Below are positions 1 to 64,000 of a DNA stretch of 64,000 nucleotides, in pieces. Source of the DNA: an uncultured Micrococcales bacterium (lineage in GTDB: Bacteria > Actinomycetota > Actinomycetes > Actinomycetales > Microbacteriaceae). Under the pieces are notes generated by a model. That model saw only the letters and a list, made by a program, of their open reading frames with translations. It was not told the origin of the DNA and did no database searches. A program made the position numbers and the translations under genes. The stretch covers positions 1 to 64,000 of the forward strand of contig CAJXZO010000004.1 in NCBI GenBank assembly GCA_913062975.1, in the 5' to 3' direction. Within the stretch, counting starts at the first letter, position 1; each line of letters starts with the position of its first letter.

Positions 1-70
1 GGTGTAGCGTAGTGGCTAGCGCACCTGCTTTGGGAGCAGGGGATCGCAGGTTCGAGTCCTGTCACCCCGA
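1..70 (+). tRNA. tRNA-Pro (anticodon TGG), 5' end cut by the window edge
   Basis: The cloverleaf can be followed from the D arm to the discriminator base. The anticodon stem CCTGC/GCAGG encloses the loop TTTGGGA, giving anticodon TGG (proline, CCA codons). The 3' acceptor strand CACCCCG lies at 63-69 with discriminator A70. Its 5' partner would be CGGGGTG, of which only GGTG is inside the window, so about three bases are missing. No CCA tail is encoded. The trigger factor gene starts 31 bases downstream. Confidence 0.93.
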
Positions 71-101
71 CTGAAACCAAAAAACCTATTTCAGGAGAAC
101 A

Positions 102-1382
102 TTGAAAACTAGCGTCGAGCGCCTAAATCCAACCAGAGCAAAAATCACCTTTGAGGTAACTCCTGAGGAATTCAAGCCAGCTTTGGACAAGGCTTACGAG
201 GAAATTGCATCTCAGGTAAACGTTCCTGGATTCAGAAAAGGAAAGGTTCCCGCACCGATTTTGGATCAGCGGGTTGGACGCGGTGCCATCATTGGTCAGG
301 CAATCAATGACAATCTCGACGAGTTTTACCGCCAGGCTCTAGATGAGGCTGATTTGCAGCCACTCGGACAGCCTTCAGCTGATGTCAAGAAATCTCCTGA
401 TGAAAAAACCCTTGAGGGAAATCTAGAGGTTGAGGTAGAGGTAGAGGTTAGGCCTGAAATTACCCTCGCAGATTACAAAGGTTTGGAACTAGAGGTAGAG
501 GCTGCAAAAGTTTCCAAAAAAGATGTTGATGAGGAACTAGATGCACTTCGTGCTCGTTTTGGCTCGCTAATCACTGTCGACCGTCCAGCAAAAAACGGTG
601 ACTTTACCTCAATTGACCTCAAAGCCAGCATCGATGGCGAAGTTATTGATGAGGCAGAGGGAATCAGCTACGAGATTGGCTCAGGAAACCTGCTAGACGG
701 AATTGATGAAGCACTTCTTACTCTCACAGCCGGTGAGACCACAACTTTCAAATCAACCCTGGTCGGCGGGGAGCACGCTGGCAAAGAGTCTGAGGTGAAT
801 GTCACCCTGCAGAGCGTGAAAGAGCGTGAATTGCCCACGGCTGATGATGACTTTGCACAGCTAGCCAGTGAATTTGACACCTTGGAGGAGCTCAAGAAAG
901 ACCTTGAGCAAAAAGCTCTTGCGGGAATGGTTGCCAAACAAAGAGTTCAGGCGAGGGAAAAAGCTGTTGAAATACTGCTTGCCTCAGTTGATGTTCCAAT
1001 CAGTGATGAGGTCATTGAGCGTGAGGTTCACAGCCACCTGGAGGGCGAGGGTCGCCTTGAGGATGACAAGCACAGAGCTGAAGTCACCGAGGAAAGCCAG
1101 AAAACATTCAGATCACAAATGGTTTTGGATGAGGTTGTGAAGGCCGAGTCAATCAAGCCTGAAGATCAGGAATTGGTGAACTACTTGGTTGAGAGTGCGT
1201 CGCAGTATGGCATGCAGCCAAATGACTTTATTCAGACCATCAGCCAAAACGGTCAAATTGGAATGTTTGCATCAGAACTTACTCGTCGCAAGGCACTTGA
1301 CTTCCTGGTTGACAACGCCACGGTGGTTGACACCAAGGGCAAGCCAGTGGTTTTTGAAAAGCCAGAGGCTGACCAAAGCTAA
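102..1382 (+). CDS. tig: Trigger factor, ribosome-bound chaperone and peptidyl-prolyl isomerase
   Basis: Trigger factor binds protein L23 at the ribosome exit tunnel and shields nascent chains. The protein has 426 residues, normal for the family. The ribosome-binding signature GFRKGKVP is at residues 43-50, followed by an FKBP-like domain (about 155-245) and the helical chaperone arm (about 250-420). The start is TTG at 102, preceded by AGGAG at 93-97; no ATG fits the conserved N-terminus. It lies just upstream of clpP1, clpP2 and clpX, the usual bacterial order. No own promoter was recognised, so read-through from the tRNA-Pro region is possible. Confidence 0.97.
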   Translation: MKTSVERLNPTRAKITFEVTPEEFKPALDKAYEEIASQVNVPGFRKGKVPAPILDQRVGRGAIIGQAINDNLDEFYRQALDEADLQPLGQPSADVKKSPDEKTLEGNLEVEVEVEVRPEITLADYKGLELEVEAAKVSKKDVDEELDALRARFGSLITVDRPAKNGDFTSIDLKASIDGEVIDEAEGISYEIGSGNLLDGIDEALLTLTAGETTTFKSTLVGGEHAGKESEVNVTLQSVKERELPTADDDFAQLASEFDTLEELKKDLEQKALAGMVAKQRVQAREKAVEILLASVDVPISDEVIEREVHSHLEGEGRLEDDKHRAEVTEESQKTFRSQMVLDEVVKAESIKPEDQELVNYLVESASQYGMQPNDFIQTISQNGQIGMFASELTRRKALDFLVDNATVVDTKGKPVVFEKPEADQS

Positions 1383-1459
1383 ACGCCAGAAGCGAACAGG
1401 GGAGAAATCCCGCGCCTTAGTTGATTAGCTATAGGCAGGTAGTCCAGCGAGGAGAATTA

Positions 1460-2044
1460 ATGAACGCCCAAATGACTCCACCGCAGCAGGTGTTTGATCG
1501 TCTTTTGAAAGACCGCATCATCTGGCTGGGTAGTGATGTTAGAGACGACAACGCCAATGAGATTGCTGCCAAGATGTTGCTTTTGGCAGCTGAGGACAGT
1601 GAGCGGGATATTTACCTGTATGTAAACTCTCCCGGAGGCTCCATCACTGCTGGCATGGCAATTTATGACACCATGCAGTATGTCCCCAATGACATCGTTA
1701 CGGTTGGAATTGGTATGGCAGCTTCTATGGGGCAGTTCTTGCTCTCAAGCGGGACCAAGGGAAAGCGCTACGCCACCCCGAATACCAGAGTTTTGCTTCA
1801 CCAGCCACTGGGTGGCTTTGGTGGAACTGCCAGCGACATTCAAACCCAAGCGGAACTTATCAACTCCATGAAGCGTCAGCTGGCAACCATTACTGCAGAA
1901 CAAACCGGCAAGACCGTGGAGCAGATCATGGAAGATGGGGACCGCGACAGGTGGTTTACCGCTGATGAGGCATTGGAGTATGGCTTCATCGATCACATTC
2001 AGAAATTTGCAACAACCAATACCGGAGTCGGAGGAGAAAAGTGA
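1460..2044 (+). CDS. clpP1: ATP-dependent Clp protease proteolytic subunit, first paralogue
   Basis: Serine peptidase subunit of the Clp protease; actinobacteria use a mixed ClpP1P2 tetradecamer capped by ClpX or ClpC. From the chosen start the protein has 194 residues. The catalytic triad is visible: Ser89 in GMAASMG, His114 in LLHQP and Asp163 in DRDRW. The frame is open from 1421, but ATG at 1460 is preceded by GCGAGGAG (1448-1455) and gives the normal family N-terminus, so I place the start there. Its stop overlaps the GTG start of clpP2 in the sequence GTGA, implying translational coupling. Confidence 0.95.
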
Positions 2045-2697
2045 GCTACCTAGAAAATTCAATGGGCGAGCGAGTAACTCTTCCAGAGTCAAGATACATT
2101 CTTCCTGAGTTTGAAGAGCGTACAAGTTATGGCATGAAGCGTCACAATCCATACACCAAACTGTTTGAAGACCGAATTGTGTTTCTGGGTGTGCAGGTTG
2201 ATGATGCCAGTGCGGATGATGTGATGGCGCAGCTTCTGGTGTTGGAGTCACAGGATCCAGACCGTGACATCACCATGTATATCAATTCACCTGGTGGATC
2301 GTTTACAGCACTCACTGCGATTTATGACACCATGCAGTACATCAAGCCAAACATTCAAACCGTTTGCTTGGGCCAGGCTGCTTCAGCAGCTGCAGTGCTA
2401 CTTGCTGCTGGAACACCAGGAAAGCGCTTGGCGCTTCCCAATGCAAGAATTTTGATTCACCAGCCAGCAAGCGGTGGTGGTGGTCAGGGTCAAGCCAGTG
2501 ACATTGAGATTCAAGCCAAGGAAATCATGCGCATGCGTGAGTGGTTGGAGCAGACTCTCAGCACCCACAGCGGCAAGAGCCTGGAGCAGGTGAATAAAGA
2601 CATTGATCGCGACAAAATCCTTACCGCCACAGAGGCCAAGGACTACGGAATCATCGATCAGGTTCTTTCCAGCAGAAAACCCGTATTGGGTCGCTAA
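2041..2697 (+). CDS. clpP2: ATP-dependent Clp protease proteolytic subunit, second paralogue
   Basis: Partner subunit of ClpP1 in the hetero-oligomeric actinobacterial Clp protease. The 218-residue protein has an N-terminal extension of about 40 residues relative to ClpP1 (probable propeptide), the nucleophile Ser115 in GQAASAA, His140 in LIHQPAS and Asp191 in DRDKIL. It starts with GTG at 2041, overlapping the clpP1 stop by four bases (GTGA). The two genes form an operon; clpX follows after 56 bases with its own apparent promoter. Confidence 0.95.
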
Positions 2698-2741
2698 TTC
2701 AAAACTCCGCTAACTAGACCCAAGTTGTCTTTGACAGTGGA

Positions 2742-2754
2742 TAGGGTTTAGTCA
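2742..2754 (+). promoter_or_regulatory. Probable leaderless promoter of clpX
   Basis: A TAGGGT hexamer at 2742-2747 is separated by exactly six bases from the clpX ATG at 2754. That is the normal distance from a -10 element to a transcription start, so the mRNA would begin at or next to the start codon. No Shine-Dalgarno sequence lies in front of the ATG, in contrast to most genes here. No convincing -35 box is present at 16-18 bases. The same geometry recurs at comEA, the leuA leader, def and chaA. Confidence 0.6.
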
Positions 2755-4025
2755 TGACCACTTTGGGAGAGAGTTCCGACCTACTGAAGTGCTCTTTCTG
2801 CGGAAAGAGCCAAAAGCAGGTTAGAAAGCTGATTGCCGGCGGCGGCGTTTATATCTGTGATGAGTGCATTGAACTGTGCAATGAAATCATCGAAGAGGAA
2901 CTTGGTAAATCAGAAAAGCCGAAAGGCCTGCAGGAAAAACTTCCCAAACCACGTGAGATCAAGCAGTTTTTAGACGAATACGTAATTGGTCAGGATCAGG
3001 CAAAGATCTCTTTATCGGTTGCTGTTTATAACCACTACAAGCGAGTTCGTGCCGGTGGCACGCTAAGTCGCTCGGGCAAGAGCAGTGAAGATGTAGAAAT
3101 CGCCAAATCAAATATTTTGATGATTGGCCCAACCGGTTGCGGAAAGACCTATCTGGCGCAAACACTTGCCAAGATGTTGGATGTTCCATTCGCTGTTGCC
3201 GATGCAACCGCTCTGACTGAGGCTGGCTATGTTGGGGAGGATGTGGAGAACATTCTTTTGAAGCTTTTGCAGGCTGCAGACTTTGATGTCAAAAAAGCAG
3301 AGATGGGCATTATTTACATCGATGAAATTGACAAGATCTCTAAAAAGAGTGAAAATCCATCAATTACCCGGGATGTTTCTGGTGAGGGAGTTCAGCAGGC
3401 ACTTTTGAAAATCCTAGAGGGCTCAGTGGCCTCCGTGCCCCCTCAGGGAGGCAGGAAGCACCCACAGCAGGAATTCATCTCACTCGACACTAAAAATGTT
3501 TTGTTTATTGTTGCCGGAGCTTTTGCGGGGCTTGATTCAATCGTTGGCGAGCGAGTTGGCAAAAAAGGAATTGGTTTCAACTCACCGTTGAAAGAAAAAA
3601 CCGATGGGGCTAAGATTTTTAATCAGGTGCAACCCGAGGACCTTCGCAAGTTTGGCCTGATTCCTGAATTTATTGGGCGCTTGCCGGTGGTAACGACTGT
3701 GAACCAGCTGGGCAAGGATGCACTCATTTCGATTTTGAGTGAACCCAAGAACTCGCTCACCAAGCAGTATGAAAAGATGTTTGAACTGGATGGTTTTGAG
3801 TTGGAGTTCACCTCTGAGGCATTGGAATTAATAGCTGAAAAAGCCATTGAAAGAGAAACTGGTGCACGTGGCCTTAGGGCCATCTTGGAAGAAACACTTT
3901 CACCGTTGATGTTCGAACTTCCCTCCATGGCAAGTCAGGGCAAGGTAGTTATCGACGAATCAGTTGTGAATGGGGCGTTGCCAGAGGTCATTCCATTTCC
4001 AGAGAAAAAGAAATCGGCTAGCTAA
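2754..4025 (+). CDS. clpX: ATP-dependent protease ATPase subunit ClpX
   Basis: AAA+ unfoldase that recognises tagged substrates and feeds them to ClpP1P2. The 423-residue protein shows the N-terminal zinc domain (Cys13, Cys16, Cys35, Cys38), Walker A GPTGCGKT at 125-132, the substrate-gripping pore loop GYVG at 158-161, Walker B IIYIDE at 186-191 and the C-terminal small AAA domain. It starts with ATG and no ribosome binding site, consistent with a leaderless transcript. Its stop overlaps the stop of the convergent valS gene by eight bases (4018-4025). Confidence 0.97.
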
Positions 4026-6588
4026 ACACCACTGATTTCAATTCGTAGTCTCCCTCGATGACGTTAAGCTGTTGAATTCTGCCAACCAGTTTCAAATCGG
4101 CAAGCAAGTCTTGAGCCAGGTCAACATCCTTGGCCTCAACTGCCAGTTCCGCTGAATCAATTTCTGCCCTCATGGAAAGCTTTTGATCTGACTTAGCCTT
4201 CCTGATTACCGCAAGTGATCTGGTCAAAACTCGAAGGTGTTCAGGGTTGCCCTCAAAGCCCAACTCATCTTTGGTTGGCCATGGTGCTTGGTGGACAGAA
4301 CCTTGCTGCCACCAGCTCCACATCTCCTCTGCTGCAAATGGGATGAATGGTGCTAGCAATCTGTTCATGACCGCCAAAGCTATTCGCAGTGTAATCACTG
4401 CGGAGGCACGAACATCCTCCTGGCCAACATAGGCGCGATCCTTGACGCTTTCCAGATAGTCATCTGTGAAAGTCCAGAAATAGCTCTCAATCAGCTCCAA
4501 GGCTTTGGTGTGGTCATAGCTATCAAGTGCCTTGCTGGCTTTTTCCACAACATCTGCCAATTCAGCCAAAACTGCCTTGTCAATCGCCTCGGTTGGCTTT
4601 GACGCTTGCGATGGAAGTTCAAAACCAAGGGCAAACTTGCCGGCGTTTAGGAGTTTCAAAGCTAAACGCCTACCGACTTTCATCTGACCCTCATCAAAAG
4701 CGGTGTCGGTTCCAAGTCTTGCGCTTGCTGCCCAGTAGCGAACGCCATCGGAGCCATGATCTTTGAGGAGTTCATCAGGGACCACTACGTTGCCCTTGCT
4801 TTTCGACATTTTCTTGCGATCTGGATCTAAGATCCATCCGGAAATGGCTGCATTTTTCCAAGGCAGTTGGTCGTGCTCGAGGTGAGTGCGAACCAGTGTT
4901 GAGAATAACCAGGTGCGAATGATGTCTTGGCCCTGAGGCCTTAGGTCATAGGGGAAGATTTTTTCAAACATCTCTGGGTTATCAAGCCATCCCGCAGCTA
5001 GTTGCGGGGTGAGCGAAGAAGTTGCCCAGGTGTCCATGATGTCTTTTTCTCCCTCAAAACCTCCAGGCTGACCTCTCTGGCTCTCATCAAAACCTTTGGG
5101 GCAGTCAGAGGATGGGTCAATTGGAAGCTGTGACTGTTCAGGCGTAATTGGATTTTGGTAGTCGGTTTCTCCGTGCTCATTGATTGGATACCAAACAGGA
5201 ATGGGCACTCCAAAGAATCTCTGCCTCGAGATGAGCCAGTCACCATTTAGCCCATTTATCCAATCAGCCAGCCTTACTGTCATGAACTCAGGGTGGAAAT
5301 TAAGGGAATTGCCAAGCTCCAATAGGCTGTTTTTCAAATGCTCATCGCGGCCACCGTTTTTGATATACCACTGGCGGGTGGAGACGATTTCTAGCGGTTT
5401 ATCGCCCTTTTCAAAAAACTTCACCTGGTGGTTGATTGGTCTGATTTCACCAATCAGTGAACCTGATTCCTGCAGCAGTTCAACAATTCGCTGCTTTGCT
5501 GAGAAAACAGTTTTGCCAGCTAGCTCTTGGTAGTGAGCCTGAGCTTGTGCTGATTCGATTCCCTTAGGGGCGGTTGACTGAATGCGCCCATCAAAACCAA
5601 TGATTGCTCGATTAGGGAGGTTCAGCTCTCGCCACCAGATGACATCGTTTAGGTCACCGAAGGTGCAGATCATTGCAATTCCGGTGCCTTTGTCTGGTTG
5701 GGCTAGGTGATGGGCAACAATTGGCACCTCAACATCAAACAGCGGGGTTTTGCAGGTTTGACCAAATAAGTGTTGATATCTCTCGTCATCCGGGTGCGCC
5801 ACCAACGCAACACAGGCAGGGAGCAATTCTGGTCTGGTGGTGTCAATTAGGATCTCACCCCCGGGACCAGCAAATGACAGCTGGTGATAGGCACTTGGCT
5901 GTTCTCTGTCCTCAAGCTCGGCTTGGGCGACAGCGGTTCTGAAAGTTACATCCCAAAGAGTTGGAGCCATCGAGATGTATGCCTCGCCTCGCTTTAGGTT
6001 GTTTAGAAAAGCTAACTGGCTGGTTGCCTGTGAACTGTCAGAGATAGTCCGGTAGCTCTGGCTCCAATCAACGCTCAGGCCCAAATTGCGCCAAAGGTTT
6101 TCAAATGTTTGCTCATCTTCTTCAGTCAGCGATTCACAGAGTTCAATGAAGTTTTTTCTACTGATTGGCAATTGGTCTTGTGGACGAGAGCTTTTGTTGC
6201 TTCCACCAGTAGTCGGTGGAGTGAAATCATTTTCATATCCAAGTGTTGGTTCACAGCGTACTCCGTAGTAGTTCTGAACTCTTCGCTCCGTTGGAAGTCC
6301 ATTGTCATCCCAACCCATTGGGTAAAACACTTTCTTTCCCAACATCCTGCGGTGCCTGGCGATAATGTCGGTGTGGGTGTAGCTGAATACGTGACCCACG
6401 TGCAGGCTTCCCGATGCAGTTGGCGGGGGAGTGTCAATTGAATAGATCTCCTCTTTGCTGGCTTCAGTGTCAAACTTGTAGGTTTGCTCACTTTCCCAGG
6501 TATCGCTCCATTTTTGCTCCAATCCCTCCAGAGCTGCTTTTTCTGGTGTGCTGGCAGGATTTAGCGGATTAGGCTTGACTAATGACAA
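4018..6588 (-). CDS. valS: Valine-tRNA ligase
   Basis: Class I aminoacyl-tRNA synthetase charging tRNA-Val, with an editing domain that removes threonine. The 856-residue protein has the HIGH-type motif HVGH at residues 63-66 and KMSKS at 593-597, followed by the anticodon-binding domain and a short C-terminal coil. The start is TTG at 6588 with AGGGAG just upstream on the minus strand. It is divergent from ileS across 65 bases and convergent with clpX, with interlocked stop codons. Confidence 0.96.
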
Positions 6589-6653
6589 GAGATCTCCCTT
6601 TCAAAGGTTCTCTAAGATTAACAGTGTTATTTTGGCAGATTTAGAAAGAGCAA

Positions 6654-9600
6654 ATGTACCCGAGGAACAATCAGCAAAACTCCGGCATCGATGCAAGCCC
6701 CTCTTTTCCAAGTATTGAGCAGAGAATATTGGACTACTGGGAGAAAAACGGAACCTTCCAGCGCTCGATTGATCAGCGTAGTGAGCAAGAGGCTGAGGAG
6801 TTTGTTTTCTATGACGGACCTCCCTTTGCAAACGGTCTCCCGCACTACGGGCACCTGCTTACCGGTTATGTAAAAGACTTTGTTCCCAGGTTTCAAACCA
6901 TGCGTGGAAAAAAAGTTGAGCGTCGTTTTGGTTGGGACACTCATGGCTTGCCAGCAGAGGTTGAGGCAGAAAGATTGCTTGGCATCAGCGGTAGGCCTGA
7001 AATCGAAAATTACGGTGTCAAGAAATTTAATGAATTTTGTAAAACCTCTGTTTTGAAATACACCGAGGACTGGCGAAGTTATGTCACTCGTCAAGCTCGC
7101 TGGGTTGATTTCGATAATGACTACAAAACTTTGGACAAAAACTACACCGAGAGTGTTTTGTGGGCGTTCAAAGAGCTTCACAACAAGGGATTGGTCTACG
7201 AGGGGTTTAAGGTTCTGGCCTATTGCTGGAGGTGTGAAACACCACTGAGCAATCACGAGTTGAGAATGGATGACGAGGTTTACAGACAACGTCAGGACCA
7301 GTCAGTCACCGTCACTTTCCCGGTGACAACCGAGGGTGAGTTCAAAGATGTGCTGATGTTGGCTTGGACCACCACCCCCTGGACACTGCCAACAAATTTT
7401 GCGTTGGCGGTTGGTCCAGAAATTGAATACTCTCTGATTGAAGCTGGCGGAAGGAAATACCTGATTGCCAGTGCATTGAGACAACAGTATTTGAAGGAAT
7501 TCGGCGTGGAATCTGCTGATGAGCTAAATGTTCTAAAAACACTTAGTGGCTCTGATTTGGCGGGTCTTCGCTATAAACCAGTATTTGATTACTACACCGA
7601 AGCTTTTGAAACCGAGAATGCCTGGCAGGTGCTTGTCGGCGAATACGTAACCGCTGATGAGGGAACGGGCATCGTTCACCAGGCTCCGGCCTACGGTGAG
7701 GATGACCAGGCACTGTGTAATGAGGCTGGGATTCCAACATATGTGAGTGTGAATGAACGTGGCGAGTTCAATTCGCTGATTACTGATTTTGCAGGTATGC
7801 ACGTCTTTGATGCGAATAAGCCAATTACACAGAAGCTGAAGGAGCAGGGTTCACTGTTTAGGCAGGCAAGCTATGACCACCCCTATCCGCACTGCTACAG
7901 GTGTAAAAACCCACTGATCTACAAAGCAGTTTCCAGTTGGTTTGTGGAGACCACCAAGATCAAAGACCGGATGTTGGAACTTAACCAAGAAATCAACTGG
8001 GTTCCCGAACACACCAAAGAGGGTTCTTTTGGAAAGTGGTTGGAAAACGTTCGAGATTGGGCAATCAGTCGAAACAGATTCTGGGGAGCGCCGATTCCGG
8101 TTTGGAAATCAGATGACCCCAACTACCCAAGGATTGATGTCTACGGGTCACTAGAAGAGCTTCAGAGAGACTTTGGTTCAGCTCCGAGTGATTTCCACCG
8201 ACCGGAGATTGACCAGCTAACCAGGCCAAATCCTGATGACCCAACCGGCAAGTCAACCATGCGCAGGGTGCCAGAGGTTTTGGACTGCTGGTTTGAATCA
8301 GGCTCAATGCCGTTTGCTCAGGTTCATTACCCTTTTGAAAACGCAGACTGGTTCGAAACCCACTTCCCAGGAGATTTCATTGTTGAATACGTGGGTCAAA
8401 CCCGTGGTTGGTTTTATACCCTGCATGTTCTCTCCACCGCACTGTTTGACAAGCCCGCATTCAAAAATGCGGTGAGTCACGGAATCGTTTTGGGTGATGA
8501 CGGACAAAAGATGAGCAAGTCTTTAAGAAACTACCCAGATGTTCAAGAGGTGTTTGAACGCGATGGCTCGGATGCCATGAGGTGGTTTTTGATGAGCTCC
8601 ACCATTCTGCGCGGTGGAAACCTTTCAGTTTCAGAGCAGGGCATTCGCGAAGCGGTCAGGCAGTTCATGCTGCCTTTGTGGAACAGCTATTACTTTTTCA
8701 CCCTTTATGCCAACGCGAATAACTACCAAGCAAGTTATTCAACCTCCTCAGAGCAGATTCTGGACAGGTATCTGTTTGGAAAGCTAAATCGGTTGATCAC
8801 GGATCTGACCGATGCGATGGAGAAATTCGATAGCTATCGAGCCACCAACCTGCTCAGGGACTTCGGCGAGGTTTTGACCAACTGGTTCATTCGACGCTCC
8901 AGGGACAGATTCTGGGAGGGTGATGAGGATGCTCAGGACACTCTTTACACAGTCTTAGAAACCCTTACAAGGCTTTCTGCACCGTTGCTACCAATGATCT
9001 CTGAGGAGATCTGGCAGGGACTCACCAGCGGTGAGAGTGTTCACCTCACCGATTGGCCGCAAGCAGAAGATTATCCAGCAGATGATGACCTGATTGATTC
9101 CATGGATGAGATCAGGGATATTGCAAGTGTTGGTCTTTCTTTGCGCAAGCAGGCCGGTCTGAGAGTGAGGCTTCCATTGCGCTCGGCAGTTATTGCTAGC
9201 CATAACGTTGATGGCATTGAGCCATTTGTTGATTTGATTCAAGAAGAGCTAAACCTGAAAAACGTTGAGATTGTGAATATGAGCGAAGAGACGGCGAAGC
9301 GATTTGGGCTTGTGAAGCAATTGAACGTGAATGCCAGAACTCTTGGGCCAAGGATTGGCTCACAGGTTCAGCAGGTGATTGCAGCTAGCAAAAAAGGTGA
9401 CTGGTCCGAGACCGATGGCAAGGTGATTGCAGGTGGCATTGAATTGCTTCCCGAGGAATACAGCTTGCAATTGGCTGGCGGAGACGAAAATTCTGCGATT
9501 GGAATCTTGCCTGGTGGTTTTTTGATTCTGGACACAGAGCTAGATGATGAACTTCAGGCTGAGGGAATGGCAAGGGATGCGATTCGCCACATTCAGCAGG

Positions 9601-9809
9601 CAAGAAAGGATGCAAGCCTAGATGTCTCTGACCGCATTGAATTGAATTTGGGACTGGCCGAGGCTGGTGTGAAAGCTTTGGAGCCTCATCAGGATCTGAT
9701 CATGCGAGAGACCTTGGCAACAAATTTGCAAATAGATGTTGACAATCATGGTGAGTTGGAATTGGGAGATGACCAAAAAATGAGCATTAGGTTGGAAAAA
9801 CTTGCCTGA
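6654..9809 (+). CDS. ileS: Isoleucine-tRNA ligase, long eukaryote-like type
   Basis: Charges tRNA-Ile and edits mischarged valine. At 1051 residues with HYGH (64-67) and a KMSKSLRNYPD segment (KMSKS at 619-623), it belongs to the long, eukaryote-like IleRS group found in actinobacteria; the C-terminus lacks the zinc finger of the E. coli type. The ATG at 6654 is preceded by a weak AAAGAG site. A TAAGAT hexamer at 6613-6618 could be its -10 box. The last codons overlap the folC start by eight bases. The 65-base gap to valS leaves no room for a T-box leader. Confidence 0.96.
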   Translation: MYPRNNQQNSGIDASPSFPSIEQRILDYWEKNGTFQRSIDQRSEQEAEEFVFYDGPPFANGLPHYGHLLTGYVKDFVPRFQTMRGKKVERRFGWDTHGLPAEVEAERLLGISGRPEIENYGVKKFNEFCKTSVLKYTEDWRSYVTRQARWVDFDNDYKTLDKNYTESVLWAFKELHNKGLVYEGFKVLAYCWRCETPLSNHELRMDDEVYRQRQDQSVTVTFPVTTEGEFKDVLMLAWTTTPWTLPTNFALAVGPEIEYSLIEAGGRKYLIASALRQQYLKEFGVESADELNVLKTLSGSDLAGLRYKPVFDYYTEAFETENAWQVLVGEYVTADEGTGIVHQAPAYGEDDQALCNEAGIPTYVSVNERGEFNSLITDFAGMHVFDANKPITQKLKEQGSLFRQASYDHPYPHCYRCKNPLIYKAVSSWFVETTKIKDRMLELNQEINWVPEHTKEGSFGKWLENVRDWAISRNRFWGAPIPVWKSDDPNYPRIDVYGSLEELQRDFGSAPSDFHRPEIDQLTRPNPDDPTGKSTMRRVPEVLDCWFESGSMPFAQVHYPFENADWFETHFPGDFIVEYVGQTRGWFYTLHVLSTALFDKPAFKNAVSHGIVLGDDGQKMSKSLRNYPDVQEVFERDGSDAMRWFLMSSTILRGGNLSVSEQGIREAVRQFMLPLWNSYYFFTLYANANNYQASYSTSSEQILDRYLFGKLNRLITDLTDAMEKFDSYRATNLLRDFGEVLTNWFIRRSRDRFWEGDEDAQDTLYTVLETLTRLSAPLLPMISEEIWQGLTSGESVHLTDWPQAEDYPADDDLIDSMDEIRDIASVGLSLRKQAGLRVRLPLRSAVIASHNVDGIEPFVDLIQEELNLKNVEIVNMSEETAKRFGLVKQLNVNARTLGPRIGSQVQQVIAASKKGDWSETDGKVIAGGIELLPEEYSLQLAGGDENSAIGILPGGFLILDTELDDELQAEGMARDAIRHIQQARKDASLDVSDRIELNLGLAEAGVKALEPHQDLIMRETLATNLQIDVDNHGELELGDDQKMSIRLEKLA

Positions 9810-11139
9810 ATCGGCATTCGATGCTGCTTATCAGCAACTGTTAGCTCGAATTGGCGAGGCAAAACCCACTCCTGATTTATACCCGGTGGAATTGGCAACT
9901 CAGCTTTTGGGAGACCCGCACAAAGCATTTCCGGTAATCCACCTCACTGGGACCAATGGCAAGACCTCAACAGCCAGGATTGTGGAGAGGATCCTAAGGG
10001 AGCATGGTCTAAGAACCGGTCGCTTCACCTCACCGCATCTGATTGACATCACCGAGCGGATCTCGCTGGATGGTGAGCCTATTGAAAAAGAAATGTTTGC
10101 CGAATACTGGGAGCAAATTCAGCCGATTTTGGAAATAGCTGACCTGAAGCTTGCGGAGGAGGGAAAGCCCCCCATAACTTTTTTTGAGGCAATCACGCTT
10201 TTGGCCTTCCAAGCTTTTGCCGACGCACCAGTCGATGTTGCGATCATTGAAGTCGGAATGGGCGGTGAATGGGATGCAACCAATGTGGTTGATTCGCAGG
10301 TGGCGGTGTTTTCGCAAATTGACCTAGATCACGGAAAACAACTGGGAAAAACAGTTAGTGAGGTGGCGAAGACTAAGTCTGGAATCATCAAATCAGACTC
10401 CATAGTTGTCAGCGCTTCGCAATCACCAGAAGCAGAGTTTCAATTGAGGCAGAAGCTATTGGAAGATCAGAAGTTTTTGATTGAGGGCAGTGATTTCCGA
10501 GTAGTTTCTGCAAAGCCTGAAAATGGTGGGTATCGATTTTCTTTTGAAACAAGTCAACTTGGCTATCAAAACCTGTTTTTGCCTTTGATTGGCAAATATC
10601 AACTTTCTAATGCAGTTTTGGCAGTTGCTGCCTGCGAGGCTTTTTTAGGTGGTGGCACGCAAGCAATACCAGAGCCGATTCTGCACAGTGCTCTGGCTGA
10701 TGCAACTTCCCCAGCAAGGATGCAGGTTTTCAAAAAAGAACCGCTCACCATCCTGGACGCAGCTCACAACCCAGCAGGTGCCAGGGCTTTGATTGAAAGC
10801 CTGGATGATTATTTCGAGGTGGAAAGTTGCGTTTTGGTGCTTGCAACCATGCAGGATAAGGATTATCCAAAGATGCTGGAGGTTCTTGCCCCGAAGATTT
10901 CCAAGCTGATTGTCACATCAGCTCAATCTGAGCGGGCTGCCACCCCTCAGATCCTCGCCGAGCAGGCACTGAAGCTTGGTTTGGATGTTGAAATTGTCGA
11001 AAGAACTGAATTAGCGCTTGAGTATGCAACGGATATAGCCTTGGAGAAACAACTACCAGTGGTGGTGACCGGCAGCGTGGTGCTGTTGGGCGAGATTTTA
11101 GAGAAACAGCGCTTGGAGGCGGAGATTGAACAGGACTAG
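9802..11139 (+). CDS. folC: Bifunctional folylpolyglutamate synthase / dihydrofolate synthase
   Basis: Adds glutamate to dihydropteroate and then to folates, using ATP. The 445-residue Mur-ligase-family protein has the P-loop TGTNGKTS at residues 49-56, a central ATPase domain and a C-terminal ligase domain containing DAAHNPAG. The start is TTG at 9802, inside the last codons of ileS (eight-base overlap), and translation is probably coupled. Its own 3' end overlaps the following DUF4233 gene. Place and length match the actinobacterial ileS-folC-DUF4233-ndk arrangement. Confidence 0.94.
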   Translation: MPESAFDAAYQQLLARIGEAKPTPDLYPVELATQLLGDPHKAFPVIHLTGTNGKTSTARIVERILREHGLRTGRFTSPHLIDITERISLDGEPIEKEMFAEYWEQIQPILEIADLKLAEEGKPPITFFEAITLLAFQAFADAPVDVAIIEVGMGGEWDATNVVDSQVAVFSQIDLDHGKQLGKTVSEVAKTKSGIIKSDSIVVSASQSPEAEFQLRQKLLEDQKFLIEGSDFRVVSAKPENGGYRFSFETSQLGYQNLFLPLIGKYQLSNAVLAVAACEAFLGGGTQAIPEPILHSALADATSPARMQVFKKEPLTILDAAHNPAGARALIESLDDYFEVESCVLVLATMQDKDYPKMLEVLAPKISKLIVTSAQSERAATPQILAEQALKLGLDVEIVERTELALEYATDIALEKQLPVVVTGSVVLLGEILEKQRLEAEIEQD

Positions 11140-11494
11140 GTCAACACAGAGAACACTGGGTAGCATCCTTCTAATTTTTGAAGCATTCGTGGTCTTTTTT
11201 GCAACCCTGGTGGCTTTCGGACTGGAGCTTGCTCCAGCGGAGTGGGTGTGGGGGATTGGAATCACCATTTCGTTGATCATGATTATCTCACCAGCAATCC
11301 TCGGGAAACCCGGAGGTTATATCTTTGGCTCCCTTCTGCAAGTTTTGTTGATTGTTAGTGGTTTTTGGATCTGGGGCATGTTTTTTGTTGGAACGTTATT
11401 TGCAGGCCTCTGGATCTGGATGATGATTGCTGGTCGAACCGTGGACAAAGCCAGAGAGAATTATTTCAAGCAAATGGAAGAGGGAGAGAGCTGA
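11126..11494 (+). CDS. DUF4233 family membrane protein of unknown function
   Basis: A 122-residue protein with about four hydrophobic segments (roughly 12-33, 37-55, 68-90 and 93-110), so an integral membrane protein. Size and position between folC and ndk identify it as the actinobacterial DUF4233 family, whose function is unknown. TTG at 11126 is preceded by GGAGG at 11115-11119, which decides the start. It overlaps folC by 14 bases, and ndk begins one base after its stop codon, so the three genes are probably one transcript. Confidence 0.85.
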   Translation: MNRTRSTQRTLGSILLIFEAFVVFFATLVAFGLELAPAEWVWGIGITISLIMIISPAILGKPGGYIFGSLLQVLLIVSGFWIWGMFFVGTLFAGLWIWMMIAGRTVDKARENYFKQMEEGES

Positions 11495-11495
11495 C

Positions 11496-11906
11496 ATGCA
11501 GTCAACACTTGTCTTAGTAAAGCCAGATGGCGTTCAAAGAAGTCTAATTGGGGAGATTTTGAGAAGGTGCGAGGCAAAGGGATATGTGATTGAAGATCTC
11601 AAGCTTTTCAGTCCTCCAAAGGAATTGCTTGAGAAGCACTATCAAGAGCATGAGGGCAAGCCTTTTTACGAGCCCTTGGTTGAGTTCATGCTCTCTGGCC
11701 CAACTCTTGCCTGCAAGCTATCTGGAGAAAGGGTGATAGAAGGCTTTAGATCACTCGCTGGAACCACCGACCCAACAACTGCAGCTCCTGGAACCATCAG
11801 GGGAGATTTGGCACGTGATTGGGGTTTGAATGTTCAGCAAAACCTGGTTCACGGTTCTGATTCCGAAGAGTCTGCGGCTAAAGAACTAGCACTGTGGTTT
11901 GGCTAA
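11496..11906 (+). CDS. ndk: Nucleoside diphosphate kinase
   Basis: Transfers the terminal phosphate of ATP to nucleoside diphosphates through a phosphohistidine. The 136-residue protein begins MQSTLVLVKPDGV and carries the active-site motif NLVHGSDS with His119. The reading frame is open further upstream, but ATG at 11496 gives the exact family N-terminus and follows AGGGAGAG. Its stop TAA interlocks with the stop of the convergent VKOR gene (CTAA, 11903-11906). Confidence 0.97.
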   Translation: MQSTLVLVKPDGVQRSLIGEILRRCEAKGYVIEDLKLFSPPKELLEKHYQEHEGKPFYEPLVEFMLSGPTLACKLSGERVIEGFRSLAGTTDPTTAAPGTIRGDLARDWGLNVQQNLVHGSDSEESAAKELALWFG

Positions 11907-12514
11907 AAAAGCGTTGGCCACAAATCCCAGTAAACGATCAGAATCACAAGTGAAATACCAACATAGGTTGCAACTGTTATGACCCAATTCCACTCATAAA
12001 CCAGCTTGCCGGGTGCTGCAAACCTCTCACCCAGTGAACCTTGTGCTGCAACCAACCCTAGATTCATCCAAAGCAGTGGAATCATCGCAATCCAGGCAAC
12101 CATGCAATAGGGGCAGAGTGAACCAATTACAAAAACACTCTGGCTGAACAGCCAAAGCACAAAAGCAAAGCCAAAGATGTTTCCCACCAGATAGAGATTC
12201 CAAAACCAGTTTTTGAATTCAGCGCCGGCCAGAATCGCAAACCCAATCAAAACCGGAGCGAAGAAACTGGCCAAACCAATCAATGGATTGGGAAATCCAA
12301 ATAGGGAAGCCTGTTCGGTGAGCATCACCGATTTGCAGGAAATAAATGGCGAAACATCGCAACCCAGGGTTACTTCAGGGTTTTCGGCGACTCTGATGCG
12401 CTCCAATGTCAAGGCCAGCGAGGCAACCCAGCCAACTATCCCAAAAACAATCGACGCCAGGGCATAAACGATGCCCGGCTTTACGGTAGTTGTCGTTTGA
12501 ATTTGCGTGCTCAC
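11903..12514 (-). CDS. Vitamin K epoxide reductase family membrane protein
   Basis: VKOR homologues in actinobacteria reoxidise DsbA-type thioredoxin folds and so drive disulfide formation outside the membrane, passing electrons to quinone. The 203-residue protein has about five membrane segments, the quinone-side active motif CPYC at 134-137 and the loop cysteines Cys52 and Cys60. No DsbA-like partner lies next to it. The start is GTG at 12514 with no ribosome binding site; a GATACT hexamer ends six bases before it, so a leaderless message is possible. Confidence 0.88.
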   Translation of the reverse strand: MSTQIQTTTTVKPGIVYALASIVFGIVGWVASLALTLERIRVAENPEVTLGCDVSPFISCKSVMLTEQASLFGFPNPLIGLASFFAPVLIGFAILAGAEFKNWFWNLYLVGNIFGFAFVLWLFSQSVFVIGSLCPYCMVAWIAMIPLLWMNLGLVAAQGSLGERFAAPGKLVYEWNWVITVATYVGISLVILIVYWDLWPTLF

Positions 12515-12547
12515 CAGGGAAGTATCTCATTATTTGCAGGTGTTTGA

Positions 12548-12698
12548 TAGGCTAATTACAGATGTAACCACAGATACATCGAAGATTTTTGCGGAAATTG
12601 ATGCCAGATGAAGGGCAACTGTGATTGGCGCGAGGACGCGCAAGAGGAAAAGATTTAGAGCCGGTTAGGTCTGTGGACAGACCGGCACAGGAGCCGAA
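12548..12698 (+). promoter_or_regulatory. Promoter and structured 5' leader of the RNase E/G gene
   Basis: TAGGCT at 12548-12553 is the best -10 candidate, giving a leader of about 140 bases, far longer than other leaders in this window. It contains a hairpin with arms GATGTA/TACATC (12561-12566 and 12575-12580) and another with arms GGTCTG/CAGACC around TGGA (12668-12683), close to the AGGAG site. RNase E of other bacteria controls its own mRNA through the 5' leader; a similar role here is inference. Confidence 0.5.
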
Positions 12699-14567
12699 GT
12701 GCCTAGTAAGAAAACAGAGGCTGAGCCGAAAGTCGCCCAGCCACCAGCAGTTTCACTGCTCTTTCAAGCGCCTGATTTGCCAACCCCGGAGGTTGACACC
12801 CGAAGCGGAAAGCTAAAAGGGGAGACCCCCAGGGAAAAACCCCGTCAGGACGAGCAGGGGTCTCGCCAGCGGAAGCGCACCAGGACTAATTCAGATCAAA
12901 AGCCAGAGCAGCGTAGCGAGCAAAAGCCTGAACAAAAAAATACAGAACCTGAAGGTTCAAGGACAGAAGCTAAGCGTCAGCGCAAGAGAGAGCCCAGAGG
13001 CGACTCTAGAAGGCGCAACACAATCACCGAGAGTGAATTTCTAGCACGACGTGAGTCGGTGGATCGAAAGATGATCGTTCGAGAAGCTGGTGAGAAGGTT
13101 CAGATCGGTGTTCTAGAAGACCAAATTTTAGTCGAGCACTACGTTGCCGAGTCACAATCAGCATCATTGATTGGAAACATTTACCTTGGAAAGGTTCAAA
13201 ACGTGCTTCCCAGCATGGAGGCAGCCTTCGTTGACATCGGCAAGGGTCGAAACGCTGTTTTGTATTCGGGTGAAGTTGATTGGGATACCGCTGAAACAGG
13301 CAACCAACCAAGAAAAATTGAACTTGCACTGAAAACCGGCGATAAAGTTTTGGTGCAGGTGACCAAGGACCCAGTGGGTCAAAAGGGCGCCAGACTAACT
13401 AGTCAAATATCTTTACCTGGTCGCTATTTGGTTTATGTTCCAGGCGGAAACATGAACGGTATTTCAAGAAAACTTCCCGACAAAGAGCGTCAGCGTCTGA
13501 AAGCTATTTTGAAAGAGCTGCTGCCAGCGGATGCTGGAGTGATTGTTAGAACAGCGGCTGAGGGCGCTACCGAAGAACAGCTTGGCCTCGATGTGAAGAG
13601 ACTCACTGAGCAGTGGCAGAAAATCGGGAAGAAGAGCGAAAAGGGCAAAGCACCTTCGCTACTGCACACAGAATCTGATCAACTTATCAAAATCATTCGC
13701 GATGTCTTCAATGAGGATTTCCAATCAATGGTGGTGCAGGGCGAAAAAACCCTGTCCTCAGTGACTGATTATCTCGAAAGTGTTGCGCCAGAGTTGAAGC
13801 AACGCCTCTCAGCTCACACCTCAAAAGAGGACATCTTTGACCACTTCAGAATCGGTGATCAGATCAACAAAGCTTTGGAGCGCAAGGTTTATTTGCCAAG
13901 CGGGGGTTCACTGGTGATTGACCGCACCGAGGCAATGACGGTGGTTGATGTGAATACTGGGAAATTTATTGGTAGCGGCGGAAACTTGGAAGAAACTGTC
14001 ACCAAAAACAACCTTGAGGCTGCCGAAGAGCTAGTCAGACAACTGAGACTAAGAGACATCGGTGGCATTGTGGTTGTTGACTTCATTGACATGACGCTTG
14101 AAGCAAACCGTGAGCAGGTTCAAAGAAGACTGATGGAATGCCTGAGCCGTGACAGGACCAAACACCAGGTTGCTGAGGTCACATCACTGGGATTGGTCCA
14201 AATGACTCGTAAAAAGCTCGGAGTAGGGCTTTTGGAGACTTTTGGGGAGGTTTGTGATTGCTGTGGTGGTCGAGGCATGACCATTCATGACGACCAGAAA
14301 TACAAATCTGAGACCAAAGAAAAGAAGACTAAACCTGAGCCTAAAAAGATTGTTGATCCTGAAAAGGCGAAAGAGCTTGGATCGGTGGTGAACAAGATTC
14401 ACGATGCTGCTGCCGGAGAAGAAACAGAGGCGAGCGATCAGCCCAAGAGCAGCGATGCCTTGAACAAGGTGTTGGATTCACTTCCGGAACCAACGGAGAC
14501 AAAACCCAAAAAACCAAGACGTAGAAGAGTAACTAGTAAACAAACAAGTCCAAACGTTGACCAATAG
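12699..14567 (+). CDS. rne: Ribonuclease E/G family endoribonuclease
   Basis: Single-strand endoribonuclease for mRNA decay and rRNA/tRNA maturation. The 622-residue protein has a charged, low-complexity N-terminal extension (about 1-120, rich in Lys, Arg, Glu and Gln), an S1 domain (about 150-240), and the DNase I-like catalytic region with TVVDVNTGKF and VVVDFIDM, the sites of the metal-binding aspartates. The zinc-link region has Cys519, Cys521 and Cys522 in CDCCGGRG. The C-terminal 80 residues are again charged. GTG at 12699 follows AGGAG. rplU follows after 69 bases. Confidence 0.93.
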   Translation: MPSKKTEAEPKVAQPPAVSLLFQAPDLPTPEVDTRSGKLKGETPREKPRQDEQGSRQRKRTRTNSDQKPEQRSEQKPEQKNTEPEGSRTEAKRQRKREPRGDSRRRNTITESEFLARRESVDRKMIVREAGEKVQIGVLEDQILVEHYVAESQSASLIGNIYLGKVQNVLPSMEAAFVDIGKGRNAVLYSGEVDWDTAETGNQPRKIELALKTGDKVLVQVTKDPVGQKGARLTSQISLPGRYLVYVPGGNMNGISRKLPDKERQRLKAILKELLPADAGVIVRTAAEGATEEQLGLDVKRLTEQWQKIGKKSEKGKAPSLLHTESDQLIKIIRDVFNEDFQSMVVQGEKTLSSVTDYLESVAPELKQRLSAHTSKEDIFDHFRIGDQINKALERKVYLPSGGSLVIDRTEAMTVVDVNTGKFIGSGGNLEETVTKNNLEAAEELVRQLRLRDIGGIVVVDFIDMTLEANREQVQRRLMECLSRDRTKHQVAEVTSLGLVQMTRKKLGVGLLETFGEVCDCCGGRGMTIHDDQKYKSETKEKKTKPEPKKIVDPEKAKELGSVVNKIHDAAAGEETEASDQPKSSDALNKVLDSLPEPTETKPKKPRRRRVTSKQTSPNVDQ

Positions 14568-14607
14568 AGCCTTTCGGGTATAGAATTCAACGCTGTTGCT
14601 TGCAACA
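14557..14607 (+). promoter_or_regulatory. rplU-rpmA promoter with 5' hairpin
   Basis: TTGACC (14557-14562), an 18-base spacer and TAGAAT (14581-14586) form one of the clearest promoters in the window; the -35 box lies in the last codons of the RNase gene. Transcription would start near 14593, directly at a small hairpin with arms TGTTG/CAACA (14594-14598 and 14603-14607). Leaders of L21 operons often carry regulatory structures in other bacteria; whether this hairpin is one is not known. Confidence 0.7.
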
Positions 14608-14636
14608 ATTCTGAGCAGATAAAAAAGAGGTTTAGC

Positions 14637-14942
14637 GTGGTTTACGCAGTTGTTCGCGCCGGTGGGCGCCAAGAAAAGGTCGAGGTCGGCTCACTGGTCA
14701 CAATGGACCGAGTGAAGGCAACCAACGGCAAGGTTGAATTGCCTGCTGTGTTGTTGGTCGACGGTGAGAGGGTTACCACCGACTCAAAAGCGCTAGCCAA
14801 AGTGAAGGTCACCGCTGAGGTGGTAGAGGACCTCCGCGGACCAAAGACTATTATCCAAAAATACAAAAACAAAACTGGCTACAAAAAGCGTCAGGGTCAC
14901 CGTCAGGATCTGACCCGCGTTAAGGTCACCGAGATTAAGTAG
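14637..14942 (+). CDS. rplU: Large ribosomal subunit protein bL21
   Basis: Component of the 50S subunit that contacts 23S rRNA. The 101-residue protein starts [10 protein letters not shown] and ends with the basic KRQGHRQ segment typical of L21. GTG at 14637 is preceded by AAGAGG (14625-14630). rpmA follows after six bases, and the pair ends in a strong terminator at 15219, so rplU-rpmA is a complete two-gene unit. Confidence 0.97.
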
Positions 14943-14948
14943 GGGCAG

Positions 14949-15200
14949 ATGGCACACAAAAAGGGAGCTAGCTCAACCAAGAACGGTCGCGATTCAAACT
15001 CGCAGCGTCTTGGCGTAAAAAGATTTGGTGGAGAGGTCGTAAACGCTGGAGAAATCATTCTTCGTCAGCGCGGAACACACTTCCACCCGGGTGCAAATGT
15101 TGGTCGGGGCAATGACGACACACTGTTCGCCCTTTCCGCAGGAGCCGTTGAGTTCGGCAACAAGGGTGGCCGCAAGGTGGTCAATATCGTGGCTGAATAG
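14949..15200 (+). CDS. rpmA: Large ribosomal subunit protein bL27
   Basis: L27 reaches the peptidyl transferase centre with its N-terminal tail. The 83-residue protein begins [16 protein letters not shown] and includes the family core [10 protein letters not shown]-type segment (here LGVKRFGGE). There is no N-terminal cleavage extension of the Firmicutes kind. ATG at 14949 follows AGGGGCAG. An intrinsic terminator lies 18 bases after the stop codon. Confidence 0.97.
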
Positions 15201-15218
15201 TCAAGAGTAAGATTTCAT

Positions 15219-15249
15219 GGGCGGGCCTTAGGTCCGCCCATTTTTATTT
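15219..15249 (+). terminator. Intrinsic terminator after rpmA
   Basis: Arms GGGCGGGCC (15219-15227) and GGTCCGCCC (15231-15239) pair over nine positions, with one G-U, around the loop TTA. They are followed by ATTTTTATTT (15240-15249). This is the most canonical intrinsic terminator in the window and separates rplU-rpmA from obg, whose GTG starts only ten bases later. Confidence 0.93.
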
Positions 15250-15258
15250 GGAGGTGTA

Positions 15259-16761
15259 GTGGTTAGCTTTGTTGACGAAGTGACGCTGCATCTATCTGCA
15301 GGTGATGGTGGCAATGGCTGCGTCTCTGTCAAAAGAGAGCGTTATAAGCCGATGGCCGGCCCGGATGGCGGCAATGGTGGAACTGGCGGATCTATTTGGC
15401 TGGTAGCGGATGCAAACGCTGGCACGCTAATTGATTACCACTACCGTCCTCATCGAGCTGCTGGCAGAGGTGAAGCAGGTGCTGGTGATTTTAGAAATGG
15501 TGCTCGGGGAGAGGATTTAGTTTTAGACGTTCCGGTTGGCACCGTTGTGAAAGATACAAGCGGTGAGGTCTTGGCAGACCTTCACACCAATGGCATGAAA
15601 CTTGAAGTTGCTCAAGGTGGCATGGGTGGGTTGGGAAACGCAGCCTTAGCTAGCAAAAGAAGGAAAGCACCTGGCTTTGCACTGCTTGGAATCCCTGGCT
15701 GGAGTGGTGACATTGTTTTGGAGCTGAAGACCGTTGCAGATGTTGCACTGGTTGGCTATCCCAGCGCAGGCAAGTCTTCACTGATTGCAGCCATGAGTGC
15801 TGCTCGGCCAAAAATTGCCGATTATCCCTTCACCACTCTGCACCCAAATCTGGGCGTTGTGCAAGCTGGTGAGAAGAGCTACACAATTGCAGATGTTCCC
15901 GGTCTAATCGAGGGCGCCAGTGATGGAAAGGGGCTGGGGCTTAGGTTTTTACGTCACATCGAAAGATGCTCGGTGATTTTGCACGTGATTGATTGCGCCA
16001 ATTTGGAATCAGATCGCGAACCAATTAGGGATTACAGGGCAATCGTCAAAGAACTGGAAAACTACCAGGTTGAAACCGGAGCTCCGCTAACTGAAAGACC
16101 GCAGCTTATTGCTTTGAATAAAGTCGATTTGGAAGATGGTCAAACCATTGCGGATATGGTGCGCCCTCAATTTGAAGCAATGGGGCACCAGGTGTTTGAA
16201 GTTTCTGCAATTAGTAAGCAGGGTTTGAAGGAACTGAACTTTGCGCTTGCCAGGCTTATTGATGAACATGCCGAGGAAGCTGAGCAATACAGGGAAGTCA
16301 TTAGCTTGGTTGAAAAAGCTCCAAGTGATGAATTTGAAGTGAAGAAAGAAAACACTTCTGATGGACACATCTTCAGAATCACTGGAATTAAGCCAGAACG
16401 CTGGGTTGCTCAGACTGACTTTAGCAATGACGAGGCTGTTGGTTACTTAGCCGAGCGTCTGGCCAAGTTGGGTGTTGAAGACAGACTAATGAAGACCGGT
16501 GCCAAATCAGGCTCGACTGTGGTTATAGGTGCCGAAAATGGAGTAATTTTTGAATGGCAACCGATGATTAGCTCGATTGCCGAAGTGACAACACCTAGGG
16601 GAAGCGATTCAAGAATTGATGGAAGCGAACGCCGCACCACAAAGCAGCGTCGCGAGGAGTATCACGAGATGATGGATAGTCGAACACGCATGCGAGACAA
16701 AATACAGGCCGAGAGAGAAGCATCAAAGGTCAGTGAGCAATATCTGGACGAGGAAAGTTGA
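15259..16761 (+). CDS. obgE: GTPase Obg, ribosome assembly factor
   Basis: Obg binds the 50S precursor and the stringent alarmone. The 500-residue protein has the glycine-rich Obg fold (about 2-158), the G domain with P-loop GYPSAGKS at 166-173, DVPG and NKVD motifs, and a C-terminal OCT domain (about 345-425) found in actinobacteria and Firmicutes. A charged tail follows. The GTG start at 15259 is preceded by GGAGGTG. The stop overlaps the proB TTG start (TTGA). Confidence 0.96.
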   Translation: MVSFVDEVTLHLSAGDGGNGCVSVKRERYKPMAGPDGGNGGTGGSIWLVADANAGTLIDYHYRPHRAAGRGEAGAGDFRNGARGEDLVLDVPVGTVVKDTSGEVLADLHTNGMKLEVAQGGMGGLGNAALASKRRKAPGFALLGIPGWSGDIVLELKTVADVALVGYPSAGKSSLIAAMSAARPKIADYPFTTLHPNLGVVQAGEKSYTIADVPGLIEGASDGKGLGLRFLRHIERCSVILHVIDCANLESDREPIRDYRAIVKELENYQVETGAPLTERPQLIALNKVDLEDGQTIADMVRPQFEAMGHQVFEVSAISKQGLKELNFALARLIDEHAEEAEQYREVISLVEKAPSDEFEVKKENTSDGHIFRITGIKPERWVAQTDFSNDEAVGYLAERLAKLGVEDRLMKTGAKSGSTVVIGAENGVIFEWQPMISSIAEVTTPRGSDSRIDGSERRTTKQRREEYHEMMDSRTRMRDKIQAEREASKVSEQYLDEES

Positions 16762-17546
16762 TTCAACAAGCAAATAAAATCGGTGAAGCCAAACTTGTGG
16801 TGATCAAGATTGGTAGCTCTTCGATAACCGGCGAGAACAGCAAACAGCTAGAGCTGGTTTGTGACATGGTAGCTCGGTTGAAAGAGCTAAAAATAGATGT
16901 GGTGGTTGTTAGTAGCGGTGCAATCGCATCCTCAGCTGATTTATTGGGAATGACCGCCAGGGCAACGGACCTACCAACCTCGCAGGCGATGGCTGCAGTT
17001 GGACAGGCTCGCCTGATGGCGGCGTATCAAAGACAGTTTGATAGGTACAATTTGGTTGCTGGCCAGGTATTGCTGACAGTGGAGAACATGGAAAACCCAA
17101 AGACCCGCTCCAATGCATTACAAGCTTTTTCCAGATTGCTGGAAATGGGCGTGGTTCCAATTGTGAATGAGAATGACACCGTCGCCACCCAAGAGATTAG
17201 GTTCGGTGACAACGATGGCCTAGCAGCAAATGTTTCCTCCCTTCTCTCTGCGGATTTGTTGATTTTGCTCAGTGATGTCGATGCTATTTACACCGGCTCA
17301 CCTGAGCTTGAAGATTCAAAACCGATAGCAAGAATCAGCAGTGAGCAGGATTTGGAAAATGTCAGTATTTCTGGAACATCCACCGGGTTTGGAACTGGGG
17401 GAGCGTTGACCAAAGTTTCAGCTGCGTTGAAAACATCTGCAGCAGGAATTCCTGTGATGCTTACAAATGTGAAAAACTGCCCAATCATTCTTGACAAAGA
17501 TTTCACTCACACTTGGTTTGAAGCAAAGAATAAGCTTGATTCATGA
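16758..17546 (+). CDS. proB: Glutamate 5-kinase, short form without PUA domain
   Basis: First step of proline synthesis, ATP-dependent phosphorylation of glutamate. The 262-residue protein covers only the amino-acid kinase domain: IKIGSSSIT near the N-terminus, VSSGAIA, NENDTV and the nucleotide loop GTGGALTK. The roughly 100-residue C-terminal PUA domain of the common 365-residue enzyme is absent, and proA starts at once (ATGA overlap), so this is not a frameshift. The TTG start overlaps the obg stop. Confidence 0.94.
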   Translation: MIQQANKIGEAKLVVIKIGSSSITGENSKQLELVCDMVARLKELKIDVVVVSSGAIASSADLLGMTARATDLPTSQAMAAVGQARLMAAYQRQFDRYNLVAGQVLLTVENMENPKTRSNALQAFSRLLEMGVVPIVNENDTVATQEIRFGDNDGLAANVSSLLSADLLILLSDVDAIYTGSPELEDSKPIARISSEQDLENVSISGTSTGFGTGGALTKVSAALKTSAAGIPVMLTNVKNCPIILDKDFTHTWFEAKNKLDS

Positions 17547-18787
17547 CAGTTCAGCAAATTCTTAGCTCAGCCAAGCGGGCTGCACCTCGCCTTGCCCAGG
17601 CCACCACTCCTGAAAAACATCTGGCATTGGAGAATCTTATTGATCTTCTTGGAAACAACACCCAGAGAATTCTGGATGCTAATCAACAAGATTTGGATAG
17701 AGGAGTAAAAGAGGGTCTAGCGAAATCACTTTTTGACAGGCTTCGACTAACCTCCGATCGAATCAATTCCCTGCAGAGCGCTATTCGAGAAATCATTGCC
17801 TTCCCGGACCCAATCGGTGTCATCAAGCGGGGCAGCAAGCTGGAAAACGGTTTGAGAATCGAACAGGTCACGGTTCCCTTCGGTGTTATTGGCGCCATCT
17901 ATGAGGCGAGACCAAATGTCACCATAGACATTGCAGCACTGGCCATTAAAAGTGGCAATGCGGCAGTGCTGAGGGGTGGAAGTGCTGCAGTTGAAACAAA
18001 CAGGGTTTTGATTGATCTTATTCAACAGGCCCTCACGGATGCTTCTTTACCAAAGGAACTGGTGCAAACAGTTGATGACTTTGGTCGCGCCGGAGGAACT
18101 GAAATGATGCAGGCGAGAGGGTTGATCGATGTCTTGATTCCTCGCGGGAGTGCAAGTTTGATCCAGGCGGTGGTGCGAGAATCCAAAGTCCCAGTCATTG
18201 AAACTGGCGATGGCATAGTTCACCTATTTATTGATAAACACGCTGACCGTGACAAAGCTCTAGCAATTGCCAATAACTCCAAGACCCATCGAGTTAGTGT
18301 TTGCAACTCTTTGGAAACACTGCTTTTAGATAAAGAGATCTTGCCAGGAATTGGTTTGGAGATACTAAAGGATCTGAAATCAAGCGGAGTTATCATCAAT
18401 GCCTGCGAGAAAACCAGGGAGGTTTTTCCTGAGGCATCGCTGGCAACGGAAGAAAAATTCGCTACTGAGTATCTGGCAATGGAGATTTCAGTGAAGACCG
18501 TGGATGGAATCGATGAGGCTTTGCAGCACATAGCTAAATTCTCGACTCACCACACCGAGAGCATTGTTACTGAGACTTATTCAACTGCGGAAAGATTCTT
18601 ATCTGAAGTTGATTCAGCGGCCGTGATGGTTAATGCCTCTACCAGGTTCACCGATGGTGGTGAGTTTGGAATGGGTGCTGAATTAGGTATCTCGACTCAG
18701 AAATTGCACGCTCGTGGGCCAATGGGTCTGAACGAACTGACATCCACCAAGTGGCTTGTTCGTGGTGAGGGACAAATTCGCCGTTAG
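17543..18787 (+). CDS. proA: Glutamate-5-semialdehyde dehydrogenase (gamma-glutamyl phosphate reductase)
   Basis: NADPH-dependent second step of proline synthesis. The 414-residue aldehyde-dehydrogenase-fold protein has the catalytic cysteine Cys254 in HRVSVCNS, the cofactor region GVIGAIYEARPNVT, and the C-terminal GRGP-like segment ARGPMGLNELTS. Overlap with proB by four bases (ATGA) suggests that the two enzymes are coupled and probably work as a complex to pass the labile acyl phosphate. Confidence 0.96.
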   Translation: MTVQQILSSAKRAAPRLAQATTPEKHLALENLIDLLGNNTQRILDANQQDLDRGVKEGLAKSLFDRLRLTSDRINSLQSAIREIIAFPDPIGVIKRGSKLENGLRIEQVTVPFGVIGAIYEARPNVTIDIAALAIKSGNAAVLRGGSAAVETNRVLIDLIQQALTDASLPKELVQTVDDFGRAGGTEMMQARGLIDVLIPRGSASLIQAVVRESKVPVIETGDGIVHLFIDKHADRDKALAIANNSKTHRVSVCNSLETLLLDKEILPGIGLEILKDLKSSGVIINACEKTREVFPEASLATEEKFATEYLAMEISVKTVDGIDEALQHIAKFSTHHTESIVTETYSTAERFLSEVDSAAVMVNASTRFTDGGEFGMGAELGISTQKLHARGPMGLNELTSTKWLVRGEGQIRR

Positions 18788-18814
18788 ACTTATAGAAAAA
18801 CCAAAAGGAGAATC

Positions 18815-18991
18815 ATGCTTCAACTACTCGCAGAGGGAGCCATTGTTCACCATCAAGAGTTGCCAATTCCAGCGATCGCGTATGGAATTATTGCTCTGGG
18901 GATCTTCATGGTGCTGGGTATTGTCACCCTGAGTTATAAAGATGTTTCAAATAGGCACTCACACGTGGATGCCGGCGAGGCAAACCACTAG
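18815..18991 (+). CDS. Small single-span membrane protein of unknown function
   Basis: A 58-residue protein encoded by ATG at 18815 with a strong AAAAGGAG site at 18803-18810. It starts MLQLLAEGAIVHHQ, has one hydrophobic segment (about residues 19-40) and ends in a short, His-rich hydrophilic tail. It fills the gap between proA and nadD and ends six bases before nadD, so it is probably co-transcribed. I know similar tiny membrane proteins at this place in other Microbacteriaceae but no assigned role. Confidence 0.72.
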   Translation: MLQLLAEGAIVHHQELPIPAIAYGIIALGIFMVLGIVTLSYKDVSNRHSHVDAGEANH

Positions 18992-18997
18992 GGGTAG

Positions 18998-19582
18998 ATG
19001 TCGGTCAAGCAACGCATTGGGGTCATGGGTGGAACCTTTGACCCGATTCATAATGGCCACCTGGTCGCAGCCAGTGAGGTTGCAAGTGCGTTGAAGCTTG
19101 ACGAAGTAATCTTTGTTCCCACCGGAACTCCGTGGCAAAAACAAGGGGTCAGTCCAGCAGAGCATCGCTATCTGATGACCGTGATTGCAACGGCTTCAAA
19201 CCCCCAATTCAAAGTCAGTCGAGTTGATGTCGATAGACCCGGTTTTACCTACACCGTTGACACCTTGAATGATTTAGCCAAGCAGTATCCAGAATCAGAA
19301 TTGTTTTTTATCTCTGGAGCGGATGCAATCGCTCAGATCTTTGCTTGGAAAGACAAAGACAGCGTCTGGGATTTAGCTCACTTCGTTGCAGTGAGTAGAC
19401 CTGGACATAAACTCAGGCTTCCAGACGCTCCAGCGGGAGCAATCAGCGAACTAGAGGTCCCGGCCTTGGCAATTAGCTCTACCGATGTTCGAGGCAGAGT
19501 TGGTGATGGAAAACCAATTTGGTATCTGGTGCCAGACGGAGTTGTTCAGTACATTAGCAAGCATCACCTTTACGGGGGCTAA
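18998..19582 (+). CDS. nadD: Nicotinate-nucleotide adenylyltransferase
   Basis: Makes nicotinic acid adenine dinucleotide from NaMN and ATP in NAD synthesis. The 194-residue protein has the nucleotidyltransferase signature [11 protein letters not shown] at residues 11-21 and the ISSTDVR motif near the C-terminus. ATG at 18998 follows GGGGTAG. The next gene begins directly after the stop codon. Confidence 0.96.
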
Positions 19583-20398
19583 ATGGAATACCAAACTAGG
19601 AGAGAGCGTAGGGAGGCCGAGCGCGCTGCCGAGCAGTCCTCTCAGTTAGTCAATAGTCAGGCTCAGGCTGATGAGGTTCCAACATTTGAGTCCAGCCCCG
19701 AACCAATCATTGAATCTCCTGAACCAGTAAATCCCGAACAAATCAAACGACCATCCCGCAGCGATTCTGCTGAGACGGAATCCGGCTCAAGGCCACTCAC
19801 CCGCAGGGAACTTCGCAAGCTAGAGGCAGAGGGTAAGAAAGTTGATATTAACTCTGGTCGGGAGACGCCCAATCAGCAAGTTGCAGATCGCCAACAGCGA
19901 GCTGAGGAAATCTCTGCTGGCCCAAGTGAACCAGAGAATTTACATCAAAAATCAATGGATGAATCAGATGAGTATCGCACAGACGAAGCTGAGCAACTAA
20001 CTGGAAAAAGTTATCTCTATCAGGAGTCAAGCAATACCTTCACCCTTGATGCTATTCCCAACTCGCTTGCAACCAGCGATTCTGAATCAATCATCACCAA
20101 TACCGAATCAGTTGCAGTGGTCACTGACAGTCAGCCCTCTTTTGCCTCTGACATGGATGACTTGAGATTCGACTTGGAGGATCATCAGGACACCGTGGCT
20201 GGGAAAATCTCTTTGGTAGATCCTGTGAGTGCCAGGATTGTGGCTGAGGCAAGGGATCCAGAAATCGTGGTGCCTGGAAAAATTGTTGTTAGAAACCGTC
20301 TGGTTTCTGTTGGTTTTGGAGTTTTAGCAACGGTGCTATTTGTTGCTGCAGGCATTGGGCTTTGGTGGGTTTTGACTGAAATGGATGTTTTTAGATAA
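19583..20398 (+). CDS. Acidic protein with C-terminal membrane anchor, function unknown
   Basis: A 271-residue protein with three parts. A charged start (RRERREAERAAEQ) leads into a long, probably disordered stretch rich in Glu, Ser, Pro and Gln up to about residue 200. A short conserved-looking segment follows, and one hydrophobic helix lies at about 245-266. The only membrane span is near the C-terminus, so the long N-terminal part is likely cytoplasmic. It sits between nadD (no gap) and rsfS (one-base overlap TAATG). Proteins of this shape occur here in related actinobacteria; I cannot name a function. Confidence 0.75.
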   Translation: MEYQTRRERREAERAAEQSSQLVNSQAQADEVPTFESSPEPIIESPEPVNPEQIKRPSRSDSAETESGSRPLTRRELRKLEAEGKKVDINSGRETPNQQVADRQQRAEEISAGPSEPENLHQKSMDESDEYRTDEAEQLTGKSYLYQESSNTFTLDAIPNSLATSDSESIITNTESVAVVTDSQPSFASDMDDLRFDLEDHQDTVAGKISLVDPVSARIVAEARDPEIVVPGKIVVRNRLVSVGFGVLATVLFVAAGIGLWWVLTEMDVFR

Positions 20399-20751
20399 TG
20401 ACGGCGAGTGCTGAAACTGTAACTCTTGCCAAGCTTGCTGCCAAAGCAGCTGTTGAAAAACTAGCTGATAACCCAGTTGCACTGGATGTCAGTGAGCCTT
20501 TTGGCTTGGCTGAAATATTTTTGCTTGTCAGCGGAGACAACGAGCGACAGATTGTCGCCATTGCGGAGCAGGTTGAAGAATCCATGAGGGAGGCCGGACA
20601 TAAGGCACGAGTCTTAGAAGGAAAGCAGACAGCTCGTTGGGTGCTGATGGATTTTGGAGACTTGGTTGTGCACGTGATGCACGAGCAGGAGCGAGAGTTT
20701 TACTCTCTAGAAAGACTATGGAAAGACTGCCCAGTAGTTACGATTAGCTAA
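20398..20751 (+). CDS. rsfS: Ribosome silencing factor RsfS
   Basis: RsfS binds L14 and blocks subunit joining during nutrient limitation. The 117-residue protein has the DUF143 core: DVSEPFGLAEIFLLVSGDNERQ-like region at about 27-46, W-x-L-M-DFGD and VHVMH. The ATG at 20398 shares its A with the TAA stop of the previous gene. Its location after nadD is conserved in many bacteria. Confidence 0.94.
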   Translation: MTASAETVTLAKLAAKAAVEKLADNPVALDVSEPFGLAEIFLLVSGDNERQIVAIAEQVEESMREAGHKARVLEGKQTARWVLMDFGDLVVHVMHEQEREFYSLERLWKDCPVVTIS

Positions 20752-20761
20752 TCTTTTGCAT

Positions 20762-20767
20762 TAGACT
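20762..20767 (+). promoter_or_regulatory. -10 box of the tRNA-Ala gene
   Basis: TAGACT lies 11 bases before the first base of tRNA-Ala, a distance that fits a promoter for a stable RNA. A possible TTACGA -35 box is 18 bases upstream, in the end of rsfS. Confidence 0.55.
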
Positions 20768-20778
20768 TGGGGAGCTTT

Positions 20779-20851
20779 GGGCCTGTGGCGCAGTTGGTAG
20801 CGCACCTGCATGGCATGCAGGGGGTCAGGGGTTCGAGTCCCCTCAGGTCCA
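20779..20851 (+). tRNA. tRNA-Ala (anticodon GGC)
   Basis: The 73-base cloverleaf has acceptor strands GGGCCTG and CAGGTCC (one G-U), anticodon stem CCTGC/GCAGG around ATGGCAT, giving anticodon GGC, and T stem AGGGG/CCCCT with TTCGAGT. Discriminator A is at 20851. No CCA is encoded. Confidence 0.96.
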
Positions 20852-20908
20852 CCGGTAACAAACTGTAACCCAGTGGAATTGGTGGCAGTTTTTTGGGTTG
20901 TAAAAGCA

Positions 20909-21850
20909 GTGATTACAAACGTTACTCCGCATGGCCTTCACCACGTGACAGCAATAGCATCGGAACCTCAACGCAACCTAGATTTCTACACCAAGGTGCT
21001 GGGTCTAAGGCTTGTGAAGCAAACTGTAAATTTTGACGCCCCACACATCTGGCATCTTTATTACGGTGATAAGCACGGTTCACCCGCCTCAATTCTCACT
21101 TTTTTTCCATGGCCTGGAGTGACATCGGGGATTGAAGGTGCAGGACTTACCACGTCCACATCATTCTCCGTCCCAGCCGAATCTATCGGCTGGTGGCAGG
21201 AGAGATTGAAAAGCCTGCAGATTGATTTTGAAACCACCAATTCAGCAGATGGTTATGAAGTCATTCGCCTGCGAGATAACGATGGCATGCGAATTGAATT
21301 GGTTGGCACTACTGGCGATGAGCGCTCGGGTTGGGACGGGGAGGCTTCGATTCCGGCCGAAATGGCAATTAGGGGTCTTCACTCAGTTCAACTGAGTCAA
21401 CAGCTTCTGGAACCAACTGCAATCATGCTCACCGAAATGCTTGGCATGAAGCTCAATCAAGAGCGCTCTTCAATGGCTCAGTTTGCAATGAGTGATGCAG
21501 GCACGGGAACTTTGGTGGATGTTTTGCCCGGAGTTCGTGAAAGAGGGCTGCAAGCAGGTGGAACAGTTCACCATGTCGCCTTTAGGGCGCCAAATTTGAG
21601 CACCATGGAGACTTGGCGACAAGAACTTACCGAGCAGGGCGTTGCGGTCACGGAAATCATGGACAGGCAATATTTCAAAAGCATTTATTTCCGAGAGCCA
21701 GGAGGTGTGTTGTTTGAGATAGCAACCGATGATCCAGGTTTTGACATCGATGAGCCATTGCTTGAGCTTGGAAGAAAATTGAAGTTGCCACCATGGCTTG
21801 AGCCAAGCCGAGACCAAATCGCACAGTCACTGACCAAGATTGAGGTTTAG
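20909..21850 (+). CDS. Two-domain VOC (glyoxalase fold) ring-cleaving dioxygenase, MhqO-like
   Basis: A 313-residue protein with two VOC modules. The first begins GLHHVTAIASEPQRNLDFY and the second GLHSVQL; a later VHHVAFRA segment and the FEIATDDPGF terminus match the MhqO/YkcA group of Fe(II)-dependent, extradiol-type enzymes. In Bacillus, MhqO acts with MhqD against methylhydroquinone and related quinones. The open frame extends back into tRNA-Ala, so the start must be later; GTG at 20909 gives the family N-terminus but has no clear ribosome binding site. The esterase gene starts immediately after the stop. Substrate is not known. Confidence 0.85.
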   Translation: MITNVTPHGLHHVTAIASEPQRNLDFYTKVLGLRLVKQTVNFDAPHIWHLYYGDKHGSPASILTFFPWPGVTSGIEGAGLTTSTSFSVPAESIGWWQERLKSLQIDFETTNSADGYEVIRLRDNDGMRIELVGTTGDERSGWDGEASIPAEMAIRGLHSVQLSQQLLEPTAIMLTEMLGMKLNQERSSMAQFAMSDAGTGTLVDVLPGVRERGLQAGGTVHHVAFRAPNLSTMETWRQELTEQGVAVTEIMDRQYFKSIYFREPGGVLFEIATDDPGFDIDEPLLELGRKLKLPPWLEPSRDQIAQSLTKIEV

Positions 21851-22453
21851 ATGAGCATCCAAAGACCGCACGTTTGGATTGACAAACAATCTGACCAAAC
21901 ACTTCTTTTGCTGCATGGAACCGGTGCGGATGAAAACGATTTAATCCAACTCGGAGAATTGATTTCTCCGAATAGCAACCTGCTCTCACCCAGGGGTACG
22001 GTGAGCGAAAACGGCATGAATCGTTTTTTTGAAAGAACCCCCCAGGGGGAGTTTGTGCAGTCATCGGTTTTAGATGCGGTAACTGAGCTCACCGAGTTTA
22101 TTGAAGCGGCTGCAGAACAATACGGCTTTGATCGCACCAACCTGAGCGCCTGTGGCTTTTCAAATGGTGCGAATGCAGCTCTGGCCGTACTAATGATTAA
22201 TCCTGAAGTTTTGAATTTGGTGGTGGCTTTTGGAGCAACCAAACCTCTGAATCAACCGGTTGCAGTTGACCTGAATGGCAAGTTGGTATTTATTGCCAAT
22301 GGCGACGTTGATCCGTATGCGCCAGTTGCAATAACTGAGGGCTTTGTGGCTGAATTGAAGGCTTGTGGAGCGGAGGTTGAGCTACTCACCCATCCGGGGG
22401 GTCATCAAATTTCTTCAGCACATATCCAGCAAATTAACAGCCACCTGACCTAA
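21851..22453 (+). CDS. Alpha/beta hydrolase, phospholipase/carboxylesterase family, MhqD-like
   Basis: A 200-residue serine hydrolase with LLLHGTGADEND near the N-terminus, the nucleophile elbow GFSNG (102-106, Ser104), an acidic residue in NGDVDP (about 152-154) and His185 in HPGGHQIS. It belongs to the same hydrolase group as Bacillus MhqD and E. coli YpfH. ATG follows directly on the stop of the dioxygenase gene, so the two are co-transcribed. The pairing repeats the mhqO-mhqD arrangement, but no MarR-type regulator is nearby. Confidence 0.85.
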   Translation: MSIQRPHVWIDKQSDQTLLLLHGTGADENDLIQLGELISPNSNLLSPRGTVSENGMNRFFERTPQGEFVQSSVLDAVTELTEFIEAAAEQYGFDRTNLSACGFSNGANAALAVLMINPEVLNLVVAFGATKPLNQPVAVDLNGKLVFIANGDVDPYAPVAITEGFVAELKACGAEVELLTHPGGHQISSAHIQQINSHLT

Positions 22454-22484
22454 TATTTTCTAAGAAAAGTAACTAAGGAGAGAC

Positions 22485-23231
22485 GTGGCGATTTCACATA
22501 ATCCCGTTTTTAACCAATCGATGCGGAGTGCATCGAAAGGACTTGAGCAGTCACAGGTTGATGCAAGGTTTGCTGACATAACTTCCACCAAGCCAATGAC
22601 GCTGGAGGGAACAGCTTCCAAAGTTATTGGCATGTTGATGCTGGTTGTTTTGGGTGCTGCTGGAACTTGGGTTTTCAATTTAGAGGCGCTTGCATTCCCA
22701 GCGATGTTTGTTGGTTTGGGACTGGGTCTCTGGGCAGCTTTTTCTAAAACTACGCGCCCTTGGCTTTACTACCTTTACGCGGTGGTGCAGGGAGTGTTCA
22801 TCGGTGGAATTTCTTCTATTTTTGAAGCCTCCTACCCAGGAATCGTGCAAAGCGCTGTGCTGGGAACGCTAACAACAGCTGGTGGAATGTTCATGGCATA
22901 CCGCTTCGGTTGGATCAAGGTCAACCAACGCTTCACCAGAATCATGACATTCGCACTCATTGGTTATTTTGGCTTTGCCATGATTAACCTTGGGTTTGCA
23001 CTATTCGGTGGCGGTGGAATCTACACCTCGCAGTTTGGCTGGATAGCAGCTTTGATTGGTGTCGGTCTTGCCGCTTTCACACTGAACTTGGATTTTGAGG
23101 CAATCAAACAGGGTGTTGCTCAGGGAGCACCTGAAGAATTCGAGTGGAGAGCTGCGTTTGGTTTGACCGCAACGCTTATCTGGCTATACGTCGAGATTCT
23201 AAGAATGTTGGCAATTTTTAATCAAGAATAA
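22485..23231 (+). CDS. Bax inhibitor-1/YccA family membrane protein
   Basis: A 248-residue protein with about seven hydrophobic helices after a 40-residue N-terminal region. The loop following the last helices (NLDFEAIKQGVAQGAPEEFEWRAAFGLTATLIWLYVEILRM in summary) is the mark of the actinobacterial/bacterial Bax1-I group, some members of which conduct calcium. GTG at 22485 follows AAGGAG. It is convergent with dnaE2; the shared 24-base gap holds a terminator-like hairpin. Confidence 0.88.
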   Translation: MAISHNPVFNQSMRSASKGLEQSQVDARFADITSTKPMTLEGTASKVIGMLMLVVLGAAGTWVFNLEALAFPAMFVGLGLGLWAAFSKTTRPWLYYLYAVVQGVFIGGISSIFEASYPGIVQSAVLGTLTTAGGMFMAYRFGWIKVNQRFTRIMTFALIGYFGFAMINLGFALFGGGGIYTSQFGWIAALIGVGLAAFTLNLDFEAIKQGVAQGAPEEFEWRAAFGLTATLIWLYVEILRMLAIFNQE

Positions 23232-23245
23232 ACTCGTAAGCGGTG

Positions 23246-23280
23246 AAGGGGTGAGTCAGCCTGCAAGGCGCTCGCCCCTT
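23246..23280. terminator. Hairpin between the Bax1-I gene and dnaE2, probable bidirectional terminator
   Basis: Arms AAGGGGTGAG (23246-23255) and CTCGCCCCTT (23271-23280) pair over ten positions with one G-T. A smaller inner stem CCT/AGG sits within the loop. A short T run follows on the plus strand. The hairpin lies 14 bases after the Bax1-I gene and includes the dnaE2 stop codon, so it could end both convergent transcripts. Confidence 0.6.
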
Positions 23281-26200
23281 TCCCACTTAATCCAGAGCTG
23301 ATTTAAGTCCCAGGCATTTTCGGCAAGCACGGAAACCCCTTTTTTGCCAGTTCTCCTAAGCTTTCCAGAAATCAAAAGCAGGCGATTGTTGAATAATAAA
23401 TCAGCACATTCTTTCTGAGCTTCATCAAAAAAGGTGGCATCGGCACAACCGGTAGAGTCATCAAGACTTATAAACACAACCCTTTTCCCGCTTTTCATTG
23501 GTGGCGTTTGAGTGGCGACCCTAACTCCCGCAATCAGCACTTCCGTGTTTCCGCGAAGACTAGATAGTTCGTTTGCTCTGGAGACTCCGAGTGAATCCAG
23601 CATGGGTTGGTATTTATCAAGCAGGTGACCGGTAATGTCCATGCCGGTGAGACCAATTTCATAATCAATTTGTTCTTCGGTTGAGACCTGCTGATTGCCA
23701 GATGGCAATGTTTCCACAACATTGAAATTCAGCTCCTGCTGGGTGCCGTTAATTTTTGGTGCGGGCTTGGTGGTTATCTCACGTATCTTTTGCATCAAAT
23801 CACCTCGGGTTGCATTGGTGGCCAACGAATCCAATGCCCCTAGAGCCGCTAGTCGAGTTATGGTTTTTCTAGATGGCCTGGCTTTTTTATAAAAGTCTGC
23901 AAGGTCTGCAAAGGGTGCAGACTTGATGATTCTGGAAACCTCGGGTGCACTAATTCCTGCAACTTCGGTAAGTGCCATCCTTACTCCCTTTTTTGACTTT
24001 TCTATCTCCACTCGGTATTCATCGGTTGATTTGTTTACATCAATTGCCAATAGATCAACACCAAGACGCCTGGCTTCAGCCAACAAAAGCCTTTTGGGAT
24101 ACATGCCCGGATCATGAGTTAGCAAGCCTGCAATAAATTCAGCTGGGTAGTGGGTTTTCAGCCAAGCTGACTGATAGGTCGGAAAAGCAAAAGCGGCACC
24201 GTGGGCTTTGCAGAAACCAAAGCTTCCAAAGCCCTCCAATACTTTCCAGACCCGATTGACAACCGATATTTGATAGCCACGAGCCAGTGCACTCTGTTTG
24301 AAATAAGACTGAATTTTCTCGCTTGCATCGGGTTTAGCCATCTGCCTTCTTAGTTCATCTGCCTTGGCCAGGGTGCAACCGGTCATTACCTTCATGATTT
24401 TCATCAGCTGTTCATGAAATACGACCACCCCATAGCTCTCTTCAAGAATTGGCTTCAAATCTGGATGGAAATAATCTGGCTGAATAAATCCATGCCTCCC
24501 ATCCAGGTAGGGAGAAATCATGTTTCCCTTCATTGGACCCGGTCTGAAAAGCGATATTTGCAAAGTCAGGTCATTGAATTCAGTTGGTTGGTGCTTGCCG
24601 GTTAGCTCTCTTTGGCCGGGGCTTTCTATTTGAAAAATGCCCAGAGTGTTGGTAGTTCTAATAAGTTCAAATACGTCCTTGTCATCAGTTGCTACCGAAT
24701 CTAGGTCTAGTTGCTTATTTTCAACTCTTTCTATTTCCCTCACCGCATAGGCCATGGTGCTCTGCATTCTCACTCCAAGCACATCTAGTTTCAAAAAACC
24801 CATCGGATCCATGTCATCTTTATCAAACTGACTCATCGGTAATCCCAGACCACTTGGTTCGGTCGGGGTTAGTTGCAGCAACCTGCTGTCTCCGAGGACC
24901 ACCCCACAGGGATGCATTGAGATATGCCGGGGGAGACGGTCAAGCCTCTGGGTTAGGTCCACCAGTAGGTTTAGCTTTCGATTTTTTTCAACTTGACTTG
25001 CAACTCTGGCAAGTTCTGGCTTCATCTCCAGTGCCGCCCTAAAGCCAGCAGCGCTAAATCTCCAGGAGCTTTTAGCTATCTGGTCTATCTGATCCTCATC
25101 TAACCCAAGAGCCATCCCGCTGTCTCTTATGGCGCCACGACCTCGATATGTTGACTGCATTGCTAACAGCGTTACTCGGTCACCGCCGTAGCGCTTGAAA
25201 ATGCTTCTATAAATGTCATGTCTTCTGGCTGATTCAACATCAATGTCTATGTCTGGAAGTGTTGAGCGTTCGGTGGATAAAAATCTTTCAAACAGCAATC
25301 CTTGCGAGATTGGATCGATGTGACTTATGCCAAGCAGATAATTCACCAAAGAACCAGCACCTGATCCGCGTGCGGCAATGCGTATGCGCATGTCTCTAAT
25401 CATTTGAGCCACATCCGCAACGGTTAGAAAAAAGGTTGCAAAGCCAAGCTTGTTGATTGTTATCAGCTCTTTTGAAAGTTGATGTTGAACCTCTGTGACC
25501 AAGCTGGGTTTTGCATCCGGATAGCGAAAATTGATTGCCGAGTGGGTTTTTTGCCACAGCACTTCAAAGGGGTTCCCATCTATGCCTAAAAGGTTTTTTT
25601 CTGGTGTTTTTGGATTCCCCCAATCGCAGTCTTCAACTGGGCTCAATCGACACCTGTCGACTAGCTGTTCGGTGGTGGCGATTAACTTCTTAGCCAACTT
25701 GGTTTGCTGCGTGATTTCCAGTGCCAGTGAAAACATCTCGGCTGCTGGCTTAAGCCAAGCCTGGGCATTTGGTTGAGGCAGGAAAATGCCAAGTGGCTCT
25801 AAAAACCTTGCCGAATCCAGAACATCGGCGGTCAGTGCATCGTCAGGCTGCAGGTACCGAGCGGCATTGGTTAACACAGCAGGTATTTTTTTATACTCGG
25901 CAACGGAGACAAGTGATCTAGCGTGCTCTACCGAGTATTTGGAGCCAGGTTCGGTCAGGTGGGTAAAAACCTCTATGGCTAGGCTTCCACGGGTGCTGAA
26001 GTGACTAAGCCACTCATCGGCCAATCTCGAGGCTGTGGCGGGATCTGAGAGTAGTGTCTGACCAACATCACTGTCTGCACCGAGCAGCACCGTGCAATTT
26101 GCCACTTCCTGCTGAGTGAGAGATGCAAGCTCAGCTCTGTCAATGGAGGGTGGTTGGTTTTTCTTTTTCTGATGAGCCTTGCTGACAATTCGAGAAATTG

Positions 26201-26480
26201 CGCTCCAGCCCGCTCCTCGATTGTGGCCGTGGGCGAGAATAACCACTCTGCCAAGTGATTTTCCATCGTGGACTTCAAGGTTGACTCCAATAATTGGATC
26301 AATTTTGTTTTCAATGCAGGAACCTATGTGTTTGACCGCACCGTAAAGACCGTCTCTGTCGACTACTGCCAGAGCATCAAAGCCAAGACTTTTTGCAAAC
26401 TCAACGGCCTGTTTTGGTTTATTTACCCCATAGTGAGCAGAGTAGGCGGAGGCAAAATTTAGATGTGCAAATCCGGTCAC
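23256..26480 (-). CDS. dnaE2: Error-prone DNA polymerase III alpha-type subunit DnaE2 (ImuC)
   Basis: C-family polymerase used for translesion synthesis and induced mutagenesis. The frame opens at a GTG at 26504, but the GTG at 26480 overlaps the TAG stop of DUF6504 (TAGTG) and yields the actinobacterial DnaE2 start MTGFAHLN; this gives 1074 residues, short for DnaE1. The PHP domain is degenerate (AHLNFASAYS and VVDRDGLYG instead of His-rich motifs). Polymerase aspartates are kept: PDIDID at 409-414 and Asp566 in LKLDVLG. Finger, HhH and C-terminal OB regions follow. An SOS box precedes the two-gene unit. No imuA or imuB is next to it. Confidence 0.88.
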   Translation of the reverse strand: MTGFAHLNFASAYSAHYGVNKPKQAVEFAKSLGFDALAVVDRDGLYGAVKHIGSCIENKIDPIIGVNLEVHDGKSLGRVVILAHGHNRGAGWSAISRIVSKAHQKKKNQPPSIDRAELASLTQQEVANCTVLLGADSDVGQTLLSDPATASRLADEWLSHFSTRGSLAIEVFTHLTEPGSKYSVEHARSLVSVAEYKKIPAVLTNAARYLQPDDALTADVLDSARFLEPLGIFLPQPNAQAWLKPAAEMFSLALEITQQTKLAKKLIATTEQLVDRCRLSPVEDCDWGNPKTPEKNLLGIDGNPFEVLWQKTHSAINFRYPDAKPSLVTEVQHQLSKELITINKLGFATFFLTVADVAQMIRDMRIRIAARGSGAGSLVNYLLGISHIDPISQGLLFERFLSTERSTLPDIDIDVESARRHDIYRSIFKRYGGDRVTLLAMQSTYRGRGAIRDSGMALGLDEDQIDQIAKSSWRFSAAGFRAALEMKPELARVASQVEKNRKLNLLVDLTQRLDRLPRHISMHPCGVVLGDSRLLQLTPTEPSGLGLPMSQFDKDDMDPMGFLKLDVLGVRMQSTMAYAVREIERVENKQLDLDSVATDDKDVFELIRTTNTLGIFQIESPGQRELTGKHQPTEFNDLTLQISLFRPGPMKGNMISPYLDGRHGFIQPDYFHPDLKPILEESYGVVVFHEQLMKIMKVMTGCTLAKADELRRQMAKPDASEKIQSYFKQSALARGYQISVVNRVWKVLEGFGSFGFCKAHGAAFAFPTYQSAWLKTHYPAEFIAGLLTHDPGMYPKRLLLAEARRLGVDLLAIDVNKSTDEYRVEIEKSKKGVRMALTEVAGISAPEVSRIIKSAPFADLADFYKKARPSRKTITRLAALGALDSLATNATRGDLMQKIREITTKPAPKINGTQQELNFNVVETLPSGNQQVSTEEQIDYEIGLTGMDITGHLLDKYQPMLDSLGVSRANELSSLRGNTEVLIAGVRVATQTPPMKSGKRVVFISLDDSTGCADATFFDEAQKECADLLFNNRLLLISGKLRRTGKKGVSVLAENAWDLNQLWIKWERGERLAG

Positions 26481-26764
26481 TAGATTATTCGCACCAACTT
26501 CCACTCATCTTCTGGCAAGTTATGCCTGAGTTCAAAAACTCCACCCTCAGATTCATGATGAGCTCTGACTCGCCACATCTCGGTCTCGACCAGTTGCGGA
26601 CCAATTCCCTTGGGTGCTTGACCTGCTTCCGTCCACCAGCTTTTGCGGGCATACCAGCGCACCGGGGAACCGCTTGCTAGATAGCTGGAACCTCGCCAAT
26701 CTATGGAAATTGGCTGACCATCGTGGTTGGTTACAACTGCCACCGACTCATCGACTTGAATCAA
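26480..26764 (-). CDS. DUF6504 family protein of the actinobacterial mutasome cluster
   Basis: A 94-residue soluble protein without membrane segments or recognised catalytic motifs. Visible features are GQPISIDWRG, a Trp/Tyr-rich centre (RWYARKSWW) and a C-terminal RVRAH...GVFELRH segment. It matches the small DUF6504 proteins that accompany imuB and dnaE2 in actinobacteria. TTG at 26764 is preceded by GGGGAG (26770-26775, minus strand), and the SOS box lies immediately before that. The stop overlaps the dnaE2 GTG by one base. Function unknown; context points to DNA damage tolerance. Confidence 0.82.
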   Translation of the reverse strand: MIQVDESVAVVTNHDGQPISIDWRGSSYLASGSPVRWYARKSWWTEAGQAPKGIGPQLVETEMWRVRAHHESEGGVFELRHNLPEDEWKLVRII

Positions 26765-26775
26765 TTAATCTCCCC

Positions 26776-26799
26776 TTATTCGAACATTTGTTCGAATAA
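26776..26799. promoter_or_regulatory. SOS (LexA) box controlling DUF6504-dnaE2
   Basis: A perfect inverted repeat, TTATTCGAAC-N4-GTTCGAATAA with spacer ATTT, contains the complete actinobacterial/Gram-positive LexA operator core TCGAAC-N4-GTTCGA. It ends directly at the GGGGAG ribosome binding site of DUF6504 (minus strand), a position where LexA would cover the promoter and start point. It is also downstream of the SRAP gene, which is read in the same direction. This is the only perfect copy I saw in the window. Confidence 0.95.
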
Positions 26800-26832
26800 A
26801 AGTGTAAGAGATTAAGTGGACATTGTGAAGAG

Positions 26833-27504
26833 TTAATCGAACAGCTTTTGATCTGATTCTGGCTTTATTAACCCTGGGTGGTTATTGCTGACCGAACCGA
26901 CTGATTTGTTCACTTCATAAAAACTTAATTTGCTAGCAATCCGGTCTGATTGGTCGGCAATGCTTGAAATGAGCTGTTCTGGTTTTGCCTCGGAGTCTAG
27001 CCACTGATTCAAATCTTCCAGCATTACCGGGTTTCTGTCGTGAATCTGTTCAATCTCTGCTGCCGATTGCTTGGTGACAATGCTGAAACTTGGCAGATTG
27101 TTACTCAGCGGGCTTGCTGGCTCATAAATTGCAGCAAATAACAGCAATTTATTTGAATGAATGAAAACCGGTTGCTTGCCAGTTGCAAATTGCTTCCATT
27201 CGAAATAGCCACTGGCTGGAATCACCGCCCTTGATTTTCTGACTGCATTTCGAAAACTTGGTTTTTCCAAAATGGTTTCAATTCGAGAGTTGATTAGGGG
27301 AGTCTTGGGGGGTTTATCAGCCCAATGTGGAACCAGACCCCAGTAAGCATCCGTGAGCAGTCTGGAATCGGACAGCAAAAGCATTGGAACTTGCTGAGTG
27401 GGGGCAATGTTAAAGCTAGGAAGCTGGCCCTGAAAGTTATTCTCAGCCTCGAGCTCAGATGCAAGCTCGTTGCTGGTTTTTGAGAGAACGAATCTTCCAC
27501 ACAT
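26833..27504 (-). CDS. SOS response-associated peptidase (SRAP/HMCES/YedK family)
   Basis: SRAP proteins crosslink through Cys2 to abasic sites in single-stranded DNA and protect them. The 223-residue protein begins MCGRFVLS, so Cys2 is present after removal of Met. The substrate-pocket motifs follow: APTQQVP near residue 35-40, an ASGYFEW segment with the catalytic glutamate, and a histidine in the EQIHDRNPVML region. It lies upstream of the SOS-controlled unit but in front of, not behind, the LexA box. It is two bases from dedA and probably shares that promoter. Confidence 0.93.
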   Translation of the reverse strand: MCGRFVLSKTSNELASELEAENNFQGQLPSFNIAPTQQVPMLLLSDSRLLTDAYWGLVPHWADKPPKTPLINSRIETILEKPSFRNAVRKSRAVIPASGYFEWKQFATGKQPVFIHSNKLLLFAAIYEPASPLSNNLPSFSIVTKQSAAEIEQIHDRNPVMLEDLNQWLDSEAKPEQLISSIADQSDRIASKLSFYEVNKSVGSVSNNHPGLIKPESDQKLFD

Positions 27505-27506
27505 GA

Positions 27507-28142
27507 CTAGTCAGCCATTCTGTCGCTATATTTTTGCAAAATCTTTTTGGCAATGGCGATGATGCCAAGAGATGCAAGCAGGATTCCAAATGCTATGAAT
27601 GATCCAAACCTTAGATTTTGACTCAGTAGTTGATAGCTCTCTCTGGCCAAAAAACCAACGCCAACATAAAGTGATGCCCAAATGGCGCAGGCGGCAAAGG
27701 TCCAGCTGATGAAGACCTTATAGGGCATTTGAATCGCGCCTGCAGCTGCGGGAACAACGGAATGTAGAACAGGTAAAAATCTGGACATGAAAACAGCTAG
27801 ACCACCTCTTCGGGCAACAAACTTTTCCGCTCTATCCCAGCGTTTTTGCCCGATGGCTTTGCCCAATCTGGTGTTTCTGATTTTTGGACCCAGCCAATAA
27901 CCAATTGAATAGCCAATGGTTTCACCGATTAGCGATCCAATCAAAACGGCCACTAGCAACCAACCAAAGTCAGCCCAATCTAAAACTCCGGTTGACGCCA
28001 CCAGCACAACCGTGTCACCGGGTATTACAAGACCCAGCAGTATTGTGGTTTCCAGCATAATGGCCAGACCCGCCAGCAGGTTTCGAATACCCGGATGCAC
28101 TCCTTGAACTGCGTCTATAAAAGCATCCACGTATTCATTCAT
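27507..28142 (-). CDS. DedA family membrane protein
   Basis: DedA proteins are polytopic membrane proteins linked to lipid (undecaprenyl or phospholipid) flipping and proton-motive-force balance. The 211-residue protein has about five hydrophobic segments and the family signatures GDTVVL, GETIGYSIGYWLG and the FMSRFLPVLHSVVPAAAG region with the conserved arginine. ATG at 28142 has no ribosome binding site; a GAACAT hexamer ends six bases upstream, so a leaderless start is possible. SRAP follows after two bases. Confidence 0.9.
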   Translation of the reverse strand: MNEYVDAFIDAVQGVHPGIRNLLAGLAIMLETTILLGLVIPGDTVVLVASTGVLDWADFGWLLVAVLIGSLIGETIGYSIGYWLGPKIRNTRLGKAIGQKRWDRAEKFVARRGGLAVFMSRFLPVLHSVVPAAAGAIQMPYKVFISWTFAACAIWASLYVGVGFLARESYQLLSQNLRFGSFIAFGILLASLGIIAIAKKILQKYSDRMAD

Positions 28143-28183
28143 TGACTAATGTTCTCATGGCCTGACAAGGGCATATTGACTTG

Positions 28184-28966
28184 CTATCTGATTTGTTTAC
28201 CGAGTAGCGCAAGTCGTTTTCTAAAAGAGGAAAGTTTTTGAAAACTGCCAACCTCTAGATCTCCCCACTGATCCACACCTCGGACTCCCTGCAAACTGGA
28301 AGCACTCCAGATTTCTAATCCGTTCAGGTCATCTGGGCGGCATCTCTCCGAAATTGTTTGATAGCCAGCCTGGGTGGCGAGATTGAAAAGTTCCTTTCGG
28401 GTTATTGAGTCAAGCCACTGGGTGGAGTCATCGGGTGCACACAAAACATCACCACGCCACCAGAGAATGCTGGAGAGAGCCCCATCTGCGATGAAGCCTT
28501 CTTCGTCTAATAACACTGCCTCATCAGCACCATGCAGATTTGCCTTCCTGCGAATCTGTTGGCACAGAGCTAAGTCAGGACCTTTGATTTGTGGGGTTTC
28601 TCTGGGGTCTGGCTCGGGATAGCTCCACAGACTCAAGCTCGGGGTCCTCTCCGGAGATCTACGGATTCGAAGAAATAGCCTGTCTCCGAGTTTTGAATGC
28701 TGCCTGAATTCAATTCTTGGAAACCACTCACCCTCGGTTGGCAGCTTTTCGGTGACGGCATCAAAAAAGTTCTGCATCAGATTGTGGGGGAAATCTTCAA
28801 TCGAAATTACCCAGTTTTCAAACCGTTGAAAGTGTTCATCCAGTGAGCGAACGCGACCATTTTCAACCAACCAAGAATCTGCAACAGAGAGTGCAGTTTT
28901 GTCAGTTTTATCAAAGTTGATAAGTTCTCCTGAGTCAAAGACTAGGAAATCACCTTCAACACCCAC
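28184..28966 (-). CDS. pabC: Class IV aminotransferase, probable aminodeoxychorismate lyase
   Basis: A PLP-dependent protein of 260 residues. It has the family region GADEAVLLDEEGFIADGALSS followed by the SITRKEL segment. The likely PLP lysine is in QIKGPDL, about 21 residues before EAVLLD, as in ADC lyases. The neighbour on the other strand is a PabB-type synthase, so removal of pyruvate from aminodeoxychorismate to give p-aminobenzoate is the best assignment. GTG at 28966 follows GAGAGGA. Another class IV aminotransferase activity cannot be excluded. Confidence 0.8.
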   Translation of the reverse strand: MGVEGDFLVFDSGELINFDKTDKTALSVADSWLVENGRVRSLDEHFQRFENWVISIEDFPHNLMQNFFDAVTEKLPTEGEWFPRIEFRQHSKLGDRLFLRIRRSPERTPSLSLWSYPEPDPRETPQIKGPDLALCQQIRRKANLHGADEAVLLDEEGFIADGALSSILWWRGDVLCAPDDSTQWLDSITRKELFNLATQAGYQTISERCRPDDLNGLEIWSASSLQGVRGVDQWGDLEVGSFQKLSSFRKRLALLGKQIR

Positions 28967-29017
28967 GTCTGAATCCTCTCTTCCTAGTTCTAGACTACGA
29001 GGCTAGGGATATCAAAA
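28967..29017. promoter_or_regulatory. Shared divergent promoter region of the pabC-like and pabB-like genes
   Basis: Only 51 bases separate the two divergent start codons. On the plus strand TAGGGA (29004-29009) lies eight bases before the pabB ATG and may be a -10 box or, less well, a ribosome binding site. On the minus strand GAGAGGA serves pabC. The promoters must overlap, so the genes are probably controlled together. Confidence 0.5.
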
Positions 29018-30307
29018 ATGCTGTTTACGGAGAAGTTAACTAACTGGTGGTATAACCCAGATGACGTTTACCTTTCGCTGTATTCAAAATTGGGAACTAG
29101 TTTTTATTTTGATCGAAGCCAAAACCGCGAGCCATATTCCATTATTGGATCTGGTGAAACATTCAGGTTTTCTAACTTCTCCGAATTAGAACTAAACCCC
29201 TCTGAAGACAACCTAGAGACCCCGTTTAGTTTCAGACCTGGTTATGTGCTGGCTCTGAATTATGAAATGGGTCTTGCTCAGATGGGCATTGGGGACGGTG
29301 GAGAATCTCTCGGTATTCGAGTTGATCGAGCTATGGTTTTTGGTCATCATGAAAAAGCCTGCTGGTTACTGGGGGATTTTCGCTCTCAACAAGATTTTGA
29401 CAACTGGAAACATTCGGTTTTTCTAAGAATTGCCCTAACCGGTGGCGAATCACTGATGCTCACGGGTGACATCCAAACCAGTCTGTCTGCACTGAGTTCA
29501 GAAGCTGATTATCTGCAATCAGTTTTGGATTGCCAGATGCAAATCAGGGAGGGTGAGAGCTACCAGCTTTGTTTGACAACGCAGCTTCGTGGCCAACTAG
29601 ATGCCGATCCAATCAATGTTTTTTATAAGCTGAAAAAACGGCACCCTTCACCCTTTGCGTCTTTGATTAACTTTGGGTCAACTCAACTTGTTTCAATCTC
29701 TCCAGAGCTATTTTTCAAGTCAAATAAATCTGAGATGAAATCTTCTCCAATCAAGGGGACCAGACCAAGATCCTTTGACAAAGATGAAGATTTGAAAATC
29801 TCAAAAGAGCTTTTGGCAAATGAAAAAGAGCTTGCAGAGAACCTGATGATTGTTGATCTGGTGAGAAACGATTTCACCAGAATTTCTGAAATTGATTCGG
29901 TTGTGACTGAAAAACTTTTTGAACTTCAAAGCTTTAGTAGTGTTCATCAGCTGGTATCAACCGTGAAAGCAAGGCTAGCTGAAGGCCAATCAACACTTGA
30001 TGCCATCGCTAGTCTGTTTCCAGCGGGCTCCATGACAGGTGCCCCAAAGCATTCAGCAGTGAGCTTTTTGGCATCCAGAGAATCCAGCCCCAGGGGTCTC
30101 TACTCTGGTGCTTTTGGTTGGATTGCCAACAACGGGGACAGTGAATTGGCCATGACCATTCGCAGTTTGATTCAAACTGATAATCAGTTTTCAATTGGTG
30201 TTGGTGGTGGAATTACCTGGGGGAGTGATCCAAAACGTGAATATTTGGAAATGCAATTGAAGGCAAAAGCACTAGTTGAGGCCATCGGCGGCTCGGTAAC
30301 TTGGTAA
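29018..30307 (+). CDS. pabB: Aminodeoxychorismate synthase component I
   Basis: Converts chorismate and ammonia to 4-amino-4-deoxychorismate for folate synthesis. The 429-residue chorismate-binding protein carries SPIKGTRPR with Lys246. The PIKGT form, in place of PIAGT, distinguishes aminodeoxychorismate synthase from anthranilate synthase, because the lysine forms the covalent intermediate. FPAGSMTGAPK and GVGGGITWGSDP are the C-terminal signatures. No PabA-type glutaminase gene is in the window. With folC and the pabC-like gene, three folate genes lie in this window. Confidence 0.9.
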   Translation: MLFTEKLTNWWYNPDDVYLSLYSKLGTSFYFDRSQNREPYSIIGSGETFRFSNFSELELNPSEDNLETPFSFRPGYVLALNYEMGLAQMGIGDGGESLGIRVDRAMVFGHHEKACWLLGDFRSQQDFDNWKHSVFLRIALTGGESLMLTGDIQTSLSALSSEADYLQSVLDCQMQIREGESYQLCLTTQLRGQLDADPINVFYKLKKRHPSPFASLINFGSTQLVSISPELFFKSNKSEMKSSPIKGTRPRSFDKDEDLKISKELLANEKELAENLMIVDLVRNDFTRISEIDSVVTEKLFELQSFSSVHQLVSTVKARLAEGQSTLDAIASLFPAGSMTGAPKHSAVSFLASRESSPRGLYSGAFGWIANNGDSELAMTIRSLIQTDNQFSIGVGGGITWGSDPKREYLEMQLKAKALVEAIGGSVTW

Positions 30308-30336
30308 CCTTTAGAGGTTGAACGGCAGAGGTTAGA

Positions 30337-32805
30337 TTGACCCAGACAGAATACGATTTTCAAAGAATCCAAGCCAAGTGGCTTCCATATTGGCAACAGG
30401 AACAACCTTTTGACAGTGGAGACAAGGATGATCCAAGACCTAAAAAGTATGTCTTGGATATGTTTCCATACCCAAGCGGTGACCTGCACATGGGGCATGC
30501 CGAGGCTTATGCGCTGGGAGACGTAATTGCTCGCTACTGGGTTCAGCGCGGCTATAACGTTTTGCACCCAATTGGCTGGGACGCCTTCGGCCTCCCAGCT
30601 GAGAACGCTGCCATCAAAAGAGGACTAGATCCCAGGCAGTGGACATATGACAACATTGACCAGCAGCGCAGGTCCATGGAGAACTATGCCTGCAGTTTCG
30701 ATTGGAACAGGGTCTTGCGAACCTGTGACCCAATTTATTACCGCTGGAATCAGTGGTTGTTTTTAGAGTTTTATAAAAAAGGCCTGGCATATCGCAAAAA
30801 CTCAAACGTGAACTGGTGCCCATCTTGTCAAACAGTTTTGGCTAACGAGCAGGTGGTTGCAGGTCTGTGCGAAAGATGCGACACCGAGGTGACCAAAAAA
30901 GCTCTCACCCAGTGGTATTTCAAGGTCACCGATTATGCAGACAGACTGCTGGATGACCTTGATGGCCTGGAGGGAAATTGGCCATCCAAGGTGCTGTCAA
31001 TGCAGCGCAACTGGATTGGGCGAAGCTATGGGGCGAAGGTTCAGTTCGAGGTTGAAAACCGGGATGAACCTATTGAGATTTTCACAACTCGACCTGACAC
31101 TCTGTATGGCGCAACCTTTATGGTTGTGGCAGCCGACAGCGAATTGGCAGCTGAGCTTGCCGAGGGTGCGAGTGAGGAAACTAGGCAGAAATTTCATGAG
31201 TATCTCAACTCCGTAAAGAAAACCAGCGATATCGATCGACTGGCAACAGACAGAGAAAAAACAGGCGTCTTTTTAGATAGATACGCAATCAACCCACTCA
31301 ATGGCGAGCGTCTGCCGATGTGGGCAAGTGATTACGTTCTGGCCGACTACGGGACCGGCGCAATCATGGCGGTTCCAGCTCACGATGAGCGCGACATGGA
31401 ATTTGCGGTGAAGTTTGATTTGCCAATCAACACCGTGGTTGACACTGGTGAAGAGGACCCAGCGATTTCCAAGATTGCAACTGCGGGTGATGGCAAGCTA
31501 ATCAACTCAGGAGCACTGAATGGCCTGAATAAAGAGCAGGCGATTGAGAAGGCTGTTGAGATTTTGCGAGAGCGTGGAACTGGAGACAGTGACAAAACCT
31601 TTAGGTTGCGTGATTGGCTGATTTCCAGGCAGCGCTACTGGGGAACACCGATTCCGATTATTCACTGCCCAAGTTGTGGCGAGGTTCCCGTTGAGCAGGA
31701 TCAATTGCCAGTGGAGCTTCCAGACAGTAAGGGCTTAGATCTAGCTCCGAAGGGAACTTCACCGCTAGGCGGAGCTGAGGACTGGGTAAATGTTGATTGT
31801 CCCAAGTGCGGGGGAGCGGCTAAGCGCGACACTGACACCATGGACACCTTCGTTGATTCCAGTTGGTATTTTTTGAGGTTTATTTCACCAAATAGTGAAG
31901 AGTTTGCTTTTGACCAGAGTGAATTGGCTAAATGGGGTTCGGTTGATCAATATGTTGGCGGCGTAACCCATGCCATTTTGCACCTTTTGTACGCACGCTT
32001 TTTCACCAAGGCTTTATTCGATATGGGAATGGTTGAGTTCGAAGAGCCTTTCACCAGACTGCTCAACCAGGGCATGGTGCTGATGGATGGCTCTGCAATG
32101 AGCAAATCCAAAGGAAACCTGGTGAAGCTTGGTGATCAATTGGAGCAGCACGGCGTCGACGCAATTCGATTGACCATGAGTTTTGCTGGACCTCCAGAGG
32201 ATGACATCGATTGGAAGGATGTTTCTCCGCAGGCCTCCAGCAAATTCTTAGCCCGTGCCTGGAGAGTTGTTCAAGACGTTATTAGCGTTGAGCAGACTGG
32301 TGAACCCGATAGAGATGTTCGAATTGCCACCCATACGTTCCTGAACGAATTTGGCACCAGTGTGGAAGGGTTCAAGTTCAATGTTGCGGTTGCCAAGACC
32401 ATGGAGTTGGTAAATTCTTTGCGCAGGGCAATTGATTCTGGTTGTGGACCCTCTAACCCAGCAGTTCGCGAGGGTGCAGAGGAGCTAACCAAGGCGTTGA
32501 GTTTGTTTGCACCCTACGTTGCAGAGGACATGTGGCATGAGCTTGGCTTTGAAACACCTGTCGCTCTGGCTGGGCTTCGAGAGGCTGAATCAGAGTTATT
32601 AGTGAAAGACACAGTTACTGCTGTCGCTCAGGTGAATGGAAAATTGAGGGACAAATTTGAAGTCTCGGCATCCATCTCTGAACAAGATTTGGAGCATCTT
32701 GCTCGCAGCAGTGAAAATGTTCAACGAGCAATCGGTGATGGCGAGGTTGTGAAAGTTATCGTCAAGCCGCCAAAGCTTGTAAACATCGCAATTAGAAACC
32801 CATAA
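30337..32805 (+). CDS. leuS: Leucine-tRNA ligase
   Basis: Charges tRNA-Leu and edits misactivated amino acids in its CP1 domain. The 822-residue protein has HMGH at residues 51-54, the paired-cysteine zinc region CPSC/CERC, the [15 protein letters not shown] editing segment and AMSKS (587-591) in place of KMSKS. TTG at 30337 follows AGAGG (30327-30331). It stands alone between pabB and comEA. Confidence 0.96.
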
Positions 32806-32860
32806 TTGCCGCACTTTTCCACAAAATATTCATCAGGCAGTTGCTTATTTGTTTCCGCAT

Positions 32861-32873
32861 TAGCTTTTTTATG
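32861..32873 (+). promoter_or_regulatory. Probable leaderless promoter of comEA
   Basis: TAGCTT (32861-32866) is followed by six bases and then the GTG start codon. No ribosome binding site is present. The geometry equals that of clpX, def, chaA and the leuA leader. A TTGCTT at 32841-32846 is too close (14 bases) to be a normal -35 box. Confidence 0.5.
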
Positions 32874-33436
32874 TGGAGTTATATGAAAAAGCCAAGCAAC
32901 TAATTGCATCAACCAGCAGGCTGAAATTGGCACTGTTTGCATTGGTCGCAGTGCTCATCGGCTGGATTCTTTGGCCCAGGATGGAAACTGAGCAACTTCC
33001 TCAGCCGGTTGCCCAAGCAGAGACATCTCAGTCGTCCGCAACTATCAGCATTCACGTTGTTGGTGAGGTGCTCACCCCTGGGTTATATCAACTAAAGCTT
33101 GGAAGCCGGGTCAGCGATGTAATTGACATGGCGGGAGGTTTTAGTGAACTTGCCAGCACCCAAAGTGTTAACCTGGCCCGAATATTAGTTGATGGTGAAC
33201 AGCTGGTCGTTTCATCCCAACAGGTTTTTGCAGAAGAACAAGATTCGAAGATAAGCATCAATGGGGCAACGGTTGAAAAACTGGATGAACTGCCAGGTGT
33301 TGGCCCATCGATAGCTGCCAAAATAATTGACCACAGAGAGAAAATCGGCAGATTTCGCTCAATCGAACAACTGGTCGAGGTGAGTGGAATTGGTTCAAAG
33401 ATGTTGGAAAACATCAAGGAATTGATCCGTCTTTGA
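32873..33436 (+). CDS. comEA: ComEA-type competence protein, DNA receptor
   Basis: ComEA binds double-stranded DNA outside the membrane and hands it to the ComEC channel. The 187-residue protein has one N-terminal membrane helix (about 18-36), an SLBB domain (about 55-105) and a C-terminal double helix-hairpin-helix DNA-binding domain (about 125-187) with the motifs LPGVGPSIA and VSGIGSKM. The start is GTG without ribosome binding site. The stop overlaps the comEC TTG start (TTGA), so the two are coupled. Confidence 0.92.
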   Translation: MELYEKAKQLIASTSRLKLALFALVAVLIGWILWPRMETEQLPQPVAQAETSQSSATISIHVVGEVLTPGLYQLKLGSRVSDVIDMAGGFSELASTQSVNLARILVDGEQLVVSSQQVFAEEQDSKISINGATVEKLDELPGVGPSIAAKIIDHREKIGRFRSIEQLVEVSGIGSKMLENIKELIRL

Positions 33437-35655
33437 TTGCTCTCAGCGCAGGCATCTGGCTTGCGAGGATTGTTGAGCTGACTGTTTCGCCAATCATTGG
33501 GGTAATCAGTTTTCTGGTCGTATTGATCGCAGTTAGATTCCATGAGAGAAGATTGCTTAGTTTCGCAATTCTGGTTTCACTTATTGGACTGACTACCTCC
33601 ACACTTCAAGTTTTCAATGCGGTCGCTGATGACGAACTTTCCATGATTGAAAATAAGCTTGTTTTAGAGGGTGAGTTTCGGGTCGAATCAGATAGTCAGC
33701 CCTATGGCGATCGATTCAAAACCTGGGTGGTTTTTGAATCAACAAATTTTTCGCCAACTCTTGGTTCATTGGTTGGTGAAAACGGAGATTTCCGCTGGGG
33801 AGAGCGTTACTCGGCGAGGTTGTCGCTGGAACCTAACTGGCAACAGGGCAGGGGCCACTTCATCGCTACCGAGATGGATTCATCGGTTTTGATTTCGAAG
33901 CCTCAGAACATTCAGTCTGTAATCGGTGAAATTCGTTCCAGCTTTTTAGAAACTCTCACAGGTCTCGATCAAGACAGCACCGGTTTAGTTGCGGGCTTGG
34001 CAGTTGGCGAGAGAACCCTGTTATCGGATAAAACCAGTGAGAATATGCGCAAGGTCGCACTCACCCACCTGGTTGCGGTTAGCGGAGCAAACTGCGCAAT
34101 TGTTTTAGCAAGTGTTTATTTTGGCTTGGGGCTATTGAGAGTTCGCAGAACTGCAAGGTTTGTCTCAGCACTGTTTTCATTGGTGATTTATGTGCTGGTT
34201 GTCGGCTTTGATCCAAGTGTGCTGAGAGCTGGTTTCATGGCAGCAACGGTGATTGTTGCCATGTGGCTGGGTCGTGGCGTAAGACCCTTACGTGCACTAG
34301 CGCTTTCCATGATTATTCTCCTCAGCTTCGACCCCTGGTTGTGTGTTGATTTTGCCTTTGCGCTTAGTGTCTTTTCAACCTTGGGTATTTTGGTCCTGGC
34401 TCCTGCCATATACCAAAAGCTGCATAAACTTCCGAAGGCTCTGGCGGTGGGTTTATCGGTTAGCTTTTCAGCCCAGCTTTACTGCATTCCAGTGATGCTT
34501 ATGCTGCAACCGGAACTACCAGTTTTTGGTGTGCTTGCAAATGTTCTGAGTGAACCAGTGGTGGCACCGGTGACGGTGTTGGGCATTACTGCTGTGTTTC
34601 TCTCACCAGTGTTTCCGGCAGCTAGTTCGTTGCTTAGTTTCATCGCAAGTTTTGGAACCTGGTGGATTGCCCGAGTGGCCAATAGCTTGGCACCATTGCC
34701 CCAGTCCACTCTTCCTTGGCCCAATGACTTTGCCGGCCTGTCACTTGCAGTCATTTTGGCTTTCGCGATAAGCCTTGCGGTATTGAGCGAGAGGTATAAA
34801 ACACTCTCTGTTGCAATCATTACCGTCCTGATTTTGGGTTCTGCAGCAGGTTTTGCTGAAAAACAGCTCCGGGTCTATCAATTTGCCAACCAACAGCCGC
34901 AGGTTGTTAATTGCGATGTTGGCCAAGGAGATGCGTTGATTGTCAAATCAAATGACAAAACAATGCTGATAGATGTTGGCAGAGACCCTGACTTGATTGA
35001 GGGCTGTTTGAGATCCAATCGGATTGAACACATTGACGTGCTAATGCTCAGCCATTTCGATTTTGATCACGTTGGAGGAATCGGAGGATTGGAAAAAGTG
35101 TCAATTGGCAAGGTCTTGGTTTCCGGTTTCAACGATCAAAGAGAAGCGGTTGATAGGGTTCGGGAGTTTATGCAGGAGCGGAATGTTGTCATGACTGTTG
35201 CTTTCAGGGGTATGAGTGGTGATTTTGGTGCTGGATTTTGGGAAATACTTTCGCCAACTGCTTCCGCAAGCGAAGCCCAGGATGCCAATGAGGCATCACT
35301 GGTTGCAATGATTCAATTGCCAAAGCTTCAGTTGCTAGCAACGGGAGACATTGGAGAGGAAAGACAGAATAAAATTTTGCAAGAAGGATTGCAGGGAAGG
35401 GTGAATTCTGAAAAGCCATTGGTCTTGAAAGTAAGTCATCATGGGAGTGCTGATCAAAGTGATCAATTCCACGAATCTCTATCGCCTGATTTGTCAATAA
35501 TTTCAGTAGGCGAGAATAGCTATGGTCACCCGGATCCTTCGCTGATTGCCAAACTGAGATCGATCGGAAGCACAGTTTTGAGAACAGACACGCAAGGCAT
35601 GATTGGCATTGACAGCACAGAGGGATTGAAGTTGTTAGCCACGGGTAAACTCTGA
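33433..35655 (+). CDS. comEC: ComEC/Rec2 family DNA uptake channel
   Basis: Membrane channel that moves single-stranded DNA into the cell. The 740-residue protein has an N-terminal DUF4131-like region, the polytopic Competence domain (about 165-430, with VSGANCAIV and AGFMAA segments) and a C-terminal metallo-beta-lactamase domain. The metal site is kept: HFDFDH at 541-546, an ATGDIG segment and KVSHHGS. The full domain set argues for a working protein. Its stop overlaps the holA ATG by one base. Confidence 0.94.
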   Translation: MIALSAGIWLARIVELTVSPIIGVISFLVVLIAVRFHERRLLSFAILVSLIGLTTSTLQVFNAVADDELSMIENKLVLEGEFRVESDSQPYGDRFKTWVVFESTNFSPTLGSLVGENGDFRWGERYSARLSLEPNWQQGRGHFIATEMDSSVLISKPQNIQSVIGEIRSSFLETLTGLDQDSTGLVAGLAVGERTLLSDKTSENMRKVALTHLVAVSGANCAIVLASVYFGLGLLRVRRTARFVSALFSLVIYVLVVGFDPSVLRAGFMAATVIVAMWLGRGVRPLRALALSMIILLSFDPWLCVDFAFALSVFSTLGILVLAPAIYQKLHKLPKALAVGLSVSFSAQLYCIPVMLMLQPELPVFGVLANVLSEPVVAPVTVLGITAVFLSPVFPAASSLLSFIASFGTWWIARVANSLAPLPQSTLPWPNDFAGLSLAVILAFAISLAVLSERYKTLSVAIITVLILGSAAGFAEKQLRVYQFANQQPQVVNCDVGQGDALIVKSNDKTMLIDVGRDPDLIEGCLRSNRIEHIDVLMLSHFDFDHVGGIGGLEKVSIGKVLVSGFNDQREAVDRVREFMQERNVVMTVAFRGMSGDFGAGFWEILSPTASASEAQDANEASLVAMIQLPKLQLLATGDIGEERQNKILQEGLQGRVNSEKPLVLKVSHHGSADQSDQFHESLSPDLSIISVGENSYGHPDPSLIAKLRSIGSTVLRTDTQGMIGIDSTEGLKLLATGKL

Positions 35656-36599
35656 TGGTGGCCAAGATATCGTTTCGTTCAGCTCAGCTAGATGTGTTGA
35701 GTTTGTTGATGGGCGCCAATGACTATCTCGCCGACAGAGGATTTGAGAAAATCCGAAAATTACTCAACGAACAGCATCCGCAGTTTGAGCAGCACACTAT
35801 TGCTGAGGCTTATCAACCAGGGCAACTGCTGAACCTAGCCAGCCCATCTCTCTTTGCGGAACCAAGGCTTATCTACATTCAGGCTCCGAATAAAGCTCTT
35901 GCTGAGGACCTGCAGAAATTTATCAAGGAACCTGCGGAGTTGACTTTTGTGGTGGTGCGCATCAAGGGCACTGCAGCGATTAACCGTGATTTGGCTAAAT
36001 TCAAATCTCAGCAAATTGACTGCGATGACCTAAAAAGAGACACAGACAAACTTGGGTTTATTCAAGCGGAGTTTAGGGATCTCAAAAAAACCATTGCACC
36101 CGATGCGCAGAGGCTTTTGGCTCAAACCTTTTCTAACGACCTAGCCGAGCTGGGTGCCGCCTGCTCACAATTGGCTAACTCGGATCACGATGAGATTGAT
36201 TTTGAGACTGTAGATGCTTTGTTTGGTGGCAGAGAGCAAACGACTGCATTCAGAGTCGTGGATGCTGCATTTGCAGGGGATCTGCAAACCGCAATCAGGT
36301 TATTGAGAAATGCTTTGGATACCGGCATTGATCCGGTTCCCTTGGTTGCAACGGTGGCCATGAAGGCTAGGCAGTTGGCTAAATTGATTGCCAACCCTGC
36401 AGCCAATGCCAGTGACATTGGGGTTGCAGATTGGCAGCTAAGAAAGCTTAGGGGCGAATTGGCTGGCTGGAGCGAGAGTAGTTTAGAGAACCTTATCGGC
36501 CAGATTGCTTCGACCGATGAAAAAGTTAAGGGCGGTTCACGTCACCCTGAATATGATTTGGAGCAATTGCTAATAACGGTTAGTTCAAAAACTAGCTGA
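35655..36599 (+). CDS. holA: DNA polymerase III delta subunit
   Basis: Clamp-loader subunit that opens the beta sliding clamp. The 314-residue protein has the delta-family AAA-like fold: [11 protein letters not shown] near the N-terminus, [10 protein letters not shown], the [11 protein letters not shown] helix and the [23 protein letters not shown] region in outline. ATG at 35655 overlaps the comEC stop (TGATG). The comEC-holA neighbourhood is common in bacteria. The stop interlocks over eight bases with that of the convergent rpsT gene. Confidence 0.92.
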
Positions 36600-36855
36600 G
36601 TTTGGCAAGCTTGGAGGCGATTGCGCTTTTTTTGTTTGCAGCCTGGTTTTTGTGAATCACGCCTTTGCTAACAGCCTTGTCCAATTTTTTGCTTGCAAGC
36701 CTTACATGCTGCTCAGCAGCAGCCTTATCGCCCGCGGTGATTGCCTCACGAGCGGCACGAATAGCGGTCTTCATTTCACTACGAACAGCCTTGTTGCGCT
36801 CTTCCGCCTTGCGGTTGGTGCCAATACGCTTAATCTTGGACTTGATGTTTGCCAT
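36592..36855 (-). CDS. rpsT: Small ribosomal subunit protein bS20
   Basis: Binds 16S rRNA early in 30S assembly. The 87-residue basic protein begins [21 protein letters not shown] and shows the alternating Lys/Ala helical pattern of S20. ATG at 36855 follows AGAAAG on the minus strand. The gene overlaps holA by eight bases tail to tail, and its leader contains a hairpin at 36871-36894. Confidence 0.97.
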
Positions 36856-36870
36856 TAGTATCTTTCTAAA

Positions 36871-36894
36871 TCTCTGTCTGTCTTTGGACAGAGA
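36871..36894 (-). promoter_or_regulatory. Hairpin in the rpsT 5' leader
   Basis: Arms TCTCTGTC and GACAGAGA pair perfectly over eight bases around an eight-base loop, 16 bases before the rpsT start codon on the minus strand. No T run follows in either direction, so it is not a terminator. S20 represses its own translation in E. coli; an autoregulatory role here is inference. Confidence 0.5.
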
Positions 36895-36989
36895 AAAAGA
36901 CTACCAGCAAGCGAAGAGCAAACTCAAGAGTACTTAGATAACTATGCGAGAATAAAGTTTTGAAACTCACAGACAGGCCGATGATTTAA

Positions 36990-38813
36990 GTGGACTCTCC
37001 AGCACCCAAGCTTAGAAACTTTTGCATCATTGCCCACATAGATCACGGCAAGTCAACACTTGCCGATCGCATGCTGCAGCTGACGGGAATTGTTAGTGAC
37101 AGGCAGATGCGTGATCAATACCTGGACCGCATGGACTTAGAGCGTGAGCGCGGAATCACAATCAAATCGCAAGCCGTTCGTATGCCTTGGAAAATTGGTG
37201 ACGAGGACTATGTGCTGAACATGATTGACACCCCGGGGCACGTTGATTTTAGCTACGAGGTTTCAAGATCCTTGGCTGCTTGCGAGGGAGCCATTTTGCT
37301 GGTGGATGCGGCCCAGGGAATCGAAGCTCAGACCCTTGCAAACCTCTACCTAGCCATGGAAAACGATTTAGAAATCATTCCAGTGTTGAACAAGATTGAC
37401 CTTCCCGCAGCGCAACCTGAAAAATATACCGATGAGATTGCCAGCCTGATTGGTTGTGAGCCTGAGGACATCTTGCAGGTTTCTGGAAAGACTGGCAAGG
37501 GTGTGCCCGAGCTACTTGATCGAATCGTGAAACTAATTCCGCCACCAACTGGAGAGCTAGAGGCACCTCCAAGGGCAATGATTTTTGACAGTGTTTATGA
37601 TGCCTACCGAGGTGTTATCACTTATGTGCGAATGGTTGATGGAACTTTGTTATCTCGCGAGAAAATCAAAATGATGTCCACCGGTGCCGTTCATGAGTTG
37701 TTGGAAATCGGGGTGAGTTCTCCAGAATCAACACCGACCAAGGGTTTGTCTGCCGGTGAGGTGGGGTATTTGATTACTGGCGTAAAAGATGTCAGGCAAT
37801 CCAAAGTTGGTGACACGGTAACCAGCAAGGACAACACCGCCATTGATTCTTTGAAGGGTTACGTGGAGCCAAGGCCCATGGTTTTCAGTGGTATTTATCC
37901 AATTGACGGTGGTGACTATCCAGCGCTCAGAGAGGCTTTAGACAAGTTGCGACTCAGTGATGCTGCACTGGTTTATGAACCAGAGACCTCAGTTGCGCTT
38001 GGTTTTGGTTTCCGTTGCGGATTTTTAGGTCTTTTGCACCTCGAAATAATCACCGAGCGCCTTGAGCGGGAGTTCGACATCAGCTTGATCGCAACCAGTC
38101 CATCGGTGGTCTATGAGGTGACCATGGAGGATGGTAGCGAGCATCGAGTCACAAACCCAAGTGAGTATCCGGTTGGGAAAATCAAGCAGGTTTTAGAACC
38201 AGTTGTGAATTCAACCATTCTGAGCCCCAAGGATTATGTGGGGACAATCATCGAGCTTTGTCAGACTCGACGCGGAACCATGATTGACATGCAGTATTTG
38301 AGTGAGGATCGTGTTCAGCTGAGATATCAGTTGCCATTGGCTGAGATCGTTTTTGACTTCTTCGATCAACTGAAAAGCAAAACCCAGGGCTATGCATCAC
38401 TTGATTATGAAGAGTCTGGATTGCAGGCCAGCGATCTGGTGAAGGTTGATTTGTTGCTGCAGGGTGAGCAGGTGGATGCATTCAGTGCGATTGTCCACAA
38501 AGACAAGGCCTATGCCCATGGTGTCAGCGTGACAGCGAAGCTAAAGGAGTTGATTCCCAGACAGCAGTTTGAGGTTCCAATTCAGGCAGCGGTTGGGTCA
38601 AGAATTATCGCTAGAGAATCCGTCAGGGCCGTTAGAAAAGATGTTTTGGCTAAGTGCTACGGCGGTGACATCACCAGAAAGCGAAAGCTTTTGGAGAAAC
38701 AAAAAGAGGGAAAGCGTCGAATGAAGATGGTGGGTCGAGTTGAGGTCCCGCAAGAGGCATTCATTGCAGCCCTTGGTTCAGACCCAAGCAAAGCAGACAA
38801 GAAAAACCAGTAA
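36990..38813 (+). CDS. lepA: Elongation factor 4 (LepA), back-translocase GTPase
   Basis: Ribosomal GTPase that rescues stalled translocation under stress. The 607-residue protein has the G1 motif AHIDHGKS (15-22), DTPGHVDF and NKIDLP, EF-G-like domains II, III and V, and the LepA-specific C-terminal domain ending in a basic helix ([16 protein letters not shown]). GTG at 36990 has no clear ribosome binding site. The stop overlaps the hemW ATG (TAATG). Confidence 0.96.
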
Positions 38814-40021
38814 TGCCTGGAGTTTTGCCGCAGGGTGTTGAGTGGGATGGAAACTTCCCAGTTTCAACTGAAGCGGTTGAAGACAAGACCTGGCACGCCT
38901 ATGTTCACATCCCATTTTGTGATGTTCGATGTGGCTATTGCGACTACAACACCTACACCTCTGCCGAGGTGCAGGGGATTTCACGAACTGAGTTTCATAA
39001 ACCACTAATTACCGAGATTAATCAGTCCAAGCTGGTTCTCAATCGATCCAATATTGAAACGAAGCCTTTTTCGACGGTGTTTTTTGGTGGGGGAACACCA
39101 AGTCTTTTCTCAATTGAGCAGATTGAGGCTTTGCTTGAAAGCCTCAGAAATAATTACGGCATTATTCCCAGCGCTGACATTACCCTGGAGCTAAACCCAG
39201 ACAGTGTTGACCTTGAATACATGCAGGGTTTATCAGAACTAGGCATCAATCGCGTAAGCATTGGGGCTCAGAGTTTCGACCCAGAGGTTTTGAAAATTCT
39301 GGATAGAACTCATGACACTGAAAACGTCAGCAAAGCCGTCACTCAAGCCAAGCAGGCGGGTTTGATGGTGTCTATAGACTTAATTTATGGAGCACCGGGG
39401 GAGAGTTTGCAGAGTTGGCAACAGACAGTTGAAAAAACCCTGTCGCTAGAGCCTGATCACCTAAGTGCTTATGCATTGATTGTTGAGCGTGGTACGAAGC
39501 TTGAAAGGCAGGTTTCCAAGGGTATTCTGGAAATGCCAGATGAAGATTTGATGGCAGCGAAGTATGAGCTGCTAGATGAGCTAACACGGAAACATGGTCT
39601 TGATTGGTATGAGCTGAGTAACTTCAGCAGGTCTACAGAGGCGATTTCTTGGCACAACCGCGCATATTGGAGTTCGAATTATTGGTGGGGCTTTGGACCA
39701 GGTGCTCATTCGTTCATGGGAGACGTGCGCTGGTGGAACAAAAAACATCCGGCCTCATATGCGAAGTCTTTAGTTTCTGATTTACCAATCCACGGTTATG
39801 AACAAATAACCGCAAGACAGCACCTGGAAGAAAGACTTTTGCTTGAAATCAGAATGCGTGGAGGGCTTAGCCAATCGCTGCTTGATGATCTTGAAGTGAC
39901 AACAGATTTGATTAACCAGCAACTGGATGCTGGTTACCTAGAGACTGCTGACCAAGGCTACAGTTTGACCCTCAAGGGCAGGCAGATGGCTGACAGAGTC
40001 GTACTAAATCTTCTAAATTAG
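38813..40021 (+). CDS. hemW: Radical SAM protein HemW, heme chaperone
   Basis: Formerly annotated as oxygen-independent coproporphyrinogen oxidase. The 402-residue protein has the radical SAM cysteines Cys36, Cys40 and Cys43 in FCDVRCGYCDY; the extra cysteine that marks true HemN right after this motif is absent. The GGGTPSL motif and the C-terminal winged-helix HemN_C region (LSQSLLDDL) are present. It overlaps lepA by one base, the usual lepA-hemW-hrcA order. Confidence 0.92.
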   Translation: MPGVLPQGVEWDGNFPVSTEAVEDKTWHAYVHIPFCDVRCGYCDYNTYTSAEVQGISRTEFHKPLITEINQSKLVLNRSNIETKPFSTVFFGGGTPSLFSIEQIEALLESLRNNYGIIPSADITLELNPDSVDLEYMQGLSELGINRVSIGAQSFDPEVLKILDRTHDTENVSKAVTQAKQAGLMVSIDLIYGAPGESLQSWQQTVEKTLSLEPDHLSAYALIVERGTKLERQVSKGILEMPDEDLMAAKYELLDELTRKHGLDWYELSNFSRSTEAISWHNRAYWSSNYWWGFGPGAHSFMGDVRWWNKKHPASYAKSLVSDLPIHGYEQITARQHLEERLLLEIRMRGGLSQSLLDDLEVTTDLINQQLDAGYLETADQGYSLTLKGRQMADRVVLNLLN

Positions 40022-40039
40022 GCAGGGACTGATTAGAAT
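40011..40039 (+). promoter_or_regulatory. hrcA promoter
   Basis: TAGAAT at 40034-40039 is a good -10 box, with TTCTAA (40011-40016) 17 bases upstream as a weak -35 inside the end of hemW. Transcription would start near 40046, within the CIRCE element, as expected for an HrcA-repressed promoter. Confidence 0.6.
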
Positions 40040-40065
40040 TGGCACTCGAGAATGGAGAGTGCCAA
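40039..40065. promoter_or_regulatory. CIRCE element, HrcA operator
   Basis: A perfect inverted repeat TTGGCACTC-N9-GAGTGCCAA matches the CIRCE consensus TTAGCACTC-N9-GAGTGCTAA except for one symmetric change in each arm. It overlaps the hrcA promoter and ends one base before the hrcA ATG. HrcA bound here would repress hrcA-dnaJ until heat shock titrates it through GroEL. Confidence 0.96.
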
Positions 40066-40066
40066 G

Positions 40067-41083
40067 ATGATTCCTGAAAGATCGCTTGAGGTTTTGCGGG
40101 CAATTGTCGAAGACTATGTGCAAACCAATCAGCCGGTTGGCTCAAAATCCCTTCTAGACAGACACCCGCTCGGAGTCAGTGCTGCCACCATTAGAAACGA
40201 TATGGCGGTGCTGGAGGAAGAAGAGCTGATTGTTGCCCCTCACACCTCCAGCGGAAGGATTCCAACTGATAGGGGTTATCGCTTATTCGTCGAGCAGATC
40301 AGAAACCTAAGCGCTGTTTCAAATCCTGAGAAAAAGGCCATTGAGTCATTTTTGGATAAAAGACTCTCACTGGAGGAGATGCTGCAGCAGAGTGCTAAAA
40401 CGTTAAGCCAACTAACCAATTCACTCGCTCTGATTTCCTACCCATCATTTGGCAACAGCTATGTTCGGCACGTTGAGCTGATTGCCATCAACGATTCCAG
40501 ATGCTTGGTCATGTTGATTTCCAGCTCGGGTCAAATCCAACAAGAAGTTGCGATTTTGCAATCAGCGGTGACTGATGAGTTATTGCAAGATCTCAGGGGA
40601 AGACTTAACGGGCAACTCTCTGGCCAGCCGCTTAGTGAGGTGAGCTCCAAGAGTAAAGATTTGCAGGTGGAGCTTTCTAAATCAGCGCAAGCCGCAATCA
40701 AGCCAATCATTGCAACCCTGGATGGATTGGTTAATGAAAACAGGCAGGAAAAGGTTGCCGTTAGTGGTGCTGCCAACCTGGTTAGAACTGAGGCTGATTT
40801 TGATGGCTTTGCCCCATTGCTAGAGATGATGGAGGAGCAGGTAGTGCTTTTGAAACTTTTGCGTGAGATTGAACTGGAGCGCGATGGCTTGGGCGTTTCA
40901 ATCGGCAGTGACAACAACTTTGCCTCTTTGGAGGGTGCCAGTGTTTTGATTGGCGAATATGGAGAGGGCGATGGTTCCGCTAGGGTGGGAGTTTTGGGTC
41001 CGACCCGAATGAACTACCAATGGAACATTGCATCACTTAGAGCTGTTGCTCGTTATCTAACCAAATCATTGAACGGAAATTAA
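40067..41083 (+). CDS. hrcA: Heat-inducible transcription repressor HrcA
   Basis: Winged-helix repressor of the CIRCE regulon. From ATG at 40067 the protein has 338 residues, starting MIPERSLEVLRAIVEDYV, with the helix-turn-helix region PVGSKSLLDRHPLGVSAATIRND and the C-terminal GAF-like/insert domains. An in-frame ATG at 40052 lies inside the CIRCE spacer; GGAGAG (40054-40059) is correctly placed for the ATG at 40067, which I therefore choose. dnaJ begins on the next base after the stop. Confidence 0.95.
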   Translation: MIPERSLEVLRAIVEDYVQTNQPVGSKSLLDRHPLGVSAATIRNDMAVLEEEELIVAPHTSSGRIPTDRGYRLFVEQIRNLSAVSNPEKKAIESFLDKRLSLEEMLQQSAKTLSQLTNSLALISYPSFGNSYVRHVELIAINDSRCLVMLISSSGQIQQEVAILQSAVTDELLQDLRGRLNGQLSGQPLSEVSSKSKDLQVELSKSAQAAIKPIIATLDGLVNENRQEKVAVSGAANLVRTEADFDGFAPLLEMMEEQVVLLKLLREIELERDGLGVSIGSDNNFASLEGASVLIGEYGEGDGSARVGVLGPTRMNYQWNIASLRAVARYLTKSLNGN

Positions 41084-42142
41084 TTGAGCGATTACTACGA
41101 GGTTTTGGGCGTAAGCGAAAACGCGACCACGGAGGAAATCAAGAAAGCCTACCGCAAGCTGGCCCGGGAGTTACACCCAGACATTAATCCTGACCCCGAT
41201 GCTCAGGAGCGATTCAAGGCGGTGACTCACGCCTACGAGGTTTTGGCCGATCCTCAGGAGCGCCAAAAATATGATCGCGGAGGCGATCAGGGGGTTGGAC
41301 TGGGAGACATTTTCGAGACATTCTTCGGAGGTGGTGGCCAACGAGGCCCCAGATCAAGAATGCAGCGAGGCCAGGACGCATTGCTAAGGGTCGACCTGGA
41401 TCTGAAAGAGGCAATTTTTGGTGCCAGCAAAACAATGACGATTGCAACCGCGGTTTTGTGCCCAACCTGTGAGGGCAGCTGTGCCCAACCAGGCACCAAG
41501 GTCGAGGTTTGTGATATTTGCAAGGGGAGTGGAAGTATCTCTCGTCAGGTGCAGTCGTTTATGGGAACCATGGTCACCTCCCAACCATGTGGGTCTTGCA
41601 AAGGAACCGGAGAGGTGATCCCTCACCCCTGCCAGACCTGCAGAGCCCAGGGGAGAATTCGCGAAAACAGAGAACTAAGCCTGGAAATACCAGCTGGGGT
41701 TCAAGATGGCATGAGACTTCATCTGCCAGCTGAGGGAGAGGTCGGATTTGCAGGAGGTCCGGCGGGAGATCTTTACCTTGAGGTCAGCATCAATCCCCAC
41801 CCTGTCTTCTCTCGCGATGGAGATGATTTGACAGCAAGGTTTGAAGTTCCATTCACGGATGCAGCTTTAGGTGCTGATATTGAAATTGAAACTTTTGATG
41901 GTCCCCAAATGGTCACCATCAAGCCAGGAACTCAAACCGGAGACAAGCTGAATTTGAAGTCTCTGGGTGCGAACAAATTACGAGGCAGTGGCAGGGGGAA
42001 CTTAGTGCTGGAGTTATATGTGTCAATCCCTAGCAAGTTAGACAAAAAGCAAAAAGAGCTTTTCCAAAAACTCAGTGAGCTGGGCAAAGACAAGGCCGGA
42101 TTGGCCGAACGTCGCCAAGGCTTCGGCTTTGGCAAGCGATAA
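41084..42142 (+). CDS. dnaJ: Chaperone DnaJ
   Basis: Co-chaperone stimulating DnaK. The 352-residue protein has the J domain with HPD at 31-33, a short Gly-rich linker (GGGGQRG), the zinc domain (about 126-190) and the C-terminal substrate-binding domains. The eight canonical zinc-ligand cysteines are present, but the first repeat is CPTCEGSC (126-133), with Cys133 where Gly is usual, and the fourth is [11 protein letters not shown] start directly after the hrcA stop; CIRCE control is therefore expected. Confidence 0.95.
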
Positions 42143-42828
42143 TGCACCAGTTTAGTGTGGGCTCTTTAGAGGGCGGGGAAATAGCGCTTGACCCAAAAGA
42201 GTATTCGCATGCAACCAAATCACTTCGCTTGGGCGAGGGTGATGAACTGAGATTGACTGACGGCAAGGGAAATTTGGCACTCGGTGTGCTCCAAGGTGAA
42301 TCGGTAATGATAACCAAGCGCTGGGTGCAGCAACCAGTCAACCCCAGAATTCACGTGGTGCAGGCATTGGCAAAAGGCGACCGTGACGAGCTTGCGGTTC
42401 AGACCTCGACCGAGTTGGGGGCGGTAAGTTTCACCCCCTGGCAGGCCAAGAGATCGGTAGTTCGCTGGGACGACAAAAAAGCGGTGAAGGGATCTGCTCG
42501 CTGGCAACAGATAGCAGCGGAGGCTATGAAGCAGTCACACCAGGCTTGGCTCCCAGAGATCAACGCCTTTGTAAGTGATTGCGAGTTTGAGTTTTATGGG
42601 CAACTTATTGTTTTGGACCCTGATGCAGAAATCTCTTTGACCGAAGTGAAGCTTGAATCTGAGCTAACCCTGGTGATTGGCCCCGAGGGGGGTATTTCAG
42701 AGGATGAAACAAAAAGATTGATTGAACGTGGCGCAATCACCGCTTCACTTGGGTCGGCCGTGCTAAGAACTTCCACCGCGGCTCCTGCAGCTATTTCCGC
42801 CATTAGAACCAGGCTTGGCTGGGGTTAG
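42142..42828 (+). CDS. rsmE: 16S rRNA (uracil-1498-N3)-methyltransferase
   Basis: SPOUT-class enzyme that methylates U1498 of 16S rRNA. The 228-residue protein has the N-terminal PUA-like part and the C-terminal knot with VIGPEGGISEDE and LGSAVLRTSTA, which bind S-adenosylmethionine. The ATG overlaps the dnaJ stop (TAATG). rsmE after dnaJ is a widespread arrangement. Confidence 0.94.
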   Translation: MHQFSVGSLEGGEIALDPKEYSHATKSLRLGEGDELRLTDGKGNLALGVLQGESVMITKRWVQQPVNPRIHVVQALAKGDRDELAVQTSTELGAVSFTPWQAKRSVVRWDDKKAVKGSARWQQIAAEAMKQSHQAWLPEINAFVSDCEFEFYGQLIVLDPDAEISLTEVKLESELTLVIGPEGGISEDETKRLIERGAITASLGSAVLRTSTAAPAAISAIRTRLGWG

Positions 42829-42846
42829 TATGGTGTTGGAGGAAAT

Positions 42847-43167
42847 TTGAGAGACTGTATTTTTTGCAAAATAGTTGAAGGTGAAATACCCAGCGACCAA
42901 GTTGGCGAAAACCAGGGTGCGATTGCTTTTAGGGACATAAACCCAGAAGCACCAGTGCATCTGTTGGTGGTGCCTAAGTCTCATTCAAAAAACATCTCAG
43001 AGTTGTCCCAAGATGCTGAATCAATGGAAGCGGTGATGAGTCTCATGCGGGAAGTCAGCGAGAAGCACACGAATGGACACTTCAAGTTTTTATTCAACAC
43101 CGGGGAAGAGGCTGGACAAACTGTTTTCCATGCCCACGGGCACATTTTGAGCCAGGGAGCTAGTTGA
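42847..43167 (+). CDS. HIT family nucleotide hydrolase
   Basis: A 106-residue histidine-triad protein with HAHGH (His95, His97, His99) and an N-terminal CIFCKIV motif (Cys4, Cys7) typical of HinT-like purine nucleoside phosphoramidases. TTG at 42847 follows GGAGG (42838-42842). The stop overlaps phoH by four bases. The physiological substrate is not known. Confidence 0.92.
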   Translation: MRDCIFCKIVEGEIPSDQVGENQGAIAFRDINPEAPVHLLVVPKSHSKNISELSQDAESMEAVMSLMREVSEKHTNGHFKFLFNTGEEAGQTVFHAHGHILSQGAS

Positions 43168-44096
43168 GCGAAGTTGTTTTCGAAACAAACCCCGCATACA
43201 TAGGTCAACTGGTTGGGGCAAATGATTCTCACCTGCGGGAACTAGAAAGACAGTTTTCAGATCTTGACATTTTGCTGAGAGGGGCTGTTTGGACCGTAAA
43301 GGGTGATGAGCAGAAAAGTAATCAGCTAAGAGGGGTGATTGACCAGCTAGAAAAATTGATTGCTCGCGGCGATTCTGTTTCATCCAGAGACGTTATTGAA
43401 ATTTCTCAGCTAACCGATGATGCGGTTGAAGGATTTTCAGGAAGTTATATCTCTGCTGGAGAAAAAAGAATCAGGGCAAAAACCGCAGGGCAGGTGAAAT
43501 ACCTAAAAGCCATTGATGAGCACACTGTGGTGTTTGGTCTGGGGCCTGCTGGCACAGGAAAAACATATTTAGCAATGGCTAAGGCGGTGGAGGCTCTGCA
43601 AAACAAAAAGTGCAGCCGAATCATCCTTACCAGACCCGCTGTTGAAGCGGGAGAGCGACTTGGTTATCTTCCGGGAACGCTGTCTGAAAAAATTGACCCT
43701 TATTTGAGACCACTTTTTGATGCATTGCAAGAGATGTTGCCAGCTGAGTCATTGGCCAAGTTTTTAGAAAGTGGTGTTGTTGAGGTTGCCCCCCTTGCTT
43801 ATATGCGAGGAAGGACTTTGAATGATGCATTTGTGATTCTGGATGAGGCGCAAAACACCACTCAGGAACAGATGAAAATGTTTTTGACCAGGTTGGGTTT
43901 CAATTCAAAGATGATCATCACCGGTGACACCACTCAGGTTGATCTGCCTGGAGGCAAAAGTGGACTGGCATCGGCGGTAAGAATCCTTTCTGAGGTTGGT
44001 GATTTGCATGTTGCCAAACTCACCAGCGGTGATGTTGTAAGACACGAGCTGGTAACCAGAATTGTCAACGCCTATGAGGCCCAAGATGAGCATTGA
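43164..44096 (+). CDS. phoH: PhoH-like ATPase/RNA helicase domain protein
   Basis: The 310-residue protein has an N-terminal region of about 90 residues resembling a small RNA-binding (KH-like) part and a P-loop NTPase domain with Walker A GPAGTGKT at 127-134, EAQNTTQEQ and TGDTTQVDLP. TTG at 43164 overlaps the HIT gene stop. It is followed by ybeY with an 11-base overlap; the phoH-ybeY pair is conserved and points to a role in RNA processing rather than phosphate starvation. Confidence 0.92.
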   Translation: MSEVVFETNPAYIGQLVGANDSHLRELERQFSDLDILLRGAVWTVKGDEQKSNQLRGVIDQLEKLIARGDSVSSRDVIEISQLTDDAVEGFSGSYISAGEKRIRAKTAGQVKYLKAIDEHTVVFGLGPAGTGKTYLAMAKAVEALQNKKCSRIILTRPAVEAGERLGYLPGTLSEKIDPYLRPLFDALQEMLPAESLAKFLESGVVEVAPLAYMRGRTLNDAFVILDEAQNTTQEQMKMFLTRLGFNSKMIITGDTTQVDLPGGKSGLASAVRILSEVGDLHVAKLTSGDVVRHELVTRIVNAYEAQDEH

Positions 44097-44535
44097 GCTA
44101 AACAACGAATCTGAGTTCGAGGTTGAATCAGAGCGTATCGTTTCCATGCTCAGGCATCACTTCACCAGGCTGAGGCTAAGCTCCAGAGCTGAGCTTTCAG
44201 TGTTGTTTGTAAACGAAGACGCAATGGAGCAGCTCCACATCAAGTGGATGGACGAGCCCGGGCCCACCGATGTGTTGAGCTTTCCCATGGATGAACTTAG
44301 ACCAGGAGATCCAAACGCGGAGGGTGTTTTAGGTGACATCGTGATTTGCCCGCAGGTGGCAAGATTGCAAGCCGATGCTGCGGGGCATGCCGAGATTGAT
44401 GAGGTCATGCTTCTCGCAACGCATGGATTGTTGCACCTGTTGGGCTTTGACCATGAGCATCCAGAGCAGGAGACTGAGATGTTTGGTTTGCAGCGAGAGT
44501 TATTGGATTCATTTCAAGCCGAGGAACTCAGTTGA
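44086..44535 (+). CDS. ybeY: Endoribonuclease/rRNA maturation factor YbeY
   Basis: Zinc protein needed for 16S rRNA 3' maturation. The metal site HGLLHLLGFDH (His-x3-His-x5-His) is near the C-terminus of the 149-residue protein. The frame is open from 44062, but ATG at 44086 begins the family sequence MSIELNN and has GAGG at 44076-44079. Overlaps phoH by 11 bases and the next gene by four. Confidence 0.93.
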   Translation: MSIELNNESEFEVESERIVSMLRHHFTRLRLSSRAELSVLFVNEDAMEQLHIKWMDEPGPTDVLSFPMDELRPGDPNAEGVLGDIVICPQVARLQADAAGHAEIDEVMLLATHGLLHLLGFDHEHPEQETEMFGLQRELLDSFQAEELS

Positions 44536-45599
44536 TAGCAATCAGTGCTGTTCTACCTTTACTAATTGCCTTTTTTCTAACAATTGCAGAGGCTCAGCAA
44601 CGAGTGAGCGAAAAGGTTCAGGACAGTGCAATTTACCTTCGCATGATGTTGCTGGCTATCTCGGGAGCTTTGCTGACGCTTGGTTTGGAAAGCTATATCT
44701 CAGGCTGGTCAGTAGTTGTTTCACTGTTGATACTCAGCGTTGTGCTGATGATTTCCCATGCCGTTGCCTCCAAGCTATGCGGAGGAGGCTTCGCTCAGGG
44801 TGTTGATACGTTTTTGGCAAGGATTTACCAAGCATGGAATGAATTATTCAAAGCCTTCCAACTTCCTGCACCTCCTGACCCAGAAGAGTTTGAAAAAGAG
44901 TTTCTGCAAAGTATTGAGGATTTTGGCCAGACCGTTGTTCGAGAAGTCATGGTTCCAAGGATTGACATGCGGACCATTGATTCTGAAGACAACTTGGAAG
45001 AAGCACTAAGCGGTTTCGTTTCAAGCGGACACTCAAGACTTCCTGTAACGGGTGATGGCCCTGATGACATTAGAGGTGTTTTATTTTTGAAGGACATCGC
45101 GAAAACAGTTTTAGAAAACCCAGCAAAGTTAGTCTCTGAAAAAGCCGGGGAAAATGCCAGGCAGGCGGTGTTTGTTCCAGAAAGCAAACCAGTAAGTGAT
45201 TTACTGCAGGAAATGCAATCCAGTCAGATTCAACTGGCTCTGATCATCGATGAATATGGTGGAATTGCTGGCATGGTCACCATGGAGGACCTGATTGAAG
45301 AACTGGTGGGTGAGATCAGTGATGAATACGATCGCGAGCAGCAAGAGCTCTCGCAACTAGGCGAAAATCTCTACAGGGTGAACCCGCGAACCACCCTTTC
45401 TGCTTTTGGAGAATATTTCGAGTTGGAAATTGAGGATGAGGATGTTGACACGGTGGCAGGGCTAATCATCAAGTTGCTGGACAGATTGCCAGTTGGTGGC
45501 GAGCGAGTGCAGGCGCACGGCTTTGATTTTGTAGCTGAGCGGGTTGATGTGAAAAAGGGTCGTCTGGGTTCAATCATTGTGAAAAAGATCAATGTCTAG
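44532..45599 (+). CDS. CBS-pair/CorC domain membrane protein with shortened membrane part
   Basis: A 355-residue protein of the hemolysin C/CorC group, genes found between ybeY and era in many bacteria and linked to magnesium and cobalt handling. The membrane part is short (about three hydrophobic segments in the first 90 residues), followed by a CBS pair (about 140-265, with RIDMRTID and IDEYGGIAGMVTMEDLIEELVG in outline) and a CorC_HlyC domain (about 285-355). TTG overlaps the ybeY stop; the end overlaps era by eight bases. Confidence 0.88.
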   Translation: MIAISAVLPLLIAFFLTIAEAQQRVSEKVQDSAIYLRMMLLAISGALLTLGLESYISGWSVVVSLLILSVVLMISHAVASKLCGGGFAQGVDTFLARIYQAWNELFKAFQLPAPPDPEEFEKEFLQSIEDFGQTVVREVMVPRIDMRTIDSEDNLEEALSGFVSSGHSRLPVTGDGPDDIRGVLFLKDIAKTVLENPAKLVSEKAGENARQAVFVPESKPVSDLLQEMQSSQIQLALIIDEYGGIAGMVTMEDLIEELVGEISDEYDREQQELSQLGENLYRVNPRTTLSAFGEYFELEIEDEDVDTVAGLIIKLLDRLPVGGERVQAHGFDFVAERVDVKKGRLGSIIVKKINV

Positions 45600-46458
45600 G
45601 GCTGGTTTTATCTCCTTTGTTGGAAGGCCTAACACCGGCAAATCAACACTCACCAATGCTCTCGTCGGTGAAAAAATTGCTATCACCTCAGACAGGCCCC
45701 AAACCACCAGAAAAGCAATTCGAGGGATTCGAAACTCCGACCAAAGTCAATTGATCATTGTTGACACCCCCGGATTACATAAGCCAAAAACACTTTTGGG
45801 ACAGAGGCTTAATGACTTGGTTCAGGCGGAGCTAGCTGATATGGACGTGATTGGTTTTTGCTGTCCCGCCAATGAGGAAATTGGTCCAGGCGACAAAAGA
45901 ATCATTGAACAGCTACGGTCTTTTCCAAAATCAAAAAAAATTGCGATTGTCACCAAAACAGACCGAGTTGGACCTGAGAAAGTTGCCAGCCAATTGATGG
46001 CCTTGGCGGAGTTGGCCGACTGGGAACAAATTGTTCCGGTGAGCGCGAAAAACGATTACCAAATTGACCTATTGGCTGATTTGGCAACATCGATGATGCC
46101 CGAGTCTTCAATGTTGTATCCAGCTGAGACTGTGACCGAGTCAAGCATGGAGCAACGGGTGTGCGAAGAGGTCAGGGAGTCCGCGTTGGGGCGTTTGCAA
46201 AATGAGTTACCACACTCATTGGCAGTCACCCTGGATGAATGGAACGGTGATGAGATTCATCTGTCGATTCATGTTGAGCGAGACAGTCAAAAAGGAATCA
46301 TTATTGGCAACAAGGGGGAGCGTCTTTCAGAGATAAGGCAGAGATCACAAAGAAACATTCGAAAGCTAACCGGGAAGCCAACAAGGTTAACATTGCATGT
46401 GAAAGTGTCAAAAGACTGGCAGCAAGATCCAAAGCTACTTGGTCGCTTGGGATTTTAG
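45592..46458 (+). CDS. era: GTPase Era, 16S rRNA-binding assembly factor
   Basis: Binds the 3' end of 16S rRNA and couples ribosome maturation to the cell cycle. The 288-residue protein has P-loop GRPNTGKST near residue 11, DTPGLH, the NKxD position as TKTD (VTKTDRVG) and a C-terminal KH domain with GNKGERLSEI. ATG at 45592 overlaps the previous gene. It is the last gene of the run that begins with hrcA. Confidence 0.95.
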   Translation: MSRAGFISFVGRPNTGKSTLTNALVGEKIAITSDRPQTTRKAIRGIRNSDQSQLIIVDTPGLHKPKTLLGQRLNDLVQAELADMDVIGFCCPANEEIGPGDKRIIEQLRSFPKSKKIAIVTKTDRVGPEKVASQLMALAELADWEQIVPVSAKNDYQIDLLADLATSMMPESSMLYPAETVTESSMEQRVCEEVRESALGRLQNELPHSLAVTLDEWNGDEIHLSIHVERDSQKGIIIGNKGERLSEIRQRSQRNIRKLTGKPTRLTLHVKVSKDWQQDPKLLGRLGF

Positions 46459-46467
46459 TGCTAGTTT
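46439..46467 (+). promoter_or_regulatory. Promoter of the leuA leader
   Basis: TTGGTC (46439-46444), 17 bases, TAGTTT (46462-46467), then six bases to the ATG of the leader peptide at 46474. The transcript would start at that ATG, making the leader message leaderless. The promoter lies over the end of era. Confidence 0.6.
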
Positions 46468-46491
46468 TGGCATATGCGTTTCCAGCTTCTA

Positions 46492-48315
<1,824 letters not shown>

Positions 48316-48336
48316 CTTCAGCAAAAATATCCACTA

Positions 48337-49080
48337 ATGGTGGATACTTTTGGGGTGCCACAGTTTAAGGAAGAGGGAATCGTTTTACGAACCCATAAGC
48401 TCGGAGAGACAGACCGCATAATCACCTTACTGTCCAAAAATTCTGGGCAGATACGAGCGGTGGCCAAGGGCGTTCGCAAAACCAGCTCAAAAATTGGCGC
48501 CCGACTGGAACCGTTTATGGCGGTTGAGGCACAGTTTTATAAGGGTAAAACCTTAGATGTGGTCACTCAGGTTGAGTCAATTGCGAGTTATGGCAAGCAA
48601 ATCGTTGCTGATTACGACAGTTATTTGGCAGGCAGTCGGATCTTAGAAACTGCCGAAAGGTTGACACGAGAGACTTCAACCACCGAGCACTATCAGTTGC
48701 TTACGGGTGCTCTCAGGTCACTTTCTCGAATAGAGCATCAGCCAGAGTTGATTGCCGTCTCCTATCAACTGAGAGCGCTTGCCATATCTGGATGGACCCC
48801 GAGTTTTGATCAGTGCTCCGGATGCCAGGCAGAGGGTCCGCATGAAAGGTTTTTAGTTCAGGTGGGAGGTGCTGTTTGTGAAAACTGTGCCCCTCCGGAG
48901 GCCACTAGATTAAGCCCGGCAACCATGACTTTGCTGGCTGCCTTGCTTTCGGGGGATTGGGGTCAGGTTGAACAAGCTGATAGTTTTTCTGCCGAGCAGG
49001 CTCAGGGAATCACCCGGGCATTTATGCAGTGGCATCTGGAGCGAGGTTTGAAATCCATGAACATCACGGAGAGAAGATGA
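48337..49080 (+). CDS. recO: DNA repair protein RecO
   Basis: Helps RecR and RecF load RecA on gapped DNA. The 247-residue protein has the N-terminal OB fold (EEGIVLRTHKLGETDRI) and a zinc finger CSGC...CENC, followed by a helical C-terminus. ATG at 48337 has no ribosome binding site; an AAATAT hexamer ends six bases upstream, so it may be leaderless. GTG at 48340 is an alternative start. The stop overlaps the uppS start (ATGA). Confidence 0.92.
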   Translation: MVDTFGVPQFKEEGIVLRTHKLGETDRIITLLSKNSGQIRAVAKGVRKTSSKIGARLEPFMAVEAQFYKGKTLDVVTQVESIASYGKQIVADYDSYLAGSRILETAERLTRETSTTEHYQLLTGALRSLSRIEHQPELIAVSYQLRALAISGWTPSFDQCSGCQAEGPHERFLVQVGGAVCENCAPPEATRLSPATMTLLAALLSGDWGQVEQADSFSAEQAQGITRAFMQWHLERGLKSMNITERR

Positions 49081-49835
49081 GTTTTAGAGACCCTTCCAGA
49101 CCGGCCCCAGAGTTTAATAAGGTGCCCAAGCACATAGCGATTGTGATGGATGGCAATGGCCGATGGGCCAATCAGCGAGGACTAGCAAGAACAGAAGGCC
49201 ACAAGGCCGGAGAGCATGCATTATTGGAAGTTGTCAGCGGTGCCCTGGAAATAGGGGTGCAGGCGATAAGTGCATATGCATTTTCAACCGAGAACTGGAA
49301 AAGGGATCCTGAGGAGGTGCGGTTCCTAATGGGGTTCAATCGAGATGTGCTTCGCAGAAGAAGAGACCAGTTGATTGATTGGAATGTGAAAGTTGTTTGG
49401 TCCGGTTCTGAAAAGAATCTTTGGAAAAGTGTCATTAGCGAGCTAAAGCTCTCAGAGCGCATGACATCTCATTTGAATCAGATGACATTGAACATGTGTG
49501 TCAACTACGGTGGTCGTGGCGAATTGGTTGAGGCGACCAAGAAAGTTGCCAGCAAGGTTCGGGAAGGCAAGTTGGATCCTGAAAAAATCACGGAGAAAAC
49601 ACTTCAGTCGCAGATGTTTCAGCCCAGTCTTCCAGATGTTGATTTGTTTATCCGCTCCAGTGGGGAACAGCGCATCAGCAATTTCTTACCCTGGCAATCA
49701 AGTTATGCGGAGATGGTTTTCAGCCCAACGCTCTGGCCAGATTTCACAAGAGAAACACTTTGGGAAACAGTAAGCGAGTTTCAGTCTCGAGACAGGCGCT
49801 TTGGGTCGGCCAAAGATAGCCCAGCCCAAGGCTAA
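49077..49835 (+). CDS. uppS: Isoprenyl transferase (cis-prenyl diphosphate synthase)
   Basis: Builds the polyprenyl diphosphate carrier for cell-wall synthesis. The 252-residue protein has AIVMDGNGRWANQRG with the catalytic aspartate, AFSTENWKR and the C-terminal DLFIRSSGEQRISNFLPWQ-type segment that binds isopentenyl diphosphate. The frame is open further upstream inside recO; ATG at 49077 overlaps the recO stop and gives the family N-terminus. Chain length (decaprenyl or shorter) cannot be read from the sequence. Confidence 0.94.
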   Translation: MSFRDPSRPAPEFNKVPKHIAIVMDGNGRWANQRGLARTEGHKAGEHALLEVVSGALEIGVQAISAYAFSTENWKRDPEEVRFLMGFNRDVLRRRRDQLIDWNVKVVWSGSEKNLWKSVISELKLSERMTSHLNQMTLNMCVNYGGRGELVEATKKVASKVREGKLDPEKITEKTLQSQMFQPSLPDVDLFIRSSGEQRISNFLPWQSSYAEMVFSPTLWPDFTRETLWETVSEFQSRDRRFGSAKDSPAQG

Positions 49836-49841
49836 ACTAGT
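49829..49841 (+). promoter_or_regulatory. glyS promoter -10 region, copy 1 of a 13-base repeat
   Basis: AGGCTAAACTAGT, with TAAACT (49833-49838) as the likely -10 box, covers the uppS stop codon and lies 24 bases before the glyS ATG. The same 13 bases occur before tRNA-Met/Ile2 at 59944-59956. Confidence 0.55.
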
Positions 49842-49864
49842 ACTTCATCGCAAGAAAGGCTCCA

Positions 49865-51241
49865 ATGGCACCGCAATCCAAACTCGACCAGGTGATTTCC
49901 CTCGCAAAACGCAGGGGTTTTGTGTTTCAAGCTGGCGAGATCTACGGAGGCTCAAGATCTGCCTGGGATTATGGACCCTTGGGCGTTGAGCTAAAGGAGG
50001 CCATCAAGCGTGAGTGGTGGCGCTCAGTTGTTAGCTCCAGAGAGGACGTAGTTGGTCTGGACAGCTCCATCATCTTGCCAAAAGCAGTCTGGGAAGCCAG
50101 CGGTCACGTTTCTGAGTTCACAGATCCCTTGATTGAATGCACCAGCTGTCACCGTCGCCACAGAGCGGATCACCTGGAAGAGGCCTTTCAAGATAAAAAA
50201 GGTAGAGAACCAAAGTCCATAGATGAGATTGCCTGCCCCAACTGTGGCACAAAAGAGGCGTGGACCGAACCAAAGATGTTCAATGGACTGCTGAAGACCA
50301 GCCTTGGACCGGTTGAGGATGAATCTGGTCTGCACTACCTGAGGCCAGAAACCGCCCAGGGTATTTTTGTGAATTTCAATAATGTGTTGAACACCGCCAG
50401 AATGAAGCCTCCTTTTGGCATTGGCCAAATGGGAAAAAGTTTCAGAAACGAAATCACTCCTGGAAACTTTATTTTCAGAACTCGTGAGTTTGAGCAAATG
50501 GAGATGGAGTTTTTCGTCAAACCAGGAACTGATGAGCAGTGGCATGAGTATTGGATTGAGCAGCGCTACCAGTGGTACGTAGATCTTGGCATTGACCCAG
50601 AAAATCTAAGACTTTTTGAACACCCGAAGGACAAGCTTTCGCACTACTCAAAGCGGACCGTTGACATCGAATATAGATTTGGTTTTGCAGGCGGGGAGTT
50701 TGGTGAGCTCGAGGGAGTGGCCAATAGAACTGATTTTGACCTGAGCACCCACAGTGAGCATTCTGGGGTTGACCTGAGTTATTTCGATCAGAACGAGGGT
50801 GAACGCTGGACACCGTTTGTGATAGAACCCGCGGCTGGTCTCACCAGATCACTAATGGCATTCTTGGTCGACGCTTACAACGAGGAAGAAGTCCCAAATG
50901 CCAAGGGTGGAACCGACACCCGAACTGTTTTGCGATTGCATCCAAAGCTAGCTCCAGTGAAGGCAGCCGTTTTGCCGTTGAGCAAAAACGAGCAATTGAC
51001 TCCAATTGCTAAAGATTTGGCCGAAAAGCTTAGACAAATCTGGAACATTGACTACGACGAGAGTGCTGCGATTGGTCGCAGGTATCGTCGTCAGGATGAA
51101 ATCGGAACACCTTTTTGCATAACTGTTGATTTTGAAACTGAGCAGGACCAGGCTGTGACAATCCGTGAGCGTGACAGCATGAAGCAGCAGCGCGTGGGGT
51201 TGGATCAGGTTGTTAATTTCTTGGCGGAGAACTTGGTCTAA
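49865..51241 (+). CDS. glyS: Glycine-tRNA ligase, dimeric (class II) type
   Basis: Charges tRNA-Gly. At 458 residues it is the single-chain alpha2 form (GlyQS), not the alpha/beta tetramer. Motif 2 is [15 protein letters not shown], motif 3 includes [14 protein letters not shown], and a zinc-like [12 protein letters not shown] segment and CPNC lie in the insertion. ATG at 49865 follows AAGAAAGG. The TTG of dus directly follows the stop codon. Confidence 0.96.
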
Positions 51242-52399
51242 TTGCTTACCTATGGTCAGCACAAAATAAAAACGCCGGTGGTGTTGGCGCCGATGGCGGG
51301 CATCACCAACACCGCCTTTCGCAGATTATGTCAAAACTATGGTGGTGGCCTTTATGTAGCAGAGATGGTTACATCCAGGGCATTGGTCGAGCAAAACCCA
51401 ACCTCATGGCGGCTAGCCAGCCATCACAGCAGTGAGAAGATTCGTTCGGTGCAACTCTATGGAGTTGAGCCCAAGACCATCGGACAGGCCATTGAGATGC
51501 TGTTGGAGGCAGATCGGGCTGATCACATCGATCTAAACTTTGGATGCCCGGTGCCAAAGGTAACCAGAAAAGGTGGCGGGGCAGCCCTACCTTGGAAAAA
51601 AGACCTATTTGAGGCAATTGTTCAGCAAGCAGTAAAAAGCGCGGGGGATGTGCCGGTGACGGTAAAGATGCGAAAAGGCATCGATGACGAGCACCTGACA
51701 TTTTTGGATGCGGGAAAGGCTGCCAGGGATGCTGGTGCCGCTGCCGTTGCACTGCATGGCAGGACCGCCGTTCAGTATTACAGCGGTAAAGCTGATTGGC
51801 AGGCGATAGCCGAGCTTCGTGAAGCACTGCCAGATGTCCAGGTTTTAGGAAATGGTGACATTTGGAGCGCTACTGACGCAGTTGAGATGATGCGTCAAAC
51901 AGGTGTTGATGGAATTGTGGTTGGCCGTGGTTGCTTGGGTCGTCCGTGGTTATTTAGGGATTTAGAGCAGGCCATTGACCAGTATTTAGAAAACCCCAAG
52001 ACTCCAATCAAGGTTGACCAGGTGCAACCAAATCTGGGCGGAGTGATTGATGCATTCAGGCAGCACGCTGAATTGCTAGTTGAGTTTTTTGAAGATGAAG
52101 ACCACGCCTGCAAGGACATTCGCAAACACGTTGCATGGTATTTCAAGGGTTATCCGGTTGGTGGAGATTTGAGGTCTCAGCTAGCACGTGTTGAGAGTAT
52201 TGAACAAATGGATGAAAACCTATCTAAGCTGGAGCGAGACTTGCCTTATCCAGGTGAGCAAGCTGAAGGACCAAGAGGCAGGCAGGGAAATGCTAAAAAG
52301 AAGTGCGTATTGCCCGAAAACTGGTTGGACAGCCGAGAACTCAGTGACACACACTCCAAACAACTTCTGGAGGCTGAGCTTTCAGTTTCGGGGGGTTAG
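51242..52399 (+). CDS. dus: tRNA dihydrouridine synthase, DusB type
   Basis: FMN enzyme reducing uridines in tRNA D loops. The 385-residue protein has LAPMAGITNTAFR near the N-terminus, the catalytic cysteine in NFGCP, the KMRKG segment and GVDGIVVGRGCLGRPW for the phosphate of FMN. The C-terminal helical domain follows, with a poorly conserved tail after about residue 335. TTG start adjacent to glyS stop; dgt follows after three bases. Confidence 0.93.
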   Translation: MLTYGQHKIKTPVVLAPMAGITNTAFRRLCQNYGGGLYVAEMVTSRALVEQNPTSWRLASHHSSEKIRSVQLYGVEPKTIGQAIEMLLEADRADHIDLNFGCPVPKVTRKGGGAALPWKKDLFEAIVQQAVKSAGDVPVTVKMRKGIDDEHLTFLDAGKAARDAGAAAVALHGRTAVQYYSGKADWQAIAELREALPDVQVLGNGDIWSATDAVEMMRQTGVDGIVVGRGCLGRPWLFRDLEQAIDQYLENPKTPIKVDQVQPNLGGVIDAFRQHAELLVEFFEDEDHACKDIRKHVAWYFKGYPVGGDLRSQLARVESIEQMDENLSKLERDLPYPGEQAEGPRGRQGNAKKKCVLPENWLDSRELSDTHSKQLLEAELSVSGG

Positions 52400-52402
52400 C
52401 GC

Positions 52403-53644
52403 TTGAATCAAGAACAGTACCCCGAATTTGTCACCGAGCGGTTTGTGAATCAAAACTCCTCTCGTTCAAAACGTTCTGAGTTTGCAAGAGACAGAGCCCG
52501 AGTTCTGCACAGCTCCGCCCTGAGAAGATTGAGTGCAAAAACACAAGTTTTATCCCCTGAAAGCGGTGATTTTGCTCGAACCAGACTCACTCACTCGCTG
52601 GAGGTTGCCCAGGTGGGCAGAGAGCTGGCGATAATGCTTGGCATTGATGCTGACTTGGTGGATATGGCTTGTTTGTCTCATGATTTAGGCCACCCACCAT
52701 TTGGACACAACGGTGAAAGCGCGTTGAATTTTTGGGCAGCTGACATTGGTGGTTTTGAGGGTAACGCTCAAACATTTCGGATTCTTACCAGGTTGGAACA
52801 AAAGGTGATTGTGGATGGTGTCTCTCGAGGTTTGAACCTAACGCGAGCAAGTTTGGATGCCGTTAGCAAATATCCCTGGCGACTTTCCGAGGCTAGAGAA
52901 TTCATAGCGGGCGGGGTCAAGTTTGGTGTTTATGAAGATGACCTGGAGGTCTTTCAATGGGCCCGAGCTGAGGCTCCTCGGGGAGAAAAGGTGATTGAGG
53001 CTGAAATCATGGATTTCAGTGATGATGTCGCCTACAGCGTTCACGATTTTGAGGACGCGATTGTTGAAAGGTTCTTGGATGTTGAGATTCTCAACGGAGA
53101 TTCCATTATTGATCAACTGATTACAGGTGTTTTGGATTGGTCTGATTCAAAATTGGAACGAGAAAATGTCTATCAAGCCATTCAAAGAATTCGCTCAAAT
53201 GAATTCTGGATAAGCAGTTTTGATGGCTCTCGCGAAAATTTAGCTCAGTTGAAAAACCTCACAAGTGATCTGATTGGAAGCTTTGTTACTCGTGTTTATG
53301 AGGCCAACAGCAACATTGCCAATCAACAAGATCGATATAAGAAAAACTTAGTAGTGCCGGCTGAAGTGTCAGAGGAAATTGCAGTTCTGAAGGGTTTGGT
53401 TGCAACATTTTTGATGACCAGCGATGACCGTCGGTATTACTACCAAGCTCAACGAGAACTCCTCATTGAATTGGCAGACGCCATTTATGAAACGGGTTTT
53501 GGCTTTGACCGAGTCACCCAATACTATTTCGATAACGCAAACAGCCCGGAGGCAAAAAAACGTGCAGTTGTGGATTGCGTGGCGAACATGACCGATGCTC
53601 ACGCTCACGCTCTGCACCGAGAGATAGTAGGAACGGAGGTCTAG
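52403..53644 (+). CDS. dgt: dGTP triphosphohydrolase-like HD domain protein
   Basis: HD-domain enzyme that removes triphosphate from dNTPs. The 413-residue protein has TRLTHSLEVAQV, the metal pair HD in SHDLGHPPFGHNGE, and a later D-x-x-YSVHD segment (DFSDDVAYSVHDFED in outline). It belongs to the type 2 subfamily common in actinobacteria, next to dnaG. TTG at 52403 follows GGGGGG. dnaG starts two bases after the stop, so dus-dgt-dnaG are co-transcribed. Confidence 0.92.
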   Translation: MNQEQYPEFVTERFVNQNSSRSKRSEFARDRARVLHSSALRRLSAKTQVLSPESGDFARTRLTHSLEVAQVGRELAIMLGIDADLVDMACLSHDLGHPPFGHNGESALNFWAADIGGFEGNAQTFRILTRLEQKVIVDGVSRGLNLTRASLDAVSKYPWRLSEAREFIAGGVKFGVYEDDLEVFQWARAEAPRGEKVIEAEIMDFSDDVAYSVHDFEDAIVERFLDVEILNGDSIIDQLITGVLDWSDSKLERENVYQAIQRIRSNEFWISSFDGSRENLAQLKNLTSDLIGSFVTRVYEANSNIANQQDRYKKNLVVPAEVSEEIAVLKGLVATFLMTSDDRRYYYQAQRELLIELADAIYETGFGFDRVTQYYFDNANSPEAKKRAVVDCVANMTDAHAHALHREIVGTEV

Positions 53645-53645
53645 C

Positions 53646-55469
53646 TTGGCTGGAAGAATTCGCCAATCAGACATTGAAAACCTGAAGGCTCAAGCAAACC
53701 TGGTTGATGTAGTGAGTGACTATGTCTCGCTCAAACCTGCAAGTGTTGGCTCGCTGAAGGGGCTGTGTCCGTTCCATGATGAAAAATCTCCATCATTCAA
53801 TGTTCGCAATGGCCAGGGTTTTTATCACTGCTTTGGATGTGGGGCTGGTGGTGATGTTTATAAGTTTTTGCAGGAGATCGAGTCTCTAAGTTTTACCGAG
53901 GCGGTCGAGCGTGTGGCTGCCAAGTTTGGCTACCAACTTCACTATGACGATGTTGACACAGGAGAGGTTCAGGCAAGAGCTAGGACTTTGGAGGCGAATC
54001 AGATCTCTAGTGAATATTTCCAGCAGCAACTTGATTCAGATGAAGCAAAGACCGCCAGAGAGACTTTGATTGCTCGTGGTTTTGACACTGAGTCAATGCA
54101 CTCATTCGGGGTTGGCTATGCCCCTAAAGGTTGGTCAAATCTAACTGACCTCTTGAAAGCCAAGGGTTTCAATGAGCAGGAGCTAGTGCTTGCAGGGCTT
54201 GTTTCAAAAGGTGACCGTGGGGTCTATGACCGATTCAGAGGCAGGCTTGTTTGGCCTATTCGAGATGCCAATAATCAGGTTCTAGGTTTTGGAGCAAGGC
54301 AGCTTTATGAAGATGACAAGGGCCCTAAATATCTCAACACCTCGGAAACCCCCGCCTATCACAAATCAAGGGTGCTCTATGGTTTAGATCGTGCAAAGAA
54401 GGCCATCGCCAGGAAGCGTCAAGTTGTGGTGGTTGAGGGTTACACAGATGTCATGGCTTGCCATTTGGCTGGCGTGGACACCGCCGTTGCAACCTGCGGA
54501 ACTGCATTTGGCGAGGAGCACATCAAGATTCTTAATCGGCTGCTTATGGGATCTGGTGATTCACCAGCAGAAGTTATTTTCACTTTCGATCCAGATGCTG
54601 CCGGCACCAAAGCAGCACTTAGGGTTTATGGCGACAGCGAGAAATTCAATGCGCTGACATTTGTTGCAACGGGCCCGGATGGTTTGGATCCAGCGGACCT
54701 TAGACAACAGCGGGGGGACGCTGCGGTGGTTGCAATGCTTGACCAGAAAAGACCACTATTTGAATTTGTGATCCGTCATCGGATTGACCAGTTTGACCTG
54801 GTTCAACTTGAGAGTCGCGTTGCGGCAGCCCGAGCTGCAGCACCCGTGGTAAGTCAAATTGTCGACCCTGCGTTGCGAATGGGTTATATACGAAAACTAG
54901 CTGATTGGGTTTCATTGGAGGTTACAGAAATTGAGCCGATGATTGGCAACCAAACCAAGGTAAGTAAAAAAGAATCTGTTCAGTCTATGAATTTAGATCA
55001 GCCAGCAGATTCCGAGGCTGTAGAGATAGACAGAATGGAGAGAGCCATTGCAGAGGTCTTGATTCAGGTTCCAACCAGTTATAACGCCGAGCAGCTGTCT
55101 CGAATCACCTCTGCAGGTTTCAGCTCAGCCCAACTGCAGCAGATTGCAATTGTTTTGACAGACTTGGTGGAAAATCGAGAGATGCCCGATTGGCTTAATC
55201 AAGTTGGGAACGCTGTCAGAGAGCAAGACCAACACCTGTTCAGGCAATTAGCAGTGGCTTCCATGCCTGCCAAGGACGAGCAGTCGTTGAAGAAATATGC
55301 GGAGGGTGTCATCCAAAGAGCAATGATTAATGCTCTAAACAGGGAGAAATCTGATCTTTTGATGGCTCTTAGGAGATTTAATCCAGAGACCCACAAGAGA
55401 GAAACAGACATGATTCAGCGCCATTTGCAGGATTTAGAAAGAGAACGCAGGGAACTGGAGTCCTTATAA
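53646..55469 (+). CDS. dnaG: DNA primase
   Basis: Makes RNA primers at the replication fork. The 607-residue protein has the N-terminal zinc finger CPFH...CFGC, the RNA polymerase core, and the TOPRIM domain with VVEGYTDVMA and FDPDAAG. The C-terminal 150 residues form the helicase-interaction region. TTG at 53646 gives the standard N-terminus MAGRIRQSDIE. tRNA-Asn follows after 33 bases. Confidence 0.96.
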   Translation: MAGRIRQSDIENLKAQANLVDVVSDYVSLKPASVGSLKGLCPFHDEKSPSFNVRNGQGFYHCFGCGAGGDVYKFLQEIESLSFTEAVERVAAKFGYQLHYDDVDTGEVQARARTLEANQISSEYFQQQLDSDEAKTARETLIARGFDTESMHSFGVGYAPKGWSNLTDLLKAKGFNEQELVLAGLVSKGDRGVYDRFRGRLVWPIRDANNQVLGFGARQLYEDDKGPKYLNTSETPAYHKSRVLYGLDRAKKAIARKRQVVVVEGYTDVMACHLAGVDTAVATCGTAFGEEHIKILNRLLMGSGDSPAEVIFTFDPDAAGTKAALRVYGDSEKFNALTFVATGPDGLDPADLRQQRGDAAVVAMLDQKRPLFEFVIRHRIDQFDLVQLESRVAAARAAAPVVSQIVDPALRMGYIRKLADWVSLEVTEIEPMIGNQTKVSKKESVQSMNLDQPADSEAVEIDRMERAIAEVLIQVPTSYNAEQLSRITSAGFSSAQLQQIAIVLTDLVENREMPDWLNQVGNAVREQDQHLFRQLAVASMPAKDEQSLKKYAEGVIQRAMINALNREKSDLLMALRRFNPETHKRETDMIQRHLQDLERERRELESL

Positions 55470-55483
55470 CGTTGTTTATCTGG

Positions 55484-55489
55484 TAATGT
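55484..55489 (+). promoter_or_regulatory. -10 box of the tRNA-Asn gene
   Basis: TAATGT lies 13 bases before the first base of tRNA-Asn. A T-rich spacer surrounds it; no strong -35 box is visible. Confidence 0.45.
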
Positions 55490-55502
55490 TTTTCTGCACC
55501 AT

Positions 55503-55575
<73 letters not shown>

Positions 55576-55588
55576 CGATCGGAGCTTA

Positions 55589-56245
55589 ATGAATCGGATA
55601 CCTGTGGTAGCCGTGTCAATTGGCATGGCTACGGGCATCTACGCCGTTTCATTCGGAGCCTTAGGCGTGACCGCGGGTCTTTCCATTCTAGAAACCATGT
55701 TGCTGAGCCTTCTGATGTTCAGTGGTGCCAGCCAATTCGCGTTTGTTGGAGTGGTGGCTACTGGTGGTATGGCAGCAATCGCAACGGCAATAGCGAGTGC
55801 CTGGCTGCTGGGCGTCAGAAACGGCTTTTATGCCCTGAGGATGGCTCCAGTTCTTGGCATGCCCGGAATTACCAAATTACTCTCTGCCCAGCTCACCATT
55901 GATGAATCAACAGCTGTTGCCACCTCGCAAGGTAATGAATCAGCGGAGAGACGTGGGTTTTGGTGGACCGGTGTCAGCGTCTTTGTTTTTTGGAATCTGA
56001 TGACTCTTGCTGGAGCTTTGCTGGGTGATCAAATCGGAGATCCCGCCAACTACGGGCTTGACAGCGCAGCGGCTGCTGCATTTTTAGGACTGGTTTGGCC
56101 AAGGCTGAGTAGCTCCAAATTCAAACTAATCGGTCTAGCGGCATTCATTGTCGCTCTTGCCACCACATCCATAGTTCCAGCTGGCATTCCGGTGCTGCTG
56201 GGAGCTTTGGTTGCGGCATTGATTCAGTATTGGGGGAAGAAGTGA
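55589..56245 (+). CDS. azlC: AzlC family branched-chain amino acid exporter, large subunit
   Basis: AzlCD complexes export branched-chain amino acids. The 218-residue protein has about six membrane segments and the family N-terminus GIYAVSFGALGVTAGLS with the SGASQFAFVG motif. ATG at 55589 follows GGAG at short distance (55581-55584). Only 13 bases separate it from tRNA-Asn, so it may depend on the tRNA promoter. azlD overlaps its 3' end. Confidence 0.92.
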   Translation: MNRIPVVAVSIGMATGIYAVSFGALGVTAGLSILETMLLSLLMFSGASQFAFVGVVATGGMAAIATAIASAWLLGVRNGFYALRMAPVLGMPGITKLLSAQLTIDESTAVATSQGNESAERRGFWWTGVSVFVFWNLMTLAGALLGDQIGDPANYGLDSAAAAAFLGLVWPRLSSSKFKLIGLAAFIVALATTSIVPAGIPVLLGALVAALIQYWGKK

Positions 56246-56541
56246 CACTTGCCGTCATCGCTGCCTCATTGGCGGTTTTTAGTTGGAAATTCCTGGGATA
56301 CCTTGTTCCTGAAAAGTACGTTTCAAATCCAAGGTTTCGAGAGATTGCGGATGCCATAACCGTTGGTTTGCTGTCGGCACTGATCGCCATTCAGGGCTTC
56401 ACCTCGGATTCCCAAGTGACCGTGGATAGCCGATTGCCAGCTTTGATTCTGGCGGCAGGTTTGCTGTATTTGAGGATGCCATTTATCGTCGTGATTGCCT
56501 CCGCTGCTGCCCTGTCTGCCCTGATCAGAATGTTTTTCTAG
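56242..56541 (+). CDS. azlD: AzlD family branched-chain amino acid exporter, small subunit
   Basis: Small membrane partner of AzlC. From GTG at 56242 it has 99 residues with about four hydrophobic segments (MTLAVIAASLAVFSW at the start). A TTG at 56230 in the same frame is possible, but the GTG overlaps the azlC stop (GTGA) and follows GGGGGAAG at a good distance. The stop interlocks with that of the convergent def gene (CTAG). Confidence 0.87.
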   Translation: MTLAVIAASLAVFSWKFLGYLVPEKYVSNPRFREIADAITVGLLSALIAIQGFTSDSQVTVDSRLPALILAAGLLYLRMPFIVVIASAAALSALIRMFF

Positions 56542-57095
56542 GGGGCGTCGTAGTCAACCCCCGGCATCCAGACTGAATCTTTGGGCCAATCCTGTTCTGA
56601 AACCTCTTTGTCAGCCTGTTCTTTGTATTCACCTTCAAGGCGATCTAGATAAAGCAGTCCTTGCAGATGGTCAAATTCATGTTGAAAAATTCTTGCTAAC
56701 CAACCTTTGGCAATTTCGGTGTATTTATTTCCCTGCAGGTCAAGTGCTGTCAGTCGCACCATTGGTGAGCGCTGAAGAGGGAACCTAAGACCCGGCGCAC
56801 TCAAACAACCTTCCACGTGCTCTTCGGGATTGAATTTTTCAGACCCAAACAACTCTAGCTCTGGATTGATCGCAACTCCTCGATGCCTAGCCTGTTCATC
56901 ATCCTCCCAGTCATATACAAACACTTGCAGGCCAACACCTATCTGCGGTGCAGCAAGGCCTACACCTGGTGCTTTTTCCATGGTTTCAAACATGTCCTGG
57001 ACTAATACCTCAAGGGACTGATCAAAGTTATCAACCGGTTTCGCGGGCTGGTGAAGCACTTCGGTGCCCTTGATTTGAATTGGTCTGATTGCCAT
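56538..57095 (-). CDS. def: Peptide deformylase
   Basis: Removes the formyl group from nascent proteins. The 185-residue metalloenzyme has all three motifs: GVGLAAPQIG, EGCLSAPG (metal cysteine) and QHEFDHLQG (metal histidines). ATG at 57095 has no ribosome binding site; TAGCAT ends six bases upstream, so the message is probably leaderless. It is divergent from the DMT transporter gene across 71 bases. Confidence 0.96.
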   Translation of the reverse strand: MAIRPIQIKGTEVLHQPAKPVDNFDQSLEVLVQDMFETMEKAPGVGLAAPQIGVGLQVFVYDWEDDEQARHRGVAINPELELFGSEKFNPEEHVEGCLSAPGLRFPLQRSPMVRLTALDLQGNKYTEIAKGWLARIFQHEFDHLQGLLYLDRLEGEYKEQADKEVSEQDWPKDSVWMPGVDYDAP

Positions 57096-57107
57096 AAGTA
57101 AATGCTA
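57096..57107 (-). promoter_or_regulatory. Leaderless promoter of def
   Basis: On the minus strand TAGCAT (57107-57102), a full match to TAnnAT, is followed by six bases and the def ATG. No Shine-Dalgarno sequence is present. No clear -35 box was seen. Confidence 0.65.
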
Positions 57108-57112
57108 TTGGG

Positions 57113-57128
57113 TGAATATAGCTATTCA
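57113..57128. repeat. Inverted repeat between def and the DMT transporter gene
   Basis: TGAATA-N4-TATTCA (57113-57128, spacer TAGC) is a perfect six-base inverted repeat just upstream of the def -10 box and before a TAGGCT hexamer (57134-57139) that may serve the transporter gene. It could be an operator for either promoter; no known regulator consensus was recognised. Confidence 0.4.
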
Positions 57129-57166
57129 GTAAGTAGGCTTAAGAAGTTGTTGAACTAGGAGATCAG

Positions 57167-58048
57167 TTGCTACCAGCAGAAGTGCTAAGAGCAATCGCCA
57201 TACTATTGGCCTTGTTGGCAGCAGTTGGGCTAGCCCTGGGGGCGCAGCTACAAAACGACAGCGTTCATCAGAGAGTGAATGGCACTGGCATTAATCGTCT
57301 TGGGGTGAAACAGGTGCTCGGTCTGATGAAGCGTCCAAGATGGCTGATCGGCACTGGTTTTTTGTTTATCGGGGTTGTATTGCAGCTAGCTGCGTTGACC
57401 CTTGCTCCGTTGATTGTGGTGCAACCCATTGGAGCTGTAGCACTGGTTATTACTAGTTTTCTGAATGCTCGCATTTATGGCGTTCGATTGGGGCCAAGGA
57501 CAATATTTGCAATCTTGCTAACCATGGCAGGAATTGCAAGCTTTGTGGTGGCGGCATCGGGTGTTGCCACAGATGTCGAGATGAGTGATGAGAAGCTTCT
57601 GCAGGTGTTGGGTGTGCTGGCGCTGATGCTTTTGCTTTTCGGTTTCCTAATGGCAACCACGGGAGGAACAGCAAAGGCCCTGAACTATGTTTTTGGCGCT
57701 GGTGTTTTGTATGGGTTTGTTGCCACACTGGCCAAGGTCATCATTCAGCGACTAATCCAGGGTGACTACGATATTTTGACCCTTTCTGCTGGAATCGCGT
57801 TGATTCTCGCAACAGTTTTGGGGGGTTGGTTTGTTCAAAATGCTTATGCAACGGGTCCACCGGATTTAGTCATCGCAGGACTAACGGTGATTGATCCAAT
57901 GGTGGCGGTTGGAATTGGAATTGTTATTTTGGGGGAGGCCGAAGGAGCCAGCTTCCAAACAATTGTGACATTTTCGCTGAGTGCGATTGTTGCAATGGTG
58001 GGGGTATATCTTTTAGAAAAAGTCCACCCTCAGACAAATGAGAATTAG
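57167..58048 (+). CDS. DMT-superfamily membrane transporter
   Basis: A 293-residue protein with nine to ten predicted membrane helices, of the EamA/NIPA-like type found in actinobacteria (QPIGAVALVIT and VIAGLTVIDPMVAVGIGIVILGE in outline). The substrate is unknown. TTG at 57167 follows AGGAG (57157-57161). The glycosyltransferase gene starts 12 bases after its stop, a pairing that recurs in actinobacteria and suggests involvement in envelope glycolipid export or precursor supply, which is inference. Confidence 0.85.
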   Translation: MLPAEVLRAIAILLALLAAVGLALGAQLQNDSVHQRVNGTGINRLGVKQVLGLMKRPRWLIGTGFLFIGVVLQLAALTLAPLIVVQPIGAVALVITSFLNARIYGVRLGPRTIFAILLTMAGIASFVVAASGVATDVEMSDEKLLQVLGVLALMLLLFGFLMATTGGTAKALNYVFGAGVLYGFVATLAKVIIQRLIQGDYDILTLSAGIALILATVLGGWFVQNAYATGPPDLVIAGLTVIDPMVAVGIGIVILGEAEGASFQTIVTFSLSAIVAMVGVYLLEKVHPQTNEN

Positions 58049-58059
58049 ACTTAGCTGAA

Positions 58060-59493
58060 ATGGAAAACAAGCTGAAGGTTTTGCTTGCTTGCGACACTTT
58101 CGGTCCTGATGTTAATGGGGCCGCTCGTTTCGCAGAGCGACTGGCTGCGGGACTTGCCCGTCGGGGCCATGACATACACGTGCTAGCTCCAGCAATTCCC
58201 GGTAGACATGGCACAAACAAAGAAATCCACGATGGGGCAGAACTGACCGTTCACCGTTTTCCTTCAGTTCAGATGCGAAAGCAACTTTCTGTTAGAGCAA
58301 TGACCCCGTTTGGCCTGAAGACAAAAATGGGAAAGCTACTGGATGAACTAAAACCAGATGCGGTTCATATTCAATCTCACCTTATGGCTGGAAGATTAAT
58401 TGTTAGCGAGGCTAAAGGCCGCGGAATCAAGACCATTGCCACAAACCACACAATGCCAGAAAACCTAATTCGTTATTCGGTAAAAGTTCCTAGGTTCATC
58501 GAAAAACCCATCATGCGTTTAGGTTGGTGGGACACGGGACGAGTCTTGAGAAAAATGGACAAGGTGACTACTCCCACTCGCCGTGCGGCAGACCTTTTAG
58601 AACGAGAAACGGGACTAACAGACGTTCTAGCAATTAGTTGTGGGATTGACGCCTCCAGGTTTGTGAACGACACCCCAACCAGCAACATAGATCCACGGGT
58701 GTTGTTTGTTGGCAGGTTGGATTATGAAAAACGTTTAGATATCTTGCTCCATGCAATAAAAGAGATTTCACCCGAAATCGATGTTCAGCTGGAAATCGTT
58801 GGCAACGGGGGAGAGCGGGAGACCCTTGAAAAGCTGTCTGAACGTTTGGCGATTTCTGATCGCGTTCACTTCCTGGGGTTTGTATCCGAAGAGGAATTAC
58901 CTCGAGCATATGAGCGAGCCAGTGTTTTTGCCATGCCGTCGATTGCAGAGCTTCAGTCGATTGCCACAATGGAGGCTATGGCCAGCGGTAGGCCTGTAAT
59001 TGGCGCAGATGCCATGGCATTACCTCACCTAATCCACTCTGGCGATAATGGCTACCTTTATCAACCTGAGGATGTGCAAGAGCTTGCTAGCAGACTCAGA
59101 GAGGTTTTGACCGCTGATGAGCAGGAGCTTGAGCGCATGAGTGAAAATTCGCTGCATCTGATTCAGGCTCACGACATCACTAACACCCTTAACATTTTTG
59201 AAAACCTTTATCAAGGGTTGGGAGAATTTGCCCCAACTACCGAGGACAACTTGGAATCTTACGCTTTGCCAATTGGGAAGCTTTCAGAAAGCCTTCGTGA
59301 GCGGGTTTATTCATTCAGATCTTCTGCTCAGGAGCTTCGCTCCCGAATGGATGAGATTCGTTATGGGTTGCAGGAGAGATTCTCTGACGCAAAGGAAGAG
59401 CTAAAAGAACAGTTTGATGGTGTTAGGGACGACCTAAGTAAAGCCCGAGAGAGATTTAGTTCTAAATCAGATGATAAGGACGAAAAGAACTAG
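58060..59493 (+). CDS. GT4 family glycosyltransferase with helical C-terminal tail
   Basis: A 477-residue GT-B enzyme similar to actinobacterial PimB/MgtA mannosyltransferases that act on phosphatidylinositol or diacylglycerol glycolipids. The acceptor domain has DVNGAARFAERLAAGLARRGH; the donor domain has FVGRLDYEKR and the E-x7-E region SIAELQSIATMEAMASG. After about residue 395 comes a strongly charged, helical extension (RERVYSFRSSAQELRSRM to KARERFS), unusual for the family. ATG at 58060 lacks a clear ribosome binding site. The stop interlocks with the convergent DoxX gene (CTAG). Confidence 0.88.
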   Translation: MENKLKVLLACDTFGPDVNGAARFAERLAAGLARRGHDIHVLAPAIPGRHGTNKEIHDGAELTVHRFPSVQMRKQLSVRAMTPFGLKTKMGKLLDELKPDAVHIQSHLMAGRLIVSEAKGRGIKTIATNHTMPENLIRYSVKVPRFIEKPIMRLGWWDTGRVLRKMDKVTTPTRRAADLLERETGLTDVLAISCGIDASRFVNDTPTSNIDPRVLFVGRLDYEKRLDILLHAIKEISPEIDVQLEIVGNGGERETLEKLSERLAISDRVHFLGFVSEEELPRAYERASVFAMPSIAELQSIATMEAMASGRPVIGADAMALPHLIHSGDNGYLYQPEDVQELASRLREVLTADEQELERMSENSLHLIQAHDITNTLNIFENLYQGLGEFAPTTEDNLESYALPIGKLSESLRERVYSFRSSAQELRSRMDEIRYGLQERFSDAKEELKEQFDGVRDDLSKARERFSSKSDDKDEKN

Positions 59494-59894
59494 CGCTTTT
59501 TCGGTTTGAAGTAGTCAAGGGCATTTGTTGACCAAAGCGCCCAGAGCACTAACAGAGGCTGAAACAAAAGTCTTGTGAACCTGGCGGCATCAGTGTTTAG
59601 GCCAAAGGCGTCGATTCCGTTTACATACTGCGAAATGTTTCCGGGGAAAATTGCTATGAAAAATAGTGCTGTGGCCAGCCCAACCTGTTGTTTGAACTTG
59701 TAGAGCACTATCAAGCTAAGCCCAAGCGATATTTCAACGACTCCTGATGCCAGCACAACAAAGTCTGGATCCAGTGGCAGCCAAGTGGGAACCTGAGCTC
59801 TGAACTCAATTCGAGAGAATGTGAAATGGCCAATGCCTGCATAAACCAGTGCTAGACCCAAACCAAGCCTTGCGATGTTTTTGATTGAATTCAT
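59490..59894 (-). CDS. DoxX-like membrane protein
   Basis: A 134-residue protein with four hydrophobic segments and the DoxX-type core ARLGLGLALVYAGIGHF and ASGVVEISLGLSL. Members occur in oxidative-stress membrane complexes; the role here is unknown. The frame extends to an ATG at 59933, but ATG at 59894 gives the usual family N-terminus and lies seven bases after TAGGCT on the minus strand, so I prefer it. The longer form would have 147 residues. Confidence 0.8.
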   Translation of the reverse strand: MNSIKNIARLGLGLALVYAGIGHFTFSRIEFRAQVPTWLPLDPDFVVLASGVVEISLGLSLIVLYKFKQQVGLATALFFIAIFPGNISQYVNGIDAFGLNTDAARFTRLLFQPLLVLWALWSTNALDYFKPKKR

Positions 59895-59943
59895 TACCTT
59901 GAGCCTAGTCGCTAACGAAACTGCCAAGTTCATCTGGCATCTC

Positions 59944-59956
59944 AGGCTAAACTAGT
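59944..59956 (+). promoter_or_regulatory. tRNA promoter -10 region, copy 2 of a 13-base repeat
   Basis: AGGCTAAACTAGT is identical to 49829-49841 before glyS. The TAAACT (59948-59953) lies 17 bases before the tRNA, a suitable -10 position. Confidence 0.55.
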
Positions 59957-59970
59957 GCCGAACCATCAAG

Positions 59971-60044
59971 GGGGCGGTAGCTCAGCTGGTTAGAGCAGCG
60001 GACTCATAATCCGTCGGTCACGGGTTCAAGTCCCGTCCGCCCCA
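59971..60044 (+). tRNA. tRNA with CAT anticodon (elongator Met or Ile2)
   Basis: The 74-base cloverleaf has acceptor strands GGGGCGG/CCGCCCC, anticodon stem GCGGA/TCCGT around CTCATAA (anticodon CAT), T stem ACGGG/CCCGT with TTCAAGT and discriminator A at 60044. It lacks initiator features. Elongator methionine and lysidine-modified isoleucine-2 tRNAs share this anticodon, and I cannot separate them by eye. No CCA is encoded. Confidence 0.92.
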
Positions 60045-60097
60045 CTGTAGTTCCTTGCCAGCAGTTACTTGCCCAGATGGGATGGAACACCAAAGCC

Positions 60098-60110
60098 TAA
60101 ACTTGAGCTA
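60098..60110 (+). promoter_or_regulatory. Leaderless promoter of chaA
   Basis: TAAACT (60098-60103), six bases, then ATG at 60110. No Shine-Dalgarno sequence is present. The hexamer equals the -10 box of the tRNA gene just upstream. Confidence 0.6.
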
Positions 60111-61192
60111 TGACACTCAGCAAGCTAAACCTTTGGTTCCATATCGTGGGCCCACTTTTCGCATTGGTGCTTGTTGTTACCTTTTGGTCTTCACCACCTG
60201 GTGCTCTAGGAGTGATTCTGCTTGGAGTTGTGCTTGCTGGTGGCGTGATGTCAGCTGTGCACCACGTGGATATTGTTGCGGCTTATGTCGGGCGAGTTTG
60301 GGGAGCAATTTTCCTGGCCCTATCCGTGACTGTGATTGAGGTCGGAATTATCCTATCCATCATGCTGGAGGGTGGAAGCTCTGCATCTACTCTTGGACGG
60401 GATACCGTTTTCGCTGCCGTGATGATCACGGTAAACGGCATAATTGGCTTTTCAGTTGTTGCCGCCACCTTGAAATCCCCCACTTCCTCATTCAACTCTG
60501 AGGGAAGCGGTGCCGCACTGGGGGCGATTGCAACCATTGCAACTTTGGCAATGGTTCTACCGACATTCACGACAGGCAGTGAGGGACCAACATTCACAAC
60601 ACCTCAACTGATATTCGTTGCCCTGGTCTCACTTGGAGTTTATGCATTGTTCTTATGGGTGCTTACTGTGCGTAACCGAGAGCATTTTGAAGACATTGAG
60701 CAACCTTCAACAAAATCGTTTCAACTACCTCCAACACGCGAAGCTTTTATCTGGAGCCTAGTTTTGTTGGTTGTCTCCTTGGGGGCGATCGTTGGGTTAG
60801 CGAGAGTGCTTTCGCCTTCGATTGAAGGAGTTTTCAGTGATGCCGGACTGCCGTTATCACTGGTCGCAGTGGTGATTGCATTGGTAATTTTGTTACCAGA
60901 GGGGCTTTCAGCGGTTAGATTTTCTCGTCAAGGAGACATGCAAGCTGGATTTAACATCGGCTATGGCTCGGCGTTAGCCAGCATCGGTTTGACCATTCCT
61001 GCCTTAGCTCTGTTTTCCTTACTGCTCGACGTTGAGCTGAATCTAGGACTTGGCTACACAGAGATCGTCCTGTTTATTCTCAGCGTGGTGGTTGGCACCG
61101 TGACAGTCTCCTCACATAGGGTCACGCTTTTTCAGGGTGGTCTTCACATCGTGATCTTCGCTGCGTTTTTATTTACTGCGGTAAGTCCGTAG
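60110..61192 (+). CDS. chaA: Calcium/proton antiporter of the ChaA type
   Basis: A 360-residue integral membrane protein with about 11 helices, of the CaCA superfamily. The two family repeats are visible as VTVIEVGIILSIMLEGG (first acidic helix) and VILLPEGLSAVRFSRQGDMQ (second), as in E. coli ChaA, which exports calcium, sodium or potassium in exchange for protons. ATG at 60110 appears leaderless. The CNNM gene is convergent, 51 bases downstream. Confidence 0.88.
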   Translation: MTLSKLNLWFHIVGPLFALVLVVTFWSSPPGALGVILLGVVLAGGVMSAVHHVDIVAAYVGRVWGAIFLALSVTVIEVGIILSIMLEGGSSASTLGRDTVFAAVMITVNGIIGFSVVAATLKSPTSSFNSEGSGAALGAIATIATLAMVLPTFTTGSEGPTFTTPQLIFVALVSLGVYALFLWVLTVRNREHFEDIEQPSTKSFQLPPTREAFIWSLVLLVVSLGAIVGLARVLSPSIEGVFSDAGLPLSLVAVVIALVILLPEGLSAVRFSRQGDMQAGFNIGYGSALASIGLTIPALALFSLLLDVELNLGLGYTEIVLFILSVVVGTVTVSSHRVTLFQGGLHIVIFAAFLFTAVSP

Positions 61193-61198
61193 AAGCCG

Positions 61199-61222
61199 CT
61201 GAATCAATCCTCATTGCTTCAG
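61199..61222. terminator. Hairpin between chaA and the CNNM genes
   Basis: CTGAATCAAT and ATTGCTTCAG pair over ten positions with one mismatch around CCTC. It sits between two convergent genes. No adjacent T run is present on either strand, so the terminator role is uncertain. Confidence 0.4.
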
Positions 61223-61243
61223 AACCAAGCTAATTCTGATTGT

Positions 61244-62248
61244 TTAGCTAACTGGCAGAATTCGCCTGATTACATCTTTGATTGTTACAACATCCTGTGT
61301 TCCATCAGCATGGTCCACTAGGGCTAGTTGAACTCGAGCCTTGTTCATCTGCTGCAGCATTTCATACAGTGGGGTGTCCTCATTAGTTTTAAATACAGGT
61401 CTCAGGAATGGCTTGATCGGGGCATTCAGGGGTGACTGCAACGTGTCTCTGATGTGAACAACATGACTGATTTCGTCTCGCTTATTTCTGACTAGGATTC
61501 GCAGATGCGCAGTTCGCTTAGATGCATCTCTTAGAGTTTCAACGGTGTCATCGTCCTTGATTGAAACAATATTTCTCCCGGTTTGGGCGAAATCACCAGC
61601 AGTAATGCTTTGAAGTTCGATGGCTTCGGTTATCTGAGATTTTAGCTGAGGCTCCAAAACACCTAGCTGCGCGGAATGCTCAACAACTTGTCGGATGGTG
61701 TCTGCATCTTGACCACCTACGGCAGTCCTTTCTACGGGCGTGACTCCGACGGCACGCACCAACAAGTTAGCTATTGAATTTACCCAGTTTAGAAAAGGCC
61801 TGATTGGCCACAAATAAACCCTGGAGGCAATTCCAATTACCTTTGCAGACAATTCAGGGTTGGCAATCGCCCAGGACTTCGGAGCCATCTCGCCGATTAC
61901 GAGATGCAAAAAGGTGACTAATAACAACGACACCCCGAATGCAACTCCGCCAGATAGCCACGTTGGGAGTCCTGCTGACACCAGCAATGGTTCTAACCAG
62001 TAATCCACAGCTGGTTTTGTGACAGCACCCAGTCCAAAGGTGCAGGCAGTAATTCCCAGTTGTGCCGCAGCCAACATCGTGGTCAGCTCATTCATGCCCC
62101 TCAGAGCGGCACGCGCCGAGGCGCTATCGGTAGCTTGTTCCTCAAGCCTGTATCTTCGCGCACCGATTAGAGAAAATTCAATCACTACGAAAAAAGCACT
62201 CAACACAATCAGTGAAATGGTGGCAACGATTATGGTCCAGTCAATCAT
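61244..62248 (-). CDS. CNNM/CBS domain membrane protein, second gene of the pair
   Basis: A 334-residue protein with an N-terminal CNNM (DUF21) domain of about four helices (residues 1-190, with AAQLGITACTFGLGA and LVIGEMAPKSWAIANP) and a CBS pair (about 205-334). Unlike its partner it lacks the C-terminal CorC_HlyC domain. CNNM proteins are linked to magnesium export. The ATG overlaps the stop of the upstream partner (ATGA), so they form an operon and may pair as heterodimer. Confidence 0.9.
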   Translation of the reverse strand: MIDWTIIVATISLIVLSAFFVVIEFSLIGARRYRLEEQATDSASARAALRGMNELTTMLAAAQLGITACTFGLGAVTKPAVDYWLEPLLVSAGLPTWLSGGVAFGVSLLLVTFLHLVIGEMAPKSWAIANPELSAKVIGIASRVYLWPIRPFLNWVNSIANLLVRAVGVTPVERTAVGGQDADTIRQVVEHSAQLGVLEPQLKSQITEAIELQSITAGDFAQTGRNIVSIKDDDTVETLRDASKRTAHLRILVRNKRDEISHVVHIRDTLQSPLNAPIKPFLRPVFKTNEDTPLYEMLQQMNKARVQLALVDHADGTQDVVTIKDVIRRILPVS

Positions 62249-63633
62249 TGCTGACCTCCGTCATGCTCAGACTCCGCATGTATTTCGCGTTGAATAAGTT
62301 CCAGTGTGATCTCTACCGGCACATGCCGATCAACCTCCAAGATTTTGGCCACCAGTACGCTGATTGAGTCGCTACCGTTTGTTATCTCCTCAGGGGTGAG
62401 TTTCAGTTCAATCTCCAGCAATTCTCCAGGCTCAGGCAATCCTCCCTTTTCAGATATCAACATTCCAGCCAGAGTTTCCCAGTCACCTTCCGGTATATCG
62501 ACCCCGAGAAGTCTCTCCAGTTCATCGATGGGCATACTCCCTGGCACTGTCCAACGGTTATCAGCCTGCTGAGTTATGATCTCTTCTTCTTTAGGATCAT
62601 GCTCGTCTCTAATGCTCCCAAGGATTTCTTCACCGAGATCCTCAATTGTGAGAAGTCCTGTAAAACCTCCATACTCATCAATCACCAAAGCCATTTCATT
62701 TGCTGTTTCCAGCATTCCTTTCAATACCTCTGGAAGGGTCATTACCGTTGGCACCACCATGGGGGAGCGCATGTGTTGGGTGACGAGGCTGGTGTCCTTA
62801 TTTGAAAAATCTAAGAGGTCATCAAGTTGAATTACCCCCAACGGCTCATCGTTTTCCCCAATAACTGGATACCTGGTGTGCGCAACGGACATCAGCGCCC
62901 TGGCGTCTGCAACGGTTGCATCAGCCTGCAGGTAGTCGGCCTGAGATCTGGGCACCATAGCGTGTTCAACATCGCGCTCTGGGAAATCGAGAATTCTGTC
63001 GAGTAGCACAAAAAGCTGTTCCGGCAGATCACCGCTGTCAAAACTATCCTCAACCAAGTGTTCTAAATCACTTGCGTTCGCGCTTGCATCCAAGTCATGA
63101 ACAGGTTCCACTCTGATTATTTTTAGGAGGGCGTTGGATGACTTGTCAAAAAAAGTAATCAACCAGCCGAAGGCACCCATATAAAAAAGAGTGGAACGGG
63201 ATAGGGCGATTGCTAATGGCGTGGGGTTTGAGATAGATAGGTTTTTTGGGAACAACTCTGCGAATATGATCTGCACCACGGTTGCAACCACCAGTGCTGT
63301 TACTGTTCCTACGGCGATGCCGACACCAACCGGTATCCCGGTCAACCCCAAGAGATTACCGAGAGACTCTCCGACCATGGGTTCAGCAACATATCCAACC
63401 ATCAAGCCAGTAATGGTGATGCCAAGTTGAGCACCTGACAGCATGAAGGATGTTCTACCTGTGACCTTTAGCGCCCTGGTTGCTCCAGCATCTCCCTTTT
63501 CTGCCATGGATTTCAGTGAGGGTCTGTCAACGGCCATATAGGCGAATTCTTGGGCAACGAAGAAACCGTTGATTGAAATGATTACCGCAATTACGGCAAT
63601 TCCCAGAATTATGAGACCAATATCAACTAGCAA
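62245..63633 (-). CDS. CNNM/CBS/CorC domain membrane protein, first gene of the pair
   Basis: A 462-residue protein with the full domain set: CNNM (about 1-195, with GAQLGITITGLMVGY and IFAELFPKNLSISNP), CBS pair (about 210-335, with VPRSQADYL and IDEYGGFTGLLTIEDLGEEI in outline) and CorC_HlyC (about 350-440). Such proteins are linked to magnesium and cobalt efflux. TTG at 63633 follows GGTGA. It is separated from the next upstream gene by 171 bases containing a promoter and repeats. Confidence 0.9.
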   Translation of the reverse strand: MLVDIGLIILGIAVIAVIISINGFFVAQEFAYMAVDRPSLKSMAEKGDAGATRALKVTGRTSFMLSGAQLGITITGLMVGYVAEPMVGESLGNLLGLTGIPVGVGIAVGTVTALVVATVVQIIFAELFPKNLSISNPTPLAIALSRSTLFYMGAFGWLITFFDKSSNALLKIIRVEPVHDLDASANASDLEHLVEDSFDSGDLPEQLFVLLDRILDFPERDVEHAMVPRSQADYLQADATVADARALMSVAHTRYPVIGENDEPLGVIQLDDLLDFSNKDTSLVTQHMRSPMVVPTVMTLPEVLKGMLETANEMALVIDEYGGFTGLLTIEDLGEEILGSIRDEHDPKEEEIITQQADNRWTVPGSMPIDELERLLGVDIPEGDWETLAGMLISEKGGLPEPGELLEIELKLTPEEITNGSDSISVLVAKILEVDRHVPVEITLELIQREIHAESEHDGGQQ

Positions 63634-63648
63634 TGTTCACCGACTGGC

Positions 63649-63699
63649 TTCAATGTTCTGCAGTTCAACATTGAACCGACAGAAGATGCGCAGATTGTA
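63649..63699 (-). promoter_or_regulatory. Promoter and inverted repeat before the CNNM operon
   Basis: On the minus strand TACAAT (63699-63694) is a good -10 box. Downstream of it, in the leader, TTCAATGTT (63649-63657) and AACATTGAA (63667-63675) form a perfect nine-base inverted repeat with nine-base spacer, and a nested palindrome GTTCAACATTGAAC lies at 63663-63676. The structure could act as an operator or as an RNA hairpin. The rest of the 171-base gap shows nothing else I can name. Confidence 0.5.
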
Positions 63700-63771
63700 T
63701 TCGAAGTTAAATACGGATGGTCCACGGTATGGACATCGCCTCCTCAGACTGAATAAGCAAAAACATAACAC

Positions 63772-63787
63772 AACTCAATGTTGAGTT
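63772..63787. terminator. Small hairpin after the homocysteine methyltransferase-like gene
   Basis: AACTCAA-TG-TTGAGTT is a perfect inverted repeat 18 bases after the stop codon of the minus-strand gene. T-rich sequence follows on both strands (TGTTATGTTTTT on the minus strand after six bases). A weak terminator is the simplest reading. Confidence 0.4.
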
Positions 63788-63804
63788 TCTCTTAATTTTT
63801 TAGC

Positions 63805-64000
63805 CTAGGCGTCATTTCCATGTTCAGTGATGTGCTTCGAGAGCGAAGAATCCGTTCCATACAAAAAGTGCTTTGTCATGTCTGGAGAATATTTAGACAG
63901 ATAACTATCTTTTCCTAAGGTTTCGCTGACTGCGCGGTGATGAATAACACTCGCCCCACAACACAGTCCAATTACTTTTGCTCCCAATGAGATTGCATAT
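63805..64000 (-). CDS. Homocysteine S-methyltransferase-like protein, C-terminal part only
   Basis: The frame is open to the window edge, so the gene continues beyond 64000. The visible 64-65 residues read YAISLGAKVIGLCCGASVIH at the start. The paired cysteines in GLCCGAS match the zinc-binding GGCCG motif near the C-terminus of the homocysteine (betaine- or S-methylmethionine-dependent) methyltransferase family, in which an HI/HH segment follows. The conserved GG is GL and CCGT is CCGA here. Exact substrate cannot be judged from this fragment. Confidence 0.65.
   Translation of the reverse strand, partial: YAISLGAKVIGLCCGASVIHHRAVSETLGKDSYLSKYSPDMTKHFLYGTDSSLSKHITEHGNDA

Follow-up and report, generated by a model that had tools for sequence, protein, structure and literature searches.

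The DUF6504 and dnaE2 genes on the minus strand of the window (the whole 64-kb stretch of DNA that was analysed) appeared to form a real and conserved two-gene unit under SOS control. The locus probably encodes an error-prone polymerase of the DnaE2B-[ImuB-C] type that consists of two proteins and is induced by the SOS response; this polymerase would tether itself and would have no Y-family partner. The two-gene unit corresponds to a module that Timinskas et al. had already predicted in 2026 (PMC12926913). What appears to be new here is its retention in a clade lacking any Y-family protein, a clamp-binding-like motif in DnaE2 resembling that of DnaE1, and the presence of tractable hosts. The features of the locus were as follows:

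23256..26480 (minus strand): DnaE2-type error-prone C-family polymerase, clade A (DnaE2B), assigned from domain matches, a subfamily model and the tree
23724..23741 (minus strand): QQELNF, a clamp-binding-like QxxLxF motif in the HhH-OB linker of DnaE2, which is disordered
26480..26764 (minus strand): DUF6504, 94 aa, TTG start at 26764-26762, with a PF20114 match (28.8 bits) and a match to the ImuB C-terminus profile
26776..26799 (minus strand): LexA (SOS) box with a 16-base core at 26780-26795, a perfect TCGAAC-N4-GTTCGA palindrome
26833..27504 (minus strand): SRAP (HMCES/YedK-like) gene, PF02586 183 bits, directly upstream on the same strand

The gene order on the minus strand was therefore SRAP, LexA box, DUF6504 and the DnaE2-type polymerase. 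A first-pass annotation of this DNA had reported a perfect LexA box abutting the ribosome binding site of DUF6504, and this was confirmed: the core TCGAACATTTGTTCGA lay at 26780-26795, just ahead of the gene, and the ribosome binding site AAGGGGAG (26777-26770) preceded the TTG start. Simple arithmetic on the twelve fixed bases gave approximately 0.004 such cores expected by chance per 64 kb. The reported coupling of DUF6504 to the polymerase was also seen, as the TAG stop codon of DUF6504 overlapped a GTG, the probable DnaE2 start, in the string TAGTG. The open frame of the polymerase extended further, to 26504; homologues begin near the residue given by the GTG (M-S-F-T-H-L), so an extent of 23256-26480 with the GTG within TAGTG as the start is likely. 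Inspection of the neighbouring genes agreed with the annotation that imuA and imuB are missing from the locus; besides the SRAP gene, the neighbours were a gene for a VTT-domain protein, pabC/pabB-like genes and a Bax-inhibitor-like gene. Of 19 related loci from small genomes, 13 had SRAP 400 bases or less upstream of DUF6504, on the same strand; in Arthrobacter relatives SRAP often lay farther upstream, at 1-3 kb. It is a frequent neighbour and possibly a functional partner in abasic-site handling, and can be considered only a candidate member of the DUF6504-DnaE2 unit.

Nearly all related loci also had the LexA box upstream of DUF6504, and in most of them it was perfect or had one mismatch. 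The genome from which the window derives encoded LexA, and actinobacterial boxes were present at DUF6504 and, in near-perfect form, at lexA (C1:18454) and recA (C1:26115). As lexA and recA also carry near-perfect boxes, a small SOS regulon consisting of lexA, recA and the DUF6504-DnaE2 operon is likely. Another near-box in the window, at 33363-33378 and with one mismatch, was inside a ComEA-like frame and was taken to be a chance match. A search of G017 (genus g16), a near-complete small Microbacteriaceae genome of 0.9 Mb in a single contig, found no Y-family domain, DUF6504, clade-A DnaE2, LexA DNA-binding domain or near-perfect SOS box; this genome has apparently lost the whole SOS system.

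The PF20114 score of DUF6504 was above the Pfam gathering cut-off of 24.2. A wide alignment of DUF6504 matched the last ~120 residues of ImuB end to end, scoring 24.2 in one direction (E 8e-4) and 26.6 in the other (E 2.5e-4), while the best score among the controls (other ImuB slices, the reversed ImuB C-terminus and DnaE slices) was 15.9. This match is weak per sequence and required both the wider alignment and the C-terminal slice of ImuB; a small DUF6504 alignment against full-length ImuB gave only E 0.08. An AlphaFold2 model of DUF6504 was all-beta with a pLDDT of 87 and was of high confidence outside one loop. A fold search of this model against the PDB returned nothing at E below 0.001, which is consistent with the 2026 survey of bacterial polymerases, where ImuB-C is described as a beta-barrel with a novel fold and without close relatives in the PDB (PMC12926913). 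DUF6504 thus appears to be a free-standing relative of the ImuB C-terminal domain, and we infer that it is the same as the ImuB-C set of that survey. A literature search for DUF6504 found no paper. The family also occurs outside DnaE2B loci, as one gene (L155, 11450-11743, minus strand, G030) with its own perfect LexA box preceded an ImuB-DnaE2 cassette belonging to the other DnaE2 clade. Several larger genomes carried two DUF6504 copies.

Analysis of the polymerase revealed PHP, DNA_pol3_alpha, DNA_pol3_finger, HHH_6 and OB matches. Its best subfamily model was the error-prone NF004225, with a score below the cut-off of that model. The polymerase aspartates were invariant in all 136 sequences aligned, and the PHP site residues were altered (D to Y, H to R) in DnaE2 of the window type; intact polymerase aspartates together with an altered PHP proofreading site point to a DnaE2 error-prone polymerase. 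Family and class searches separated DnaE2 sequences into two score bands, one of at least about 40% identity and the other of about 31%. A tree of 104 sequences, with replicative DnaE1 as the outgroup, placed the DUF6504-linked polymerases, including that of the window, in a single clade (87 rows, support 100), here called clade A, and the ImuB-linked polymerases in a separate clade (10 rows, support 100). Seven genomes of the ImuB-linked clade were checked and held weak-scoring ImuB-type IMS genes, mostly beside dnaE2. The first-pass annotation had taken the cassette to be one that normally holds imuA and imuB, with ImuB tethering DnaE2. This does not apply to the window, whose polymerase belongs to the other clade; because there are two DnaE2 clades and that of the window travels with DUF6504, nothing was dropped from an imuA-imuB-dnaE2 cassette. 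A degraded cassette of the mycobacterial type was rejected on the same tree. The g11 sequences grouped with Rhodoluna records and the g14 sequences with Aquiluna IMCC13023, and the two genera are named here, from tree position, as members of the Luna-1 group of small-genome aquatic Microbacteriaceae. Three public records labelled Deltaproteobacteria (L027), Bifidobacterium breve (L070) and Streptomycetaceae (L072) had DnaE2 loci that fell inside Aquiluna-like or acI-like clades, so these labels are probably wrong.

The pair in the window appears to be of the DnaE2B-[ImuB-C] kind, as its DnaE2 lies outside the ImuB-associated clade, an ImuB-C-like protein adjoins it and no ImuB was found. According to the survey (PMC12926913), DnaE2B polymerases are found in genomes that lack ImuA and ImuB, one actinobacterial group (e.g. 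Arthrobacter alpinus) is linked only to ImuB-C, DnaE2 is typical of fairly large genomes, and AlphaFold complex models are reported for its own module examples. The Arthrobacter alpinus example, like the locus described here, has a DnaE2 from outside the ImuB clade beside a free-standing ImuB-C-like protein, and Arthrobacter loci (e.g. L030-L042) carried the same DUF6504-DnaE2 pair as the window. The present case differs in that a whole genus group, with genomes of about 1.1-1.7 Mb, lacks any Y-family polymerase; the clamp-like motif of DnaE2 and the SRAP neighbour are also not described for the group in the main text of the survey. The mycobacterial ImuA'-ImuB-DnaE2 mutasome (PMC10421592) shares with this locus SOS control, a DnaE2-type C-family polymerase and an equivalent of the ImuB C-terminus. 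It differs in having the polymerase-like body of ImuB, and hence the ImuB clamp motif, whereas the window encodes a DnaE2 of a different clade with a clamp-like motif of its own. With ImuB not found and DnaE2 outside the ImuB-linked clade, the locus is not an ImuA-ImuB-DnaE2 mutasome.

The genome of the window is 1.14 Mb in 32 contigs and 79% complete, and therefore the absence of ImuB and Y-family polymerases rests on its relatives. The first-pass annotation had proposed a search of the complete genome and a comparison with related small genomes. The former recovered lexA with its box and no IMS (Y-family) domain in the 79% complete assembly; the latter revealed DUF6504 and a close DnaE2 in 12 of the 12 g1, g11 and g14 genomes tested, with the LexA box conserved. 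The two genes were adjacent in these genomes, except in one draft where they were on separate contigs. No Y-family domain was found in genus g1 (0/3 genomes, the window's genome and two relatives), genus g11 (0/67, 22 of them with a completeness of 90% or more and a contamination of 5% or less) or genus g14 (0/23, 14 by the same limits). In total, 93 genomes from the three genera were searched, and 36 of these reached at least 90% completeness. A sample of 250 Microbacteriaceae genomes contained a Y-family domain in 234, and the negatives included every sampled g1, g11 and g14 genome. A second profile, built from ImuB in this analysis, had no match in 13 small genomes (12 of g1, g11 and g14, the window's included, plus G017), so that absence was checked by two different profiles. 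As a control, the ImuB profile gave 615-687 bits in three ImuB-linked genomes, and in nine larger clade-A genomes it gave only 92-124 bits, from DinB-like open frames. These results point to a small-genome clade lacking the Y-family polymerase that is retained by other carriers of DnaE2B. Of the two options that the first-pass annotation had left, ImuB encoded elsewhere was not borne out by either profile, while a reduced two-component mutasome working with DUF6504 was supported.

Clade-A DnaE2 was often followed by a DinB-like gene, as in acI/Nanopelagicales, Intrasporangiaceae and others, and Streptomyces-like genomes had a degenerate Y-family gene in this position; no Y-family gene was present within the clade-A loci of Micrococcaceae and Microbacteriaceae. 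The acI/Nanopelagicales and Intrasporangiaceae loci have the same DUF6504-DnaE2 order as the DnaE2B-[ImuB-C]-PolY-RecA type of the survey (PMC12926913; Tessaracoccus lapidicaptus), and differ from the window in that an apparently active DinB-like gene follows directly. In a few of the Streptomyces-like genomes that have clade-A DnaE2, an ImuB-like gene was also present at another site, so the exclusion between clade-A DnaE2 and ImuB appears strong but is not total. In other lineages DnaE2B is coupled either with DinB or with a Y-family protein that is inactive, RecA has been proposed to take part in those complexes (PMC12926913), and SRAP is often located upstream. This would fit a hidden partner (RecA, SRAP, PolA2 or a strongly degenerate remnant of the Y family) that supplies the missing ImuB functions. 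We consider this unlikely, though it is the best of the alternatives: neither of the two profiles detected a Y-family domain in the small-genome clade, and the survey itself includes a DnaE2B group whose only link is to ImuB-C.

Alignment of the HhH-OB linker of clade-A DnaE2 revealed strings such as QLSLPL, QLALPL, QLPLF and QPMLDF, with QQELNF in the window. A strict clamp-like pattern was present in 97 of 136 clade-A linkers, compared to 18.9 expected after shuffling, and nearly all of the matches aligned with the column occupied by the motif of replicative DnaE1 (QVDLF/QVGFDF). QxxLF is the general clamp-motif consensus, and QLSLPL is the peptide with which E. coli Hda binds the clamp tightly (PMC12309361). 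The QQELNF linker was disordered in the predicted DnaE2 model (pLDDT below 70), so that the window carries a motif of the QxxLF or QLxLxL type in an accessible segment, as a beta-clamp client would at the sequence level. In the ImuB-linked clade the strict pattern was found in 8 of 31 sequences, all from Microbacteriaceae, and the ImuB-linked sequences fetched from other families had no strict motif. The proposal that only clade-A DnaE2 has a clamp motif was dropped, as QPPLF-like strings are present in Microbacteriaceae DnaE2s that have ImuB. Several small-genome members lacked the strict motif and carried SLFY or ALFY (L010, L014, L126), SALDF (L125) or APTLDF (L013), so the Q of the motif is not indispensable; these five loci form a natural test series for clamp binding. 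From the position and conservation of the motif, DnaE2 most likely holds the clamp itself, with DUF6504 as its subunit. The converse arrangement, in which DUF6504 is the clamp adaptor that replaces ImuB as tether, could be suggested by a small, co-induced protein that adjoins DnaE2 throughout the small-genome clade. It is very improbable, as the conserved residues of DUF6504 were W, P, R and G with no conserved QxxLF-type motif (alignment A1) and the clamp-like motif is located in DnaE2.

Two further alternatives have almost no probability left. A split cassette, that is, an ordinary mutasome in two pieces with imuA and imuB elsewhere under their own SOS box, could be hidden by a contig missing from the incomplete assembly, and in some genomes of the other DnaE2 clade ImuB is indeed 15-20 kb from dnaE2; it is nevertheless refuted for the relatives by the 93 genomes without an IMS domain (36 of them at least 90% complete, with low contamination), the 13 without an ImuB match, the position of the polymerase outside the ImuB-linked clade, and the near-perfect SOS boxes recurring among relatives, which mark lexA, recA and DUF6504. 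Genome reduction, and the absence from the clade of Y-family genes that most of the family has, might suggest a decaying, functionless remnant, but the polymerase aspartates are all invariant, the open frames are intact, the LexA box is perfect in most members and both genes are kept throughout the clade.

A self-tethered two-protein polymerase would operate as follows. DNA damage would activate RecA and LexA would leave its box, as the sequence parts of the regulation suggest, and DUF6504 and DnaE2 would be produced together by translational coupling at TAGTG. DUF6504, the equivalent of the ImuB C-terminal barrel, may dock on the inactive PHP domain of DnaE2, a placement based on homology and on published ImuB-DnaE2 models. 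DnaE2 would reach the beta clamp by its own QxxLxF motif, making ImuB unneeded, and in the small-genome clade it would act without any Y-family polymerase, as the sole polymerase of the usual translesion families (Y-family and DnaE2). The chances are about even that this streamlined aquatic genus group runs its entire SOS mutagenesis free of Y-family polymerases, with DnaE2 on the clamp by a DnaE1-like motif and the detached ImuB-C as its sole partner.

ImuB is regarded as the hub through which DnaE2 is recruited to the clamp, and its clamp motif is essential for mutasome function in mycobacteria (PMC10421592). In a natural lineage that keeps DnaE2 and the ImuB-C-like subunit and has neither ImuB nor any other Y-family polymerase, what each part contributes can be told apart; if the reading given here is true, the polymerase-like body of ImuB would be dispensable for DnaE2 function. 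Rhodoluna lacicola, of the same genus group, can be transformed naturally and its genes can be inactivated (PMC11577799), so the two-protein question can be tested in a simple background. The small-genome, freshwater-type actinobacterium of the window would offer an unusually bare and testable form of the predicted two-protein mutasome.
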